DNA of 64,000 nucleotides from Chitinophagaceae bacterium IBVUCB1 (lineage in GTDB: Bacteria; Bacteroidota; Bacteroidia; Chitinophagales; Chitinophagaceae). Of the stretch, positions 1 through 64,000 are shown piece by piece. The notes under the pieces were generated by a model. The model saw only the letters and a program-made list of their open reading frames with translations. It searched no databases and was not told where the DNA came from. Both the position numbers and the translations under genes were made by a program. Position 1 is the first letter of the stretch; each line of letters begins with the position of its first letter. The stretch lies in contig NFUW01000002.1 in NCBI GenBank assembly GCA_002127285.1, forward strand, positions 706,744 to 770,743, written 5' to 3'.

Positions 1-101
1 GGTTGATTAGAAATATATTCCCACTATCCCTATTATCTCTTCTACCCCACTATCCCTTATATCCAATCAACTAATTAACTTATCAACTAATCAACTATTT
101 C
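1..101. repeat. AT-rich low-complexity repeats at window edge
   Basis: A short non-coding stretch downstream of the primase gene. It holds two copies of a CCCACTATCCCT-type motif (about 20-33 and 46-59) and several overlapping ATCAACTAAT words (65-97). No gene or clear terminator is visible. The neighbouring locus continues outside the window, so its role cannot be judged. Confidence 0.4.
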
Positions 102-995
102 TCACACCCAATCTCCCAAATCGCTGCCGTCTGTATGGTGCATCAGTAGCTGGCTGGTAGTGCAGTGGGGTATCTGCTGCCCTATGGCATGCCACACATC
201 ATACGCCCCAGCATCGGGGAAGAGAACCACCCTGCGCCCACGCAGCACACGGCATTTTTCTACCGTCAGGTTGCGGATGCCACCCGTTGCCAACCATAGG
301 TATTGCGGCAGGCAGATGCTGCATATAAGTGCCGTCTTCTCGCTTTCGGCTATGGCTACGGGGCGGTTGTCTGTACGCAGCAGATGCTCTCCAAACAAGC
401 ACTGGCGCAGCTCGTAGCCCTGCAAGGGGTGTATGCTATGTACCCAACGAACGGCAGGCACACCGTCTTTTATGCGTTTGCCCGTATGCTTATCGTATGC
501 CATTACCTTGCCCGCCCGTATATTGTTTGCCACATCTATTTGCCAAAAAATTGTATCGTTGCCATGCGTACCTATGCGGTAGGTATCTATCACACGCTCC
601 AACGCAGGCCATCCGTATTTGTGAAATATATACAGCATCAGGTGGTTGTTGCTATAACAGCAGAGAGATTGCTGATGAATAGTACAGAGTTGTGAGTAGA
701 ATGCAGAAAGTGCAGGTTGAGCATTCCTACTGTATGTTTTGGAATGCTGATTTAGATATTCAGATTTAGAACTTCCCTTACGGGCATTCGTATTCAGATA
801 TTCGGATTTGATATTTGGCTTCACATGATACCCGCATTGCTGCTCTCTGTTGCAACGCCCTATATCATTGCCCAAGTGCTGCCCCGTATGCGCATCTATA
901 TAGCGAACGAAAGCATGTTTTGTGCCGCATTGCGGACAGGTGTAGCGTGTCTTTATGCCCTTGTAAGGCTCTAATCTGTAGCGATAGTTTTTCAT
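102..995 (-). CDS. DUF6371/Toprim-like primase of a mobile-element replication module
   Basis: A 297-aa protein with a zinc-binding N-terminus (C20, C23, C48, C54) that includes CPQCG followed later by CNREQQCGYH. This resembles the CHC2-like finger of the DUF6371 family found on Bacteroidota mobile elements. The C-terminal half looks Toprim-like: AESEKTALI (216-224, with E217 and E219 acidic) and LFPDAGAYDVW (258-268, with D261 and D266). Proteins of this layout are thought to make primers or act in element replication. KSEYLN occurs twice (63-68, 78-83), a small internal duplication. The gene lies on the same strand as the RepA-like helicase upstream, which supports a replication module. 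No relaxase or integrase is visible in the window. Family assignment is from recognised motifs; primase activity is inferred. Confidence 0.7.
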   Translation of the reverse strand: MKNYRYRLEPYKGIKTRYTCPQCGTKHAFVRYIDAHTGQHLGNDIGRCNREQQCGYHVKPNIKSEYLNTNARKGSSKSEYLNQHSKTYSRNAQPALSAFYSQLCTIHQQSLCCYSNNHLMLYIFHKYGWPALERVIDTYRIGTHGNDTIFWQIDVANNIRAGKVMAYDKHTGKRIKDGVPAVRWVHSIHPLQGYELRQCLFGEHLLRTDNRPVAIAESEKTALICSICLPQYLWLATGGIRNLTVEKCRVLRGRRVVLFPDAGAYDVWHAIGQQIPHCTTSQLLMHHTDGSDLGDWV

Positions 996-1031
996 TGTAT
1001 GGGGTGGTTTTTTTGTGTGATTTATTTATCG

Positions 1032-1120
1032 TGTCATTGCGAGCGATAGTGAAGCAACTTCGTGGAATGAGGGGCATCAGTAAAAATGAGTGTCATGGCG
1101 AAGAATGAAGCCATCTCACG
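1032..1120. repeat. Two REP-like repeats
   Basis: The first (1032-1057) begins TGTCATTGCGAGCGA and continues into GAAGCAA, a dispersed intergenic palindromic repeat type common in Bacteroidota genomes. The second (1091-1120) is TGTCATGGCGAAG followed by GAAGCCATCTCACG, with the internal pairing TGGC...GCCA. A third copy of this second type lies at 1456-1485 in the same orientation. Confidence 0.65.
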
Positions 1121-1174
1121 AAATGAGTGGTGTACTCGCTGCGAGTATTTTGCTGCGCTCACGCCTGCGCTTCC

Positions 1175-1204
1175 TTTCTTTCTTTTGGCAGCAAAAGAAA
1201 GAAA
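1175..1204. repeat. Perfect 13-bp inverted repeat
   Basis: TTTCTTTCTTTTG (1175-1187) is followed after 4 nt by its exact reverse complement (1192-1204). It can form a stable hairpin on either strand. It lies within the 600-nt gene-free stretch 996-1599, between the primase and SEFIR genes, which holds only repeats. Confidence 0.7.
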
Positions 1205-1263
1205 CAAAGACCGCGAAGCAGCATGAATACCTTTAAAAGACAAACAACTAATGAATAAAAACT

Positions 1264-1297
1264 GCCACGCATTAATTACTGCGTAATGCGCGGTGGC
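1264..1297. repeat. Imperfect hairpin
   Basis: GCCACGCATTA (1264-1274) pairs with TAATGCGCGGTGGC (1284-1297) with a small bulge. There is no strong T-tract next to it, so it is a weak terminator candidate. It belongs to the repeat-rich spacer upstream of the primase gene. Confidence 0.5.
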
Positions 1298-1370
1298 TAT
1301 CTATTAAGCTACATTACTACTGTACTGCCAAGCTAAGGATTACTATTTGCTTTTGTTACTACGCATTATA

Positions 1371-1435
1371 TGTCTTTGCGTTTCCCCTTTGCGACTTTGT
1401 GTCTTTGCGCCTGACTGCCGCAGGCAGGCAAAGAC
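1371..1435. repeat. CTTTGCG word array (array F)
   Basis: CTTTGCG occurs at 1374, 1387 and 1403, with the variant CTTTGTG at 1395. These are followed by a compact GCCTG...CAGGC palindrome (about 1409-1429) and one opposing GCAAAG (1428-1433). The layout, several direct words then an inverted partner, resembles the GTTCGCG arrays just downstream, but the right arm is reduced. Confidence 0.55.
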
Positions 1436-1455
1436 GGGTGTTGTTGTGTGGTGTG

Positions 1456-1485
1456 TGTCATGGCGAAGTACGAAGCCATCTCACG
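1456..1485. repeat. REP-like repeat, third copy
   Basis: TGTCATGGCGAAG then GAAGCCATCTCACGG, nearly the same as the copy at 1091-1120 and in the same orientation. It lies directly before the GTTCGCG palindromes at 1501-1600. Confidence 0.6.
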
Positions 1486-1500
1486 GGGTGAGGGGTTTTG

Positions 1501-1600
1501 TTTGTTCGCGGTGTTCGTACCCCTATATCGCGAACAGAAAAACACTTGTTCGAGCTTGTTCGCGGTGTTCGTATCCCTGTAGCGCGAACACACGAACAAC
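1501..1600. repeat. Two GTTCGCG palindromic arrays (D1, D2) at the SEFIR 3' end
   Basis: D1 (1501-1537) and D2 (1544-1600) each read as direct copies of TTGTTCGCGGTGTTCG, a spacer of about 10 nt, then inverted CGCGAAC words. D2 is the fuller copy and runs into the stop codon of the SEFIR gene at 1600. The same array occurs inverted at 3103-3157, and as arrays D and D' near 48 kb. The palindrome could act as a hairpin terminator for the minus-strand gene, or as a protein-binding or recombination site. Confidence 0.8.
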
Positions 1601-3048
1601 TAATTCCGCACTCCTAAATTCTCAATATTTAATCCATTTTTAATTAATGGCAAGTCATAGTTAAATCTTTGAATATTATCTCTATTATCCATGTTTACAG
1701 AGTTTACAGCCGCTTCTAATTCCTCTTTATTTGTAAAACCAAACAACGGTAAAATTTTAAATAAAAATCTACTTGATGATGCCTTTTGCATAATTGCTAA
1801 AGACCTAACACTGTAAACCGAAGTTTCAGGAAACCAATAATAATATTTTTTTAAAATCGAAATATAATATAGCAAGACATCTGTTTCTTGTAACGCTTTA
1901 AAAGAAATGCGGGAGTTTGCTCTTTCTTTAACTAAATCAGCAGTAATGCTAATACGTCTCAATCCCAACTTCTTATTTCTAAGCTCATTTAATGTATAAT
2001 TATAGATGCTAAAACTATCAAAGTTAACATCATCATACCTATCATACTTTTCTTTATATACATTGAAGGTTGCATTTAGTATATAACCCAGTTCTGTATA
2101 TCTATCCTTGTCAATCATGATTGAAGAAAAATATAGAAATAGTTCATAACAGAAAAATCTATAGTGGTCGTTTCTTATTCCTTCAAAGGAAGTATTACCA
2201 GATGATAATGCTCCTAAGCGTAAGTATTCTTCTAACAATTTCTCAAAAAAAGAAAACATCTCATCACAATCAATCTCTACAGAATATGAAAGATATACAT
2301 CTAAAAAGTCAATAAAATCGTTTCGGAGGTATATAAGTTCATCAATTTTTTTCACAACTATATTATCATAATTATCAATATTTAGTTCTGCTATATCAAT
2401 TATAAATAATTTTATAGAATTGATAAACGTTGTGTAGTAATCCTTAACATATATTATCACATTTCGTTTCTCATCAATTAAGGCTTTTTTTAGTGCAGCC
2501 ACTTTGTGTGCAGTAGGTAAATATATTGGTGTATTTTCTGTTACATAAGGTGGGGGTGTACCAATTGCAGGTCTTCTACTTTGAGGTGCATCAAAAATAT
2601 TTCGCAACAAATTTTCATAGTTTTCTTCAAATATTTCATCATTACTTAAATCAATAAATATTCTACTCTTAACGAATGTAGGTGTACAAGGTTTGTTTTC
2701 CCCATCATATTCAAAAATTACTGGTAAAAACTTCGTTTGTTCAACGTAATTGTATATTTCATCTGATATAATAGTACTTTCAATTCCAACTCCACCATGT
2801 TTTTCGTTTGCCTTATCTGAGTACTCTTTATTACAAATTAATAGTACCCTTTTAACATCATCGCTATTTACCATTTGTTCCATAAAGTGGTATTTATCCT
2901 GTCCCTCTTTCAAGTCCCAGATATCAATAATGACATGAACACCGTCGTTTGATAACCTCTCTGCTAATATCTTTACCTTCTCCTTATTAACTGCTGGCTT
3001 CCAGCTATATGATATAAATACTTTGGGTGTAGTAGTTGAGTTAATCAT
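1600..3048 (-). CDS. SEFIR-domain protein, antiphage defence candidate
   Basis: A 482-aa protein. Residues 9-150 match the SEFIR (TIR-like) domain: KVFISYSW at the start, IDIWDLKEGQD near 41-51, then YSDKANEKHGGVGIES (76-91), the hallmark segment of this family with E90. The remaining 330 residues have no recognised domain and may sense or regulate. Bacterial SEFIR proteins include known antiphage effectors, reported to act by depleting NAD; this activity is not shown here. ATG at 3048 is preferred over TTG at 3069 because the domain begins just after it. The gene is visibly AT-richer than the flanking helicase and primase genes, and inverted GTTCGCG palindromes flank it on both sides. This suggests an inserted cargo gene. 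Confidence 0.8.
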   Translation of the reverse strand: MINSTTTPKVFISYSWKPAVNKEKVKILAERLSNDGVHVIIDIWDLKEGQDKYHFMEQMVNSDDVKRVLLICNKEYSDKANEKHGGVGIESTIISDEIYNYVEQTKFLPVIFEYDGENKPCTPTFVKSRIFIDLSNDEIFEENYENLLRNIFDAPQSRRPAIGTPPPYVTENTPIYLPTAHKVAALKKALIDEKRNVIIYVKDYYTTFINSIKLFIIDIAELNIDNYDNIVVKKIDELIYLRNDFIDFLDVYLSYSVEIDCDEMFSFFEKLLEEYLRLGALSSGNTSFEGIRNDHYRFFCYELFLYFSSIMIDKDRYTELGYILNATFNVYKEKYDRYDDVNFDSFSIYNYTLNELRNKKLGLRRISITADLVKERANSRISFKALQETDVLLYYISILKKYYYWFPETSVYSVRSLAIMQKASSSRFLFKILPLFGFTNKEELEAAVNSVNMDNRDNIQRFNYDLPLIKNGLNIENLGVRN

Positions 3049-3102
3049 CTTAAATTTATATATAGTCAAATATATTGATAATATTCAGAGATAATACTAA
3101 TC

Positions 3103-3157
3103 CTTGTTCGCGTGTTCGCGCTATCTATACCCGAACAGCGCGAACAAACGCGAACAA
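3103..3157. repeat. GTTCGCG palindromic array (D3) between SEFIR and helicase genes
   Basis: Reads TTGTTCGCGTGTTCGCGC, a spacer of about 10 nt, then three GCGAAC words, so it is the reverse complement of the D1/D2 layout at 1501-1600. It ends just before the helicase stop codon (3160-3162). The SEFIR gene therefore sits between inverted copies of one palindrome. Confidence 0.8.
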
Positions 3158-3159
3158 AA

Positions 3160-4257
3160 CTACATGTGCAGATACTTATTTACGCTACTAACACTTATCC
3201 CCAACTCCATTGCAATATCTCTTTGTGTTAGTAAGGGGCATTCTTCTGCTAACCTCTTACACTCCCTCACCAACCACTCTCTATCCCTATCCTCACTGTC
3301 CCTCAAATGCTCGCCCTCCTCGCCAAAGCCTGTGAGGGTGAAGCGGAGGAAGTTGTGGGGCTTTTCGATGCGGCACAGGGCTACGTTGCGTTCGTGGTAG
3401 CGAAACTCTTTGGCGCGTGTCTTTATCTGCTTCAGGTAGCGTAGTGTGCGGTCGGTAGCGCTCTCGCCTATGCAAAAGCTGCTATCGCAAAACGTCATCA
3501 GCATCTTGCTGCCTTGCAGGTCGTTGCGGTTCAGCGGTTTGCTGGCATCGCGCTTGGGTGTGTGTGCCAGTGCCAGTATGCTCAGCCCGTAGCGTTTCTT
3601 CAGTTCTTTCAGGTGCTTCATCAGCGGCAGGGCATCTTTGGCTTTCTCCGTTTCTTGCCGTAGATATGTAATATTGTCAATAATAAGCACCCGTGCACCA
3701 GTGGTCATCACGGTAGTGGCAATGCTATCGTGCAGGTAGTCTTCCATACAATCGTAGCCATCGGGTACGCACATATCGGGGTCTATCTCGGCACGCAGCA
3801 GCTTGTCTGCAAAAGTATAGTGCTGCTGATAGTCGGCACTGTAGCGTAGCTCAAACTGTTTGTCGAACAGTTCAAAGTCGAAGTAGATAACGGGCTGTGC
3901 GGCAGCCGTCATGGTAAAGCCCTCTATGGGTACACCACGGCTGATGCTGTCTGCTATCTGCACTGCCAGTATGCTTTTGCCCGTGTTGGTATCGGCAAAC
4001 AGTATGCATAGTTCGCCCTCGTACCATAGCTCGTCATACAGCATCTGCGGTATGGGGCGCAGGCTGGCTTCGTAGCTCCATGTGTTGGCGGGCTTTACAA
4101 TAAACATACCCGTATCGGGTGGCAGGTTCATAATGCGGTCATACTCTGCTTTGGCAGCGTCTATCATGGCTTGCCCTTGCAGTGGTGGTGTGGGTTGTGG
4201 GGGTTGCTGACCTTCTTGATTGTTTTGATTTTCATGGTTTTCGTGGTTGTTTTCCAT
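3160..4257 (-). CDS. RepA-like AAA/RecA-fold helicase ATPase with C-terminal HTH
   Basis: A 365-aa protein. It has a Gln/Asn/Pro-rich N-terminus (1-30), a Walker A ADTNTGKS (88-95), a Walker B RVLIIDN (189-195), and the RepA-type motif LALAHTPKR (228-236) followed by DLQGSKML (247-254). This is the layout of plasmid RepA-like hexameric replicative helicases. Residues 340-364 (LLTQRDIAMELGISVSSVN) look like a helix-turn-helix, so the protein may bind DNA specifically. It is encoded on the same strand as the primase-like gene, with the SEFIR gene between them. A minus-strand -7 box lies at 4319-4326. Helicase activity is inferred from the family; the HTH target is unknown. Confidence 0.8.
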   Translation of the reverse strand: MENNHENHENQNNQEGQQPPQPTPPLQGQAMIDAAKAEYDRIMNLPPDTGMFIVKPANTWSYEASLRPIPQMLYDELWYEGELCILFADTNTGKSILAVQIADSISRGVPIEGFTMTAAAQPVIYFDFELFDKQFELRYSADYQQHYTFADKLLRAEIDPDMCVPDGYDCMEDYLHDSIATTVMTTGARVLIIDNITYLRQETEKAKDALPLMKHLKELKKRYGLSILALAHTPKRDASKPLNRNDLQGSKMLMTFCDSSFCIGESATDRTLRYLKQIKTRAKEFRYHERNVALCRIEKPHNFLRFTLTGFGEEGEHLRDSEDRDREWLVRECKRLAEECPLLTQRDIAMELGISVSSVNKYLHM

Positions 4258-4318
4258 GTGTATATACTATTTAATTGGTGACGGTGTGTGTGTTACATCT
4301 GCGTATAAAGAGCTTGCA

Positions 4319-4326
4319 CAAATGTA
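4319..4326 (-). promoter_or_regulatory. -7 box TACATTTG for the helicase gene
   Basis: On the minus strand this reads TACATTTG, matching the Bacteroidota -7 consensus TAnnTTTG. It lies about 60 nt upstream of the helicase ATG. The expected TTTG element further upstream is only weakly present (GTTTA). Confidence 0.5.
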
Positions 4327-4430
4327 CAATAATATTTTATTAATAAACGTAAAAATGTTATCAACATAATATTAACAAGTATGTATTATTGTGGTTGATG
4401 GAAGGGATTGGGGGGGATGGTGGGTTGATT

Positions 4431-4450
4431 ATGCCGCTAAAAGGCGGCAT
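4431..4450. repeat. Short GC hairpin
   Basis: ATGCCGC (4431-4437) pairs with GCGGCAT (4444-4450) around a 6-nt loop. There is no T-tract directly after it, so termination is uncertain. Confidence 0.45.
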
Positions 4451-4556
4451 GACGGCTTTGATGTGAACTGCCAACTAATAACTGCCAACTTGCTACTATC
4501 AGTTTTCATTATATACTGATTAGCAGCTATGTTGTGGTAGAAAGCGGGGTATGTCG

Positions 4557-4564
4557 TATTTTTG
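4557..4564 (+). promoter_or_regulatory. -7 box TATTTTTG for the bacilliredoxin gene
   Basis: Matches TAnnTTTG, 22 nt before the ATG at 4587. A TTG at 4532-4534 is a possible upstream element, at slightly long spacing. Confidence 0.5.
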
Positions 4565-4586
4565 CATTCACAAATAAAGATTAATA

Positions 4587-5000
4587 ATGTATCCTACAGA
4601 AATAGTGGCCCCGATGAAGGCCGAAGTAACTACACAAGGTTTTAAAGAACTGCTGACGGCTGCCGATGCCGATGCTGCGCTGAAACAAAGCGGCACTGCC
4701 CTTTTGTTTATCAACTCGGTATGCGGATGCTCGGCTGGTACTGCCCGCCCTGGTGTTATTATGGCGGTAAACAATGCTACCAAAAAGCCCGACCAGATAC
4801 TTACCAGCTTTGCAGGCTACGATGTAGAGGCCGTAAAACAGGCTCGTTCTTATCTGCTGCCCTACCCCCCGTCATCGCCCGCTATAGCTTTGCTGAAGGA
4901 CGGACAAGTGGTGCATATGATAGAACGCCACATGATAGAAGGCCGCCCCGCGCAGATGATAGCGCAAAACCTGCTGCAAGCTTTTGAGCAGCATTGCTAA
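4587..5000 (+). CDS. BrxA/BrxB family bacilliredoxin
   Basis: A 137-aa cytosolic protein of the YphP/YqiW family, the usual length. The active motif is CGC (C46-G-C48) within INSVCGCSAG; family members remove bacillithiol from oxidised protein cysteines. Other family segments seen are FAGYDVEAVKQAR and PPSSPAIALLKDG. Bacillithiol is known in part of the Bacteroidota, so the role is plausible, but no bacillithiol synthesis genes are in the window. A hairpin terminator follows at 5029-5062. Confidence 0.9.
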   Translation: MYPTEIVAPMKAEVTTQGFKELLTAADADAALKQSGTALLFINSVCGCSAGTARPGVIMAVNNATKKPDQILTSFAGYDVEAVKQARSYLLPYPPSSPAIALLKDGQVVHMIERHMIEGRPAQMIAQNLLQAFEQHC

Positions 5001-5028
5001 TACCAAAATATCACTTCTTCATACAACC

Positions 5029-5062
5029 ATAACGGGTGCATACCATGTGCCCGTTATTTTTA
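5029..5062 (+). terminator. Rho-independent terminator after bacilliredoxin
   Basis: ATAACGGG (5029-5036) pairs with CCCGTTAT (5050-5057), followed by a run of T. Its T-rich tail runs into the likely gmk promoter (TATCTTAG, 5067-5074), so the two signals are packed together. Confidence 0.7.
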
Positions 5063-5093
5063 TTTGTATCTTAGCCCACTAATTTTTCTGCCG

Positions 5094-5663
5094 TTGCAAC
5101 AAGGTAAAATCATCATCATCACTGCCCCTTCGGGCTCTGGCAAAACCACATTGGTAAAGCGTTTGCTGGCACAATGCCCCGAATTGGCATTTTCCGTATC
5201 TGCCTGCACTCGCCAGCCCCGTGCAGGCGAGGTGGATGGCAAAGATTATCATTTCTATACCGAAGATGCCTTTAAGCAACTGATAGACGAGGATGCATTT
5301 ATAGAGTGGGAAATGGTATATGAAGGCAAGTATTACGGTACGCTGAAAAGCGAGATGCAACGTATATGGGGCGATGGTAAAACCCCGTTGGTGGATATAG
5401 ATGTAAAAGGCGCATTGGCCATACAAAAGCAATACCCCAGCAATTCGTTGAGCATCTTTATACAAGCACCGTCTATTGAAGAATTGCGCAAGCGGTTGGT
5501 GCTGCGTGGCACAGAAACACCTGCTACACTGGAAGAGCGCATCAACAAAGCCAATTACGAGCTTACTTTCGCCCCACAGTTCGATACGGTAATTATTAAC
5601 GACAATCTGGATGCTGCTACGGCACAACTGCTGGAAACCACCCGCAGCTACCTGCTTGCTTAA
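5094..5663 (+). CDS. gmk: Guanylate kinase
   Basis: Catalyses ATP-dependent phosphorylation of GMP to GDP in purine nucleotide supply. The P-loop APSGSGKT is at 11-18, followed by typical segments RQPRAGEVDGKDYHF and FIEWEMVYEGKYYGT, and PLVDIDVKGALAIQ. Length is 189 aa from TTG at 5094, normal for the family. A TTG start is chosen because no ATG precedes the P-loop in frame. A second TTG at 5064 would lie inside the preceding terminator and ahead of the likely -7 box. Rare-start use would keep expression moderate. Start choice is the only uncertain part. Confidence 0.92.
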   Translation: MQQGKIIIITAPSGSGKTTLVKRLLAQCPELAFSVSACTRQPRAGEVDGKDYHFYTEDAFKQLIDEDAFIEWEMVYEGKYYGTLKSEMQRIWGDGKTPLVDIDVKGALAIQKQYPSNSLSIFIQAPSIEELRKRLVLRGTETPATLEERINKANYELTFAPQFDTVIINDNLDAATAQLLETTRSYLLA

Positions 5664-5679
5664 TGGCATCATATTTTAC

Positions 5680-5687
5680 TATCTTTG
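5680..5687 (+). promoter_or_regulatory. -7 box TATCTTTG abutting the CorC-type gene start
   Basis: Exact TAnnTTTG, with TTG at 5656-5658 about 21 nt upstream. Only 7 nt separate the box from the ATG at 5695, so the transcript is expected to be leaderless or nearly so. Confidence 0.65.
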
Positions 5688-5694
5688 AATAAAT

Positions 5695-6960
5695 ATGGAC
5701 GTAACCCATCTTATACTATACATCGTAGGCTGCATTATACTGATAGGCTTTTTTGCAGGTACGGAGATAGCTTTTATATCTGCCAATAAACTGAATATAG
5801 AGCTACGCAAAAAGCAAGGCACATTCTCTGGCAAGATACTGGCTCGGTTTATGGAAAACCCGTCGGAGTTTATAGGTACCAGCCTTGTGGGTGTAAACAT
5901 ACTGCTGGTTATCTATGGCTTGCTGATGACACAGCTTACAGAGCCTTTGCTCAGCCAACTGCCCTATCCGTTCAATCACGAGTATTCTCAACTGTTTATA
6001 GATACGCTGATAGCTACGGTTATCATATTGCTGTTTGCAGAGTTTTTGCCAAAAGCCATCTTTCGTGCCAAGGCAGAGCAGGTGCTTACCATCTTCAGCC
6101 TGCCCATGCTTATCATGTATGTAGTGCTTTTTCCCGTTGCCAAGATATTTGTAGCCATATCAGAGTTCATCCTAAAATACCTGTTCAATGTACGCATCAG
6201 GGAAGACCATCAGGTCTTTAATCGGGTAGATTTGGAAGTGTTTATGAAGCAAAGCCTGCATGGCCACGAAACCGACACCACAGAGGTAAATACAGAATTG
6301 TTTGAAAATGCCCTGTATCTGGTAAATGTGAAGATACGCAAGTGCATGATACCCCGAAACGAGGTAGAAGCGGTTGACATCAACACACCAGTAGCAGATG
6401 TGAAAGCCAAGTTTATAGACACCAAACTATCCAAGATAATAGTGTACGATGCCAGTATAGACAATATAGTAGGCTACCTGCACCATCTGGACCTGAACCG
6501 CCGCCCTGCTAAAATAAAAGAAGTGCTGCACACCATTACCGCCGTACCCGAAACCATGAGTGCTGTTGACCTCATGAACCGCTTTACCAAAGACCGTAAA
6601 AGCATAGCATGGGTGATAGACGAGTTTGGCGGCACGGCAGGCATCGTAACGATGGAAGACGTACTGGAAGAAATATTTGGCGATATAAATGACGAATACG
6701 ATGTGCAGGAACACGTAGAGAAGCAAATATCCGATAACGAATACATCTTCTCGGGCAGGCTGGAACTGGACTACCTGAACGAGAAATACGGCTTCAGCTT
6801 TCCTACAGACGAGTCTGAAACCCTATCGGGCTACATCATAGCCAACCACGAAACGATACCCAAAATGAAAGACCGCATCATCATAGACCGAAATGAATTT
6901 GATATACTGCTGGTGAGCGATACACGGATAGAGACGGTGAAAATGAAAATTTTAAAGTAA
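5695..6960 (+). CDS. CNNM/DUF21-CBS-CorC family membrane protein
   Basis: A 421-aa inner-membrane protein. The N-terminal DUF21/CNNM domain has hydrophobic helices from residue 5 and the segment AGTEIAFISANKLNIELR. A CBS pair follows (about 205-325, including IPRNEVEAVDINTP and RKSIAWVIDEFGGTAGIVT), and then a C-terminal CorC_HlyC domain (about 340-420). Family members are linked to magnesium/cobalt export or called hemolysin-like. The gliding protein GldE has the same layout, so a GldE assignment is possible but cannot be settled here. The preceding -7 box suggests a leaderless mRNA. Confidence 0.88.
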   Translation: MDVTHLILYIVGCIILIGFFAGTEIAFISANKLNIELRKKQGTFSGKILARFMENPSEFIGTSLVGVNILLVIYGLLMTQLTEPLLSQLPYPFNHEYSQLFIDTLIATVIILLFAEFLPKAIFRAKAEQVLTIFSLPMLIMYVVLFPVAKIFVAISEFILKYLFNVRIREDHQVFNRVDLEVFMKQSLHGHETDTTEVNTELFENALYLVNVKIRKCMIPRNEVEAVDINTPVADVKAKFIDTKLSKIIVYDASIDNIVGYLHHLDLNRRPAKIKEVLHTITAVPETMSAVDLMNRFTKDRKSIAWVIDEFGGTAGIVTMEDVLEEIFGDINDEYDVQEHVEKQISDNEYIFSGRLELDYLNEKYGFSFPTDESETLSGYIIANHETIPKMKDRIIIDRNEFDILLVSDTRIETVKMKILK

Positions 6961-6986
6961 ATTAGTAACAATCAAACAACGATATT

Positions 6987-7514
6987 ATGGCAGTAGCACG
7001 CCCCTTCAACCTGCATAAATGGATAGAAGAAAACCGCCATTTGCTGAAGCCCCCCGTAGGCAATCAGCAGCTATACAAAGAAGCAGGCGATTTTATTGTA
7101 ATGATAGTGGGCGGCCCCAATAGCCGAAAGGATTTTCACTACAACGAGAGCGAGGAACTGTTTTACCAGTTTCAGGGCGATGTGGTAGTACGCATACAGG
7201 AAGATGGTAAGATTGTGGATATACCCATCAAAGAGGGCGAAATGTTTCTGTTGCCCGGCAACACCCCGCACTCTCCGCAGCGTGGCGAAAACACAGTAGG
7301 CTTGGTAGTAGAAAAGAAGCGGGAGAACGCAGAGCGCGATGGCTTTATCTGGTTTTGCGAAAACTGCCACGAAAAGCTGTATGAAGAATACTTTGAACTG
7401 ACGGACATAGTAAGCCAGTTGCCACCACTGATGCAACGCTTCTATGGCGATGAAGATAAACGCACCTGCAAAAAATGCGGAGCAGTGATGGAGCCACCTA
7501 CTCCCAAAAAATAA
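6987..7514 (+). CDS. haaO: 3-hydroxyanthranilate 3,4-dioxygenase
   Basis: A 175-aa cupin that opens the ring of 3-hydroxyanthranilate in the kynurenine route to quinolinate and NAD. Iron ligands expected from the family are visible: H51 and E57 in FHYNESEELFY, and H95 in LPGNTPHSP. The C-terminal rubredoxin-like metal site of the bacterial enzymes is also present (C124, C127, C161, C164). No other kynurenine-pathway gene is nearby. It follows the CorC-type gene by 26 nt and may be cotranscribed. A strong terminator follows. Confidence 0.95.
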   Translation: MAVARPFNLHKWIEENRHLLKPPVGNQQLYKEAGDFIVMIVGGPNSRKDFHYNESEELFYQFQGDVVVRIQEDGKIVDIPIKEGEMFLLPGNTPHSPQRGENTVGLVVEKKRENAERDGFIWFCENCHEKLYEEYFELTDIVSQLPPLMQRFYGDEDKRTCKKCGAVMEPPTPKK

Positions 7515-7523
7515 GATTTATAT

Positions 7524-7548
7524 AACGCCCTATGCTGGGCGTTTTTTT
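7524..7548 (+). terminator. Terminator after haaO
   Basis: AACGCCC (7524-7530) pairs with GGGCGTT (7537-7543), followed by seven T. Confidence 0.85.
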
Positions 7549-7593
7549 ATGAAAATATGCACCTGGCCTATTTAATAAATCAGTACAAACCGT

Positions 7594-7601
7594 TACTTTT
7601 G
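7594..7601 (+). promoter_or_regulatory. -7 box TACTTTTG for the His-rich protein gene
   Basis: Exact TAnnTTTG, 27 nt before the ATG at 7629. The upstream element is weak. Confidence 0.5.
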
Positions 7602-7628
7602 CCCCTGTCATAAAACTAAAACATATAC

Positions 7629-7895
7629 ATGGCACACGAAGCACATCACGATAATCATGCACAGGCAGATGCTAAACCTACTACCTCATTCCGTTCGGCA
7701 TATTGGTTTGTAGTAATATTGGTATTCCTTTTTGTAGCTGCTGTCAATTTTGTAAGCGTTATGGGCCACGACGAAGAAGCAGGGCATGGCGAACACCATA
7801 CGGAAGCTGCCGCGGGACACGATGCTGCCAATCACAGCCATGATGCTACTACACATGAAGCTGCACCGGCAGACAGCACACACGCAGCACACTAA
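7629..7895 (+). CDS. Small single-pass membrane protein with His-rich tail
   Basis: An 88-aa protein of unknown function. A hydrophilic His-containing N-terminus is followed by one membrane helix (about 25-46, YWFVVILVFLFVAAVNFV). The C-terminal tail is rich in His, Ala, Glu and Asp, with many HD, HH and AAH units that could bind metal. It has its own promoter and no obvious partner in an operon. It stands between haaO and hldD. Metal binding is inferred from composition only. Confidence 0.75.
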   Translation: MAHEAHHDNHAQADAKPTTSFRSAYWFVVILVFLFVAAVNFVSVMGHDEEAGHGEHHTEAAAGHDAANHSHDATTHEAAPADSTHAAH

Positions 7896-7899
7896 TCAT

Positions 7900-7907
7900 T
7901 ATCTTTG
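7900..7907 (+). promoter_or_regulatory. -7 box TATCTTTG for hldD
   Basis: Exact TAnnTTTG beginning just after the stop of the His-rich gene, 32 nt before the hldD ATG. Confidence 0.5.
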
Positions 7908-7939
7908 CCCTGTACAATCAACCACAGGCAAATAGCTGA

Positions 7940-8920
7940 ATGAATACAAACGATACGATAGCCATAACGGGTGCTGCGGGTTTCATAGGCAGCTACCTTA
8001 CTGGCTACCTCAATCATCTTGGTTTTTACAACCTGATATTGGTTGACGACTTCTCTGTTGAGCAAAAACTGCCCAATCTGGCAGGCAAGCAATACCTGCA
8101 ACAGATACACCGCGATGATTTTATACACTGGTGCAACGATAATAAGGGAACGCTGCAATGTATCTTCCACTTAGGCGCGCGTACAGATACTACCGAAATG
8201 GATTACAGCATCCACAAAAAGCTGAACCTTGATTATAGCATTGCCATATGGAACGTATGCACTGCACAACACATACCACTACTCTACGCATCGTCTGCCG
8301 CTACCTATGGCAATGGTGAGTGGGGATATAAAGACAGCCACGATATTGTAGGGCAACTGCAACCACTAAACCCCTACGGTGTATCTAAAAACGAATTTGA
8401 TATATGGGCATTGCAGCAAAGCACTACCCCACCTTTTTGGGCAGGTGTCAAGTTCTTCAATGTATATGGCCCCAATGAGTATCACAAGGCAAGGATGGCT
8501 TCCGTCATCATGCACGCATACAGGCAGATACAAACTACGGGCAAGGTAAAGCTCTTTCGCTCTCACAACCCCGCATACAAAGATGGCGAGCAGATACGCG
8601 ATTTCGTATATGTAAAAGATGTTGCCACTATGTGTACATGGCTGATGCAACATAAACCCGCCAATGGTTTGTATAACATTGGTACGGGCAAAGCAAGGAC
8701 GTTTAAGGATTTGGTAACTGCTATCTTCAACACCCTGCACCTGACTGCCGATATAGCATATATAGACACGCCTGCCGACATCAGAGATAAGTACCAGTAC
8801 TATACCGAAGCCGATATGGAAAAACTGTTAAAAGCAGGTTATAATACGCCCACATACAGCCTTGAAGAAGGTATTGCAGATTATGTAACAAATTATTTAG
8901 TCAATACATCTTATTTTTGA
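7940..8920 (+). CDS. hldD: ADP-L-glycero-D-manno-heptose 6-epimerase
   Basis: A 326-aa short-chain dehydrogenase-fold enzyme that makes the heptose precursor for lipopolysaccharide core. The NAD(P)-binding GAAGFIGS is at 11-18, the serine region YASSAATYG at 116-124, and the catalytic YxxxK is Y146/K150 in NPYGVSKNEFD. Conserved RDFVYVKDV and YNIGTG segments follow. Length is typical. No other heptose genes (gmhA, hldE, gmhB) are in the window. The DUF4920 gene follows after 19 nt. Confidence 0.93.
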   Translation: MNTNDTIAITGAAGFIGSYLTGYLNHLGFYNLILVDDFSVEQKLPNLAGKQYLQQIHRDDFIHWCNDNKGTLQCIFHLGARTDTTEMDYSIHKKLNLDYSIAIWNVCTAQHIPLLYASSAATYGNGEWGYKDSHDIVGQLQPLNPYGVSKNEFDIWALQQSTTPPFWAGVKFFNVYGPNEYHKARMASVIMHAYRQIQTTGKVKLFRSHNPAYKDGEQIRDFVYVKDVATMCTWLMQHKPANGLYNIGTGKARTFKDLVTAIFNTLHLTADIAYIDTPADIRDKYQYYTEADMEKLLKAGYNTPTYSLEEGIADYVTNYLVNTSYF

Positions 8921-8939
8921 CAGCAAATAAAATACAAGT

Positions 8940-9395
8940 ATGAAGAAACTAATTACAATAGCAGCAGCCATATTGCTTACCAACATGGGCATAGCACAGG
9001 AAACAAAGGGTACGTTTTACGGACAGAAATTTGAGCAGGGACGCTCTATGGACGTAGCGCAGTTTTCGGCAGCCATCAACGCAACAGACAAGTTGAAAGA
9101 CATACGTGTAACGGGTACGATAGAGCAGGTATGCCAGTCTGCAGGTTGCTGGGTGCGTCTCAATAATCCGAATGGCGAGAGTATATTCGTTAAGTTCAAA
9201 GACCACTTTACTATACCCAAAGATTTGGCAGGTGCTACGGTAGTAGTATATGGCAATGCATCAAAGAAAACGGTATCGGTAGCAGACCAGAAGCACTTTG
9301 CAGAAGATGCAGGTAAGAGTGCCGATGAAATAGCGAAGATTACCAAGCCAAAAGACGAAGTAAGAATAGATGCTTCGGGTATATTGATACAGTAA
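8940..9395 (+). CDS. DUF4920 secreted protein
   Basis: A 151-aa protein with a signal peptide (MKKLITIAAAILLTNMGIAQ). The conserved core includes VTGTIEQVCQSAGCW with C65 and C70, and the OB-like segments FVKFKDHFTIP and GATVVVYG. DUF4920 proteins are small periplasmic or outer-membrane-linked proteins of unknown function in Bacteroidota. The two cysteines may bind metal or form a disulfide. It follows hldD closely on the same strand. Confidence 0.85.
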   Translation: MKKLITIAAAILLTNMGIAQETKGTFYGQKFEQGRSMDVAQFSAAINATDKLKDIRVTGTIEQVCQSAGCWVRLNNPNGESIFVKFKDHFTIPKDLAGATVVVYGNASKKTVSVADQKHFAEDAGKSADEIAKITKPKDEVRIDASGILIQ

Positions 9396-9418
9396 TAATA
9401 GACACTGATATTTTTCAC

Positions 9419-9450
9419 ATAGCCATTCTGCAAAGAGTGGCTATTTTATT
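9419..9450 (+). terminator. Terminator after the DUF4920 gene
   Basis: ATAGCCATTCT (9419-9429) pairs with AGAGTGGCTAT (9434-9444) with one wobble, followed by a T-rich tail. Confidence 0.75.
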
Positions 9451-9471
9451 TGTATGCTGTCATAGATAATG

Positions 9472-9621
9472 CCCCCTCCTGTTTTTAGGAGGGGTGTCCG
9501 CATAGCCTTGTGCGGTTGGTGGACGGGCTGGTTACATACTCACCACGAGATCACCACCCCGATTGGCTTACGACAAGCTTCGCATATCTACGCCAATATC
9601 CCCTCCTAAAAACAGGAGGGG
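9472..9621. mobile_element. MITE-like element with 22-bp terminal inverted repeats
   Basis: The left end (9473-9494), CCCCTCCTG then TTTTTAGGAGGGG, is the exact reverse complement of the right end (9600-9621). Each end is itself near-palindromic (CCCCTCCT...AGGAGGGG). The 105-nt interior has no gene. The element lies in the 408-nt space between the converging DUF4920 and fusA genes, where it disrupts nothing. It looks like a non-autonomous element; no transposase is present here. Confidence 0.7.
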
Positions 9622-9751
9622 AGCTACATTTAGTTATTGATAAATCAATACAGTCATATCAAACGCAATGAGGAACTTTTCTCAGCGAAGCTAATCTCTG
9701 CATTTATACTCCATATAATAGACGTCCGTCTCTACTATTAATATCATCAAA

Positions 9752-9784
9752 GTAAAACGCCCCTGCAAATGCAGAGGCGTTTTG
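9752..9784 (-). terminator. Terminator for fusA
   Basis: AAAACGCC pairs with GGCGTTTT, with an inner CTGCA...TGCAG stem. The T-run on the minus strand fits the fusA stop at 9804. It may also serve the plus strand. Confidence 0.8.
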
Positions 9785-9803
9785 TTATATGTGGCAGCAA
9801 GGC

Positions 9804-11948
9804 TTATTCAGCACTTACTTTACCTTTTGCTTTAGCAACTACTTCTTCCTCTATGTTACGAGGAGCAGGTGCGTAGTGGCTGAACTCCATTACCGAAGTA
9901 GCACGGCCAGATGACAATGAACGCAGTTGGGTTACATAACCAAACATTTCGCTCAGTGGCACTTTCGCTTTGATAACCTGCAGGTTGTTGCGGCTATCCA
10001 TACCTTCCAGCATAGCACGGCGGCGGTTCAAGTCGCCTGTTACATCACCCATGTATTGGTCTGGTGTTGTTACTTCTACCTTCATGATAGGCTCCAGCAA
10101 CACGGGTTTTGCTTTACGGCCAGCTTCGCGGAAACCGGACTTAGCACACAATTCAAAAGACATCGCGTCAGAGTCCACTTGGTGGAAAGAACCATCAAAT
10201 ATACGTACCCTCATGCTCTCTACAGGGAAACCTGCCAGCGAGCCGTTAGTCATACAAGATTCAAAGCCTTTCTGTATCGCAGGTATAAATTCACGCGGGA
10301 TAGAACCACCAAATATATCGTTCACAAACTGGAACTGACCTTTACCTTCTTTCAGGAATTCTTCGTCGGCAGGGCCAATTTCAAATTGTATATCGGCAAA
10401 TTTACCACGTCCACCCGTTTGCTTTTTAAACACTTCGCGGTGTTCAATCTTCATAGTGAATGCTTCTTTGTAAGCCACCTGCGGCGCACCTTGGTTTATT
10501 TCAACCTTAAATTCGCGGCGCATACGGTCAACGATGATTTCCAAGTGCAGTTCGCCCATACCACTCAGGATGGTCTGCCCTGTATCTTCGTCAGTCTTTA
10601 CACGCAATGTAGGGTCTTCTTCTACCAGCTTAGCGATAGCCATACCCATTTTATCTACGTCTGCTTGTGTTTTAGGCTCTACAGCTATTGATATAACAGG
10701 CTCAGGGATGAACATGTTTTCCAATACTATCGGGTGTTTCTCATCGCAAAGGGTATCGCCCGTTTTGATGTCTTTGAAACCAACCGCAGCACCAATATCA
10801 CCCGCTTCGATGAAGTCTATCGGGTTTTGTTTATTAGCGTGCATCTGCATGATACGGCTTATACGCTCGTTTTTACCACTGCGCACGTTCAGTACATAGC
10901 TACCTGCATCCAAGTGGCCAGAGTATGCACGGAAGAACGCCAGACGGCCTACAAACGGGTCTGTCATGATTTTGAAAGCCAAAGCTGCGAATGGTTCTTT
11001 CGCATCGGGCTTGCGTATCAGTTCAGCACCTGTATCAGGGTCTGTACCTTTAATCGCTTCTATATCTACAGGAGCAGGCAGATAACGGATAACCGCATCC
11101 AGTGCTGTTTGTACACCTTTGTTTTTGTATGCGCTACCGCACAGCATTGGTATGATGCTCAGGTCTATCGTTGCTTTACGTACCGCTTCGTGTATTTCTT
11201 CTTCAGAAATGCTGTTGGGGTCTTCAAAGAATTTTTCCATCAGTTGGTCGTCGTATTCAGCTACAGCCTCTACGAGTTGTGCACGCCAATGGTCAGCTTC
11301 TTCTTTCATATCAGCAGGTATTTCGCCCTCTGTATATGTCATACCTTGTGTAGCATCATCCCATACGATAGATTTCATACGGATAAGGTCAACCACACCT
11401 TTGAAGTTGTCTTCTGCACCGATAGGCAATTGCAACGGTACTGATTTAGCACCCAGCATATCGCGCACCTGCTGTACTACCATCAGGAAGTCTGCACCGA
11501 TACGATCCATTTTGTTTACAAAACCGATACGTGGTACACGGTAGCGGTTTGCCTGACGCCATACAGTTTCTGACTGTGGTTCTACACCGTCAACGGCAGA
11601 GAACAGGGCTACAAGACCATCCAGTACACGCATAGAACGCTCTACCTCTACGGTAAAGTCAACGTGGCCCGGTGTATCAATGATGTTGAATTTGTATTTT
11701 TTAGCATCTGCCGTAGGCTTGCCCTGTACGGTAGGGAACTGCCAAAAACAGGTAGTAGCAGCAGATGTGATGGTAATACCACGCTCTTGTTCTTGCGCCA
11801 TCCAGTCCATGGTAGCAGCACCTTCGTGTACCTCACCTATTTTGTGATTCACACCGGTGTAATAAAGGATACGTTCTGTTGTAGTGGTTTTACCCGCATC
11901 AATGTGCGCTGCAATACCAAAATTTCGCTGATAGCGTAAGTCTGCCAT
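9804..11948 (-). CDS. fusA: Translation elongation factor G
   Basis: A 714-aa GTPase that drives ribosomal translocation. G1 is [13 protein letters not shown] (14-26), with [23 protein letters not shown] and [12 protein letters not shown] for the other GTP motifs. Later EF-G domains follow through to [15 protein letters not shown] near the end. Full length and intact. It is not next to rpsL/rpsG or tuf here. A -7 box lies at 11995-12002 and a terminator at 9752-9784, suggesting single-gene transcription. Confidence 0.97.
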
Positions 11949-11994
11949 TGTTAAAAATTATGAATTTGTATAATTACTTTTCTAAAATGAGGTG

Positions 11995-12002
11995 CAAATG
12001 TA
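11995..12002 (-). promoter_or_regulatory. -7 box TACATTTG for fusA
   Basis: Minus-strand TACATTTG about 46 nt upstream of the fusA ATG. It leaves a leader of about 40 nt. Confidence 0.55.
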
Positions 12003-12196
12003 TGGAATTTATACGAAAAAATACTTTTTATATCCACACATCTACAGGGTTCAATCAAAGTAAAACAAGGCTATAAGTTTAGTTGATATGCACATAACGC
12101 ATTAGGGGTATTACATATACACTTTTAACAGTTTTATAATAAGGCTTGGTTATAAATTTGGGGTATCAAGAGAAACGAAAAACAACAGAAGAATTT

Positions 12197-13642
12197 ATGA
12201 AAACAAGGATTTTCCCCGTTGTGGTTACAGCCGCCATCACATCGCTTGCTACGCTGTATGCTGCTAGCAAACTGTATGAGCCAAAACCATACTTTGATGT
12301 AAGTGAAAAAGAAAATACGCCCGTAAAATTTGCAGCGTATGAGAGTGGTACTGCCAAAACTATGGCAGGTGCAGACTTTCAAATGGCAGCAGAAAACTCT
12401 GTAAAGGCTGTAGTGCATATCAAAACAGAAACCAAGGCACGCACTGTACAAGCAGACGATGTGTTTGGCAGAATGTTTGGGCAACAGTATTATATACCAC
12501 CGCAACAAGGTGCAGGTTCGGGCGTAGTGATATCTGCCGATGGTTATATCGTAACCAACAACCACGTAGTAGCCAATGCAGACCAAGTAACGGTAACATT
12601 CAACGACCGATACACAACCAAAGCCAAAGTAGTATCTAAAGACGGTGCTACCGACCTTGCCGTGCTGAAGGTAGAAGAGAAAAACCTGCCATTCATGGAG
12701 TTTGGCAATTCAGACAATGTGAAGCTGGGGCAATGGGTATTGGCAGTAGGCTATCCGCTAACGCTCGATGCTACCGTTACTGCAGGCATAGTTAGTGCCA
12801 AGAGCAGGTCAATAGGCATTAATCGTAGTCAGGCGGATAGACCAATAGAATCGTTTATACAAACAGATGCTGCCGTTAACCCCGGCAATAGTGGTGGTGC
12901 ATTGGTGAATACAGATGGCCTGCTGATAGGCATCAACGCTGCTATAGCATCGCCTACAGGTTCTTACGCAGGTTATTCATACGCTATACCATCCAACATA
13001 GTACGCAAAGTGGTGAACGATATGGTGCAGTTTGGTGCAGTGCAGCGTGGTTATTTAGGTGTGAATTATATAGACAGTAAAAATGCAACCCCTGAAGAAA
13101 TCAGCTCGTACGGACTTGACAAAACAGAGGGTGTGTATATTATGAATGTAATGGAAGGCAGCGGTGCTGAAAAAGGCGGCTTACAAAAAGGCGACTTTAT
13201 AACAGCTATCAACAATAATATTGTACGCACATCGCCCGAACTGCAAGAGCAGATAGCCCGCCACCGCCCCGGTGATGTAGTGAAAGTAACATATGTGCGA
13301 AACGGCACCAGCAAAATAGCCAATGTAGAACTGAAAAAAGAAGTAGGACAACCCAAACTGTTGGGTGCTGAAATGCGCAGTATTACAAATGAGGAAAAAA
13401 AGAAATACGGAATTGCAGGCGGTGTAGTAATAACCAATACAGGGCGCAGTGTGCTGGCACAGGCAAGGATTAAAAACGGGTATGTGATAACAGCCGTAGA
13501 TGACAATGCAGTGAATACGGTTGACGACCTGAAAAAAGCCATCGGCAATAACAGCAGTGTGCAGATAGCAGGCTTCTACCCGGGCATCAGGGGTATGTAT
13601 TATTACAACCTAAGCGGGCTTACAGACCCCAATCAGGAATAA
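12197..13642 (+). CDS. Deg/HtrA family periplasmic serine protease
   Basis: A 481-aa protein from ATG 12197, chosen because the signal/anchor segment begins there (MKTRIFPVVVTAAITSLATL). The trypsin-like triad is visible: H123 (VTNNHVV), D153 (GATDLAV) and S232 (NPGNSGG). Two PDZ domains follow (about 290-380 and 395-475), including GYLGVNY and ITAINNNIVRTSPEL. It degrades or refolds damaged envelope proteins in the known family. It may be DegP- or DegQ-like; the two cannot be separated here. A hairpin terminator follows. Confidence 0.92.
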   Translation: MKTRIFPVVVTAAITSLATLYAASKLYEPKPYFDVSEKENTPVKFAAYESGTAKTMAGADFQMAAENSVKAVVHIKTETKARTVQADDVFGRMFGQQYYIPPQQGAGSGVVISADGYIVTNNHVVANADQVTVTFNDRYTTKAKVVSKDGATDLAVLKVEEKNLPFMEFGNSDNVKLGQWVLAVGYPLTLDATVTAGIVSAKSRSIGINRSQADRPIESFIQTDAAVNPGNSGGALVNTDGLLIGINAAIASPTGSYAGYSYAIPSNIVRKVVNDMVQFGAVQRGYLGVNYIDSKNATPEEISSYGLDKTEGVYIMNVMEGSGAEKGGLQKGDFITAINNNIVRTSPELQEQIARHRPGDVVKVTYVRNGTSKIANVELKKEVGQPKLLGAEMRSITNEEKKKYGIAGGVVITNTGRSVLAQARIKNGYVITAVDDNAVNTVDDLKKAIGNNSSVQIAGFYPGIRGMYYYNLSGLTDPNQE

Positions 13643-13663
13643 TACATAAGGGTAATAACATAT

Positions 13664-13695
13664 ACAGGGCGGCTGATGCTGCCCTGTTGTTTTAT
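13664..13695 (+). terminator. Terminator after the Deg protease
   Basis: ACAGGGC (13664-13670) pairs with GCCCTGT (13681-13687), with an inner GGC...GCT stem, followed by TGTTTT. Confidence 0.75.
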
Positions 13696-13773
13696 AATAA
13701 AACCTATATTAGCTATTCATATTAGCTGTTTAAACATTTTTAGGTACTGCTTAGTAAAGCGGGATTTAATGAC

Positions 13774-13781
13774 TATTTTTG
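13774..13781 (+). promoter_or_regulatory. -7 box TATTTTTG for darB-darA
   Basis: Exact TAnnTTTG, 23 nt before the GTG start of darB. Confidence 0.5.
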
Positions 13782-13804
13782 CATCCCAAATTGAAAGAAA
13801 GTAA

Positions 13805-14941
13805 GTGAGACCCGTTTATATTACACGATTGTCTAAGTTTTTGCCAAACGATCCGGTTAGTAACGACGATATGGAACGAGTGCTTGGTATGGTAAACGGG
13901 AAACCTTCAAAAGCAAGGTCAATCGTACTAAGAAATAACGGCATAAAAATACGCTACTACGCTTTTAAAGATGGTAAAAGCACCCACAGCAATGCACAAC
14001 TATGTGCAAATGCTATCAATGCCCTCTTTGACAAAAGCATCAGCATAAATAGCCTGGATATATTAACAGTAGGTACAAGTTCTCCCGAACAAATCATTCC
14101 CTCTCATGGTTCTATGGTACATGGTGCTTTGGGCATCAGCAAACAAGTAGAACTTATATCTGCCATGGGTACTTGCTGCAGCAGTATTCAGGCACTGAAA
14201 TATGCCTATATGGCTATTGGTGCAGGTATGGCAGAAACAGCAGCCAGTTGCGGCTCTGAAAAAATGAGCACATGGATGCATGCTTCCCGCTTTGAACCGG
14301 AAGCAGAAAACCTTACCATACTGGAAGAAAACGGCTACATAGCTTTTGAAAAAGAGTTTTTGCGCTGGATGCTGAGCGATGGTGCTGCTGCTGCATTGGT
14401 ACAATCGAAGCCGAATACGAACGGATTATCTTACAAAATAGAGTGGCTGGAGACTATCTCATATGCCAATGAACTGGGTACCTGTATGTATGCTGGTGCT
14501 TTGAAAGATGAAAACGGTGAACTTGTAGGCTGGAATGATATTGCCATCGAAGACTGGACGAAAAAGAGTGTATTTTCCGTAAAGCAGGATACTAAAATGC
14601 TTGCTGAACATATTGTACAAAAAGGTGGCAGTTTTTTAAGTAGCCTGATGCAGAAATATAGTCTGACCTCTGATGGAATAGACTATTTTCTACCACATAT
14701 GTCGAGTGAGTTTTTCAAAAAACCGATACAGAAAAATCTTGCAGAAATAGGTTTGGATATTCCTGAAGAAAAATGGTTTTACAACCTGCCAAAAGTAGGT
14801 AATGTAGGCAGCGCTTCAGCCTTTATGATGCTGGAAGAATTGCTGAATAGCGGCATTGCACAAAAAGGCAACCGCATATTGGTAATGGTACCCGAAAGCG
14901 CCCGTTTCTCTTACGCATACATGTACCTGACTGTAGTATGA
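13805..14941 (+). CDS. darB: KAS III-like ketosynthase DarB, dialkylresorcinol synthesis
   Basis: A 378-aa ketosynthase of the FabH fold. The active cysteine is C124 or C125 (AMGTCCSSIQ), with H298 (FLPHMSS) and N333 (GNVGSAS) completing the Cys-His-Asn triad. Length and layout fit the DarB group, which acts with DarA to join two fatty-acid-derived beta-keto units head to head into a 2,5-dialkylresorcinol. The start is GTG with a -7 box upstream. The stop overlaps the darA start (ATGA), so the two are translationally coupled. In many Bacteroidota this pair sits in a flexirubin cluster; none of the other cluster genes is here. Confidence 0.85.
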   Translation: MRPVYITRLSKFLPNDPVSNDDMERVLGMVNGKPSKARSIVLRNNGIKIRYYAFKDGKSTHSNAQLCANAINALFDKSISINSLDILTVGTSSPEQIIPSHGSMVHGALGISKQVELISAMGTCCSSIQALKYAYMAIGAGMAETAASCGSEKMSTWMHASRFEPEAENLTILEENGYIAFEKEFLRWMLSDGAAAALVQSKPNTNGLSYKIEWLETISYANELGTCMYAGALKDENGELVGWNDIAIEDWTKKSVFSVKQDTKMLAEHIVQKGGSFLSSLMQKYSLTSDGIDYFLPHMSSEFFKKPIQKNLAEIGLDIPEEKWFYNLPKVGNVGSASAFMMLEELLNSGIAQKGNRILVMVPESARFSYAYMYLTVV

Positions 14942-15867
14942 TGAAACCACGCATACTCGTCCTATATTATTCTCAAACGGGGCAAGTGCGCCAAATAACG
15001 GATAATATCCTATCCGATATACAAGATAAAGTTATTGTTGATTACACACCGATAGAGCCAGTTGTACCATATACGTTGCCATGGAAAGCCACTGAGTTTT
15101 TTGATGTAATGCCGGAAACTGTACAACACTTACCCATAGCACTAAAACCACTACCCGACGCTATTAAAAACCAGCATTACGATTTAGTATTATTCGGTTA
15201 TACATCATGGTTTCTCAATCCATCTTTGCCAATCAGTTCGTTTTTACAAAGCGAAGATGCAAGCATATTAAAGGGCAAGAATGTGATAACCGTTATTGGC
15301 TGCCGAAATATGTGGCTACACGGGCAGGAAACTGTAAAAAAATACTTACAAACCCTGCAGGCCAACCTTGCAGGTAATATTGTATTAACAGATAGCAACC
15401 CCAACCTTATATCTGTATTAACGGTTATACGCTGGATGTTTAAAGGCAAAAAAGAAGCATCGGGCTTACTGCCTGCCGCAGGTATTCAGGAACATGACAT
15501 GAAACGCGCATCGCGGTTTGGTATGCCTATATACAGACACCTCGCAGAATATAAGTTAGGCGACCTGCATAAAGAATTGCTGATGATGGGGGCTATACAC
15601 CTGAAGCCCGCACTCATAATATTGGAAAGACGCGGCATCAAGAACTTCCGCAAATGGGCTGCATATATACGAGAAAAAGGTGGACCTAATGCGCCTGAAC
15701 GCAGAGGTAGGGTAAAACTATTTCAACGCCTGCTGACTGTTGCTATATTCATACTATCACCACTATCGTCGCTAACGGCAATGATACAATTGCAACTACA
15801 AAAGCGCGGATTACTAAATGATGCAGAATACTTTAAGGGATTGGAGTATAAAGAGGGTGTGATATAA
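14938..15867 (+). CDS. darA: Dialkylresorcinol condensing enzyme DarA
   Basis: A 309-aa protein that begins with a flavodoxin-like strand and loop (ILVLYYSQTGQVRQI), followed by FGYTSWFLNPSLPI, VTVIGCRNMW and a hydrophobic C-terminus (about 265-285, LLTVAIFILSPLSSLTAM). I recognise these as features of the DarA family. It is thought to catalyse the condensation/cyclisation step with DarB. The start codon overlaps the darB stop by 4 nt, and a second ATG follows at once. No acyl carrier protein or aromatase gene is adjacent. Confidence 0.82.
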   Translation: MMKPRILVLYYSQTGQVRQITDNILSDIQDKVIVDYTPIEPVVPYTLPWKATEFFDVMPETVQHLPIALKPLPDAIKNQHYDLVLFGYTSWFLNPSLPISSFLQSEDASILKGKNVITVIGCRNMWLHGQETVKKYLQTLQANLAGNIVLTDSNPNLISVLTVIRWMFKGKKEASGLLPAAGIQEHDMKRASRFGMPIYRHLAEYKLGDLHKELLMMGAIHLKPALIILERRGIKNFRKWAAYIREKGGPNAPERRGRVKLFQRLLTVAIFILSPLSSLTAMIQLQLQKRGLLNDAEYFKGLEYKEGVI

Positions 15868-15895
15868 TACAGAGGGCTTACCACCCACTGCAATT

Positions 15896-16846
15896 TTACC
15901 CATAATAAGCTATCTCTTCTCTACCCTCACTGTTTCGCATACCTCGGTACATACCCGCTGAGTTGAAGCAAAACTCGTGATTACCATATTTATCTACACC
16001 TATCAATCCACCTTCGCCACCCATTTTTACCAGTTTGTCTTTTACCACCACATTACATGCTTCTTGTAGTGAAAGCCCTTTGTATTCCATCAGGCACGAT
16101 ACATCGTAGGCTACTACTGCACGCAAAAAGAACTCGCCATGTCCTGTACAAGATATAGCGCAGGTATGGTTGTTGGCATACGTACCACTACCCACTACAG
16201 GGCTATCACCAATGCGTCCGAACCTTTTATTGGTCATGCCGCCCGTAGATGTACCTGCTGCCAGATTACCATTCGCATCACAAGCTACTGCACCTACCGT
16301 ACCGAATTTATAATCTGTATTAGGTGCTGTACCCCCTTTCAGGTTATCGCCCTCATGGTCAAGTTGGGTGAAGTCGCTATCACGTATTTTCACCCATTGT
16401 TCGTAGCGTTGTTTGTTGAAGAAATAATCGTCTGTAGCCTGCTCTATGCCGCGCGATAAGGCAAACTCTCCCGCACCGCTACCGCTCAAAAACACATGAC
16501 CTGAATGCAACATCACTTCCTTAGCAAGGCGTATGGGGTTCTTTATGTTCCGCACACCAGATACTGCGCCAGCTGCCAAGTCCTTGCCATTCATCACCAT
16601 GGCATCCATTTCGTGGAGCCCTTTTTTGGTAAACACTGAGCCTCGACCTGCATTAAAAATGGGATTATTTTCGAGTGCTACAATGGCAGCAACGACCGCG
16701 TCCATAGATGTACCATTTTGCTTCAGCACATCGTACCCAGCATCCAATGCAGCTTTCAAGCCAGCATCGTATTCTGCTTCCATTTCTTTTGTCATCATTG
16801 CAGGTGTAATGTTGCCTGCGCCGCCATGTATAACGAGTGTAATCAT
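15896..16846 (-). CDS. Isoaspartyl peptidase / L-asparaginase (Ntn hydrolase)
   Basis: A 316-aa precursor that self-cleaves before its catalytic threonine. T183 lies in KFGTVGAVACD and becomes the new N-terminus. Other family segments are VIHGGAGNI (5-13), FNAGRGSVFTKKG and STGGMTNKRFGRIGDSP. It removes isoaspartyl residues from damaged peptides and can hydrolyse asparagine. It is the third gene of a minus-strand operon after the ABC permease and phosphoribosyltransferase genes, starting 12 nt after the latter. Confidence 0.93.
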   Translation of the reverse strand: MITLVIHGGAGNITPAMMTKEMEAEYDAGLKAALDAGYDVLKQNGTSMDAVVAAIVALENNPIFNAGRGSVFTKKGLHEMDAMVMNGKDLAAGAVSGVRNIKNPIRLAKEVMLHSGHVFLSGSGAGEFALSRGIEQATDDYFFNKQRYEQWVKIRDSDFTQLDHEGDNLKGGTAPNTDYKFGTVGAVACDANGNLAAGTSTGGMTNKRFGRIGDSPVVGSGTYANNHTCAISCTGHGEFFLRAVVAYDVSCLMEYKGLSLQEACNVVVKDKLVKMGGEGGLIGVDKYGNHEFCFNSAGMYRGMRNSEGREEIAYYG

Positions 16847-16858
16847 TCTGTTTTTTCT

Positions 16859-17359
16859 TTATGATAAATATGCCCCTGTAATGGTATCGCCATCCGTCTC
16901 TACTTCTATATGCTCTTGCAATGTAGTAGATACACTATGACCAACAATATCGGGCGATACTGGGAATGCCTTGTGTTTTCTTTCTACCAATACAGCTACC
17001 AGTATTTTCTTGGTTTCGTAATTCAATACAGGGCGCAAAGCATACAGCAGCGTTTTGCCTGAATTAGAAACATCATCTACCAACACAACCGATTTGCCTG
17101 TTAAGTCTGCCTGCAAATCAATCGCATCTGCCAATGGGTTTCGCTTATTCATTTTTACAGAAAGTACATCTACCTGCAAAGGGCTGATTTTTCTTATCCT
17201 TTCGGCAAGGCTTTGTGCTACTGCCATACCCGCTCTTTCAATGCCTATCAGCGTTACGGCTTGCTCATCGCTGTTATGCTCCCATACCTCATAAGCCATG
17301 CGTTGCAGTTTATGGCTAATCTGCTCCTTATCAAGTATAGATATTTTCTGTTTATTCAT
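16859..17359 (-). CDS. PyrR-like phosphoribosyltransferase
   Basis: A 166-aa protein with the PRPP-binding motif VVLVDDVSNSGKT (91-103) and GIERAGMAVA, typical of type I phosphoribosyltransferases. It resembles PyrR/uracil PRTases, but neither substrate nor an RNA-binding role can be fixed from sequence. ATG at 17359 is chosen because a longer frame would overlap the permease gene, and it leaves a 7-nt gap. It lies between an ABC permease and isoaspartyl peptidase gene, without pyrimidine genes nearby. Confidence 0.82.
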   Translation of the reverse strand: MNKQKISILDKEQISHKLQRMAYEVWEHNSDEQAVTLIGIERAGMAVAQSLAERIRKISPLQVDVLSVKMNKRNPLADAIDLQADLTGKSVVLVDDVSNSGKTLLYALRPVLNYETKKILVAVLVERKHKAFPVSPDIVGHSVSTTLQEHIEVETDGDTITGAYLS

Positions 17360-17366
17360 TTCAGTA

Positions 17367-18620
17367 TTAATTTGAACGTATAGCCACAACGGGGTTCAGC
17401 CTCGAAGCAGCCCTTGCAGGTATATAACCTGCCAGCACACCTACAAGTGCCGATATACCTATGCCTAATGAAAAGTTTTTGACAGATAATGTAACGGGGA
17501 AATCAGCCCCATAGGTTAGCAACAAACTAAGCAACAGCACAATAAAGATACCTATCAAACCGCCTGCAATGCAAAGGGTGATAGCCTCTATCAAAAACTC
17601 TGTAAGTATGCTGCGAGAGCGTGCGCCGATGGCTTTCTTCAAGCCTATTTGCTTGGTACGTTCTTTTACCGTTACAAACATGATATTGGCTATACCGAAT
17701 GCACCAACAATCAATGAAAAAGCACCTATTACTGCACCTATCATGTTAATACTGTCGAAGATAGTGTCTAACCTTGCCGACACCTCGCTCAGTTGGTTCA
17801 TGGCAAAATCATTCTTTTGTCCCGGCCTTACTTTTCTTGCTTTTCTCAAAGCACCTTCTACCTCGTATTTTACATCATCGGGGCTTCTGCCGTCTGCTAC
17901 TTTTATTATCAGGTTGGGGTCTCCATTCAGCGAGCGGGTGTCTAATATGGCTGATGCGGCGTAATAGGAAAAAATTATTCCCTCGTCAAAATTGAAACCA
18001 GCCATATCCTGCCCGACCTTCTTCATTACACCTACTACCAAAAACTGCTTGCCAAGAAATGAGACTGTTTTACCCAAAGCGTTCCTGTTGCCAAATAGTT
18101 GCGTATATACCTCATTTCCTATTACCGCCACATTTGTGCCGCCTTCCAACTCCGAAGATGTAAGGTATCTGCCTTGTGCTATCTCTACGCTTTGTACTTT
18201 GTCGAAATAATCGGTTACTGCATAGCCCGATATGCCTTCCAGTTCCTCATCTCCATGTTTTACAATTAGCCCGCGTTTCGTAAAACTGAGTGTAGCATAC
18301 TGCGCCCCGCTTACATTTTCCTGCACGGCTTTCAGTTCTTTGGGGCTCATGCTGGGCCTACGCCAAAACTCCCACCATTTATACTCGCCGCCCTCGTCCA
18401 TCCAAGGCCAACGTCCTACATATATCACGTCGCTGCCAAGCGCAGACATCTCTTTGCGGATATTATCTTTCATACTATCCAGCACAGTTAATACAGCTAT
18501 AATACAGAAGATGCCTATGGTAACACCTAATAAAGACAGGAATGTGCGCAACCTGTTGGCACGCAGCTCGTGCAGTGCCTGTTTGATGCTTGTACCTATT
18601 ATCTGCGCTGTATGACTCAT
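17367..18620 (-). CDS. MacB/FtsX-type ABC transporter permease
   Basis: A 417-aa inner-membrane protein. One helix is near the N-terminus (about 22-45, TFLSLLGVTIGIFCIIAV), then a MacB_PCD periplasmic domain, then three helices in the C-terminal FtsX domain (about 290-410), with VKERTKQIGLKKAIGARS before the third. Such permeases work with a LolD/MacB ATPase in lipoprotein transport or export. No ATPase gene is adjacent, so the partner is elsewhere. A -7 box ends 8 nt before the ATG. Confidence 0.9.
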   Translation of the reverse strand: MSHTAQIIGTSIKQALHELRANRLRTFLSLLGVTIGIFCIIAVLTVLDSMKDNIRKEMSALGSDVIYVGRWPWMDEGGEYKWWEFWRRPSMSPKELKAVQENVSGAQYATLSFTKRGLIVKHGDEELEGISGYAVTDYFDKVQSVEIAQGRYLTSSELEGGTNVAVIGNEVYTQLFGNRNALGKTVSFLGKQFLVVGVMKKVGQDMAGFNFDEGIIFSYYAASAILDTRSLNGDPNLIIKVADGRSPDDVKYEVEGALRKARKVRPGQKNDFAMNQLSEVSARLDTIFDSINMIGAVIGAFSLIVGAFGIANIMFVTVKERTKQIGLKKAIGARSRSILTEFLIEAITLCIAGGLIGIFIVLLLSLLLTYGADFPVTLSVKNFSLGIGISALVGVLAGYIPARAASRLNPVVAIRSN

Positions 18621-18628
18621 TAAGTGAA

Positions 18629-18636
18629 CAAATTTA
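18629..18636 (-). promoter_or_regulatory. -7 box TAAATTTG abutting the ABC permease start
   Basis: Minus-strand exact TAnnTTTG, with only 8 nt to the ATG at 18620. This suggests a leaderless or near-leaderless mRNA for the three-gene operon. Confidence 0.55.
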
Positions 18637-18639
18637 GCA

Positions 18640-18670
18640 TTTGGCTACCAATTAACTGTATGTAAATTTG
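18640..18670 (+). promoter_or_regulatory. Full promoter for the MFS gene
   Basis: TTTG (18640-18643), 19 nt, then TAAATTTG (18663-18670). This matches both elements of the Bacteroidota vegetative promoter. Start of transcription would be near 18676. Confidence 0.7.
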
Positions 18671-18693
18671 CCCAATAAGCTAAAGCAACCATT

Positions 18694-19962
18694 TTGCGCA
18701 TATATATTTCTTTCTTAGTAAAAAACAAGACGTTACGATACCCCGACTTTAAGAATTACTTAGTGATGCGCTTTATGCTGATTATGTCGCTGCATATGCA
18801 GACCACCATCATCAGCTACCTTGTTTACAGGCTTACGAAAGACCCCATAGCACTGGGTATGCTTGGGCTTTGGGAAGTAATACCCGCCATCGGGCTTTCT
18901 TTTATATCAGGGCCTGTAATAGACCACAGGGAAAAGAAAGGCACATTGACACAGTGCATTATACTATACCTGTTATTATCAGCGATGTTTGTTGTATTGG
19001 CTACCCATTGGTTTCAACAGGCTGCAGGTATTGACGTTACGGTATGGCTTATCTATCTGGGCATATTTATAAGTGGTGGCATCCGTGCATTCCTTAGTCC
19101 TGCCAACTTTGCCCTAATGGGTACGATAGTGCCACGTAAACTATATGCGAATGCCACTACATGGAGCAGCACGGCATGGCAAACGGGTGCTGTGATAGGC
19201 CCATTGCTGGGTGGCGCTATGATTGCCATCAGTGGCTTTGAAGCGAGTCTTGGCAGTATTATTGGTTTTCAACTGATAGCCTTGTATGCGCTGGCAAGAA
19301 TACCCAAACAGGCATTAATACAAAAAGCCAAAGAACCTATACTCAAGAGCCTGAAAGAGGGTTTGCAATTTGTATTTAAGACACAAGCTATCATGGCAGC
19401 GTTGTCGTTAGATATGTTTGCAGTGTTGTTTGGCGGTGCAGTTGCATTGCTACCTGTATATGCCGATGATATACTGCATGTAGGCGAGGTAGGATATGGA
19501 TGGCTGCGTGCTGCGCCAGCCATAGGTGCTATCATTTGTCTTGCTATATTATCGGTAATACCCTTAAAAACAAAAGCAGGTATGAAGCTGCTTTGGAGCA
19601 TTGCAGCATTCGGCATTACTACCATCATATTCGGCATATCTACCAGCTTTGTACTATCATTTACTATGCTGTTGTTGGGCGGATTGTTTGACAGCGTGAG
19701 CGTAGTAATACGTGGCACCATATTGCAACTATATACCCCCGACGAGATGCGCGGGCGTGTTGCGTCTGTCAATACCATGTTCATTAGCTCCTCCAACGAA
19801 TTGGGGGCATTGGAAAGCGGGCTGACGGCTAAATGGATGGGCACTGTAAATGCCGTAATATTTGGCGGTGCTATGACCCTGCTGATAGTATGGATAACGT
19901 ACCTGAAAGCTCCTATACTGAAAACCCTGAAACTGGACCCTAACGAGCAGGATAAAACATAA
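18694..19962 (+). CDS. MFS transporter, EntS-like
   Basis: A 422-aa inner-membrane protein with about 12 helices. The N-terminal segment LRYPDFKNYLVMRFML resembles the start of MFS_3 (enterobactin exporter-like) proteins. The loop after helix 2 contains SGPVIDHREKKGT, and the central loop contains PDEMRGRVASVNTMF. The substrate is unknown. The start is TTG at 18694, because the family N-terminal segment begins only about 14 residues later and no ATG precedes it. The end overlaps the converging DUF486 gene by 23 nt. Confidence 0.87.
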   Translation: MRIYISFLVKNKTLRYPDFKNYLVMRFMLIMSLHMQTTIISYLVYRLTKDPIALGMLGLWEVIPAIGLSFISGPVIDHREKKGTLTQCIILYLLLSAMFVVLATHWFQQAAGIDVTVWLIYLGIFISGGIRAFLSPANFALMGTIVPRKLYANATTWSSTAWQTGAVIGPLLGGAMIAISGFEASLGSIIGFQLIALYALARIPKQALIQKAKEPILKSLKEGLQFVFKTQAIMAALSLDMFAVLFGGAVALLPVYADDILHVGEVGYGWLRAAPAIGAIICLAILSVIPLKTKAGMKLLWSIAAFGITTIIFGISTSFVLSFTMLLLGGLFDSVSVVIRGTILQLYTPDEMRGRVASVNTMFISSSNELGALESGLTAKWMGTVNAVIFGGAMTLLIVWITYLKAPILKTLKLDPNEQDKT

Positions 19963-20281
19963 AGTAAACTGCCCCTACTATCAGTGCGAAAGCCACTGCA
20001 TAATTCCACTTAAAGGGTTCTTTGAGAAAGAAGATGGCAAAGGCACAAAAAACAACCAGCGATATTACTTCCTGTATAGTCTTTAACTGAAAGGCGGAAT
20101 AGCCCTCTTGCAAGCCAAACTTGTTGTTGGCAGGCACCATAAACAGGTATTCAAAAAAAGCGATACCCCAGCTTATCATTATCAGCTTGAACATGGGTAT
20201 TTCGCCTGCTTTTTTCAAATGCCCATACCATGCATAGGTCATAAAACAGTTGGAAATGAGTAGTGCTACGATTGTACGCAT
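19940..20281 (-). CDS. DUF486 / DMT-family small membrane protein
   Basis: A 113-aa protein with four hydrophobic segments and the family segment TYAWYGHLKK near 17-26, then SWGIAFFEYLFMVPANN and FKWNYAVAFALIVGAV. It is half the size of a usual drug/metabolite transporter and probably acts as a dimer. Function is unknown. ATG at 20281 is preferred as it gives the normal family N-terminus (MRTIVALLISN). It converges on the MFS gene. Confidence 0.85.
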   Translation of the reverse strand: MRTIVALLISNCFMTYAWYGHLKKAGEIPMFKLIMISWGIAFFEYLFMVPANNKFGLQEGYSAFQLKTIQEVISLVVFCAFAIFFLKEPFKWNYAVAFALIVGAVYFMFYPAR

Positions 20282-20310
20282 AATGCAGATTGATGTATAA
20301 ATATAATACA

Positions 20311-20338
20311 AAAGAAAAGCACCCGTAAAGACGGGTGC
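20311..20338 (-). terminator. Terminator for clpB
   Basis: GCACCCGT (20319-20326) pairs with ACGGGTGC (20331-20338). On the minus strand it is followed by TTTTCTTT. Confidence 0.85.
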
Positions 20339-20367
20339 ACATAAAACCAACCAATCAACAAAACCGT

Positions 20368-22971
20368 TTACGCGTCATTTCTTATCACCACTACTCCGTC
20401 AAACACATCTATCAACACTGGTTTTGTTTTATCTATCTCGCCACTTATTATTTTTTTACTCAGCAGATTCACAATGTCTTTCTGTATCACACGCTTCAAT
20501 GGCCTAGCACCATATTGCGGGTCAAAACCACGCTGCACAAGATAATCGAGCGCATAATCTGAAAACTGCAGGTTAATGTTTTGCTGCGCCAGTTGCTTTT
20601 GCAGGTTTTCAAGCTGTATGCGTATGATGCCTTTTATCTCTTTTCGCATCAAAGGATGGAACATCACTATATCATCAATCCTGTTCAGGAATTCGGGGCG
20701 TAGTGATTGCCTTAGCAATTCCAATACTTGCTCCTTAGTAGCTTCCACTACTCGTTCCACATCTTTGCCTTCCAACTCGGCAAAGTTTCCTTGAATGATG
20801 TGGCTACCCATATTGCTGGTCATGATGATGATGGTATTCTTAAAGTTCACCACCCTTCCCTTATTGTCCGTCAATCGCCCATCGTCTAATACCTGCAACA
20901 ATACATTGAACGTATCGGGGTGTGCTTTTTCTATTTCATCCAACAGAATAACTGAATATGGCTTGCGGCGTACAGCTTCGGTCAGTTGCCCGCCCTCATC
21001 GTAGCCTACATAGCCGGGGGGTGCACCTACCAGCCTGCTTACACTGTGCTTTTCCTGATATTCGCTCATGTCTATCCGCGTCATCATGTTGTCGTCGTCA
21101 AACAATACTTCTGCCAGTGCTTTAGCCAACTCCGTTTTACCCACACCCGTAGTACCCAAAAAGATGAAAGAACCTATCGGCTTGCGCGGGTCTTGCAGCC
21201 CTGCACGCCCACGACGTATAGCATCTGCTACCACTTCTATTGCTTCTTCTTGCCCCACAACACGTTTATGTAGTTCATCTTCAAGATGCAGCAATTTCTC
21301 TCGTTCACTTTGCAACATACGTTGTACGGGTATGCCTGTAGCTTTAGCTACATTTTCGGCTATATCTTCCGCATCTACTTCTTCTTTCAACAGGCGTTTG
21401 TGCTGACTGTCCATTTCTTGCAGTTGTGCGCTTAGCTGCTGCACGGTAGCCTCTTCTTCTTTTACCTTTCCGTAACGTATTTCTGCTACTTTACCATAAT
21501 CGCCATCGCGTTCTGCTTTTTCTGCTTCCAGTTTCAGGGTTTCTATATTCGTCTTGGCTTTATTAATCTTATCAACTATCTCTTTTTCATCCTGCCATTT
21601 AGCTTTCAGCGTATCTCGCTGCACTATCAGCATAGATATATCCCTGCCCAATTCTTTCAGCTTTTCTTCGTCATTTTCCCGCTTGATGGCTTCACGTTCA
21701 ATTTCTAACTGACGGATGCGGCGTTCCAACTCGTCCAGTTCTTCGGGCATGGAGTTCATTTCCAGCTTCAGCTTAGCAGCGCTTTCATCTATCAGGTCTA
21801 TGGCCTTGTCGGGCAAAAATCTGTCTGTTATATAACGATGCGATAATTCAACCGCTGCAATAATAGCCTCGTCTTTGATGCGTACTTTGTGGTGATTTTC
21901 GTACCTGTCCTTCAACCCGCGCAATATAGATATGGCATCTTCGGGCGTTGGTTCGTCAACTATTACTTTCTGAAAACGGCGTTCTAAAGCCTTGTCTTTT
22001 TCAAAATATTTCTGGTATTCGTTCAGCGTAGTAGCACCAATGGCACGCAACTCGCCCCTTGCCAATGCAGGTTTCAATATATTGGCAGCATCCATCGCAC
22101 CTTCCATAGCTCCTGCGCCTATCAATGTGTGTATCTCGTCTATAAACAGGATAATTTCTCCATTGCTCTCCGTTACTTCTTTCACTACTGCTTTCAGGCG
22201 TTCTTCAAATTCGCCACGGTATTTAGCACCCGCCATCAATGCGCCTAAGTCTAAAGTGTAGATAATCTTTGATTTCAGGTTATCGGGCACATCGCCATTA
22301 ATAATACGGTGCGCCAAGCCCTCTACTATGGCTGTTTTACCAACGCCCGGCTCGCCAACCAATATCGGGTTGTTCTTGCTGCGGCGCGATAGGATATGCA
22401 ATGTGCGGCGTATCTCTTCATCACGTCCTATTACGGGGTCTAATTTGCCATTGCGCGCTGCTTCATTCAGGTTTTTGCCATAGCGTTGCAGCGAGTTGTA
22501 TTGTTGTTCTGCTGTTTGAGAGCCAACCGTACTGCCTTTGCGCAGGTCTTTGATAGCAGCAATCAACCCTTTTTCGGTTAGCCCTGCATCTTTCAGCAGT
22601 TTGCCGGTATCGTCATTTACTTGCAGCACACCTATCAACAGATGTTCTTGTGTTACAAACTCGTCTTTGAATTCTTTAAGTGCATTACCGGCACGAAGTA
22701 TTACGTTATTAGCCTCTCTGCTGATGGTTTGTGCAGGTTCTCCGCCCTGTACTTTAGGCAGCTTCTTTATTTGCTCATCCAGCTTACCTTCAATAAAGCC
22801 AAGGTTTACGTTGTTCTTCTTCAGCAAATAAGATACAGGACCTTCTTCATCGTCTATGAGTGCCTGCAGCAGGTGTGCCGTTTCAATATTCGGGTTCTGA
22901 TTGTTAAAAGCCAGTTGCTGCGCATGTTGCAGCATTTCCTGTGCTTTGATGGTGAAATTACTTAAGTTCAT
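20368..22971 (-). CDS. clpB: ATP-dependent disaggregase ClpB
   Basis: An 867-aa AAA+ chaperone that rescues aggregated protein with DnaK. It has an N-terminal Clp_N repeat (1-145), a first AAA domain with GEPGVGKT and [17 protein letters not shown], a coiled middle domain (about 410-530) rich in Glu/Lys that marks ClpB rather than ClpA/ClpC, and a second AAA domain with [14 protein letters not shown] and [12 protein letters not shown]. Full length. No CIRCE or other heat-shock operator was recognised upstream (22972-23191). Confidence 0.96.
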
Positions 22972-23191
22972 TTGCGTTGTTTATTTCTAATAACTACACT
23001 TAAAAATTGTTCCAAACCTCACTTCAAGTCTTATTGTCAGGCTACGGCAAACACTTGTGCCAGCTTGTCTTTCTAAATTATAAAATCATGCTAAAATTGC
23101 AGGTTATTACAAGCGAATCTGTCTGTATGATAAACTGTAAAAAACTTATTAGCAATATGTGTGTTATAATAAATAGCAATACATTTACAAG

Positions 23192-23653
23192 ATGAGTACG
23201 AATAGTAAAAACAGACGTGTGTTGAGGAGAATGAAAGTAGTGCCTGCCCCTATGATAGACAGGCATACTTTAGACAAAGTGGTTATAGACACAGTGTTGA
23301 AAGCATTGTATAACAATGCCGATAAAGACATACTACATATTGAACATGATATATACGCATCGCAGGGGTTAAAACTACCTCTGAAAGAAAGCGAAAGGCT
23401 GTGGGACGTGATGATAGCGAGTGGCTGGGTAAGCCCCGTGATAGGCTTTGGAAATGCGGGCAAACTGGAGCTAACCCGAGAAGGCTATCAGTTAATGGCT
23501 CAATATGGCGGATATCATGAATATTTAGCCGCCGTATCAGCTGCTAATAGCCAACAACCTACACTTATACTGCCCATACAGGTAGAAGAAAGCCAAGACC
23601 CGCAAATAACTCCGCAAGACAACAAACAAACAAAAACTAAAAAAAAGAAGTAG
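23192..23653 (+). CDS. Conserved hypothetical protein with Lys-rich tail
   Basis: A 153-aa protein not recognised. The basic N-terminus (KNRRVLRRMK) is followed by an alpha/beta region (about 25-115) that could be a winged helix: paired helices around DKVVIDTVLKALY and ESERLWDVMIASGWV, then LELTREGYQLMAQYGG. The C-terminus is Gln/Lys-rich and ends in KTKTKKKK. The end of the core (LTREGY) resembles the wing of some HTH proteins, but this is weak. Confidence 0.65.
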   Translation: MSTNSKNRRVLRRMKVVPAPMIDRHTLDKVVIDTVLKALYNNADKDILHIEHDIYASQGLKLPLKESERLWDVMIASGWVSPVIGFGNAGKLELTREGYQLMAQYGGYHEYLAAVSAANSQQPTLILPIQVEESQDPQITPQDNKQTKTKKKK

Positions 23654-23702
23654 CCATAGCGTTAAAAGAAGCCATAGCAGGTTACTAAATGATTATTTCA
23701 GT

Positions 23703-23710
23703 TATTTTTG
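23703..23710 (+). promoter_or_regulatory. -7 box TATTTTTG abutting the TolC gene start
   Basis: Exact TAnnTTTG, with just 4 nt to the ATG at 23715. A leaderless mRNA is expected if this box is used. Confidence 0.5.
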
Positions 23711-23714
23711 CTGT

Positions 23715-25148
23715 ATGCGCAGCATATTTACGCTTTTACTGATAGTAGCGTACACTTCAATACAGGCTCAGACAGAAACAGGATGGACATTACAACAGGC
23801 CGTACAATACGCCTTAGACAATAATATATCCATACAACAAAACGCGCTGAACCAACGACTGGCTAAGCTAACGCATTTGCAAAGCCAACTATCGCAGCTA
23901 CCCAATATAAATGGTTCAGCATCCTACGGGCGCAGCTTTGGTCGTTCTGTTGACCCTACGACCAACCAGTTTGTACAAGGTACCAGTTACGACTTCATGG
24001 GCTTGAGTGGTAATGCAGATGTTTTATTATTTGGTTGGTTTCAAAAACGAAACAGTATAGCCAGTAATAAGTACAACTACTTAGCATCAGGTGCCGACCT
24101 TGACCAACTGAAAAATGATATATCACTAAACGTAGCCACAGGGTATTTGCGAGCCTTGCTTGCAAAAGAACAGGTAAACATCAGCAAACAGCAAGTGAAG
24201 CTATCCTCTGCACAACTAACACAAACAAGGAAATTTGCAGAAGCAGGCAGAGTGCCCGAACTGGATGTAGCACAACTGGAAGCACAACTTGCTAACGATA
24301 GTGCCAACCTCATTACCGCTTTAACAGACTATACTGCCTCTATACTGGATATTAAAGCATTGTTGAATCTTGATTTTCAATCACCATTTGATGTTGTAGT
24401 GCCGCAAATGAATATGGCTTCTGATGGCATTAGCCTCAATATGTCTCCCGAAGATGTATATATAGAAGCGGCTAAAAACTTCGGAACGGTTCGCAGTAGT
24501 ATGTATAAACTGCAAGCAGCGCAAAGGAACTTTTGGGCTGCAAAAGGCAACCTGATGCCGCAACTGGGGCTTGGCGCACAATTAGGTACCAACTGGTCGA
24601 GCACGGTAAAAGAAGTAGCCTCTGCCCAAATAGTTGGCGCAAGAGAAACAGGCGACTTTGTACCGGTGCTGGATACTACATTAGCTGTTTACAGGCCCGA
24701 TGTAAAAGTAACTACCCGAGATGTGCCACTGAAAACACAATTGGACAATAACTTCCGTCAAACTGTTTCTCTTAGCCTTAATATCCCCATCTTCAATGGT
24801 TGGCAATCTCAATATGCTGTGAAGCAAGCCAAGATAAATATGCTGACGCAAGAGCTTAATACCTACCAAGCCGAACTGAAGCTGAAGCAAGATGTTTATA
24901 AAGCCTACAACGATGCTACTAATTCTATCCAAAAATACTATGCTGCCGAACGTGCAGCTACATCTGCACAAAGAGCTTTTGACTTTGCACAAAAACGCTA
25001 CGATTTAGGATTAACAAATACAGTTGAATACCTGACTACGCAAAACAATATGTATTCAGCAACGGGCAATCTGGCAAGGGCTAAGTACGACCTGATATTC
25101 AAACTGAAAGTGATTGATTACTATCTTGGCAAAGAACTGAAACTATAA
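23715..25148 (+). CDS. TolC family outer membrane efflux protein
   Basis: A 477-aa protein with signal peptide MRSIFTLLLIVAYTSIQAQ. Two OEP repeats with long Gln/Ala/Asn-rich helices are seen, such as LTLQQAV-type WTLQQAVQYALDNNISIQQ near 26-44 and KYYAAERAATSAQRAF near 400. It forms the outer-membrane channel of a tripartite exporter. No membrane-fusion or inner-membrane pump gene is adjacent; instead an inositol phosphatase gene begins 1 nt later. Confidence 0.92.
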   Translation: MRSIFTLLLIVAYTSIQAQTETGWTLQQAVQYALDNNISIQQNALNQRLAKLTHLQSQLSQLPNINGSASYGRSFGRSVDPTTNQFVQGTSYDFMGLSGNADVLLFGWFQKRNSIASNKYNYLASGADLDQLKNDISLNVATGYLRALLAKEQVNISKQQVKLSSAQLTQTRKFAEAGRVPELDVAQLEAQLANDSANLITALTDYTASILDIKALLNLDFQSPFDVVVPQMNMASDGISLNMSPEDVYIEAAKNFGTVRSSMYKLQAAQRNFWAAKGNLMPQLGLGAQLGTNWSSTVKEVASAQIVGARETGDFVPVLDTTLAVYRPDVKVTTRDVPLKTQLDNNFRQTVSLSLNIPIFNGWQSQYAVKQAKINMLTQELNTYQAELKLKQDVYKAYNDATNSIQKYYAAERAATSAQRAFDFAQKRYDLGLTNTVEYLTTQNNMYSATGNLARAKYDLIFKLKVIDYYLGKELKL

Positions 25149-25149
25149 T

Positions 25150-25926
25150 ATGGCTGAACTAAAAGAGGTATTGTTAGAAGCAACCCGCGAAGCAGGCAAA
25201 ATAATTGCCGAATACTTTCAGGGTAGCTTTGCCGTAGATAATAAAGAAGGCATCAACAACCTTGTAACCGAAGTAGATAAACACGCCGAGAAAAAGATAA
25301 TAGAGATAATAAAAGCGCACTACCCTACACATAGCATCATCAGCGAAGAGATTGGTGAGTTAATGCAAGATTCTCCATACAAGTGGATTATAGACCCTAT
25401 AGACGGAACCGTAAACTTTGCACATGGCATACCATTGTGTTGCGTAAGTATAGGTTTGAAATACGAAAAGCAATTGATATTAGGGGCAGTGTACAACCCC
25501 ATGATGAATGAACTATTCTTTGCCGAAAAAGGCAAAGGCGCATTTCTGAATGACAAGCCCATCTCTGTATCAAAGAAATCTGATTTCAGAAAAGCCTGTC
25601 TGGTTACAGGTTTCCCTTACAAATGGCCGGAGTTAAAAGAACACCCCATCCGTGTATTTGAACGCTTTATTCTACAAGGCTTACCCGTAAGGCGTTTGGG
25701 CTCTGCAGCCATAGACCTTTGCTGGGTAGCATGTGGCAGGTTCGACGGATTTTGGGAATACAACCTTAGCAGTTGGGATGTAGCAGCAGGCTACCTGATA
25801 GTAGAAGAAGCCGGCGGGCGCATTACTAATTTTGATGGGGACAGATACAGTGTTTTTGACAAAGAAACACTTGCTACCAACGGGCATATACACGATGAAA
25901 TGCTCCGCATCATTAAGAACAAATAA
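25150..25926 (+). CDS. Inositol monophosphatase family protein
   Basis: A 258-aa metal-dependent phosphatase of the SuhB/IMPase/CysQ group. Metal-binding motifs are E63-E64 in SIISEEIGE, WIIDPIDGTVNFAHG (74-88), and SSWDVAAGYLIVEEAGG near 205-221. The substrate may be inositol phosphate or another sugar phosphate. It lies between tolC-like and thiL genes with very short spacings (1 and 6 nt), so all three are probably one transcript. Confidence 0.92.
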   Translation: MAELKEVLLEATREAGKIIAEYFQGSFAVDNKEGINNLVTEVDKHAEKKIIEIIKAHYPTHSIISEEIGELMQDSPYKWIIDPIDGTVNFAHGIPLCCVSIGLKYEKQLILGAVYNPMMNELFFAEKGKGAFLNDKPISVSKKSDFRKACLVTGFPYKWPELKEHPIRVFERFILQGLPVRRLGSAAIDLCWVACGRFDGFWEYNLSSWDVAAGYLIVEEAGGRITNFDGDRYSVFDKETLATNGHIHDEMLRIIKNK

Positions 25927-25932
25927 CAAAGC

Positions 25933-26979
25933 ATGAGCGAAGAACGTACAGATATAGCCAGCCTCGGAGAGTTTGGGCTGATAGAGCATCTTACCAAAAA
26001 CAATGAAACAAGAAATGCCGGCACTTTGCTGGGTGTAGGTGATGATGCAGCCGTGATAGACCAATTTGGCAGGCAAACGGTGATAACGACTGATATGTTG
26101 ATAGAGGGCATACATTTTGACTTGATGTACACTCCTCTAAAACATCTTGGCTACAAAGCAATAGCTGTTAATCTGTCCGACATCTACGCCATGTTTGCAA
26201 CCCCTACACATATCACAGTTAGCTTGGGCATTTCTAACAGGTTCTCGGTAGAGGCATTGGATGAACTGTATGAAGGCATCTATGCAGCTTGCAACAGATA
26301 CAATGTTGATTTGATTGGCGGTGATACTTGTAGTTCGCAAAAAGGATTGGTGATAAGCATAACAGCCATAGGCGAAGTAGCACCAGATAAGTATATAACT
26401 CGTAGCGGAGCACAAAAAGGCGATTTACTTTGTGTATCGGGCGATTTAGGAGCCGCATATATTGGCTTACAATTATTAGAGAGGGAGAAGAAAATATTTG
26501 TAGAAAGCCCCAATGTGCAACCCGACCTGCAAAATAAAACCTACACTATAGGGCGCATCTTAAAACCTGAACCAAGAGCAGACATTGTAAGCTGGCTGCA
26601 AGAAAAAGAAATTGTACCCACATCTATGATAGATGTGAGCGACGGGCTAAGCTCTGAAATACTGCACATTTGTAAAAACAGCCAATTGGGATGCGTATTG
26701 TATGAGGAAAAAATACCCATACACAATGAAACTAAGGAAACAGCATTAGAGTTTAACATAGACCCTACTACTTGCGCATTGAGCGGTGGTGAAGATTATG
26801 AATTGCTATTCACCATCAACCAGCAAGACTATGAAAAAATAACCATGAGCGAAAAAATAAGCGTGATAGGATACATGACGGATGCAGGAGAAGGGGCTAA
26901 ACTGCATACTAAAGGTGGCAACAGCCATACGCTGATAGCACAGGGATGGAATGCTTTTGCAACAGAAAAAAAGCATTAA
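25933..26979 (+). CDS. thiL: Thiamine-monophosphate kinase
   Basis: A 348-aa AIR synthase-like kinase that makes thiamine diphosphate from the monophosphate. Motifs include GVGDDAAVI (36-44), TTDMLIEGIHFDL, VNLSDIYAMFATP, GGDTCSS and ALSGGEDYELLFT. Full length. It is the third gene of the tolC-suhB-thiL cluster. No TPP riboswitch precedes it. Confidence 0.94.
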   Translation: MSEERTDIASLGEFGLIEHLTKNNETRNAGTLLGVGDDAAVIDQFGRQTVITTDMLIEGIHFDLMYTPLKHLGYKAIAVNLSDIYAMFATPTHITVSLGISNRFSVEALDELYEGIYAACNRYNVDLIGGDTCSSQKGLVISITAIGEVAPDKYITRSGAQKGDLLCVSGDLGAAYIGLQLLEREKKIFVESPNVQPDLQNKTYTIGRILKPEPRADIVSWLQEKEIVPTSMIDVSDGLSSEILHICKNSQLGCVLYEEKIPIHNETKETALEFNIDPTTCALSGGEDYELLFTINQQDYEKITMSEKISVIGYMTDAGEGAKLHTKGGNSHTLIAQGWNAFATEKKH

Positions 26980-27036
26980 TCTCTATTAATCGTCAAATAT
27001 TTTTGTATTTTGGCGTAAATAAACATTTGTTCTAGC

Positions 27037-27537
27037 ATGAAGCTCTGGAAACATATTATCATTTCTGCATCTGCGTTTTTAGCTATATCTACCACAATGC
27101 TCTACACATCGTGCAAAGACGATGCCTGTCTGAAACTGAAGTGCAGAAACGGCGGTACTTGTGCTGATAATTTCTGTAAATGCCCGTCGGGCTACGAAGG
27201 CACACAATGCGAAAATAAAGCTGCCGACAGGTATATTGGTATGTATTTGGGTATTACTAAAATAAATAATGAGCCCCCATTTTCGGATACTATTTATATA
27301 GATTTAAAAGCGTATCCTGCTAACGTAATGATAAGAAGAGTAAGCAGATTTACAGATAGCCTATACGGCACTATCACACCTAATAATGCTATCAACATTA
27401 AGAATGTTGACGCTGTTTATGGCAACAGAGAAATCAATATTAATTTAAACGATAATACACAGAAATTAACATTTCAGTCAATCGAGACTTTAAATGGAGA
27501 TATACGCACTACTTCATTTACCGGGTCAAAGAAATAA
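27037..27537 (+). CDS. Lipoprotein with one EGF-like domain
   Basis: A 166-aa protein with a lipobox MLYTSC (C26), followed directly by a six-cysteine EGF-like module (C31 to C58: RNGGTC, CKCPSGYEGTQC). The remaining 100 residues form a beta-rich domain of unknown type, with YIGMYLG at the start. EGF modules of this kind occur on Bacteroidota surface lipoproteins and mediate binding in other settings. The gene is monocistronic, with a strong terminator after it. Confidence 0.85.
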   Translation: MKLWKHIIISASAFLAISTTMLYTSCKDDACLKLKCRNGGTCADNFCKCPSGYEGTQCENKAADRYIGMYLGITKINNEPPFSDTIYIDLKAYPANVMIRRVSRFTDSLYGTITPNNAINIKNVDAVYGNREININLNDNTQKLTFQSIETLNGDIRTTSFTGSKK

Positions 27538-27561
27538 TTACCACATTTATATATTGCATTA

Positions 27562-27588
27562 AGCAGGGAATATTTCCCTGCTTTTTTA
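27562..27588 (+). terminator. Terminator after the EGF-like lipoprotein gene
   Basis: GCAGGGAA (27563-27570) pairs with TTCCCTGC (27574-27581), followed by six T. Confidence 0.85.
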
Positions 27589-27618
27589 TTGAGGTTAGTT
27601 TTTAATGTAAATTGCGTT

Positions 27619-28527
27619 ATGTCTATTATTGTAAATACAGTATCAAAAATATACGATAAACAATACGCCGTTGACAATATCAGTTTTGAACTGAAAAAAG
27701 GCGAGATAGTTGGCTTTTTAGGTCCAAATGGCGCTGGGAAGTCTACTACAATGAAAATGATTTGCGGTTACTTACCGGCTACAAACGGAAGCATAATAGT
27801 ATGTGGCAGTGATGTGCAGGATAAGCCAATGGACGTAAAACGCAATATTGGATATTTACCTGAAGCAAATCCGTTGTATTATGATATGTATGTACGCGAG
27901 TATCTGGAAATGAGCGCAGGCATTCATGGTATAAAAAATGTAAAAAATCGTATCGAAGAGATGATAACACTTACCGGTTTGACAAAAGAGGCACATAAAA
28001 AAATCGGTATGTTGTCAAAAGGCTACAAGCAACGTGTAGGTTTGGCGCAAGCTATGCTGCATAATCCTGATGTATTGATTCTTGATGAACCAACTACAGG
28101 CTTAGACCCCAATCAAATTATAGAAATCAGAGAATTGATAACGCGCATCGGAAAGGAAAAGACTGTGTTACTTTCTACTCATATCATGCAGGAAGTACAG
28201 GCAATGTGCAGCAGAGTAATCATCATCAATAGTGGAAAAATTGTAGCAGATGATGCGATAGAAAAAATACAGCAAAGCAACAAAAAACAAGATGTGTTAA
28301 TTGTAACCTTCGATAAACAGCCGGCTGCTGATTTGTTCAATTCTTTAAAACATAAAAAACGTTATGAGTTATTGCAGAATGGCATCAAAATATACACTGA
28401 TAATCCTGATGCTTTGCGTAAAGAAGTAATGCAACTTGCATTAGATAATAATATAAACATTAATACAATGAATACGGAAACATTGTCTTTGGAAGATGTT
28501 TTCAGATCACTTACTGCAAATAATTAG
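27619..28527 (+). CDS. ABC transporter ATP-binding protein, GldA-like
   Basis: A 302-aa ATPase from ATG 27619, where the family N-terminus begins (MSIIVNTVSKIYDKQ). Walker A is GPNGAGKST (35-43), the signature LSKGYKQRVGLAQA, and Walker B DVLILDEPTTGLDPNQ. Length and the SIIV...SK.Y N-terminus resemble GldA, which with GldF and GldG supports gliding and protein secretion in Bacteroidota. No gldF/gldG permease gene is adjacent, so a general ABC-2 ATPase is an alternative. A small gene of unknown function follows after 2 nt. Confidence 0.8.
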   Translation: MSIIVNTVSKIYDKQYAVDNISFELKKGEIVGFLGPNGAGKSTTMKMICGYLPATNGSIIVCGSDVQDKPMDVKRNIGYLPEANPLYYDMYVREYLEMSAGIHGIKNVKNRIEEMITLTGLTKEAHKKIGMLSKGYKQRVGLAQAMLHNPDVLILDEPTTGLDPNQIIEIRELITRIGKEKTVLLSTHIMQEVQAMCSRVIIINSGKIVADDAIEKIQQSNKKQDVLIVTFDKQPAADLFNSLKHKKRYELLQNGIKIYTDNPDALRKEVMQLALDNNININTMNTETLSLEDVFRSLTANN

Positions 28528-28529
28528 GA

Positions 28530-28979
28530 ATGCAACGCGTCAGGACATTGTTACAGAAAATAGCAGATTTATCTAAGGCAGATGATAATGCCACGCTAAT
28601 TGATATTGACCTAATGATGGATTATACAAGAGTTGTATATGCTGACCTTGTAGAACTACGTTCTCGTGTAGCCTTTAATAATAATCTGCCAAATTTTAAC
28701 ATTAAAGAAAGAGAAAAGACAGCAGAACCCACAAATCAAATTGAAAAAAAATCTATTAGAGCAACTTTAGAGAAACAAATCGGTGTTAACGATAAATACC
28801 TTTTTATCAGCGAGTTGTTCGGCAACGATACACAATTATATGAAAACACAATACAAACCCTTAACAGTTTTGATAATTATACACAAGCAGAAAATTGGTT
28901 AAAGTCAAAATTTGACTGGCAGGAAGAAGATGAAAATGCACAAGCATTTTCATCATTGTTGCTCAGGCATTACAGTTAG
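28530..28979 (+). CDS. Conserved hypothetical protein, Bacteroidota-type
   Basis: A 149-aa soluble acidic protein. The C-terminal 75 residues contain LEKQIGVNDKYLFISELFG, DTQLYENTIQTLNSFDNY and WLKSKFDWQEED. I recall this pattern (IGxNDRFxFxxELFxG...) from unnamed proteins of Bacteroidota. The function is unknown. It starts 2 nt after the GldA-like gene and is probably cotranscribed, so it might act with that transporter. Confidence 0.75.
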   Translation: MQRVRTLLQKIADLSKADDNATLIDIDLMMDYTRVVYADLVELRSRVAFNNNLPNFNIKEREKTAEPTNQIEKKSIRATLEKQIGVNDKYLFISELFGNDTQLYENTIQTLNSFDNYTQAENWLKSKFDWQEEDENAQAFSSLLLRHYS

Positions 28980-28981
28980 TA

Positions 28982-29743
28982 TTATTCAAAGAATATTTCT
29001 TCAGACTTTTTCTTGAATACTGGAATATACCATCCTGCTCTGATGCCAAATAAAATATCTATTCTAGCCTTATCATCTGTCCGCATTACATCGTATAGAT
29101 AATCTCTCCTTCCCTTTGTAAAACCTGCAGCAATATCAAGTCCGATATTAAAGTTAACTATCCCATTGTTTGCGAAGTAAACGTACCCCACATATTGTTC
29201 TACAAATAGGCCATTAACTAATCTGTCGTATCCTTTTTTCATAGTTTTACTTACCTGAGGTGTAGATTGTGTCCTATCGAAGATATTGATTTTATGCTGC
29301 ATAAAACCGAGAGTTGTAAGCAATAAAACACCATTATCACTGTTCTTATTACCTAAATTAATAATTTTACCCCCTTGTATGCCAACCATATAACCACGCT
29401 GAAATGTGCCTACCCCAATTCTTTGTCCATCTTGGGCTATAATCTGTCCATTAGCATCTTTCAGGTTTATCATTAATGAGTCTTCCTTGATATTGCTTCC
29501 TAATATGAAGTCGAAATTAATGCCGAATAACCAGTTCTTAGTAGTTTTATATGATATGTTGCCTCCTACTCTATAGCTGGTACCATAGCGTTTTGCCATA
29601 TCTGCAGCAGGAAAATCCAAGCTACCATTTACACCTATAATCAGACCTTTTCTGGCAGCTTTTTTTGTTGTGCCAAACAACTCGTCTTGGCCGTTTGCAT
29701 TTAACGATAACAATAATACTAGAATGACGATTGTTAACCTCAT
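28982..29743 (-). CDS. Outer-membrane beta-barrel-like protein
   Basis: A 253-aa protein with a signal peptide (MRLTIVILVLLLSLNANGQ) and amphipathic beta strands ending in aromatic residues, e.g. RVGGNISYKTTKNWLFGINF and FNIGLDIAAGF. The last segment RAGWYIPVF is typical of small Bacteroidota barrels. No enzymatic motif is seen. It converges on the small hypothetical gene, 2 nt from its stop. Confidence 0.75.
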   Translation of the reverse strand: MRLTIVILVLLLSLNANGQDELFGTTKKAARKGLIIGVNGSLDFPAADMAKRYGTSYRVGGNISYKTTKNWLFGINFDFILGSNIKEDSLMINLKDANGQIIAQDGQRIGVGTFQRGYMVGIQGGKIINLGNKNSDNGVLLLTTLGFMQHKINIFDRTQSTPQVSKTMKKGYDRLVNGLFVEQYVGYVYFANNGIVNFNIGLDIAAGFTKGRRDYLYDVMRTDDKARIDILFGIRAGWYIPVFKKKSEEIFFE

Positions 29744-29831
29744 ATAACTTAATATATTGGTGAAGATACTGGAAACTGCTTAAATACTTGTTAGTAAAAA
29801 GTAAAAGAAGCTGATGGTATGACTAATATAC

Positions 29832-29862
29832 TTTGATGAATGGCTGCTAAGGCGTAGGTTTG
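29832..29862 (+). promoter_or_regulatory. Full promoter for the aminotransferase-rfbC pair
   Basis: TTTG (29832-29835), 19 nt, then TAGGTTTG (29855-29862). Both elements match the Bacteroidota consensus. The ATG lies 18 nt further on. Confidence 0.7.
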
Positions 29863-29880
29863 CACTCCGAAAAGTATTAT

Positions 29881-31020
29881 ATGTTCAATTTGCAAATGGT
29901 TGACCTGAAGCGTCAATATGAAAAGATAAAACCTGAAGTAGATGCTGCAATTCAAAATGTACTGAACACAACTGCGTTTATAGGTGGTGCAGATGTTCAG
30001 GAATTTGGCAAAGAAATAGCCAATTACCTTGGCGTAAAGTATGCTATACCTTGTGCAAATGGCACCGATGCATTGCAAATTGCTCTGATGGCACTGGATG
30101 TAAAACCAGGAGACGAGGTAATTACTACATCGTTTACATATATTGCGACTGTTGAGGTGATGGCATTGCTTCGTTTGAAACCCATATTTGTAGATGTAGA
30201 TGCAAATACATTTACCATGAATATAGAAGCACTGAAAAAAGCCATAACATCTAATACGAAGGCTATAGTGCCTGTACATTTATACGGCCAGAGTGCTAAT
30301 ATGGAATCCGTATTAGCAGTTGCCAATGAACATAATATACCAGTAATAGAAGACAATGCCCAGGCTATTGGTGGCAGTTATACATTTAGTAATGGCACCA
30401 CGGTAAAGAATGGTGCTATGGGACTTATAAGCTGCACCTCGTTTTTTCCATCAAAAAATCTGGGATGTTATGGCGATGGCGGTGCTATGTTTACAAACGA
30501 TGATGCACTGGCAGAAAAATTAAAAATGATTGCCAATCACGGGCAAAAAGTACGCTACTATCACGAAATGGTAGGTTGCAATAGCAGGTTAGACAGCATA
30601 CAAGCGGCTGTATTGCGCATCAAACTGAAACATCTGGATGAATATTGTAATGCCCGCCGTGCGGTAGCTGATTACTATGACAATGCATTTAAAAGTAACC
30701 CACATATAACCACTCCTTACCGTGCACCTTATAGCAAGCACGTCTTTCATCAATATACATTGCAGCTAAAAGGTGTAAACAGAGATGATGTGCAAACAAA
30801 GCTTGTAGAACGCAAAATACCAAGTATGATATACTACCCGGTACCTTGCCACAAACAAAATATGCTGAAAGAATTTGGCGGAGCTGATTTTGTACTGCCT
30901 GTAACAGATATGCTGCAAGACTGTGTGATATCACTGCCAATACATACCGAGTTTACGACTGAAGAACTGAATTATATTACTACTAACTTTCTGGAAGTAA
31001 TAGCACAATTGGCTAAATAA
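29881..31020 (+). CDS. DegT/DnrJ/EryC1/StrS family sugar aminotransferase
   Basis: A 379-aa PLP enzyme that aminates nucleotide-linked keto sugars. The PLP lysine is K192 in SFFPSKNLGCYGDGG, with ANGTDALQIAL (59-69) and PVHLYGQSANM (131-141). ATG at 29881 is chosen: an upstream TTG would overlap the -7 box. It is followed by rfbC, with overlapping stop and start (TAATG). Together they suggest an amino-sugar for surface polysaccharide, though the other pathway genes are missing here. Confidence 0.93.
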   Translation: MFNLQMVDLKRQYEKIKPEVDAAIQNVLNTTAFIGGADVQEFGKEIANYLGVKYAIPCANGTDALQIALMALDVKPGDEVITTSFTYIATVEVMALLRLKPIFVDVDANTFTMNIEALKKAITSNTKAIVPVHLYGQSANMESVLAVANEHNIPVIEDNAQAIGGSYTFSNGTTVKNGAMGLISCTSFFPSKNLGCYGDGGAMFTNDDALAEKLKMIANHGQKVRYYHEMVGCNSRLDSIQAAVLRIKLKHLDEYCNARRAVADYYDNAFKSNPHITTPYRAPYSKHVFHQYTLQLKGVNRDDVQTKLVERKIPSMIYYPVPCHKQNMLKEFGGADFVLPVTDMLQDCVISLPIHTEFTTEELNYITTNFLEVIAQLAK

Positions 31021-31571
31021 TGAATGTAATAAAAACGCCCATCGAGGGCTTGCTGATACTTGAACCACGCGTATTTAATGACGACAGGGGTTATTTTTAC
31101 GAAAGTTATAACGCCAAAACACTAGAAGCTGCGATTGGCTACGCCATTCCTTTTGTACAAGATAATCAGGCGCGTTCTACCAAGAATGTTTTACGTGGGC
31201 TTCACTACCAAAACGCCCCGAGTGCACAAACAAAACTAATTCGTGCGCTGGAAGGTGCTATTTGGGATGTTGTTGTCGATTTGAGGAAAGACAGTCCTAC
31301 ATTCGGGCAATGGTATGGTGTTGAATTATCTTCAGATAATAAATTACAATTTCTTATTCCTAAAGGATTTGCGCATGGCTATTCCGTATTAACGGATACT
31401 GCTGAAGTATTTTATAAATGTGATGATTTTTATAACAAGACTGCAGAAGGCGGACTTAGCTATGCCGATAGCACATTGGGTATTGATTGGAAAATTGACT
31501 TGAAAGATGCGATTGTTTCGGAAAAAGACTTGGCACAACCTACACTAAAAGATGCCGTATATCACTTCTAA
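31020..31571 (+). CDS. rfbC: dTDP-4-dehydrorhamnose 3,5-epimerase
   Basis: A 183-aa cupin-fold epimerase. The catalytic histidine is H62 (VLRGLHYQ) and a partner tyrosine lies in EVFYKCDDFY. IPKGFAHGYSVLTDTA is also conserved. rfbA, rfbB and rfbD are not in the window, and the upstream gene is a sugar aminotransferase. The product could thus serve rhamnose or an amino-deoxysugar. The start overlaps the stop of the aminotransferase gene. Confidence 0.92.
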   Translation: MNVIKTPIEGLLILEPRVFNDDRGYFYESYNAKTLEAAIGYAIPFVQDNQARSTKNVLRGLHYQNAPSAQTKLIRALEGAIWDVVVDLRKDSPTFGQWYGVELSSDNKLQFLIPKGFAHGYSVLTDTAEVFYKCDDFYNKTAEGGLSYADSTLGIDWKIDLKDAIVSEKDLAQPTLKDAVYHF

Positions 31572-31576
31572 ATAAC

Positions 31577-31606
31577 AAAGCCCCAATGATGGGGCTTTCT
31601 CTTTTC
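31577..31606. terminator. Terminator after rfbC
   Basis: AAAGCCCC (31577-31584) pairs with GGGGCTTT (31591-31598), then a T-rich tail. It ends at the stop of the converging YajQ gene and may serve both strands. Confidence 0.85.
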
Positions 31607-32098
31607 TTATGATTTCATATTAACGAACTGCAAAGGAATATCAAGACTTGACGAACGGCAGAGTTGAATAACATCCTGCAAATCGTCAATCTTCTTGCCT
31701 GTAACACGAATAATGTCGTCCATATTGGCAGGCTGTACTTTAGAACCGCTGTCTTTTATTAGTTTCACTATTTTCTTAGCCATATCCTTATCAATTCCAT
31801 TCTTTACGGGTATCGTCTTCTTTATGTATTTGCCCGATGGTGTAGCCTCTTTACTCATATCAAAACTATTGGCCTCCAATCCCTGACGCATAGACTTTGT
31901 AATCAGTATATCCTCTACCTGCTTAAGCTGCATATCGCTCTCAACCTCTACATTCACAATCATGTCTTTTTTATTCAATTCTACAGACACATGAGAACCT
32001 TTAAAATCGTAGCGGTTATCAATTTCTTTCTTTGCTATGTTGATGGCATTATCCAGCGTTTGTAAATCTACCTTGCTGGCTATATCAAATGATGGCAT
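31607..32098 (-). CDS. YajQ family nucleotide-binding protein
   Basis: A 163-aa protein of usual family length, starting PSFDIASKVDLQTLDNAI and containing YDFKGS (two features shared by YajQ proteins) and the C-terminal VTGKKIDDLQ. Some members bind cyclic di-GMP; the role in Bacteroidota is unclear. It follows the ABC-F gene on the same strand with a 60-nt gap. Confidence 0.93.
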   Translation of the reverse strand: MPSFDIASKVDLQTLDNAINIAKKEIDNRYDFKGSHVSVELNKKDMIVNVEVESDMQLKQVEDILITKSMRQGLEANSFDMSKEATPSGKYIKKTIPVKNGIDKDMAKKIVKLIKDSGSKVQPANMDDIIRVTGKKIDDLQDVIQLCRSSSLDIPLQFVNMKS

Positions 32099-32158
32099 AC
32101 TAGTTAGTTTTGGCTTGTAAAGATAATATTATATAAAAGCGAATGCAATAATAGCGTA

Positions 32159-34102
32159 CTACCCTATTTTTTCTTCTAATTCCAATACTGTTTCAAAAAC
32201 CTTATCGTATTCTTTGCTAAGTGTTTCTATCTGCTGTGTATGCTGCTTGTATTTTGCATCTAGTTCGGTAAACTTATTCTTATCAGCATACACTTCTGGA
32301 TTAGATAGCTCGGCTTCAATTGCTGCTTTTTCCGTGTTTAGTATATTCAATTGTTCTTCCAGTTTCTGAAACTGCTTCTGTTGTTTCTGATGTTCTTTTC
32401 TTAATTCCCTTAGTTCATTATCATTCTTAGCAGGTTTAGGTTGCTCTATTGGTTTTTCTACTTTCTTTTCTACTACAGGTGCAGCTTGTTTCATGCGTTT
32501 TTCACGGTCTTGCATAAAAGTTACCCATTCATCGTAGCTGCCTGCAAATTCTTTTATCTGCCCATCTTCTATCCACCATATTTTATTGGCTGTTTCTTTG
32601 ATAAAATAGCGGTCGTGAGATACGAGTATCAGTGTTCCCTCATATTTATTCAATGCCTCTATCAGCATCTCTACCGATTGCATATCAAGGTGGTTGGTAG
32701 GCTCATCCAGCATCAGGAAGTTGCCCTTCATAGCAATTGTTTTGGCAAGAGCTACCCTTGCCTTCTCTCCACCCGACAGCACTTTTATCTTTTTAAACAC
32801 ATCATCGCCGCTGAACAGGAAGCAACCCAATAGTTGGCGTAATTCCAGTTCCGTTTTGCCGGTACCTGCCTGCTTCAGTTCATCTAATATTTCATTTTCT
32901 ACATTCAGCGATTCTAACTGGTGCTGAGCATAAAAACTTTCTTCTACATTATGCCCGCCTTTTCGTTCTCCTTCAACAGGCTCAGTACCAGCAATTATCC
33001 TTAGTAGTGTAGATTTGCCCTTACCATTCGCACCAATCAATGCAATCTTATCGCCACGCAATATTTCTCCACCCGCTTTTTCGAGGATGGTTAATTGACC
33101 GAAGCGCTTGGTTACATCTTTTAGCGTGCAGATGATTTTGCCGGGTTGTACAGCTACATCAAAGTTGATATTCATAACAGGAACTGTACCATCGGGCGAC
33201 TCTATTCGTTCCAATTTATCCAGTTTCTTCATGGCACTCTGCGCCTGCGCAGCTTTGCTTGCTTTTGCCTTAAATCGTTCTATAAAACGTTCCTGCTGGC
33301 GTATATAGTCTTGCTGATTTTCAAAAGCACGTTGCTGCAACTCCATTCGCTCTACTTTTTCTTTTTGATAGAACGAATAATTGCCACTGTATTGATGCAA
33401 ATCTTGTTGCCATACTTCTACAATCTTTGTAACCATACGGTCAAGAAAATAGCGGTCGTGCGAAACGATAACCACACTACCGGGATAGCTTATCAGGTAT
33501 CTTTCCAACCATTCAATAGATGGCAGGTCGAGGTGGTTGGTAGGCTCATCGAGCAGCAGCAAATCAGGTGCCTGCAACATCATTTTTGCCAATAACACAC
33601 GCATACGCCAGCCGCCGCTGAACTGGTTATATGGGCGTTGTAAATCTTCTGTAGAAAACCCCAATCCTTCTAACACCTCTGCACTGCGATGCTCCATTTC
33701 ATATCCGCTTGCTACTTCAAAATCGTGCAGGGCATGGCTGTATTCGTCCAATAAATCTGCATCATCGGGTTTGGTTTCCAATTCTTTGATGAGGCGTTGC
33801 ATATCTTTTTCTATCTCATGCGCACGCTCAAAAGCCGTCATGGCAACAGAAAGAATTGAATTATCGGTTGAAAAGCTCAATAAATCCTGATTGAAGAACC
33901 CGATGCTTACATCTTTAGGTTTGTTTATTGTACCTGCGTTGGGCGTGTATTCCCGTGTCATAAGCCTTAACAGGGTAGATTTACCTACACCATTACTGCC
34001 AACCAAACCAATACGTTCGCCCGTTCCTATCTGCCAGCTGGCATCTTCCAGTATCGTCCTTGAACCGAAATGAAATGAAATATTTTGTAATGCGATTAAC
34101 AT
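32159..34102 (-). CDS. ABC-F family ATPase
   Basis: A 647-aa soluble protein with two ABC domains. Walker A motifs are GSNGVGKST (36-44) and GANGKGKST; signatures are FSGGWRMR and LSGGEKARVALAK. An inter-domain linker of charged helices (about 235-295) and a C-terminal coiled coil (about 545-645) follow. ABC-F proteins act on the ribosome E site, in translation control or drug protection. It is most like the general Uup/YdiF-type group. A -7 box lies 7 nt before the ATG. Confidence 0.93.
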   Translation of the reverse strand: MLIALQNISFHFGSRTILEDASWQIGTGERIGLVGSNGVGKSTLLRLMTREYTPNAGTINKPKDVSIGFFNQDLLSFSTDNSILSVAMTAFERAHEIEKDMQRLIKELETKPDDADLLDEYSHALHDFEVASGYEMEHRSAEVLEGLGFSTEDLQRPYNQFSGGWRMRVLLAKMMLQAPDLLLLDEPTNHLDLPSIEWLERYLISYPGSVVIVSHDRYFLDRMVTKIVEVWQQDLHQYSGNYSFYQKEKVERMELQQRAFENQQDYIRQQERFIERFKAKASKAAQAQSAMKKLDKLERIESPDGTVPVMNINFDVAVQPGKIICTLKDVTKRFGQLTILEKAGGEILRGDKIALIGANGKGKSTLLRIIAGTEPVEGERKGGHNVEESFYAQHQLESLNVENEILDELKQAGTGKTELELRQLLGCFLFSGDDVFKKIKVLSGGEKARVALAKTIAMKGNFLMLDEPTNHLDMQSVEMLIEALNKYEGTLILVSHDRYFIKETANKIWWIEDGQIKEFAGSYDEWVTFMQDREKRMKQAAPVVEKKVEKPIEQPKPAKNDNELRELRKEHQKQQKQFQKLEEQLNILNTEKAAIEAELSNPEVYADKNKFTELDAKYKQHTQQIETLSKEYDKVFETVLELEEKIG

Positions 34103-34109
34103 AAGCCAA

Positions 34110-34117
34110 CAAATTTA
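34110..34117 (-). promoter_or_regulatory. -7 box TAAATTTG abutting the ABC-F start
   Basis: Minus-strand exact TAnnTTTG, 7 nt from the ATG at 34102. A leaderless transcript is expected if used. Confidence 0.5.
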
Positions 34118-34211
34118 CGACAGATACGTTTAGCATTAAAGCATACCTTAATTTTACATCTATTTTAGAAAAAGGCTTAAAGACGAATTCAATTAACTCC
34201 CCCCAATTTTT

Positions 34212-36575
34212 ATGCAGCATATCAAGGCTATTGTACTACTTATCACCATATTGGCAATATTCACTACCCCAAAACAAGCATCAGCTCAAAAGAAAGTAAC
34301 CCTAAGCGGTTATGTAAAAGATAAAGAAAGTGGCGAAGCCATATTAGGAGCCATCATCTATATAAAAGAAGCAGACCTTGGTACAGAAACCAATACCTAT
34401 GGGTTTTATTCATTAACACTTCCTGCAGGCACTTATACAGTAGTATATTCTTATGTTGGTTTTCTTTCCATTACAGAAAAAATTACGCTGAGCGAAAGCA
34501 AAAAGCAGGATGCGGAGTTACAAAATAAAACCCGCATGCAGGAAATTGTTGTTTCAGACACTCGAAGAGATGAAAATGTGAAAGGCACACAGATGGGTAC
34601 TATCACGCTATCGGCTGATAAAATAAAAACGCTGCCTGTTATTTTTGGTGAAACAGATATATTAAAAGCCCTGCAATTAATGCCCGGCGTACAGTCTGCA
34701 GGCGAGGGCAATTCAGGCTTCTACGTTCGTGGTGGAGGACCTGACCAGAACCTGATATTATTAGACGATGCGGTAGTATATAATACAGGCCACTTATTCG
34801 GTTTCTTTTCTGTATTCAATACAGATGCTATTAAAAACGTAACCCTTATAAAAGGTGGTATGCCTGCCAATTATGGTGGTCGTTTATCTTCTGTAGTAGA
34901 TGTATCTATGAAAGAGGGTAATATGAAAGAATATCATGCAGAAGGTGGCATCGGCCTTATAGCATCAAGGCTGACGCTTGAAGGGCCGTTGAAGAAAGAT
35001 AAGGGCTCTTTTATGCTATCGGGCAGGCGCACATATATTGACGTGTTGATTAAACCTTTTGTAACTGGCCCCTTAGCAGGTTCGGGCTATCACTTTTATG
35101 ATGCCAACCTGAAAGCGAATTACAAAATCACTGAAAAAGACAGGATTTACCTCAGCGGATATTTTGGCAGGGACAAATTCAAATTCACCAGTAGCAGCGG
35201 TTCTTTCAATGCAGATATTCCTTGGGGCAATTCTACTGCTACGCTTCGTTGGAATCACTTGTTCAACAACAAACTATTCCTAAATGCAACAGCAGTGTAT
35301 AACGACTATCAATTTGCCTTTGCTGCCAAACAAAATGAATTTCAGTTTAAGTTATCATCAGGCGTACGAGATTTGAACGGTAAAGTAGATTTGGATTACT
35401 ACACATCTTTCAATCATAAAATAAAAACAGGTATTGCATATACATATCACAAGTTTATCCCTAACCAAATATCGGGCAGTGCCGGTAGCGTAGAACTGCA
35501 ACCCAATAACGCCCTGATAAAATACGCACACGAAGGTGCAGCATATATATCAGACGACTTTGAACCTACTAAATGGTTGAGGGTAACTGCGGGATTGCGT
35601 TACTCGTTCTTCGGGCAAACAGGGCCGTACACATCTTACAAAACAGATATTAACGGCAAACGTATAGACAGTACCAACTATAGCGACGGTGAAATTGTAA
35701 AAACATACGGCGGTTTGGAACCAAGATTGAATATGCGTTTTGAACTGACGGAAAGCTCCTCTATCAAAGCCAGTGCCAGCAAGGCTTATCAATACATCCA
35801 CTTGGTATCTAACAACGGCAGTACGCTGCCCACAGACCTATGGGTGCCAAGTACCATCCTTGTGCAGCCCCAGCAAGCATGGCAATATTCTGTTGGTTAT
35901 TTCAAAAACTGGCTGGACAACAAACTCGAAACATCTGTTGAGGTCTATTACAAAGACATGAAAAATCAGGTGGAATATCGCGAAGGCTATATACCATCTA
36001 CCATACAAGACCCCGAGCTCGATTTCGTATTCGGACGTGGCGAGGCTTATGGTGCAGAGTTCTTTATCAATAAGACAAAGGGAAAATTCACTGGTTGGAT
36101 TGGCTATACCCTTGCGTGGACTACCCGCACATTCAAAGACCTGAACAATGGCAACACCTACCCTGCCAAATACGACCGCAGGCACGACCTGTCTGTAGTT
36201 GGCACATATGAACATTCTAAACGTTGGACGTTCTCAACCGTGTTTATTTTCGGTTCGGGCAATGCCATTACACTGCCTACCAATTACTACTTTGTACAAG
36301 GGCAGGTAGTACCCCAATATAGCGAACTGAACGCATACCGTTTGTTCCCATACCATCGTTTGGATTTATCAGCCATCTATACACCCAAGCGTAAGAAACA
36401 ACGCAGATGGCAGGGAAGCTGGGCATTTTCAATCTATAATGTGTATAGCAGGCAGAATCCTTACTTCTTGTATGTAGATACGCAAGGCGATGTGAGCCAA
36501 GGTGTTAAGGCAAGTGTGAAACAGGTATCTATCTTCCCGATACTGCCAAGCATTACATATAACTTCAAATTTTAG
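34212..36575 (+). CDS. TonB-dependent receptor with CarboxypepD_reg-like domain
   Basis: A 787-aa outer-membrane protein. A signal peptide (about 1-25) is followed by a CarboxypepD_reg-like domain (about 30-115, VTLSGYVKDKESGEAILGA), a plug (about 120-230, PGVQSAGEGNSGFYVRGGGPDQN) and a 22-strand barrel. There is no SusD partner gene. The substrate is unknown: it could be a siderophore, cofactor or sugar. Hairpins at 36600-36632 and 36712-36743 follow. Confidence 0.92.
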   Translation: MQHIKAIVLLITILAIFTTPKQASAQKKVTLSGYVKDKESGEAILGAIIYIKEADLGTETNTYGFYSLTLPAGTYTVVYSYVGFLSITEKITLSESKKQDAELQNKTRMQEIVVSDTRRDENVKGTQMGTITLSADKIKTLPVIFGETDILKALQLMPGVQSAGEGNSGFYVRGGGPDQNLILLDDAVVYNTGHLFGFFSVFNTDAIKNVTLIKGGMPANYGGRLSSVVDVSMKEGNMKEYHAEGGIGLIASRLTLEGPLKKDKGSFMLSGRRTYIDVLIKPFVTGPLAGSGYHFYDANLKANYKITEKDRIYLSGYFGRDKFKFTSSSGSFNADIPWGNSTATLRWNHLFNNKLFLNATAVYNDYQFAFAAKQNEFQFKLSSGVRDLNGKVDLDYYTSFNHKIKTGIAYTYHKFIPNQISGSAGSVELQPNNALIKYAHEGAAYISDDFEPTKWLRVTAGLRYSFFGQTGPYTSYKTDINGKRIDSTNYSDGEIVKTYGGLEPRLNMRFELTESSSIKASASKAYQYIHLVSNNGSTLPTDLWVPSTILVQPQQAWQYSVGYFKNWLDNKLETSVEVYYKDMKNQVEYREGYIPSTIQDPELDFVFGRGEAYGAEFFINKTKGKFTGWIGYTLAWTTRTFKDLNNGNTYPAKYDRRHDLSVVGTYEHSKRWTFSTVFIFGSGNAITLPTNYYFVQGQVVPQYSELNAYRLFPYHRLDLSAIYTPKRKKQRRWQGSWAFSIYNVYSRQNPYFLYVDTQGDVSQGVKASVKQVSIFPILPSITYNFKF

Positions 36576-36599
36576 TAATATTTTACTAAACAATAATAT

Positions 36600-36632
36600 A
36601 CAGATTAAGCATTATTATTGCTATTAATCTGT
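36600..36632 (+). repeat. AT-rich hairpin after the TonB receptor gene
   Basis: ACAGATTAA (36600-36608) pairs with TTAATCTGT (36624-36632). It lacks GC content for a strong terminator. Confidence 0.45.
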
Positions 36633-36711
36633 ATATTTATACTATATTTATGCCTCTTACTACATCATCGTGATACTCAAAACGTTCTCTCTTATCCTCT
36701 ATATGTAACAG

Positions 36712-36743
36712 AAGCCTCGTTTACACGGGGCTTATTGTTTTTT
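36712..36743 (+). terminator. Terminator between the TonB receptor and DUF2157 genes
   Basis: AAGCCTCGT (36712-36720) pairs with ACGGGGCTT (36725-36733) with one wobble, followed by TATTGTTTTTT. Confidence 0.7.
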
Positions 36744-36782
36744 CGGTATGCATCTTGCTATGCATTATCTTAGATAACCCGT

Positions 36783-37835
36783 ATGAAGATAAAAGCCGAT
36801 AATAACGACTATAAATTATTGCATCAAACGATTGATGAATGGGTGCGCAATGGCAACATATCGCCCGAAAAAGCAGCCGAACTAAAAGCCACGATACAAA
36901 TACCCAAAACCTTAGGACAGCAAGTAGCCCAATACTTTTTCGTCATTGCATTATCATGTATTCTATTAGCATTCGGAGCTATATTTATAGACGATAAATT
37001 TCTGGAAAAACTAAAGCAATACTTCTCACTTACCAATCTGTTTATTGCCATTCTCTTCACTCTGCTTTTTGTAACATGGTTCGTGTTATTAAAGAAAAAA
37101 CGACAACATATCAGCACACTACCTTATGAAATATACACGGTGATAGGCTCTTTGCTACTGGTAACGGCTATCACATATTATTGCAAAGAGATAGGCTTTG
37201 GTGAAAAACATAGTGGTTTTCTGGCTGCTTGTTCAGTATGTATTCTGTTATTATCCGTATGGATGCGTTCTTATGCAATGTGGGTAGCAGGTATTTTGGC
37301 AGTAATGGGCTGGTTCGGAGCATTCAGTACATGGCTAAGCAACGAAGACTTATTTCTTGGGATGAACTACCCCGTACGATTTGCATTGTTTGGTGCAATA
37401 GTAACAGCATTTGCATGGATGCAGCAACGTATACAACCATTGCATTTCAGCCATCGCATTACATACATTACGGGGCTCATCATACTGTTTACCGCACTAT
37501 GGGGTGTATCTGTATTCGGCAATTATAACAGCCTTGAGAAATGGGCTGCTGTAAGGCAGACACAAGTGATAGTATATGCCATACTATTTGTGGTAGCAGG
37601 GTTCGCGACATTCTTAGCGGGTATTAAGTACAGAGATAATGCTGCCAGAGATGTTGGCATCATTGCATTATTAGCTAATTTATATACCCGATACTTTGAA
37701 TATTTTTGGGACAATACCAATAAAGGGTTATTCTTTCTGATACTGGCTGTTTCTTTTTGGTTTATAGGCAAGCGGCTGGAACGATGGAAGACTAAGCAGC
37801 CTGCCGAAGCAGAGAATGCTACCGAAATAAGCTAA
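36783..37835 (+). CDS. DUF2157-like multi-pass membrane protein
   Basis: A 350-aa protein. The soluble N-terminus (1-50) contains VRNGNISPEKAAELKA, the feature that defines DUF2157 proteins, followed by about nine hydrophobic helices from residue 53. Function is unknown. It is followed after 22 nt by truA on the same strand. Confidence 0.8.
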   Translation: MKIKADNNDYKLLHQTIDEWVRNGNISPEKAAELKATIQIPKTLGQQVAQYFFVIALSCILLAFGAIFIDDKFLEKLKQYFSLTNLFIAILFTLLFVTWFVLLKKKRQHISTLPYEIYTVIGSLLLVTAITYYCKEIGFGEKHSGFLAACSVCILLLSVWMRSYAMWVAGILAVMGWFGAFSTWLSNEDLFLGMNYPVRFALFGAIVTAFAWMQQRIQPLHFSHRITYITGLIILFTALWGVSVFGNYNSLEKWAAVRQTQVIVYAILFVVAGFATFLAGIKYRDNAARDVGIIALLANLYTRYFEYFWDNTNKGLFFLILAVSFWFIGKRLERWKTKQPAEAENATEIS

Positions 37836-37857
37836 TATTGCGTTCTGAAACTGGCTA

Positions 37858-38625
37858 ATGGCAAGGTATTTTCTGGAACTAATGTATGATGGCACTGCCT
37901 TTCATGGCTCGCAGTTGCAAGGAGAGTTGCCAACCGTGCAGCTTGCAGTCAACAATGCCCTTTCTACCTTGCTTCGGGAACCAGTTACATCTTTTGGTGC
38001 CAGCCGTACAGACGAGGGCGTACATGCGTTAAGCAACTTTTATCATTTTGATACGGAACAACCATTGCATCAGGCTTTTTTGTACAAAATGAATGCTATA
38101 CTGCCTGATAAGATAGCTGCAAATGCTATTTATCTGACAGAGAACCCTGAACTGAATGCGCGTTTTGATGCCATCAGCCGCCAATACAGGTACAGGATAT
38201 ACGCGCATAAAAATCCTTTCCTACTAAATAAGGCGCTTTACTATCCTTTCAAAATTGACGTAAATGTATTGCAACAAACAGCAGAGATACTGAAAGAATA
38301 TACAGACTTTGAAAGTTTTTCAAAACGCAATACTCAATCCCGTACATTTATGTGTAGCATCACACAATCGTACTGGCAAACGGTGGGCGATGAATTGCAG
38401 TACATTGTAGAAGCCAATCGCTTTTTACGTGGTATGGTGCGTGGTTTAGTGGCTACACAGTTGCAAGCCGCAAGAGGCAAGATTATATTAGACGAGTTCA
38501 GACAGATAATAGAAGCAAGAGACTGCACCAAAGCAGACTTCAGCGTAGCAGGTCATGGGTTATACCTTGAAAAAATAACCTATCCTGAAAACAGCCTTAT
38601 TGAAATAAAAGACGGTGAACGCTAA
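37858..38625 (+). CDS. truA: tRNA pseudouridine(38-40) synthase
   Basis: A 255-aa enzyme that converts uridines 38-40 of the anticodon arm to pseudouridine. The catalytic aspartate is D52 in [27 protein letters not shown] at the start and [11 protein letters not shown] near 190 are conserved. Its stop overlaps that of the converging ornithine aminotransferase gene by a few bases. Confidence 0.95.
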
Positions 38626-39857
38626 GCAAGCACTTGCAGGCTTTGTTTAATAATGCCAACACATTCATCTACCTGTTCTTTGGTTATAACCAATGGTGGC
38701 GCAAAACGTATTTTATCGCCGTGTGTGGGCTTAGCAAGCAGTCCGTTATCTTTCATTGCCATACACAAATCCCATGCGGCTTCTTTGTTAGGATGATTGA
38801 TAACAATGGCATTGAGTAAACCCTTACCACGAACAAGGCCAATATTCGGATGTTGTAATGCAACAAGTTGATTGCGCAGGTATTCTCCTTGTATAGCTGC
38901 ATTTTCAGCCATACGTTCGTCTTTCAGTACCTGCAACGCTACCATGGCTACTTTGCACGCTAATGGATTGCCACCATAAGTAGAGCCGTGTTCTCCCGGC
39001 TTGATGGTAAGCATAACCTCATCATCAGCCAATACCGCAGATACAGGCATCGTACCGCCAGACAATGCTTTGCCAAGCACCAATATATCGGGGCGAACAT
39101 CTTCATGGTCGCAAGCCAGCATTTTACCTGTTCTTGCCAACCCTGTTTGTATTTCGTCTGCTATAAACAATACATTGGCTTCTTTGCACATGGCAGCTAC
39201 TTTGGCAAGGTAGCCCTCATGGGGTACTACCACTCCTGCTTCGCCCTGTATAGGCTCTGCCATAAAGGCTACTACATTTTTATCCTGCAATGCCTCTTGT
39301 AATGCTTGTACATTGTTATACTCCACCACACGATACCCCGGCATATATGGCCCGAAATTGGTACGAGAAGACAGGTCTGTACTGAAAGAGATTACATTCA
39401 GTGTGCGTCCGTGAAAATTCTCGCTACACACTAATATCAAAGCTTTGTCTTGCGCTACACCTTTTACTTCGTAACCCCAACGGCGTGCCAGTTTCAGGGC
39501 AGTTTCTACAGCCTCTACACCCGTGTTCATGGGCAGTACTTTATCGTAGCCAAAATACTTGGTGATATATTCAGCATACTCACCCAGCAAATCGCTATGA
39601 AAAGCGCGAGATGTAAGTGTCAGTTTTTGTGCCTGCTCTACAAATGCGCTGATGATAGCAGGATGGCAATGCCCTTGGTTAACGGCTGAATAACCCGACA
39701 GGAAATCGTAATAACGTTTGCCGTCAACATCCCATACAAACACACCCTGTCCGCGTGTGAGCATAACGGGTAGCGGATGATAGTTATGTGCACTATACTT
39801 CTCTTCCCTTTCTAATAATTCCTGTGTGAGTTGTGATAAAGACATCGTAGCAATCAT
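38622..39857 (-). CDS. rocD: Ornithine aminotransferase
   Basis: A 411-aa class III PLP enzyme converting ornithine and 2-oxoglutarate to glutamate semialdehyde and glutamate. PLP-lysine segment [12 protein letters not shown], plus [16 protein letters not shown] and [15 protein letters not shown]. The N-terminal [13 protein letters not shown] is typical of OAT. The start may be ATG 39857 or ATG 39845. It begins 9 nt after the KirBac gene. Arginase, the step before it, is encoded separately at 55510. Confidence 0.94.
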
Positions 39858-39866
39858 ATTGCAAAT

Positions 39867-40850
39867 CTACGCATTAACGCTTGAAATAACCATTTCAGGC
39901 AACTCAGCCTTCTCGTATGCGTTAATTTTTGATAAATCGAGTATAGTAGTACTGTTATCTTCTGAACGATGGAACATGGGCAAGAATTTAGCACCAAATA
40001 CCAATTCTTTGCCTGTATAAGATGTACGCTGCTTTACCACATTAGAAAAATGGTCATCAAACGCATTGATAAAATACAATACTTCCAAATCAGCATCCAG
40101 CAATTCCTGCTCAGTCATTCCATACAATGGGCTGTCTTCATTTATCGGGTGTACTAACGTCCAACTCAAAGCCATAGAGTTGATGCGTTTTAATTCCAGT
40201 TCTAAAGGAAAGAATTTTCTGATGCGGGCTCCGTTTTCTTCCACATGCATTGCTATATTAACGGCTGCTTCCACATCTGTCAGGTGGTTATTTTTATAGG
40301 TAGCCATTCTTACCATCAATGCTGTTATCCCTTTGAAAGGGGCTATAATCATGTTATGGCTGAACTGTATATATGCCTTCGGTCTTGAAAAACGACCATA
40401 TAAAATACCCGTTACCAAGGCAAAAGCCAAGATACCTATAAACGACTCTAACGAGGCTACGATATTAGCCCACAAACCAGATGGGCTTATATGCCCGTAA
40501 CCTACAGTAGTAAGTGTTTGCGAACTGAAAAAGAATGCTTGCTGAAAATTAGTCAGTATATCGTCATTGGGTATAATTCCCTTCAGGTTTTCAACACCTA
40601 TAATGATATAGATTGTGGCGAAAAAAACATTGAGTGTAGTATAAAACAGAAAAACAATCAGTAAAAATTTGAGCGGGTGCATAGCCAGTATAGTATGATA
40701 CATACTGATACGCTCCCAAAAAGGACGCCCCGTTTTGCGCAGATTAATACTGCCATCTTTATTGGTGAGCCTACCCCCTTCGGTTTGTGCACTGTTAGTG
40801 CTGAAACCCGTGTTACCTATTGATTCAAACTTTCGCCTGCGGATGGCCAT
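39867..40850 (-). CDS. Inward-rectifier type potassium channel (KirBac)
   Basis: A 327-aa protein with two transmembrane helices (about 58-85 and 125-150), between them the selectivity filter TVGYG in SQTLTTVGYGHIS. The C-terminal 170 residues form the cytoplasmic immunoglobulin-like Kir domain (e.g. ELELKRINSMALSWTLVHPI). It conducts potassium across the inner membrane. Its start overlaps the flippase gene by 26 nt, placing it in a minus-strand operon. Confidence 0.93.
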   Translation of the reverse strand: MAIRRRKFESIGNTGFSTNSAQTEGGRLTNKDGSINLRKTGRPFWERISMYHTILAMHPLKFLLIVFLFYTTLNVFFATIYIIIGVENLKGIIPNDDILTNFQQAFFFSSQTLTTVGYGHISPSGLWANIVASLESFIGILAFALVTGILYGRFSRPKAYIQFSHNMIIAPFKGITALMVRMATYKNNHLTDVEAAVNIAMHVEENGARIRKFFPLELELKRINSMALSWTLVHPINEDSPLYGMTEQELLDADLEVLYFINAFDDHFSNVVKQRTSYTGKELVFGAKFLPMFHRSEDNSTTILDLSKINAYEKAELPEMVISSVNA

Positions 40851-42315
40851 ATATTCGTTTAATTGCTTTTAGCTCTGCCAGAAATGCAACGAGCATTACC
40901 AACATAGTAAATACTATACCCGAAATTAGTGTAATTTCTTTGCTAATACTATGCGGCAGCAGATAACGAAAACCTATGAATACTATGCCAAAAACTATCA
41001 ATTTTATCACCCAGTTCAATATCGGGAGCAGTTTGATGACCGATACCTGTAATGCTTTTGATGTATGATACAGATAATAAGCACTCTGAATATAGGTACT
41101 GATAACGAAACTCAATGCTATACCACGCAAGCCAAATTTAAGATACAAGGGATAAGCCAAACCACCGGCAATAGCCATATCCAGCACCGCGCCAATGTTT
41201 ATGATACGCCCCATATGTTTGTGCTGTAGTATGGTGGTGAACTTGTATGCACGTAATGGCAACACCATAATAGACATCAGGAAGATGGGAACAGCATCTA
41301 AGTATTGTACAGAAAACGTAAGCTCTATAAACTCGGACCTGAAAAGCAGAAAAAAGAAGAATGCAGGAAAAACAATGCAGGATAATATGCGCCCTGTTTT
41401 ATTCTGTATTTGCACAGGGGCTTCTTCCCTGTTGTCATAAGCCAGTTGCATAAGCCCCGAACTGCCTACTGCACCCAATAGTAATGGCAAAAAAGGAATA
41501 TCTACCGAGCCATTGAAGTAAACAGCAAACAAGCCAGCACTCAATACCATGCTTAGCACAAACTTATCTACCCATCTGAAAACCATTTGAGATACATCGT
41601 AAAATGCCATGTGTGCCCATAAATTGCGTATGCGCTGCACGTTGGCTACAGGCGATATGGCTTGCTTTTTCATATCGAAGTAATAAGCCACTAAATAGAC
41701 TAATAATTTACCTGCTGCCAATAACAACAGATATAAAAACAAGGTGTCCATAGAGTTGGTTTCCTGCTGCACAAAGAGATAATGCAGCCAGCAAAAGACG
41801 GCACTATACACCGCATTTACCCATATCAATACTACCCTGTTCTTGAACACCATCAGCACACTTTCTATCATGATGCCGAGTACATACACAATGAAGAAAC
41901 TGAAAGGCAACCATATCAACGCCGTATCGTTGCGCATACTTTCAAAAGCGTCATTAAATGGTAGTGACAGTAACATTGCCTGATTTTGTACGATGGCAAA
42001 TATCAAACCCATCAGGCATATCCAGCCCAATAGGTACAGCTTATGCCTTGTAGTAAGCGTCTTGATGAGTGATGCGACAACGGATGGTGAATAGGTAACC
42101 AAAAAATTCTGTATGCCTAATGCAGCTATCGTGCTGATGAGATATAGCGCAACCCAAAACTTATTATACACACCATATAAGTCGAAAGACAGGTAGTGCG
42201 AAAAATATATCATCACCAGCAAAGTAGCCAGCGTAGGAAAGAAGCGTGTAAGGAACAGGAATATACTATTACCAATAAATGTATAATTCCGTTTACTACT
42301 GCCTTCTTGTGCCAT
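40825..42315 (-). CDS. Polysaccharide flippase-like membrane protein
   Basis: A 496-aa protein with about 14 membrane helices and the MATE/Wzx-like layout (FLTRFFPTLATLLVMIYFSHYLS at the start contains the typical first helix). It may move lipid-linked saccharides across the inner membrane. No glycosyltransferase cluster is adjacent. It follows yfhO-like and precedes the KirBac gene. Confidence 0.83.
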   Translation of the reverse strand: MAQEGSSKRNYTFIGNSIFLFLTRFFPTLATLLVMIYFSHYLSFDLYGVYNKFWVALYLISTIAALGIQNFLVTYSPSVVASLIKTLTTRHKLYLLGWICLMGLIFAIVQNQAMLLSLPFNDAFESMRNDTALIWLPFSFFIVYVLGIMIESVLMVFKNRVVLIWVNAVYSAVFCWLHYLFVQQETNSMDTLFLYLLLLAAGKLLVYLVAYYFDMKKQAISPVANVQRIRNLWAHMAFYDVSQMVFRWVDKFVLSMVLSAGLFAVYFNGSVDIPFLPLLLGAVGSSGLMQLAYDNREEAPVQIQNKTGRILSCIVFPAFFFFLLFRSEFIELTFSVQYLDAVPIFLMSIMVLPLRAYKFTTILQHKHMGRIINIGAVLDMAIAGGLAYPLYLKFGLRGIALSFVISTYIQSAYYLYHTSKALQVSVIKLLPILNWVIKLIVFGIVFIGFRYLLPHSISKEITLISGIVFTMLVMLVAFLAELKAIKRIYGHPQAKV

Positions 42316-42351
42316 ATATTTCCTTTCCTGTCTTTATCGTAACGCTATAAG

Positions 42352-44805
42352 TTATCCTGCTTTTTCTTCTTTCTTTTCACCTTTGAACAGCCTGAACAAT
42401 GAGAAGCCCGTAATGCCAAACAACAACAGACAAGATATTAACGCTATCCTATCACCTGTATAGAAAGTATCAGGATGGAACTCAAACCTTATCTTATGTT
42501 CGCCCGCAGGTACTTTAATGGCACGTAGTAGATAGTTGGCTTTCAGTATTGGTGTTTCCTTATCGTCAACATATGCTTTCCATCCATACGGATAATAAAT
42601 ATCAGAGAATACCGCTAAGCCGTTTTGGCTGTTTTTAGACATGAATTCTAATTCATTCAAACCATATTTTGTAAGTGTAACACTTGCCACACTATCCTTA
42701 CCAAAAGCGTATCCATCCAGTTCTTTCTTAAATGTACTGCGTACTACAGCCGTTTGCTTGGGGTTGAATGGATTGGTATATACAGCAGTATCTCCCAGTC
42801 TGGCAGCATCCAATGCTTTTATTTCTTCATCTGCTGTATTAGCCCATTTCACTTCGTTTACAAACCATGCATTGCCACAAGCCTCGGGGTTGATAGATAC
42901 CTGCGGAGATTGCGGGTTGTAGATAATGTATTTCGTATTCAGCATGTTTAGTACAGCCGTATTGAACTCGCCATTCATGTGAACGTCTATCATATCCTGA
43001 TAAATTTCCATTTTGGTGGGGCTGTAACCACCAATCACTTTGTGATGGTATGCCTGTACAGCATCGTTATACGTGTTTTTAGTAACGTCCAGCACACGAT
43101 AGTACGGGTCTTTATCTTCTTTTATTTGCCTGTCAACCATACGTGGTTCAAACATGCCATCAAACTCGCTTTCTTCTACAAAGCTCTCTTCGTTCAGGTA
43201 GTGGTTACCAACACTCATCAGGTCAATCGCTATCAGTGCAACCAAGCCTATCATAACAGCCTGAACAGATTTTATTTTATCGGTAAGATATGCCCACAAC
43301 AAACCTGCTGCCAATAGGATGAACACTGCACTGGTAAAAGCACTTTTGCTTGCCAATGCCTGTCTGTCGTCCTTTAGTGCTGGCAGTATAGCAGCCCTGT
43401 CTTTTTCAGGTATCTGCAATTCCGTAACGCCCGAAAAGTCGAAGAACATACCGCTTGCCACTGCTATCAGTACACAAACACCTGCCGTTATTCCCGTTGC
43501 TATAAACAGTTTTTTTACCAAAGACTTTTTGTCCTCTTTGCTCGTCAGCAAATCGTGTACAGCCCAGATAGCCAATAACGGAAACAATACCTGTGCTACT
43601 ACCAATACCATAGACGGGGTACGGAACTTATTGAGCATGGGTACATTATCAAACAAGAAGTAATTAAACTCGGGAAAGTGATTGCCCCAAGACATGATGA
43701 TAGATAAGAGGCTTGCACCAAATATCCACCACTTGTGCGGGCTGCGTACTATCATCAGCCCCAATACAAACAAGAAGCAGATAATAGCACCAAAATATAC
43801 AGGACCCGATAAGAATGGCTGCGGCCCCCAATACATCAACTGCCCTGCTTGCTCGCCTACCAGTTCAGACGTTGCAGGGGCTACATCGGCAGGCTCTCCG
43901 TTTGAACCGCCATACAGATATGGTATCATGAGGCACAAGGTTTCGCCAATGCCGTTGCTCCACCTGAATGCATATTCTTTATCCAAACCACCTGTTTTCT
44001 TGTCTTGGTCGTGTTTTACAAAAGTCAGCTCGCTTTGTCCGCCACGCATGGTAGTTTTGTTATACTCCATCGTACTCATCACAAACTGCAAGCCGGGCCC
44101 CAATGCAACAACAGCTACCACAAGCGATATAACGGAAGAAATAAGAAAGTTTTTGATAGTACCGTTTTTGATAGCGATAAACAACATCCCTATTACCAGT
44201 GCCAGTACAATAATGATGGTATAATACACTACCTGATAGTGGGCAGAGGTAATCATTAATGCAAGCGATAAACCCAATAACGGAATACCTTTCCACCAAT
44301 CACTGTTATATATGTACAGCAACCCAGCCACTACGGCAGGCATATAAGCGATAGCCAGCATTTTGGTTTCATGCCCTGCACCTATTATCACTAAGTTGTA
44401 ACTACTGAACGCGAATGCTATAGAGCCAGCCAAGCCAAGCCATCTATCCACTTTCAGACAAGACATGAGTATGTAAAAACACAACATGGCTAAGAACAGG
44501 AAACCCGCAGGCTTGCCCATAATACCCATGATGGCACCTTGTACATAATATACATAGTTGTTGTTCTTGGGCACATAGTAGGTATAGGTGGGCATACCGC
44601 CAAACATACTATTGCTCCACAATACGTTTTCGCCTGTTTTTTCAAAATGCTCCCTACCCTCTTGAGACATGGCTTTCCAACTCATGGTATCGTGCTGGTT
44701 CAGCACCTTGCCTTGCAGTTGAGGATAAGAAAAAATAAATGCCAGTGCCGCGAATATGCCTATTATTATGAGGTGCGGTGTGAACTTTTTAAAGTCGAAT
44801 TGCAT
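42352..44805 (-). CDS. YfhO family membrane protein
   Basis: An 817-aa protein with many N-terminal helices (about 12 in the first 530 residues) and a large soluble C-terminal part ending with a last helix near 785-805. The segments SYNLVIIGAGHETKMLAIAY and NKFRTPSMVLV resemble the YfhO/glycosyltransferase C-like family. YfhO has been linked to glycosylation of lipoteichoic acid in Gram-positives; the role here is unknown. It leads a four-gene operon with its own -7 box. Confidence 0.88.
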   Translation of the reverse strand: MQFDFKKFTPHLIIIGIFAALAFIFSYPQLQGKVLNQHDTMSWKAMSQEGREHFEKTGENVLWSNSMFGGMPTYTYYVPKNNNYVYYVQGAIMGIMGKPAGFLFLAMLCFYILMSCLKVDRWLGLAGSIAFAFSSYNLVIIGAGHETKMLAIAYMPAVVAGLLYIYNSDWWKGIPLLGLSLALMITSAHYQVVYYTIIIVLALVIGMLFIAIKNGTIKNFLISSVISLVVAVVALGPGLQFVMSTMEYNKTTMRGGQSELTFVKHDQDKKTGGLDKEYAFRWSNGIGETLCLMIPYLYGGSNGEPADVAPATSELVGEQAGQLMYWGPQPFLSGPVYFGAIICFLFVLGLMIVRSPHKWWIFGASLLSIIMSWGNHFPEFNYFLFDNVPMLNKFRTPSMVLVVAQVLFPLLAIWAVHDLLTSKEDKKSLVKKLFIATGITAGVCVLIAVASGMFFDFSGVTELQIPEKDRAAILPALKDDRQALASKSAFTSAVFILLAAGLLWAYLTDKIKSVQAVMIGLVALIAIDLMSVGNHYLNEESFVEESEFDGMFEPRMVDRQIKEDKDPYYRVLDVTKNTYNDAVQAYHHKVIGGYSPTKMEIYQDMIDVHMNGEFNTAVLNMLNTKYIIYNPQSPQVSINPEACGNAWFVNEVKWANTADEEIKALDAARLGDTAVYTNPFNPKQTAVVRSTFKKELDGYAFGKDSVASVTLTKYGLNELEFMSKNSQNGLAVFSDIYYPYGWKAYVDDKETPILKANYLLRAIKVPAGEHKIRFEFHPDTFYTGDRIALISCLLLFGITGFSLFRLFKGEKKEEKAG

Positions 44806-44827
44806 ATTGAATATTTATTCGGAAAAA

Positions 44828-44835
44828 CAAAAATA
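44828..44835 (-). promoter_or_regulatory. -7 box TATTTTTG for the yfhO-flippase-Kir-rocD operon
   Basis: Minus-strand exact TAnnTTTG, 22 nt from the ATG at 44805. Confidence 0.5.
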
Positions 44836-44962
44836 GGTGTTCTATTCACTTATAGAAATGAAGACAGCCAAAAAATGGATATAGCTTTACAGATTAACGT
44901 TTTGTTTATCCACAATCATATATTCGCCCATCGTATATCTTCTGTATTAAAGGTTTTAGGGC

Positions 44963-44970
44963 TACATTTG
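44963..44970 (+). promoter_or_regulatory. -7 box TACATTTG for the E1 fusion gene
   Basis: Exact TAnnTTTG, 34 nt from the ATG at 45005. The upstream element is unclear. Confidence 0.5.
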
Positions 44971-45004
44971 CGCCTTAGCTCTTACAGGGCATATTTATTT
45001 TAAT

Positions 45005-47059
45005 ATGTTATCGAAAGAATTATTGCTGAAAGCGTATCGCCTGATGATGACGGCGAAAGCGATGGCTGAAACATATGATGCCAACAGGCAAATCTGCAAA
45101 TACGTTCATAGTACATCTCGCGGACACGAGGCTATACAACTGGCTACGGGCTTTTTGCTGAAACCCTGCGACTATGTAAGCCCCTACTACAGAGACGAGA
45201 GCCTGATGCTGGGCATGGGCTACCGCCCCTACGAGCTGATGCTGCAATTACTGGCTAAAGCCGACGACCCCTTTACAGGCGGACGAGAATACTACAACCA
45301 CCCCAACATACGCCGAGAAAACTTTCCTAAAATAATACACCAAAGCAGTGCTACAGGTATGCAGGTAGTACCCACTACAGGCGTAGCACAAGGCATACAA
45401 TATATAGAAGACCAAAAACTGATAGACTACCCCACACCACCCGTAGTTGTTTGCTCGCTGGGCGATGGTAGTGTAACAGAGGGAGAGGTAGCAGAGGCAT
45501 TTCAGTTTGCCTGCCTGCATCAGTTGCCTGTTATATATCTGGTTCAAGATAATGATTGGGGTATCTCTGTAAGCAGCGATGAGGCGCGTACAATGGATGC
45601 CTACGAATATGCAGCCGGCTTTAAAGGCATGGAGCGTGTGCGTGTAAACGGCAGCGACTTTGAAGATGCCTATAAAACAATGGAATATACCATAGACTGG
45701 GTACGCAAAGAGCGCAAACCCATATTGGTACATGCCAAAGTACCCCTGTTAGGGCATCATACATCGGGGGTAAGAAAAGAATGGTATCGTACAGAGGAAG
45801 ACCTCTTTAAGCATAGCCTGAACGACCCCGGTCCTAAGCTGCGCAAAAAGCTGCTGGAAATAAAGGGCATTACAGAAGAGATGCTGGACAAAATAGAGGC
45901 AGAAGAATTGGCTTATGTGCAGAAAGAGTTTGAAAATGCCGTAGCAGCACCCGAACCAGACCCATCTACCGTAGCCGACCATGTTTTTGCACCTACCAAA
46001 GTAACAGAAGAAAAAGGTACAAGAACACCCGCAGGCAAAGACAAAGTAGTAATGGTAGATGCCGCCCTGCATGCCGTAGAAGAAATACTGCGCGACCATC
46101 CTGAAGCATTGTTTTACGGGCAAGACGTAGGCCGCCGTTTGGGTGGTGTGTTTCGTGAGGCAGCTACACTGGCAGATAAGTTTGGCGATAGCCGCGTGTT
46201 TAATACCGCTATACAGGAAGCATACATCATTGGCTCTACCGTAGGTATGAGTGCATTGGGTTTAAAGCCTATAGTAGAGGTTCAATTTGCAGATTATATC
46301 TATCCGGGTATCAATCAGTTAGTAACGGAAATAAGTAAGTCGTGCTACCTGACTTGTGGCAAATACCCCATCAGTTGTGTAATACGTGTACCCATAGGTG
46401 CTTATGGTGGCGGTGGCCCGTACCATAGTGGTAGTGTAGAGAGTACGCTGGCTACCATCAAGGGTATAAAGATAGCCTACCCGAGCAATGCCGCCGATAT
46501 GAAGGGGCTGATGAAAGCCGCTTTTTACGACCCCAATCCTGTCATCATGCTGGAGCATAAAGGGCTGTATTGGAGCAAAGTACCCGGCACGGACGAGGCT
46601 AAGACGGTAGAGCCTGAAAAGGATTATATACTGCCATTGGGAAAAGGTGCAGTAGTATTAGAAGCATCTGCCGAAGCGGTAGATAACGGCGAAAGTATGT
46701 GCATCATCACCTACGGTATGGGTGTGTACTGGGCAAAGAACGCCGCTAAACAATTTGAGGGGCAGGTAGAGGTAATAGACCTGCGCACTATCTATCCGCT
46801 TGACGAAGAACTGATATATAATACCGTACGCAAACACGGCAAATGCCTTGTACTGACAGAGGAGCAACTACGCAACTCATTTTGCGAGGCACTGGCAGGA
46901 CGTATAGCGCAAAACTGCTTTAAGCACTTGGATGCACCTGTACAAACGATGGGCGCGATGGACTTGCCTGCAGTACCCATGAATATGGGTTTAGAAGCCG
47001 CCATGCTGCCTAATGCAGATAAAGTAGCCGCTAAAATAGCAGAGATACTGGCGAGTTAG
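45005..47059 (+). CDS. Fused E1 alpha-beta 2-oxoacid dehydrogenase
   Basis: A 684-aa thiamine diphosphate enzyme with the alpha subunit (about 1-330) and beta subunit (about 345-684) in one chain, a common arrangement in Bacteroidota. The ThDP motif is GDGSVTEGEVAEAF...QDNDWGIS in the alpha part; the beta part contains LFYGQDVGRRLGGVFR and EVQFADYIYPGINQ. It decarboxylates a branched-chain or other 2-oxoacid for the E2/E3 complex. No E2 or E3 gene is in the window. Substrate cannot be fixed by eye. Confidence 0.9.
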   Translation: MLSKELLLKAYRLMMTAKAMAETYDANRQICKYVHSTSRGHEAIQLATGFLLKPCDYVSPYYRDESLMLGMGYRPYELMLQLLAKADDPFTGGREYYNHPNIRRENFPKIIHQSSATGMQVVPTTGVAQGIQYIEDQKLIDYPTPPVVVCSLGDGSVTEGEVAEAFQFACLHQLPVIYLVQDNDWGISVSSDEARTMDAYEYAAGFKGMERVRVNGSDFEDAYKTMEYTIDWVRKERKPILVHAKVPLLGHHTSGVRKEWYRTEEDLFKHSLNDPGPKLRKKLLEIKGITEEMLDKIEAEELAYVQKEFENAVAAPEPDPSTVADHVFAPTKVTEEKGTRTPAGKDKVVMVDAALHAVEEILRDHPEALFYGQDVGRRLGGVFREAATLADKFGDSRVFNTAIQEAYIIGSTVGMSALGLKPIVEVQFADYIYPGINQLVTEISKSCYLTCGKYPISCVIRVPIGAYGGGGPYHSGSVESTLATIKGIKIAYPSNAADMKGLMKAAFYDPNPVIMLEHKGLYWSKVPGTDEAKTVEPEKDYILPLGKGAVVLEASAEAVDNGESMCIITYGMGVYWAKNAAKQFEGQVEVIDLRTIYPLDEELIYNTVRKHGKCLVLTEEQLRNSFCEALAGRIAQNCFKHLDAPVQTMGAMDLPAVPMNMGLEAAMLPNADKVAAKIAEILAS

Positions 47060-47119
47060 TCATACAAATGAGCGTACAAATAACGTGAAATGGTTATATT
47101 GCATTACCAATATATCCTT

Positions 47120-47803
47120 ATGCGTTATTTATTGTCCTTATTGCTACTTACATTTCATCTTCAAGCCAATGCGCAGGAAGCATTAGCCTACATCACATTA
47201 GATGATTTTTTAAATAGCACCCCAACTCAACTGCCCGTTACTCCATCGCCCAGAAGTTTTAGCGATAATGAATGGGCAGGTGCAACACTCTACGATTTTA
47301 AAGGCGGTTCAGCTATTATTAATGAAGATTTGAAGCATCGCTGCTTTGCAATAGAGTATCACGACTCGTTGTTTATCAATTTGTATGGCACTATGGATGT
47401 AATGGGATATGCCAATGTAAAGGCACGTTTCGGCACTTACCTGTATTTTACCACCATTGCATCAAACCTGCCGCACCATCGCAGATACGTAGCCGTAAAC
47501 AGCAAAGGGCACGTTACTAACCAAGATGTAAAAAGAGATTACCTGAATGGAACAGGACTAATTGGTTATGGCATAGCCAGCACCATAATAGACAGCAAAC
47601 AAGAAGGACGCTATGCATCGAGCAAGCAGTTTACCTATCTGTACGGTTTACAGGAAGGAGAACTTTTTTTACTGACACCTGATATGATGGAAGAAATGCT
47701 GCGTGGCAGGCACGATTTATTGAGGCTATACGTTAGCAGTGGCTCGCCCGATAATGATGGGGCATATTACTTTTATCTTAGCAGGCTGTTTAATGTAGAA
47801 TAA
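47120..47803 (+). CDS. Secreted hypothetical protein
   Basis: A 227-aa protein with a signal peptide from ATG 47120 (MRYLLSLLLLTFHLQANAQ). The mature part begins YITLDDFLNSTPTQ and contains IGYGIASTIIDSKQ and YLYGLQEGELFLLTPDMM. No catalytic motif is recognised. It is the last gene before the large palindromic element and reads towards it. Confidence 0.65.
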   Translation: MRYLLSLLLLTFHLQANAQEALAYITLDDFLNSTPTQLPVTPSPRSFSDNEWAGATLYDFKGGSAIINEDLKHRCFAIEYHDSLFINLYGTMDVMGYANVKARFGTYLYFTTIASNLPHHRRYVAVNSKGHVTNQDVKRDYLNGTGLIGYGIASTIIDSKQEGRYASSKQFTYLYGLQEGELFLLTPDMMEEMLRGRHDLLRLYVSSGSPDNDGAYYFYLSRLFNVE

Positions 47804-47843
47804 TCTGCACGTAGCTATGCTCTCATTTTACAAAGATGTATTA

Positions 47844-48125
47844 CGCCCAAGTGCGCCCAAGCGCCCAAGCCCCATATTAGTTGGGCAGATGGGCAAAATG
47901 TGCAAGTGTATTATTTGCTCACGATGCTCATTATATTATTAGCGTGAGCAAAATGAGCATGGTGAGCGTTCACGCCTGTTCACGGCGTTCACGCTTTTAT
48001 ATCGTGAACAGCGTGAACGTATGAACGTGTTCGCGCTTGTTCGCGGTGTTCGTATATCCTTAGCGCGAACAAACGAACAAGACTGTAGCGTTGTAACACT
48101 GTAACACGCGCTACAGCGATACAGT
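47844..48125. repeat. Left arm of the nested palindromic element (arrays A-E)
   Basis: Five adjoining palindromic arrays, each made of direct words, a short AT-rich spacer, then inverted words. A (47844-47895): GCCCAA words, then TTGGGC. B (47916-47968): GCTCACG/TGCTCA, then TGAGC words. C (47968-48027): three GTTCACG-type words, spacer TTTATAT, then CGTGAAC words. D (48028-48081): GTTCGCG words, spacer TATATCCTTA, then GCGAAC words. E (48082-48125): CTGTA/GTAACAC words, then CTACAG. The arm is repeated inverted at 48454-48764. Confidence 0.85.
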
Positions 48126-48321
48126 AAAATTGCAGTAGTGATATAGACAACTTATTTAATTATCAAGCTATCACCAATAGTATCATACTCATACAGCCTT
48201 CTGTTGATAGTATCTATATATACCTAAGTATATATAATAAGTAAGATTATTATAAACATCAACAATACATATTAATAATAATAAATAGTAATTAACTAAG
48301 TAGTTAATCCAACTAACATCA
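48126..48321. other. AT-rich core of the palindromic element
   Basis: About 196 nt dominated by TA-rich sequence (runs such as CTATATATACC and TATATAATAAG around 48208-48243, and TAATAATAATAA around 48271-48283). No gene is supported. An AT-rich core between inverted word arrays is a layout seen at some replication origins, but no initiator boxes are recognised. Confidence 0.6.
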
Positions 48322-48425
48322 CGTCATTTCGACCAACGGGAGAAATCTCCTGACTATCAGTACAATAGCTATATCTATCAACATTGCAAACTTTCAGGAG
48401 ATACCTCTCTGCGTTCGGTATGACG
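48322..48425. repeat. REP-like inverted repeat in the core
   Basis: Begins CGTCATTTCGACC...AAATCTCCTG and ends with the imperfect reverse complement CAGGAGAT...GGTATGACG. This is a dispersed Bacteroidota-type intergenic repeat (TCATTTCGA...GAGAAATCTC). It seems to have inserted beside the AT-rich core, between the two arms. Confidence 0.7.
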
Positions 48426-48453
48426 GCAATAATTGAGCTATGATTAAAAGTAA

Positions 48454-48764
48454 GTGTAACACTGTAACACCTGTTACAGCGATACAGTGTTACAGTCTTG
48501 TTCGTTTGTTCGCGTTCAGGATATACGAACACCACGAACAAGTGCGAACAAACTCTGTTCATTCCATTCACGCTGTTCACGCGTTCACGCTACGAGGGTA
48601 TGAACACCGTGAACAGACGTGAACGCTCACTACGCTCATGTTGCTCACGCTAGTAAACGAATGAGCATCGTGAGCAAATGAGCAGCATGAACAAAAAAAC
48701 ACCTGCCGATCTGCCCAACTCATACAGAGCTTGGTCATTTGGGCAATTGGGCACACTTGGGCAT
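48454..48764. repeat. Right arm of the nested palindromic element (arrays E'-A')
   Basis: The same five arrays in reverse order and reverse complement: E' (48454-48495), D' (48497-48552), C' (48553-48625), B' (48624-48690), A' (48707-48764). By eye, D' matches the reverse complement of D at about 50 of 55 positions; C', B' and A' are clearly related but more diverged, with extra words in B' and A'. No protein-coding gene is supported in the whole span 47804-48815. Confidence 0.85.
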
Positions 48765-48765
48765 A

Positions 48766-48792
48766 AAAAAACCACACTTTGCAGCATGGTTT
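48766..48792 (-). terminator. Terminator for the TPR gene
   Basis: On the minus strand, AAACCA pairs with TGGTTT around a 12-nt loop, followed by a run of T. It abuts the outer end of array A'. Confidence 0.65.
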
Positions 48793-48815
48793 GTTACTAT
48801 CAGGTACGATTATGA

Positions 48816-49472
48816 TTATCCGGGTATTCTTGCCATATACTTAGCCATTTCTTTTACTTGGCTCACTATCTGCTCGTTGGTGGCTTTGCAGGCTTTGGCT
48901 TTGGCAAAATACATCTTCGCGCTTTTAAAGTCGCGGCGTTCCAGCAGCAGACTGCTAAGTTGCAGGTAGGCAGTGGCTTTGCTATCTTCATCGGGCAGGC
49001 CTACTTTGATGGCTTTGCGCATATTTTCCATCGCCTCTTTCTTATTACCTTTTTTGTAGGCTATGCTGCCCAATTGCAGGTAGGCAGTACCCTCATATTC
49101 TTTTTCGGGCATACCTGCAGCCAATCCTTTTTTCAAATCAGCCTCTGCTTTGTCAAGGTCTTCGCCCATGGTGCTGAAGTTTGCACGCAGCATGTAGTAA
49201 GACGAGCGCACGGGCTTGTATAGCAGGTTGGGGTATTTTACCTTATCCAGCAGCTTTTGCGCACCTTCCATATCGCCGTTTTCTACATAGCCCTGTATCA
49301 GCGTCATAGGCCCTATCATAAAGTGGGCAACTACCATCAGTATGGCTATCAGCATAGGTATCCAGCCTATCCACCACGTTACTTCCATGCCTACCCATAT
49401 ACCCAAACCTATCAATACCACTGCCAGCAGCAGGCGGTTGTTCACAACAAAACGGCGCAATGTACTCTTCAT
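48816..49472 (-). CDS. Membrane-anchored TPR protein
   Basis: A 218-aa protein with two N-terminal helices (about 14-31 and 33-55), followed by TPR-like helical repeats (about 60-205), e.g. YLQLGSIAYKKGNKKEAMENMRKA and AYLQLSSLLLERRDFKSAKMYF-type units. Such proteins act as scaffolds at the membrane. The function is unknown. It reads towards the palindromic element. Confidence 0.8.
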   Translation of the reverse strand: MKSTLRRFVVNNRLLLAVVLIGLGIWVGMEVTWWIGWIPMLIAILMVVAHFMIGPMTLIQGYVENGDMEGAQKLLDKVKYPNLLYKPVRSSYYMLRANFSTMGEDLDKAEADLKKGLAAGMPEKEYEGTAYLQLGSIAYKKGNKKEAMENMRKAIKVGLPDEDSKATAYLQLSSLLLERRDFKSAKMYFAKAKACKATNEQIVSQVKEMAKYMARIPG

Positions 49473-49607
49473 ATATACTTTGTATAGCGGCTGCGAAGTT
49501 AAATATTATCTGCAAATGGGGTGTGGCTTTCCTTGCAATTAAGTTTTTATTGCAACAAACAGGATAGAATGATGTTTTATGTAATACTCAAAAAGCCAGG
49601 TAAGTAA

Positions 49608-49982
49608 TCACAGTTCTTCTTCCCGCTCCAGCATCAAAATACAGTGCTGTGGTACTATGTAGTATTTCTCTGCCTCATATACCACCTCTGTACTGCCGTT
49701 TATCAGGAATATTGCCAGGTCGCCCTCTTGTGCCTGCAAGGGTATGTATTTTACCTTTTCCTGTGGTTCTTTCCATGTTTCGGCGTCTTCCTGCACGGCA
49801 GGTATCGGAAAGCCGGGGCCTGTTTTTATAATATAGCCTTGCTGTACTTTTTCCTTCTCGTGCACACCGGGTGGCAGATACAAGCCACTGCCTGTTCTTT
49901 CTTCGGGCTTATTTGGTTTTATCAATACCCTATCGCCTACTATTATCAGCTTTTTCCACTTGTTGCCCGTTATGCTTACCAT
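49608..49982 (-). CDS. GroES-like co-chaperone family protein
   Basis: A 124-aa protein from ATG 49982. The GroES-like barrel starts at IVGDRVLIKPNKPEERTGSG and continues through EKVQQGYIIKTGPG; the end VPQHCILMLE is similar to the last GroES strand. It is longer than a normal GroES (about 95 aa), with a loop containing PIPAVQEDAETWKEPQEK. No groEL gene is adjacent. It is probably a divergent paralogue, with unknown chaperonin partner. Confidence 0.85.
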   Translation of the reverse strand: MVSITGNKWKKLIIVGDRVLIKPNKPEERTGSGLYLPPGVHEKEKVQQGYIIKTGPGFPIPAVQEDAETWKEPQEKVKYIPLQAQEGDLAIFLINGSTEVVYEAEKYYIVPQHCILMLEREEEL

Positions 49983-50019
49983 ATTAGTATAATGTATTGA
50001 GTTTTTAAAAAAAGCGATG

Positions 50020-50027
50020 CAAAAATA
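50020..50027 (-). promoter_or_regulatory. -7 box TATTTTTG for the GroES-like gene
   Basis: Minus-strand exact TAnnTTTG, 37 nt from the ATG at 49982. Confidence 0.5.
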
Positions 50028-50064
50028 CAGCATTCTCCATCATACTCCATGCAGCTATAAAAGC

Positions 50065-50072
50065 TACCTTTG
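50065..50072 (+). promoter_or_regulatory. -7 box TACCTTTG for the methyltransferase-PAP2 pair
   Basis: Exact TAnnTTTG, 12 nt from the ATG at 50085. Confidence 0.55.
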
Positions 50073-50084
50073 CGCATAGCGTTT

Positions 50085-50822
50085 ATGGAACAAAAAGACT
50101 GGTTTGAAACTTGGTTTGGTTCGCCTTATTACAAAATATTATATAAGCATAGGGACGAACCCGAAGCGCAGGCATTTATAGAAAAGCTGCTGGGCTATCT
50201 GCAACCACCCGCAGGCTGCAAGATGCTGGATATAGCCTGTGGCGATGGTCGTTATGCCCGCCAGTTGGCAGGGCATGGGTACGATGTTACGGGTATAGAC
50301 CTGTCGCTGCACCATATAGAGATAGCTAAGGAATACGAAGCAGATAACCTGCATTTTTATGTACACGATATGCGGATGCCTGCGTATATCAATTACTTCA
50401 ATTATGCTTTCAATTTCTTTACAAGCTTCGGCTATTTTGCACACGACAGAGACCACCTGCTGGCTGCCAAGTCGTTTGCCCGCAGCCTGCAAAAAGGCGG
50501 CACACTGGTAATAGACTATCTGAATGCCGTAAACGTGATGCAGCACCTTGTACCCCAAGATACATTGGTGCGTGGCAGCTATACATTCCACATCAACAGG
50601 CGTGTAGAGCGCAGGCATTTTATCAAAGACATCCGCTTTACAGATGCCGATAACAAACCCCGACATTATACAGAAAGCGTTGCGGCTTTTGAACTGGCAG
50701 ATTTCATTAAGATGTTCGGCACGGCGGGCTTATCTTTAGTACATACTTTCGGCGATTATAAGTTGCAAGCCTTTGATGCAGCTACATCGCCCCGTTTGAT
50801 AATGGTATTTAAAAAACAATAG
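50085..50822 (+). CDS. Class I SAM-dependent methyltransferase
   Basis: A 245-aa enzyme from ATG 50085. SAM-binding motif I is MLDIACGDGRYARQLA (about 47-62), followed by VTGIDLSLHHIEIA and, further on, GGTLVIDYLN. The substrate is unknown. Its stop overlaps the GTG start of the PAP2 phosphatase gene, so the two are coupled. Confidence 0.88.
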   Translation: MEQKDWFETWFGSPYYKILYKHRDEPEAQAFIEKLLGYLQPPAGCKMLDIACGDGRYARQLAGHGYDVTGIDLSLHHIEIAKEYEADNLHFYVHDMRMPAYINYFNYAFNFFTSFGYFAHDRDHLLAAKSFARSLQKGGTLVIDYLNAVNVMQHLVPQDTLVRGSYTFHINRRVERRHFIKDIRFTDADNKPRHYTESVAAFELADFIKMFGTAGLSLVHTFGDYKLQAFDAATSPRLIMVFKKQ

Positions 50823-51430
50823 TGCAGGAACTGCTGAAAACATTGCTCGGTTGGGACTACGCGGCATGGTATTACCTCAATACCGTGTGGCACAACGATG
50901 TGCTCGATGCCATTGTACCCTATCTGCGCAACCAGTGGACGTGGGCACCACTCTACCTGTTTCTGCTCTTGTTTATGACTATCAACTTCGGGCGAAAGGG
51001 AGTGATGTGGTGTGTGTTCTTCCTGCTCACATTCGCCATAGCCGACCAGCTAAGCGCGTCGCTCATAAAGCCCTACGTACACCGCTTGCGCCCGTGCAAC
51101 AATCCGTATCTGCAACAATTCGTACACCTGTTGGTGCCTTGTGGCAGTGGATATAGCTTTCCATCGTCTCATGCAGCCAATCACTTTGCATTGGCTGTAT
51201 TCGGCTCTATCACATGGCAGCGGCATGGCAAGTGGATATGGCCTGCATCGCTATTGTGGGCAACCAGCGTAGCCTATGCGCAGGTATATGTGGGTGTACA
51301 CTTTCCGCTGGATGTTGTGTGCGGTGGCATATTAGGTGCACTGGCAGGCATCCTTACAGCCAAGGTGTATAACAAAGTATATGGGCTGACTAAGAAAGAA
51401 AAAACGGAGACTATTGCCTCCGTCCGTTGA
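50822..51430 (+). CDS. PAP2-family membrane phosphatase
   Basis: A 202-aa protein with five or six helices. The three phosphatase motifs are KPYVHRLRP, SFPSSHAANHF and VGVHFPLDVVCG. It may act on undecaprenyl diphosphate or phosphatidic acid/phosphatidylglycerol phosphate. The start is GTG at 50822, overlapping the stop of the methyltransferase gene (TAGTG). Its 3' end overlaps the converging DUF4476 gene by 20 nt. Confidence 0.9.
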   Translation: MQELLKTLLGWDYAAWYYLNTVWHNDVLDAIVPYLRNQWTWAPLYLFLLLFMTINFGRKGVMWCVFFLLTFAIADQLSASLIKPYVHRLRPCNNPYLQQFVHLLVPCGSGYSFPSSHAANHFALAVFGSITWQRHGKWIWPASLLWATSVAYAQVYVGVHFPLDVVCGGILGALAGILTAKVYNKVYGLTKKEKTETIASVR

Positions 51431-52196
51431 TGTAGTTATTAAACTCGTCCTTACTACTGTTGAAGGAGAATTCGCTTTCCAGCTTCCAGTAGTCGCGCTT
51501 GTCTATCACATTATCATATCCCCATTTAGCTACTTCCAGCTTGGTGCTTTCAAAGCTCAACCACGATAATATGGTGCGCATCTGCTCGGTAGTATATCGC
51601 CTGTCTTGCAATACGTTTTGTATCAGTTTTTGTTTATCGCTATCGCCTATGCGCTCATCCACACGCCTTTTCAGGTCGTTCATATCTTGTTGTGTCCAGC
51701 TACGGCTGTTTCTATGCCTGTCATATACATCGTCCCTATCGTTCCAACGGTCATCTCTGCGGTCGTTCCATCTGTCATCACGTCTATCATCTCTGCGGTC
51801 ATCGCGCCTGTCGTCCCATCTGTCATCCCTGCGGTCGTCATAAGTATCATCAATAAATTCTACCTGTGTATATAATTGATTGTTGCGTGTATCGTATTCA
51901 AAATCAGTAATAGTACCTGCCGATATACGGATGCTGCCGTTATAGACAACCCTTGCCTTACCACCCCTGCCATTGCTATAGGGTGTGTAGCGGTAAATCT
52001 TAATAAAGTGACGACCTGCAGGCAAATCGCCGATGGTAATAGAGCGTCCTTGCTTGTCGTAATACCTGTCGTTGAGCGATACCGCCAACCTGCTATCATC
52101 GCTAAGGCGTACACGAATGATGCTGCGCCTTGCCTGTGCAGATACCTGTGCTATACTTAGTACTGCCAGTAATACAAATAGTAATATTCTTTTCAT
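51411..52196 (-). CDS. DUF4476 secreted protein with Arg-Asp repeat
   Basis: A 261-aa protein with a signal peptide (MKRILLFVLLAVLSIAQVSAQ). An N-terminal beta-rich domain (about 22-115) is followed by a low-complexity linker made of repeats such as DDRRDDRWDDRR and WNDRRDDRW (about 125-160). The DUF4476 domain (about 165-255) contains KLIQNVLQDRRYTTEQM and ILSWLSFESTKLEVAKW. Function is unknown; DUF4476 proteins are common in Bacteroidota. Confidence 0.85.
   Translation of the reverse strand: MKRILLFVLLAVLSIAQVSAQARRSIIRVRLSDDSRLAVSLNDRYYDKQGRSITIGDLPAGRHFIKIYRYTPYSNGRGGKARVVYNGSIRISAGTITDFEYDTRNNQLYTQVEFIDDTYDDRRDDRWDDRRDDRRDDRRDDRWNDRRDDRWNDRDDVYDRHRNSRSWTQQDMNDLKRRVDERIGDSDKQKLIQNVLQDRRYTTEQMRTILSWLSFESTKLEVAKWGYDNVIDKRDYWKLESEFSFNSSKDEFNNYINGRRQ
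51735..51840. repeat. Short tandem repeats coding the Arg-Asp linker
   Basis: Direct repeats built on TCTGCGGTC, TCGTCCCATC and CATCTGTCATC units, 9-15 nt in size, inside the DUF4476 gene. They encode the RDDR/DDRW linker and could change length by slippage. Confidence 0.6.
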
Positions 52197-52275
52197 AAAA
52201 TACAGATTAGATTGTTGATTCATCAAATTCAACAGCCGTGCCAAAACTACTGATTAGTATAATAGCTATTTCAAT

Positions 52276-53016
52276 TTAAGGCTTTATTAACAAGGCACAC
52301 AATATGCCTGTGCTTACGGCTGCATTCAGGCTCTCTGCCCCACCCCTGCGTGGTATGGTTATTTTACGAGTAGCAAGCTTCATTAGATCGGCAGATATAC
52401 CTTTCGATTCGTTGCCTATTACCAATATGCCTTCAGTGGCATTTGTCAGCCCATATACATCTTCACCATTCAATGCAGCAGCATATACAGGCATGGTTGT
52501 ATTGCTTACAAAAGATAATATATCGGCAGTATGCAATTGCACACGCAAATGCCCGCCCATAGCAGCCTGTATCACTTTGGGGTTGTAATAATCCACACTA
52601 TCGGGGCTGGCTACTATATGGCGTATGCCAAACCAATCGGCGATACGGATGATAGTACCCATATTGCCGGGGTCTTGCAGGGTATCTAATGCTATGCACC
52701 ATTCGCCTGTTGGTAGTTGCTTGTTTTCATTATCCCAATGTACTACCAGCAACACCTCGTTGGCTGTTTGCAATTGCGATACGCTTTGCAGTTCTGCCTC
52801 TGTTACTGCCGTTACGCTTGCTTCCTGATGGCGTTTTATCAGTGATTTATTTTGCCCCAGCCAATCTTCCGTAGCTACAATATGTTGTATATCAGCATCG
52901 GCAGCCAGCCATTCACGGGCTATTTTATCGCCCTCTACCACGAAAACCCCATGCTCCACCCTATATTTTTGCTGCGATAATGACCGAATATATTTATTTT
53001 GCGCCTTGGATAACAT
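52276..53016 (-). CDS. TrmH/SpoU family RNA methyltransferase
   Basis: A 246-aa SPOUT enzyme from ATG 53016 (MLSKAQNKYIRSLSQQKYR). The substrate-binding N-terminus contains FVVEGDKIAREWL. The SPOUT core contains LDTLQDPGNMGTIIRIADWFG, ILVIGNESKGIS and IPRRGGAESLNAAVSTGILC, the three conserved TrmH motifs. It probably 2'-O-methylates rRNA or tRNA. A -7 box lies 6 nt before the ATG. Confidence 0.93.
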   Translation of the reverse strand: MLSKAQNKYIRSLSQQKYRVEHGVFVVEGDKIAREWLAADADIQHIVATEDWLGQNKSLIKRHQEASVTAVTEAELQSVSQLQTANEVLLVVHWDNENKQLPTGEWCIALDTLQDPGNMGTIIRIADWFGIRHIVASPDSVDYYNPKVIQAAMGGHLRVQLHTADILSFVSNTTMPVYAAALNGEDVYGLTNATEGILVIGNESKGISADLMKLATRKITIPRRGGAESLNAAVSTGILCALLIKP

Positions 53017-53022
53017 ATACGG

Positions 53023-53030
53023 CAAAACTA
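53023..53030 (-). promoter_or_regulatory. -7 box TAGTTTTG abutting the TrmH-type gene start
   Basis: Minus-strand exact TAnnTTTG, 6 nt from the ATG at 53016. A leaderless mRNA is suggested. Confidence 0.5.
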
Positions 53031-53052
53031 ATTAATTGTCCCAACCTGATAT

Positions 53053-55464
53053 ATGAATTGCAGCAAAATTGTAAACACCATACTTGCATTAGGGACATGC
53101 ATCATTTTTTTAGTTTTCAGCAGCTGCGACTCTACTAAACACGTACCCAAAGACAAATACCTGCTGCGTAGTAATGAAATAAAGCTCAAAGCTACCGTAC
53201 CCCTTACCCAAAAAGGAGAATTGAAAGAAAACCTCAGCAGCCTTGTAGTTCAAAAAACCAACACCTATTCGCTGATTGGTAATATGCCTATCAAATTATA
53301 TCGCTATAATCTGCGATATGATAAATACGAGAAAGACCCGAAAAACTTTCAATTAAAAACCAAATCTGTAGAGCCTCCAGTACTATATGACAGTACGCTC
53401 AAAAAGAAATCTGCACAGAATATACGCACTTATCTCTTCAACAAAGGTTTCTTTTATGCTAAGGTAACTGACACAACTATTTATAAAAAGAAGAAAGCAT
53501 ATGTAACATATAATGTGGAGACGGGTACAAACTACCTCATTAACAAAATTATGATGGATGTAGATGATAGTGCTGCATTATCTATTATCAATGCCCATCA
53601 GAAATTAAGTACATTAAAAAGTGGTGCAGATTTTCAATATGATGCGCTAGAAGCTGAAAAAAGCAGGATTGCGACTTTACTAAGGAACAATGGCTTTTAT
53701 AAGTTTACACAAGACAATATCAGCTTTGAGCTGGATACATTTAATAAGCAATACTTCAAAGACGCAGAGAACCCCTTTGAAAGTGCCGTAAATTTTATCT
53801 CGTTACAAAAAAACAACAAAAAACCTACATTAGACATACGTGTCATTATTAGGTCAGAAGATGAAAAAAGGGAGGCGTACAGGAGATATGGAATAAGGAA
53901 AATAATAGTGTATCCGGACTTTCAGAATGCTAAAGATCTGACAGATACAAATAAATTAATTAATACAGAGTTTGATGGTGTACAGTTCAAATACCATCAC
54001 TACTATGTTCGTGAAAAAGTAATCAAAAATCATCTGGTAGTCTTTGAGGGTGCTTACTATTCACAACAAGATTATGATGAGACAATAAATAAAATGAACG
54101 AGCTGGGTATCTTTCAAACAGTTCGTATTACATATACTGAAGACACAGTAAATGCTGCTTATAATGGCTATTGGCTGCATTGTTATATCACAATGACTCC
54201 TGCCGACAAATATGATTATAACACCAGCCTTGAGCTATCTAACGGTACTACTTACCTTGCAGGTACCAATCTTACACTCAGCCTGCGAAATAAAAACGTT
54301 GCAAAAGGCGCTAATCTGCTTACCTTATCACTTACAGGGGGGCTTGAAAGCTTTTTTGATACTACAAGAAATCGTCTTGACTTATTATCGCGCAGTGGTG
54401 GTTTCAATACAAGTATTGACTTTCCTAAATTTCTATTTCCAATCAAACAAAGCAGGCTAAGCAGCATCAACGCACCAAGAACCGTTACGTCTGCAGGTAT
54501 AGGTTTAGTTGAAAGGATAGACTATTTTACCATGATTAATATTTCCGCTTCACTTACTTACAAATGGCGCGAAACAAAAACAAAATTCTGGGAAGTAAGC
54601 CCTGCATTTATTAACAGAATACTTCCTACTATCTATCCGCAATTCGAAGCACTATTAAAAAATAACGAATACCTGCAAAACACATATAAACCCACATTTA
54701 TACAAGGTGAAAACGTAACCTTTACATTCAGCGATAAGGAAAAGAAAAAAGGTATTAACTATAATTTTATCAAAGTAAGCGGCGAAGAAGCAGGCATATT
54801 AATGAAAGGGCTGAATGGTGTATTCCCTTCTCTTATGTCCAGTTATGCTCAATACCTGAAGTTTGACCTTGATGGACAGAAGTTCTTCAACCGCAGGCAT
54901 TCTACATTGGCATTTCGATTACAGGCAGGTGTTGGCATACCCTACGACAATGCTAAAACACTGCCATACATCAAACAGTATTTTGTTGGTGGTGCCTATA
55001 GCCTTCGTGGTTTCAGGATACGTACACTTGGCCCTGGTAGCTACAAAGATACAGCAGGCACTTTGTTAGCGGGTAATATCATAGACCGTACAGGTGATAT
55101 GAAAATGGAGTTTACAACAGAATATCGTTTTGACGTTGTGAAATTATTTGCCGGAGCCATCAAACTAAACGGTGCTTTGTTCGCAGACGCCGGTAATATC
55201 TGGCTTACACGACCATCAAACAGTTATCCGGGTGGTGAGTTTGCATTCAACAAATTTGGTAATGACTTAGCTATAGATGCAGGTTTAGGCATCAGGCTGG
55301 ATGCAGGCTTTCTTGTAGCACGTTTCGACTTTGCTACACCTGTAAAAAAACCTATGTATGCAGATGGCACAGGCAACTGGATGCTGAATGATTTCAGCAA
55401 TTTGTGGAACCAAATACGCAGAAACGATTGGGTTATCAACTTCGCCATCGGTTATCCGTTCTAA
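53053..55464 (+). CDS. BamA/TamA family outer membrane lipoprotein
   Basis: An 803-aa protein with a lipobox (FLVFSSC, C25), POTRA-like repeats (about 35-385) and a C-terminal 16-strand barrel (about 405-803) ending in VINFAIGYPF. The loop 6 motif is seen as GAYSLRGFR. BamA-like barrels insert or export outer-membrane proteins. A lipid-anchored N-terminus differs from canonical BamA and fits the second, TamA-like class in Bacteroidota. It is divergent from the TrmH gene and followed by arginase. Confidence 0.9.
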   Translation: MNCSKIVNTILALGTCIIFLVFSSCDSTKHVPKDKYLLRSNEIKLKATVPLTQKGELKENLSSLVVQKTNTYSLIGNMPIKLYRYNLRYDKYEKDPKNFQLKTKSVEPPVLYDSTLKKKSAQNIRTYLFNKGFFYAKVTDTTIYKKKKAYVTYNVETGTNYLINKIMMDVDDSAALSIINAHQKLSTLKSGADFQYDALEAEKSRIATLLRNNGFYKFTQDNISFELDTFNKQYFKDAENPFESAVNFISLQKNNKKPTLDIRVIIRSEDEKREAYRRYGIRKIIVYPDFQNAKDLTDTNKLINTEFDGVQFKYHHYYVREKVIKNHLVVFEGAYYSQQDYDETINKMNELGIFQTVRITYTEDTVNAAYNGYWLHCYITMTPADKYDYNTSLELSNGTTYLAGTNLTLSLRNKNVAKGANLLTLSLTGGLESFFDTTRNRLDLLSRSGGFNTSIDFPKFLFPIKQSRLSSINAPRTVTSAGIGLVERIDYFTMINISASLTYKWRETKTKFWEVSPAFINRILPTIYPQFEALLKNNEYLQNTYKPTFIQGENVTFTFSDKEKKKGINYNFIKVSGEEAGILMKGLNGVFPSLMSSYAQYLKFDLDGQKFFNRRHSTLAFRLQAGVGIPYDNAKTLPYIKQYFVGGAYSLRGFRIRTLGPGSYKDTAGTLLAGNIIDRTGDMKMEFTTEYRFDVVKLFAGAIKLNGALFADAGNIWLTRPSNSYPGGEFAFNKFGNDLAIDAGLGIRLDAGFLVARFDFATPVKKPMYADGTGNWMLNDFSNLWNQIRRNDWVINFAIGYPF

Positions 55465-55470
55465 GCCTTG

Positions 55471-55502
55471 TTTGGGCATCAAGCCCGTATTCTATACCTT
55501 TG
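55471..55502 (+). promoter_or_regulatory. Full promoter abutting the arginase start
   Basis: TTTG (55471-55474), 20 nt, then TACCTTTG (55495-55502). Only 7 nt remain before the ATG at 55510, so the mRNA should have little or no leader. Confidence 0.65.
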
Positions 55503-55509
55503 GGGCGAT

Positions 55510-56457
55510 ATGCGAAACATCAAGATAATTGAGGTGCGTTCAGAAATAGGTGCAGGCACAAGGGGTGCCAGCTTGGGTATTGATGCCATCAAAGTAGCCG
55601 CACTCGACTTTATGAGTAGCTTCTTCGTAAACTTCCCGTCAGAGCAGGTTGATAATGAAAACAAACTATTGTACGAGCCTGTCGCATCGCCCTATGCCAA
55701 AAGGATACAAGGTGTGCATACCATGTACGAGCGTGTAGCCAAGTCAGTATCAGAAACACTAAAGTCGGGGTTATTCCCTTTAGTACTGGCTGGAGACCAT
55801 AGCACTGCGGGTGGTACGATAGCGGGTATTAAAATGGCAAAGCCTAAAAACAGGTTGGGCGTTATATGGATAGATGCACATGCAGATATACACACCCCCT
55901 ACACTACACCAAGTGGCAATATGCACGGCATGCCATTGGCTACCGCATTGGGTATAGACAATACGGAAAATCAGGTACACCAACCAGATGCAGCTACTAT
56001 AGACATTTGGAACAAACTGAAAAACATAGGCAAAATACAACCCAAAATAAACCCCGAAGACATAGTATATATAGCCCTGCGCGATTTTGAAAAAGAAGAA
56101 GATTACATCATCAAAAAATACGGCATCAAAGTAATACCTGTGCAGGAAGTACGCCGTAAGGGTGTAGAAAACGTAGTAAGGCAGGCATTGCTGCACCTAA
56201 GCGGTTGCGATGATATATATGTGTCGTTTGACGTGGATAGCTTGGATAGCTCCATTTCTCGCGGTACGGGTACACCTGTTAGCAATGGATTGAAAGAACG
56301 TGAAGCGGAAGATTTGATGGCATCATTCATGCAAAACCACAAGATTTGCTGCTTTGAAGTAACGGAAGTAAACCCAACCCTAGACAAAGAAAACCTGATG
56401 GCAGAAATTGCCTTCAACATACTGCAACGTAGCGTCAACATCTTGCTGATAAACTAA
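55510..56457 (+). CDS. Arginase family protein, probable arginase
   Basis: A 315-aa binuclear manganese enzyme. Metal ligands are H97 (AGDHS), D122, H124 and D126 (WIDAHADIH), and the later SFDVDSLDSS pair. It probably cleaves arginine to ornithine and urea; agmatinase or formimidoylglutamase activity cannot be excluded by eye. ATG 55510 is chosen over an upstream frame that would include the promoter. Together with rocD at 38622 it would give a route from arginine to glutamate. A bidirectional terminator follows. Confidence 0.88.
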   Translation: MRNIKIIEVRSEIGAGTRGASLGIDAIKVAALDFMSSFFVNFPSEQVDNENKLLYEPVASPYAKRIQGVHTMYERVAKSVSETLKSGLFPLVLAGDHSTAGGTIAGIKMAKPKNRLGVIWIDAHADIHTPYTTPSGNMHGMPLATALGIDNTENQVHQPDAATIDIWNKLKNIGKIQPKINPEDIVYIALRDFEKEEDYIIKKYGIKVIPVQEVRRKGVENVVRQALLHLSGCDDIYVSFDVDSLDSSISRGTGTPVSNGLKEREAEDLMASFMQNHKICCFEVTEVNPTLDKENLMAEIAFNILQRSVNILLIN

Positions 56458-56476
56458 TCAGACAATATACAACAGT

Positions 56477-56507
56477 AAAGGCGGCTGAATAGCCGCCTTT
56501 ACTTATT
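56477..56507. terminator. Bidirectional terminator between arginase and sdhB
   Basis: AAAGGCGGCT (56477-56486) pairs perfectly with AGCCGCCTTT (56491-56500) around a 4-nt loop, with A- and T-rich flanks. It serves the two converging genes. Confidence 0.85.
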
Positions 56508-56525
56508 ATGTACTTATAATACTCG

Positions 56526-57287
56526 TTATTTAGCGTTTTGCGAACCGCCATCAAACATGGCACCAAGATACTCACGGTTAAGGCGGGCAATGTTTTCAAG
56601 TGATATACCTTTAGGACATTCAGCCTCGCAAGCACCTATATTGGTACAGTTACCAAAGCCTTCTTTGTCCATTTGATTTACCATATTCATAACACGCTCC
56701 TTACGCTCTGGTGAGCCTTGTGGCAGCATAGAGAGGTGAGATACTTTGGCAGATACGAACAGCATAGCCGATGCATTGGGGCAAGCAGCTACACAAGCAC
56801 CACAACCTATACATGCAGCCGATGCAAAGGCTTCGTCTGCCATGTGCTTTTCTATAGGTATAGCATTGGCATCTACGGCGTTACCCGTGTTTACAGACAC
56901 ATAACCACCTGCCTGTATAATACGGTCGAACGACTGGCGGTCAACCACCAAATCTTTGATAACAGGGAATGCATTTGCTCTCCAAGGTTCTACCACTATC
57001 GTATCACCGTCTTTATATTCGCGCATGTGTAACTGGCAGGTAGTGGTATGATGCCAAGGTCCGTGTGCACGGCCGTTGATATACATACTGCACATACCGC
57101 AAATACCCTCACGGCAATCGTGGTCAAAAGCGATAGGCTCTTTGCCCTCTGCTATCAGTTGCTCGTTCAGCACATCAAACATTTCAAGAAAAGACATTTC
57201 AGAAGAAACATTCTTTACCTGATAAGTTTCAAAACGTCCACGCTCATTCGCATTCTTTTGCTTCCAAACTTTAAGCGTCAAATTCAT
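56526..57287 (-). CDS. sdhB: Succinate dehydrogenase / fumarate reductase iron-sulfur subunit
   Basis: A 253-aa subunit with a 2Fe-2S ferredoxin domain ([18 protein letters not shown]) and 4Fe-4S/3Fe-4S cysteine motifs ([13 protein letters not shown] and [13 protein letters not shown]). It passes electrons from SdhA to quinone. ATG 57287 (MNLTLKVW) is preferred over ATG 57302. It is separated from sdhA by an extra gene of 681 nt, which is unusual. Confidence 0.95.
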
Positions 57288-57322
57288 TGTATAATGTTCC
57301 ATTGTGGAATATTTTATATTAT

Positions 57323-58003
57323 TCAGTTGTCTATTACTTTTGAATCTGCCATTCTAATCAATGGCTTGATTTTTATCTTATCCTTTTTATTCAATAATTC
57401 TTTACAATCTTCTGATGTTTTTATCCTAATCCTATCGCCAGTTAAAAAATTAATATCATAATAGTCTCTTGCACCATCGCCTATTGTTTCGCATGGGCTG
57501 TTAATCCAAAAAGAATCATAAGTCTTACCTATTAAATAGAAATCATTGTTCTGATATCTGAATTTTGTATCAAAAGACCATCTCCAAGCACTTCCACCGT
57601 AATGACTAATTGTCAAAATGTTCTTTTCAATAACAACACCAACGAATGGGTCTCCAAATGCACCACCACATCCTTTACACATTACCACATTCATTGCTAT
57701 TGATGCTAACCGATAACCACTACTTTCTCTAAAAAGCACAATCAACGGTCTATCTGCATCATCATTCAGGTTATCAGGATTTTCCTGCTCAATATTTTTA
57801 AGAACTAAAACAACATCTTCCAATCCATCTTTATTCAAATCTCCCCTTGCTACACTTTGCCCTGCATCTAATGTATCGTATCCCTTTGGTATAAAATCAC
57901 TTAAAGCCTTCCCCGTCCTTGGTACTAAACTTTTAAAATCATTTCGTGCTGTAGCTGTAACACACTCAAAACACAAACACAATATGATAATACACCCTCT
58001 CAC
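57323..58003 (-). CDS. Secreted hypothetical protein inserted in the sdh operon
   Basis: A 226-aa protein with a hydrophobic signal-like N-terminus (about 1-19) and GTG start that overlaps the sdhA stop (TAGTG). The mature part contains [19 protein letters not shown] (52-70), an FG-GAP/VCBS-like calcium-type loop, then [12 protein letters not shown] and [16 protein letters not shown]. The base composition is visibly AT-richer than sdhA and sdhB. No role in respiration is known. It is either an insertion or a lineage-specific operon member. Confidence 0.75.
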
Positions 58004-59979
58004 TACTTATAACTCCTTGCACTCGGATGCACTACTTCGTAGTTCAGGTCTTCTTTGTGCAGTTCAAAATTGCTTTCGCCTTTGTACTCCCATGCAGCTA
58101 CATACATATACTGGTCATCCTGGCGCAGTGCTTCACCATCTTCCGTCTGGTATTCTTCGCGGAAGTGGCCACCGCAGCTTTCGTTGCGGTTTAGTGCATC
58201 TATACACATCAATTCGCCCAGTTCTATAAAGTCGGCCACACGGTTTGCTTTATCCAGTTCGGGGTTGTATTCATTCACCTCGCCGGGTATGCGTACATTG
58301 CTCCAAAACTCTTTGCGCAATGCCTGTATTTCTGCTATCGCTTCTTTCAGTCCTTTTTCATTACGTGCCATACCACATTTATCCCACATTATCTTGCCAA
58401 GGCGTTTATGAAAACTTTCAACGCTTTCCGTACCCTTAATGTTCATCAGTTGATTGATGCGGTCGCGTACAGCATTTTCAGCTTCTACAAATGCAGGATG
58501 GTCTGTAGGTATAGATTTAGTACGAATATCATCTGCCAGATAGTTACCCATTGTGTACGGGATAACGAAGTATCCATCAGCCAAGCCCTGCATCAATGCC
58601 GACGCACCCAAGCGGTTGGCACCATGGTCGCTAAAGTTAGCCTCTCCCAGAGCATACAAGCCGGGGATGGTTGTTTGCAGTTCGTAGTCAACCCACAAGC
58701 CACCCATTGTGTAGTGTACGGCAGGGTATATACGCATGGGTACTTCATACGGGTTTTCGCCTGTTATCTTTTCATACATTTCAAACAGGTTGCCGTATTT
58801 CTCTTTTACTACTTCCTTACCCAGTTTGGTAATGGTAGCAGCATCTGCATTGGCTATACCTTGTTTGCTTACTTCAATTTTTCCGTAACGTTGCACGGCT
58901 GCTGCATAATCCAGATATACAGCTTGCTTAGATGCACCTACACCATAGCCCGCATCGCAACGCTCTTTGGCGGCACGGCTGGCAACGTCTCTAGGCACCA
59001 AGTTGCCAAATGCAGGGTATCTGCGCTCTAAGTAATAATCCCTTTCTTCTTCGGGTATATCGTTTGGTTTGCGATTATCGCCTTTTGCTTTCGGCACCCA
59101 TATACGTCCATCATTGCGCAACGATTCTGACATCAGTGTCAGTTTCGATTGATGGTCGCCGCTAACAGGTATGCAGGTTGGGTGTATTTGTGTGTAGCAA
59201 GGGTTGCCAAAGAATGCACCTTTCTTATGCGCTTTCCAAGCAGCCGTTACGTTGCTACCCATCGCATTGGTAGATAGGTAGAATACATTGCCATAACCAC
59301 CACTGCACAACAATACCGCATGGCCAAAATGACGTTCTAACTCACCTGTTACCAAATTGCGAACGATAACGCCACGTGCTTTGCCATCTATCATCACTAC
59401 ATCCAGCATTTCGTGGCGGCTGTATTGGGTTACATTTCCTAACGCTACCTGTCTTTCCAATGCCTGATATGCACCTATCAACAATTGCTGCCCTGTTTGC
59501 CCCGCAGCATAGAATGTACGCTGTACTTGTGTACCACCAAAAGAACGGTTGCTAAGCAAGCCACCATATTCGCGCGCAAAGGGTACACCCTGCGCTACAC
59601 ACTGGTCTATTATATTCGCACTTACACTGGCAAGGCGATATACGTTCGCCTCACGCGCACGATAGTCGCCACCCTTTACTGTATCATAAAATAAGCGGTA
59701 GGTGCTATCACCATCGTTCTGATAGTTTTTAGCAGCATTGATACCACCCTGCGCTGCAATAGAGTGCGCACGGCGTGGACTATCCTGAAAGCAGAATGTC
59801 TTTACCTTATAACCCAACTCGCCAAGCGCTGCGGCAGCAGATGCACCAGCAAGGCCCGTGCCTATTACAATCACTTCCAGTTGACGTTTGTTAGCGGGGT
59901 TTACCAGCTTACAAGTTGATTTATATTTTTCCCACTTTTCTTCTAAAAGTCCGGCGGGTATTTTTGAATTAAGTGCCAT
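58003..59979 (-). CDS. sdhA: Succinate dehydrogenase / fumarate reductase flavoprotein subunit
   Basis: A 658-aa FAD enzyme oxidising succinate to fumarate. The dinucleotide-binding motif is [17 protein letters not shown] (36-52); the FAD-linked histidine segment is [15 protein letters not shown] (71-85). The capping domain includes IHPTCIP, and further on [10 protein letters not shown] and [19 protein letters not shown]. This long form is typical of the Bacteroidota SdhCAB type B complex. Its stop overlaps the next gene. Confidence 0.96.
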
Positions 59980-60022
59980 ATAGTATCTATGGAAATATTT
60001 TTAGAATGAGATGATTAGCAGA

Positions 60023-60691
60023 TTATTCAATCCATTTCAGATAAAACGCGATAGGCATCAGTGCAAATATCAACGGTACAATGATAGAAAACGCTATACC
60101 TACCGATTTTATAATGCCCTTGTATTTGTTCATTGCTAGGCCCAATGTTTGGAACGCGCTGTAAAAACCATGCACCAAGTGCCAAGCCAATGATATGCAA
60201 CCCAACACGTATATCACTACTACAAACACATTCTGAAATGCATCGCGCATCATAGCGTATAAATCCAGCTCTCCATTACCCATTGTTTGCGATGTGCGGT
60301 TAGGTGCCCAGAATGCGGCAATGTGCAGCACCAAAAACAAAAGGATGAGTGTACCCAGTATGCCCATAGAGCGGCTATACCATTTGCTGGTAGCATTACC
60401 AGCCGATACCGCATAGCGTGTATTGCGGCGAGAACGGTTTTGCGCCCACAACTTGAGCCCCTGTACGATGTGGAGTATCAAAAAAGCAAAAAGGCCGATT
60501 TCAGTAATGCGGATAACAACATTAGTACCCATGAAATGCGCGGCCTCAGTAAATTTTGCACCACCATCGTTCCAGAAAATCAATGCATTGACGTAACAAT
60601 GGACTAACAGAAACAGGACGAGAAATAACCCCGTGAGTGCCATCTGTACCTTTTTGCCCACCGAGCTGTTGAAAGCGTTTTTCCAAGACAT
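60023..60691 (-). CDS. sdhC: Succinate dehydrogenase cytochrome b subunit
   Basis: A 222-aa single-chain membrane anchor with five helices, as in type B succinate:quinone reductases. Heme ligand histidines are seen in VLFLLVHCYVN, LHIVQGLKLWA, LVLHIAAFW and LAWHLVHGFYSAF. It is the first gene of the sdhC-sdhA-extra-sdhB operon. Confidence 0.94.
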   Translation of the reverse strand: MSWKNAFNSSVGKKVQMALTGLFLVLFLLVHCYVNALIFWNDGGAKFTEAAHFMGTNVVIRITEIGLFAFLILHIVQGLKLWAQNRSRRNTRYAVSAGNATSKWYSRSMGILGTLILLFLVLHIAAFWAPNRTSQTMGNGELDLYAMMRDAFQNVFVVVIYVLGCISLAWHLVHGFYSAFQTLGLAMNKYKGIIKSVGIAFSIIVPLIFALMPIAFYLKWIE

Positions 60692-60735
60692 AAGTAATCG
60701 TCTGAATTAAATTGTAATGTTTTCGTAAAATCAAG

Positions 60736-60766
60736 CAAATATAAGATGCAGGCTCCTAAAACACAA
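60736..60766 (-). promoter_or_regulatory. Promoter for the sdh operon
   Basis: On the minus strand, TTGTG (60766-60762), about 20 nt, then TATATTTG (60743-60736). The leader to the sdhC ATG at 60691 would be about 40 nt. Confidence 0.6.
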
Positions 60767-60862
60767 TGTATTTTTCTACACATTGCTTTTTATGAAATAC
60801 CTTAAACTTATAGATTTAACAAGGCTTACAGCCATTTGTTTACGTGTATAAAGATTTGCTAA

Positions 60863-61429
60863 TTATATCGTATCGAGCCTCAACATCTGATTATCTATCA
60901 TCTGAAAAAAATGCTGTGGCTGGTAGGTGCGCCAGTTTGGGTTTTCGAGCAGCCTGATGTACCTGTCTATATGCGAACGCTGGAAATCATATTGTGTTTG
61001 CTGCGGCATATTGATAGACACTATCCATCCACCATCGTCTTTTATATCGTCATACCATTCCTCGTAGTAATCAAGGTCGCTGCTATGAAAATTGAGTACG
61101 TTTTCTGTAATGATGATGAACTTGCTGATGCCTTTGGGTGTCATCTGGTCAATGATTTCACGCTTCAGTTGCATGATGTCGTTTTCTACCGCATCATTCC
61201 ACTCACCCAATAATTCTATAATAGCGTAGTTCTGCTCGTAGTCTGCAAACAACAACTTCATGTACAAGGTACGCGAACCAAACTCGTCCCATTGCGGGTG
61301 TATGTAGTAATTGTAAACCGTGTTGGAAAATTCAAACTCGCTGTATTCCCTGCCGTAGAATGGTGAATTTTCATCTTCTTCGGCTGTATAGAGATGCCGC
61401 CAATTATAATATGGCTCTATTTCGTGCAT
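60863..61429 (-). CDS. Conserved hypothetical protein, aromatic-rich
   Basis: A 188-aa soluble acidic protein rich in Tyr, Trp and Phe. It contains YYIHPQWDEFGSRTLYMK, FIIITENVLNFHSSD and GWIVSINMPQQTQYD. It was not recognised as a named family. Its ATG overlaps the rhodanese gene stop (TAATG), so the two are coupled. Confidence 0.7.
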   Translation of the reverse strand: MHEIEPYYNWRHLYTAEEDENSPFYGREYSEFEFSNTVYNYYIHPQWDEFGSRTLYMKLLFADYEQNYAIIELLGEWNDAVENDIMQLKREIIDQMTPKGISKFIIITENVLNFHSSDLDYYEEWYDDIKDDGGWIVSINMPQQTQYDFQRSHIDRYIRLLENPNWRTYQPQHFFQMIDNQMLRLDTI

Positions 61430-61755
61430 TACAATCCTTCATTACCATACTTCTCTTGCCATGCAAGTACCCCACCCGTTACGTTTACCGTATTCGTAAA
61501 GCCCATCTGCTCCAGCACCATACATGCCTGCATACTGCGCTTGCCCGAACGGCAGTGTATTATCAACTCTTCATTCTTCAGGTCTTCCAGTTCATCCACT
61601 TGCATGCTTAGAATATTGCCGAGTGGTATCAACTTAGCACCTATATTATATTCTTTATACTCATCAGGTTCGCGCACGTCTATTACGTTCAGCTTTTCGC
61701 CTGCCGCTACCCTTTCTTTCAGTTGTTCTACTGTTATTTCTTGCATAGAATGCAA
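61429..61755 (-). CDS. Rhodanese-like single-domain protein
   Basis: A 108-aa protein. The active-site loop is CRSGKRS with C68, and VIDVREPDEY (24-33) is the other conserved segment. It may transfer sulfur or serve as a persulfide carrier. The start is ATG 61755 or ATG 61746. It lies between a T9SS cargo gene (2-nt gap) and the aromatic-rich gene. Confidence 0.9.
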   Translation of the reverse strand: MHSMQEITVEQLKERVAAGEKLNVIDVREPDEYKEYNIGAKLIPLGNILSMQVDELEDLKNEELIIHCRSGKRSMQACMVLEQMGFTNTVNVTGGVLAWQEKYGNEGL

Positions 61756-61757
61756 AG

Positions 61758-63602
61758 TTAGTATTTAATAATTTTTTGAGGGGCTATGCGTTTATCATCA
61801 CTTAGTATTCTCATTAAATATATGCCAGGCTGCAAGTGCCTGATATCCAACTTTTGGCCAGACAACACTTTGCCTTCCATCAATACTTTACCATGCACAT
61901 CGCTAAGCAGGTATTGTGCAGGTTTATAATCGTCAAACCTCACTGTTACATAGTCTTGTGCGGGGTTAGGTGATATCCCAAAACTTGTTTGTTTGTTTAC
62001 AATTACATCATTTACTCCACTAGCTATGATGGGTCCTATAACAGGCCGTATCATCAATGCACCTGTAACGGTAGATGGCTGCCAATACCCTACTACATTA
62101 TAGTAAAGATGATTGGCACCTTGCCTGTTAGCATCTAAACCTATATACAAACTATCGCTATTGGCAAGTGCTGGCTGTATGGTACCAATATAAAATGTAC
62201 CGGCAGGCAATGCTACAGGTTGGTCGAATTTATACGTCCAATAAAAATCGTTTCGTAAATATTGAGGAAACAGAAAATCTTGCTGATACGCAATTTGGTC
62301 TGAACCACCCGACAAGCCAATATTACGATATATGGCTACTGAAAAATATTTGGCATAAGCCATCGGTACTTGCCTGCCAAAGTATATCTGCACACCTGTT
62401 ATGGTATCCGGTTCATTCAGATGAAACTCGATGGCTGTTTTGCCGGGTAATGTAGGGAACAGATTGAGGTAATAAGATTTTTCTGCCGTCCAGTCGTCGT
62501 AAGCAAGAAAGTTGTAAAACTCCTGATCTAAGACGATGGTATCATTATCCTTATTATCCTGTGGGTTCAGCGATTCTATATAGTACTTATTTTCAAAAAT
62601 ATAGTTATCGCGCGGGTTGATGAATGGAATGGTATTGGTATATGTGGGGAATGTAATAGTTGTAGTACCATATGCAGGTACATTTGTATTGTTTGTACCT
62701 GCCGAAAATAAACCAACGCCTGTTGACTTTACCCTTGCACGATACGAATAACTTAAGTTGATAGCATTGCTGTAATTATTGCGGATGAATGCACTGTGCT
62801 GTGATGCGCGTTCTTTGTTAGGGTCTGCCAAAAACTGTTTATAGGTCATGTAAGTATAATCATTGAGCATATAGGTAGGTTGGATATTGAGCGTAGCATC
62901 ATTTATCAGGGTATCGTTCACCGTTCGCCCTGCACCTATGCGTATATAGTCTATATTCCACACATCGTCATTGGTATTTACAGATGCTTTATTTACAAAC
63001 CTGAACTGGAATGTATCGTGCAGGTAAAGCGTATCTGTAAGGGGTACAAGTACCTGCTTGAAAGTATCAAGTGGCGTTCCTTGCTTACCCCATACTTTTA
63101 CCCATGCCTGGTTTTTCTTTTTGAAATATAGCATCAGCGAATCTTGCGTTTCGGGACTGAAACCAAAACCTTGCGGCTGATAAAAAAAGCTGAAATAAAT
63201 ACTATCGGCCGGCGTATTGGCACTCAAATCAAAATCCTTCGACGTTAGGCTGTCTGCATATACCAATGCATTTACATTATTTGGCTCGTATGGTATACCG
63301 CTTGCATTCAGTCCGTCGAATGTAGCTACTCCACGGCTGATAGGCTGAACGCCCATTGTATTATTAATATATACCTGTGCATCTACCCACTTTTGATTAT
63401 CAGGCCACGTAGATACCTTAGTAAAGTCTTCAAAGAATGGAAGTGTCAGTGCAGCCGTTGTTTTGTGTGCATTTGTACTTTTTTCCGGCTTTGCATTGTA
63501 TTGTGTTTGCTGCGTGAGCGGGGCAACCATCTCTTGTGCAGTTGCGCACCATGTTTGCACACTGCAAAAGATGATGAAGATATATAGCTTATAATAATTC
63601 AC
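61758..63602 (-). CDS. T9SS type A sorting domain protein
   Basis: A 614-aa secreted protein. A signal peptide (about 1-22, ending near CATAQ) is followed by a large beta-rich region with no catalytic motif, including a MAM/jelly-roll-like portion about 55-230. The C-terminal 75 residues are the T9SS type A signal: FGISPNPAQDYVTVRF, then YLLSDVHGKVLMEG, LDIRHLQPGIYLMRI and a basic end. It should be exported through the type IX system and anchored or released at the surface. It starts where the upstream PASTA gene ends. Confidence 0.88.
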   Translation of the reverse strand: MNYYKLYIFIIFCSVQTWCATAQEMVAPLTQQTQYNAKPEKSTNAHKTTAALTLPFFEDFTKVSTWPDNQKWVDAQVYINNTMGVQPISRGVATFDGLNASGIPYEPNNVNALVYADSLTSKDFDLSANTPADSIYFSFFYQPQGFGFSPETQDSLMLYFKKKNQAWVKVWGKQGTPLDTFKQVLVPLTDTLYLHDTFQFRFVNKASVNTNDDVWNIDYIRIGAGRTVNDTLINDATLNIQPTYMLNDYTYMTYKQFLADPNKERASQHSAFIRNNYSNAINLSYSYRARVKSTGVGLFSAGTNNTNVPAYGTTTITFPTYTNTIPFINPRDNYIFENKYYIESLNPQDNKDNDTIVLDQEFYNFLAYDDWTAEKSYYLNLFPTLPGKTAIEFHLNEPDTITGVQIYFGRQVPMAYAKYFSVAIYRNIGLSGGSDQIAYQQDFLFPQYLRNDFYWTYKFDQPVALPAGTFYIGTIQPALANSDSLYIGLDANRQGANHLYYNVVGYWQPSTVTGALMIRPVIGPIIASGVNDVIVNKQTSFGISPNPAQDYVTVRFDDYKPAQYLLSDVHGKVLMEGKVLSGQKLDIRHLQPGIYLMRILSDDKRIAPQKIIKY

Positions 63603-64000
63603 TATTCGAAGTCAGGGGTTTCGTTATTGCCTGTCTGTTGTTCTTCTGTATTAACATCACCTTGAGGCTTTTTATTGCGCTCCAACTCTTCAGGTGTTGG
63701 GTTTTGTTTTATGCGTATATCCACTATATCTCCCTGACGTATGCGGTTGGGTGCACCCAACTCGTTTTGCGATGATGGCATTTGACTAAATATCACCGCA
63801 TTGGCAGAATCTGTAATATCTCCTTCCCACAATGCTGTAATCGTCAGTCCGTTTCCGCTTAGCATAGATACCGCTTCGTTATACGTCAGCCCAATGACAT
63901 CGGGCACATTGAACTGGGTATTGCCTAAACCATCACCAATAATCAAGTCTATACGGCTACCTTGTGGCAGCATAGTGCCCGGGCGTATTTGCTGCCCTTT
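63602..64000 (-). CDS. PASTA-domain protein, 3' part only
   Basis: The 5' end lies beyond the window; the frame stays open to base 64000 with GQQIRPGTMLPQGSRIDL before the apparent ATG at 63973. Visible is one complete PASTA domain (VPDVIGLTYNEAVSMLSGNGLTI-type) and an end of another, then an Asn/Gln/Glu-rich tail. PASTA domains bind peptidoglycan or related ligands. In Bacteroidota such proteins are usually about 200-300 aa with an N-terminal membrane anchor. The stop overlaps the start of the T9SS gene. Confidence 0.85.
   Translation of the reverse strand, partial: KGQQIRPGTMLPQGSRIDLIIGDGLGNTQFNVPDVIGLTYNEAVSMLSGNGLTITALWEGDITDSANAVIFSQMPSSQNELGAPNRIRQGDIVDIRIKQNPTPEELERNKKPQGDVNTEEQQTGNNETPDFE

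Follow-up and report, generated by a model that had tools for sequence, protein, structure and literature searches.

Between two converging genes of Chitinophagaceae bacterium IBVUCB1, at 47844-48764 of the window (the whole stretch of 64,000 nucleotides that was analysed), lies an element in which five arrays of short words (A-B-C-D-E) are followed by a core and then by the same arrays in mirrored order (E'-D'-C'-B'-A'). What is this structure, and which protein may read its words? The first-pass annotation had offered three readings, namely a non-autonomous mobile element, a replication or partition site, and a binding platform for a family of DNA-binding proteins. A search of the literature (open-licence papers) yielded no description of such an element.

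The layer words are GCCCA (A), GCTCA (B), GTTCAC (C), GTTCGC (D) and TGTAACA (E), and the word arrays are palindromic. On the forward strand, the left arm is composed of array A (47845-47895; word (T)GCCCA(A), three direct and two inverted copies), B (47916-47967; TGCTCA), C (47968-48026; (T)GTTCAC), D (48028-48079; TGTTCGC, 3+2 words) and a weak copy of E (48084-48125; TGTAACA). The right arm carries, on the reverse strand, E' (48455-48496), D' (48499-48550), C' (48567-48624), B' (48625-48683) and a ragged A' (48704-48763). Alignment of the whole left arm with the reverse complement of the right arm gave 225 identical sites out of 280 (80.4%), compared with 47.7% for the direct comparison and a mean of 41% (maximum 46%) for 20 shuffles. 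A repeat search of the window revealed four inverted segments with identities of 80-86%: 48028-48123/48455-48550 (85%), 47913-48009/48583-48679 (84%), 47855-47895/48704-48744 (80%) and 47841-47868/48739-48766 (86%). The claim that five side-by-side arrays recur in reverse as reverse complements was therefore confirmed, with a mirrored order that is free of errors.

An array detector found nine arrays in the window, compared with a mean of 0.5 in 10 mononucleotide shuffles, and no array in dinucleotide shuffles of the element (n=20). Seven of the nine fall inside the element, with E, E' and A' lying under the detection threshold. A typical array is built of a 6-nt word that is usually repeated three times in direct orientation and, beyond a spacer, twice in inverted orientation, in steps of approx. 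8-10 bp; the number of copies ranges from two to four (direct) and from two to three (inverted), to which E, E' and A' conform only loosely. On the opposite side of the core the arrays tend to have two plus three words instead of three plus two, and among 28 hand-listed pairs from several loci the excess of direct words was larger in the left array in 20, equal in 5 and smaller in 3. The described anatomy of direct words, AT-rich spacer and inverted words is thus correct as regards the palindromic words, while array E is nearly devoid of an AT-rich spacer and both E and A' are weak. The same two stand apart in folding: the hairpin z-scores are -0.57 for the left E (weak) and -1.21 for the right A' (ragged), and -2.17 to -6.22 for the other eight arrays.

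The element is bordered by a gene for a DUF6563 protein on the left (47090-47803, forward strand) and by a gene for a TPR protein on the right (48816-49472, reverse strand), the latter present in 15 of 15 genomes of the genus. These genes converge on a gap of 1012 nt, in which, as the first-pass annotation had noted, no gene is accommodated: the longest ORF lying wholly inside it has 94 aa and overlaps the arrays. No structural RNA spanning the element was found either, since an Rfam search matched no family at E up to 1.

The core (48126-48454) contains no gene that could be found by the ORF list or tblastn. Its left part (48126-48320) has a GC content of only 23%, and 48322-48425 is occupied by a pair of palindromic, CGTC-ended repeats, copies of which are dispersed elsewhere in the genome. 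CGTC-ended palindromic repeats are a kind of REP described in PMC3733652. The genome has a single Y1 transposase gene (G000:C2:1017136-1017480; L034, L045), a possible mover of REP repeats. Two candidate explanations were rejected. A decayed gene in the core was sought by tblastn with six sister cargo proteins (best E 0.12), and an origin of the whole element as a REP/RAYT system fits only the core repeat, the word arrays not being dispersed. When 400 kb of the same genome were sampled as 20 regularly spaced pieces of 20 kb, only two hits were obtained, which is close to the rate in shuffled sequence (4 in 1.2 Mb); the arrays are therefore not scattered.

With respect to the mobile-element reading, we found no target duplication at this copy, the flanks sharing no sequence of more than 4 nt, and none of the 15 genus loci around the TPR gene offered a clean empty site. 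Eleven of these 15 loci (one of them, L147, ends at a contig end) are devoid of an array, and their neighbouring genes differ, so that no insertion junction could be read. Genes for RepA and for a DUF6371 primase are absent from the flanks of 47844-48764; both flank related arrays at 1501-3157 of the window.

These related arrays belong to a small integrated unit (102-4257), inserted between genes identified by eye as FTCD and bacilliredoxin, which in genomes G004 and G002 are only approx. 0.4-0.5 kb apart. All three of its genes lie on the reverse strand: a repA-like gene (3160-4257) encoding an AAA_25 domain and a C-terminal helix-turn-helix with the recognition helix ISVSSVNKY, a cargo gene for a TIR/SEFIR protein (1600-3069; PADLOC bSEFIR), and the DUF6371 gene (102-995), the partner of repA, whose product has a DnaG/T7-type primase fold. 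One TGTTCGC array (3104-3157, reverse strand) directly follows the repA stop codon, and two more (1501-1599, forward strand) mirror it beyond the cargo gene. The D arrays of the element align with the array at 3104-3157 as nearly the same sequence, and the resident RepA is a putative reader of word D. Among the five words, D is the only one for which a RepA gene was found in this genome, which has one more for TGTCCC.

In the genus 20 repA homologues were found, distributed over 10 of 15 genomes, and in all 20 an array is located within 13 nt of the stop codon. At most of these loci repA is followed by its array, then by a single cargo gene and finally by another array that repeats the word in mirror image. 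When the words at the two ends of a cassette were scored by count, with nine words to choose from, 17 of 17 cassettes had matching ends (0 of 20000 shuffles); the other three of the 20 also agree, the window by count and L221 and L225 by eye. For 12 of the 20 cargo proteins a match to a defence family or a PADLOC candidate was obtained (bSEFIR, AIPR/AbiU, GajA- and OLD-like ATPases, TIR, SIR2, Fic, PDC-S31), and for the other eight no such match, where the cargos of L223, L228, L232 and L233 were compared with Pfam only and one protein each was scanned for L221 and L222, which have several frames. The matches of L230, L233 and L236 are weak; L233 was included on account of a similarity to L230 judged by eye and of a Nuc_deoxyrib_tr match below threshold. 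The repA units L221, L224 and L225, all different, occupy one and the same chromosomal site in three species. Avoidance of equal RepA words within one genome was not significant (P 0.39 and 0.46). A short ORF, GIY-YIG-like by eye, was noted near repA units (L220, L223, L224, L313), and at L228 the DUF6371 gene is split into two frames, which suggests that this unit may be decaying.

All five words of the element also occur beside repA genes: A beside genes with the helix [SG]KG[ST]V (L225, L233), B with STGTVSKY (L224), C with [SA][VL]xxVN (L072, L101, L113 and the viral contigs L348, L349, L352, L356, L357), D in the window, and E with [SN][HA]MKV (L260, L262, L290 and the viral contigs L350, L351, L354). 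The association between word and helix was analyzed in a set of 39 repA-array pairs, counting only pairs of proteins with a body identity of up to 0.62 and pooling TGTTCA with TGTTCG, TGCTCA with TGCTCC, and TGTCCC with TGTCCA; since C and D are thereby treated as variants of one class, the five words cover four helix classes. The recognition helices were 0.61 identical in 87 same-word pairs and 0.33 identical in 418 different-word pairs (0 of 2000 label shuffles), at equal identity of the protein bodies (0.516 and 0.510, respectively). In a scan of 343 alignment columns the four strongest (aa 360, 345, 362 and 356) were located in the helix-turn-helix and the fifth (aa 52) outside it. The correspondences are TGTTCA/TGTTCG with [SA][VL]xxVN, TGTCCC/TGTCCA with [SG]K[ST]T, TGCTCA/TGCTCC with [SG]TGTVS, TGCCCA with [SG]KG[ST]V, GTTTCA with SAATVN, and TGTAAC with [SN][HA]MKV.

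Rows were omitted from this test because they are copies of L281 (L284, L288), have another repeat type (L267, L268, L274, L275), have an array that is unclear or lies inside the gene (L291, L292), have no array by eye (L294, L296, L297, L301), or are fragments or fail the frame filter (L264, L269-L273, L277-L280, L298, L299, L302, L303); the near-duplicates L265/L266 and L085/L125 were retained, and 12 viral contigs were kept outside it. The four homologues without a palindromic array behind the gene (L294, L296, L297, L301) are distant ones. In a RepA subfamily (L267, L268, L274) the gene is followed by TGGAAC, TGGGAC or TGGTAC as direct repeats, not by palindromic arrays.

The viral contigs, in which a single-sequence search found no RepA and an alignment search found 12 loci, served as a test set, although some are close relatives of earlier loci and hence not independent. 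Eight of the 12 have a known helix core (SLGAV, SLGTV or SHMKV), and the expected GTTCA or TGTAAC was present in 8 of 8. L359 (SEGAV) agrees only partially, sharing just a CGTAC core with its one precedent, L295, and L355 has a new helix. The helices of L353 (SHQQA) and L358 (SHQTA) begin like the SHQKA of L287 and L289, whose word is GTCCG, yet both carry TGTAAC; the first three helix residues therefore do not fix the word.

A further line of evidence came from paralogues within single genomes: L227/L232 (G011), L229/L231 (G010), L221/L223 (G002) and L233/L234 (G009). The bodies of these proteins are 96-100% identical, and the members of each pair differ in helix, word and cargo together. In the five pairs compared, the main DNA match broke off upstream of the repA stop codon, at a distance of 9 to 154 bp, with short matching pieces further down. 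Since the bodies are nearly identical and the 3' parts differ, the helix-turn-helix appears to be swapped jointly with the array, the cargo and the second array. The covariation of word and helix partly reflects common descent; judged from these sequences, one helix of this little-studied replication protein appears to determine the 6-nt word of its element. The readings as a replication or partition site and as a binding platform can consequently be combined into one, in which the words that adjoin repA genes covary with the helix of the protein.

Two further explanations have to be considered against this association. According to the first, the palindromes are two-way terminators that insulate foreign genes transcriptionally. 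The arrays do stand directly 3' of the stop codons of repA and cargo genes, and in eight of the ten arrays of the element the folding is more stable than in shuffled sequence (z below -2). No terminator-like site lies within the arrays, however, the sole one in 47600-49000 being located outside them at 48769-48792, and terminators would leave both the word-helix association and the presence of five different words unexplained; we regard this explanation as very improbable. Intrinsic terminators in the strict sense (a GC-rich hairpin followed by a T run) were rejected, as the arrays do not have this form. The second explanation holds that the arrays are REP-like or hairpin DNA homogenized by template switching, with words that have no reader. 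Tandem slippage and template switching could change all words of one array together, and a CGTC-ended repeat does sit in the core; such a process would predict neither a correspondence between a word and the recognition helix encoded next to it nor the constancy of words between species (see below), and the arrays are not dispersed. Its chances are slimmer still than those of the insulators.

The predicted structures are consistent with a role of the gene pair in replication. The RepA model (mean pLDDT 77; 84-93 in the helix-turn-helix blocks) matches KaiC and the T7 gp4 helicase, and the DUF6371 model (mean pLDDT 75) matches the catalytic core of DnaG and the T7 primase. The order repA-array-DUF6371 would thus correspond to a helicase-initiator, repeated origin words and a primase, and from this layout and the predicted folds we infer that the array may be a replication origin. 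The family is sparse beyond the genus (16 of 298 genomes sampled from the order, 14 of 395 from the phylum) and in annotated records of phages (3 of 50,697) and plasmids (8 of 72,556). Simple versions, with one array and no cargo between repA and DUF6371, were found in an uncultured Prevotellaceae (L085), an uncultured Bacteroidales (L125) and a Bacteroidia contig (L101), and in a Saprospiraceae contig (L113), some genes of which look phage-like by eye, two arrays lie between repA and DUF6371.

At further sites, nested layers of mirrored arrays enclose other genes in the absence of repA. A DNA search with the element in 39 related genomes gave partial matches in 13 (its own and others; 12 of the genus and one of the order), several of which comprise the dispersed core repeat only. 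The layer order TGCCCA, TGCTCA, GTTCAC, GTTCGC recurs in G004, G002 and G008, with small deviations: G004 lacks TGCTCA on its right side and G002 lacks TGCCCA on its left, and GTTCAA is an additional layer in G002 and G008. The cores of these stacks are filled with genes, encoding a 210-aa protein in G004, 141- and 145-aa proteins in G002, and in G008 a 145-aa protein that resembles by eye that of G002. In G006, layers of TGCCCA, ATTCAC and TGTTCG surround a gene for a 235-aa protein, which matches HEPN below threshold. Stacks of TTTCA, ATTCC, GTTCC and TGTCCC enclose different genes in G006, G008 and G002; all three have the same gene on the right, by eye one for a cysteine desulfurase, and G008 differs on the left. 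A TGTCCA, TGCTCC, TGTCCC stack in G014 and G009 has a core without a clear gene. With word classes and layer lists assigned by hand from the arrays, the left side and the reversed right side of 15 loci shared 51 of at most 57 layers, and 30 of 34 when one locus per site was used (0 of 20000 shuffles in both cases). In the same genus, mirrored arrays bracket exchangeable genes at many sites.

Two other arrangements were noted. In Mucilaginibacter achroorhodeus (L068, L070, L077 and others), a genome that alone supplies 15 of the 70 stretches of one set, GTTCAC palindromes are scattered, unlike the clustered layout in the genus. A second type of bracket is made of tandem 41-bp palindromes with TGTTCGG/TGTTCAGG words (L246 1947-5117, L247 2339-5217, L248 1303-3907) and adjoins a conserved 102-aa ORF and SIR2, FRG/GmrSD or TPR genes.

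In orthologous arms the word sites differed between species at 80 of 1037 positions (7.7%) and the other sites at 257 of 904 (28.4%), the word mask having been set on one sequence per pair, which somewhat favours a low word mismatch. G014 and G009 show the same constraint on their words, even though a search of G014 revealed no repA. This speaks for a role of the words that does not depend on a RepA in the same genome. As an alternative reader, another host protein with a helix-turn-helix like that of RepA was considered and rejected, the matches in G014 and G013 being weak (best E 7.4e-4 and 0.0041). The simplest candidate reader of the conserved words would be the RepA of incoming elements.

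The explanation that we favour, with a probability of roughly 75%, is that the element consists of recognition arrays of RepA specificity classes which bracket an exchangeable slot. It would represent a five-layer stack of origin-type (iteron-like) arrays around an empty cassette slot, the words of which would be bound by RepA-type helicase-initiators, proteins composed of a RecA-type ATPase and a C-terminal helix-turn-helix whose genes accompany a DUF6371 primase gene in mobile elements of the Bacteroidota.

What such a stack may do is less clear, and one possibility is that it does nothing at present: the nested layers could be the scars of successive cassettes, each inserted inside the previous one. 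Several observations are in line with this. At one chromosomal site G006 has a repA and TGCTCC cassette, whereas G002 has only TGTCCA arrays around another gene; L242, L243 and L244 have a common right flanking gene (the left side of L243 differs) and hold different genes between similar stacks; and several stacks, namely the window element, L251, L252 and L245, have no gene in the core. GTTCR-type arrays, moreover, occur in 10 of 10 genomes of the genus with repA and in 2 of 5 without it (Fisher 0.022), and this link to a resident repA suits leftovers as well as decoys. Against scars, the words stay constant across species while the other arm sites change, also in G014 with no repA found, and G000 (the genome of the window) and G004 have the A-B-C-D succession of layers at chromosomal positions that do not correspond.

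We tentatively prefer a function as origin decoys, a reading about as likely as that of functionless scars. In a decoy, an incoming element would meet its own origin-like site on the chromosome, which might titrate or misdirect the incoming initiator (incompatibility); where a cargo is present, a defence gene would be placed between two such sites. A bolder version, which we consider rather doubtful, is that the stack is a heritable register of immunity with multiple specificities, each layer imitating the origin of a particular class of invading replicons. A layer might be kept because it sequesters the RepA of its class or causes it to misfire; alternatively, it might set off local over-replication of a defence gene flanked by the two arms. 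Further specificities would be gained as new layers around one slot.

It is also conceivable, and somewhat less probable than such a register, that the array-cargo-array units are non-autonomous satellite cassettes, copied or moved in trans by the RepA and primase of a helper. They have mirrored ends, exchangeable cargo, shared sites and arrays like those of repA elements, and the repA unit of the window fills the short gap between FTCD and bacilliredoxin mentioned above. The mobile-element reading of the first-pass annotation is partly right for the family, in which different genes lie between mirrored arrays at shared sites in different species. Points against satellites are that neither a target duplication nor a clean empty site was found for the copy under study, and that array words need not match a resident RepA.

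If the favoured explanation, recognition arrays of RepA classes around an exchangeable slot, is correct, a hitherto unexplained DNA architecture would be tied to a readable association between protein and DNA. Provided that the helix sets the word, specificity groups of mobile elements of the Bacteroidota could be predicted from sequence, and defence genes would be exchanged together with the system that addresses them. Chromosomal origin decoys directed against mobile DNA would become an idea that can be tested directly.

Among known systems, one of the closest is the alpha protein of phage P4 with its origin iterons, a replication protein of a mobile element that unites helicase activity and origin recognition and whose site is made of repeated short words. 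The P4 origin word presumably resembles TGTTCACC, which is close to word C. P4 alpha is a single primase-helicase polypeptide, whereas here the AAA_25 helicase-like protein and the DUF6371 primase are separate, the array is a 3+2 palindrome, and the part that confers specificity differs together with the cargo. The attC boxes of integrons are presumably not involved, since words other than GCCCAA do not, in our judgement, look like them.

The same gene pair occurs in Tn4555-type integrative elements (L281-L283). Their TGTCCC array, which matches the GKSTV helix of the protein, is part of the 3' end of repA in L281 and is located 88 nt beyond it in L282. These elements have a single array, no mirrored bracket and no cargo between repA and the primase gene. 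An AAA family ATPase and DUF6371 are both included in the gene list given for Tn4555 in PMC13183296.

REP palindromes tagged with CGTC or GTAG, as characterized in PMC3733652, are likewise short, palindromic and intergenic, and the core repeat at 48322-48425 ends in CGTC. The word arrays differ from the REPs described there in that they lack such tags by eye, form stacks (approx. 50 bp) of 6-nt words and are not dispersed.

A model for the putative decoy function is provided by PER in lactococcal phages, where, according to the account in PMC8965321, a phage is hampered when its own origin region is provided in trans. PER, as presented in that account, relies on a single cloned origin; the element analysed here would extend the same principle to several origin-type words stacked on the chromosome.
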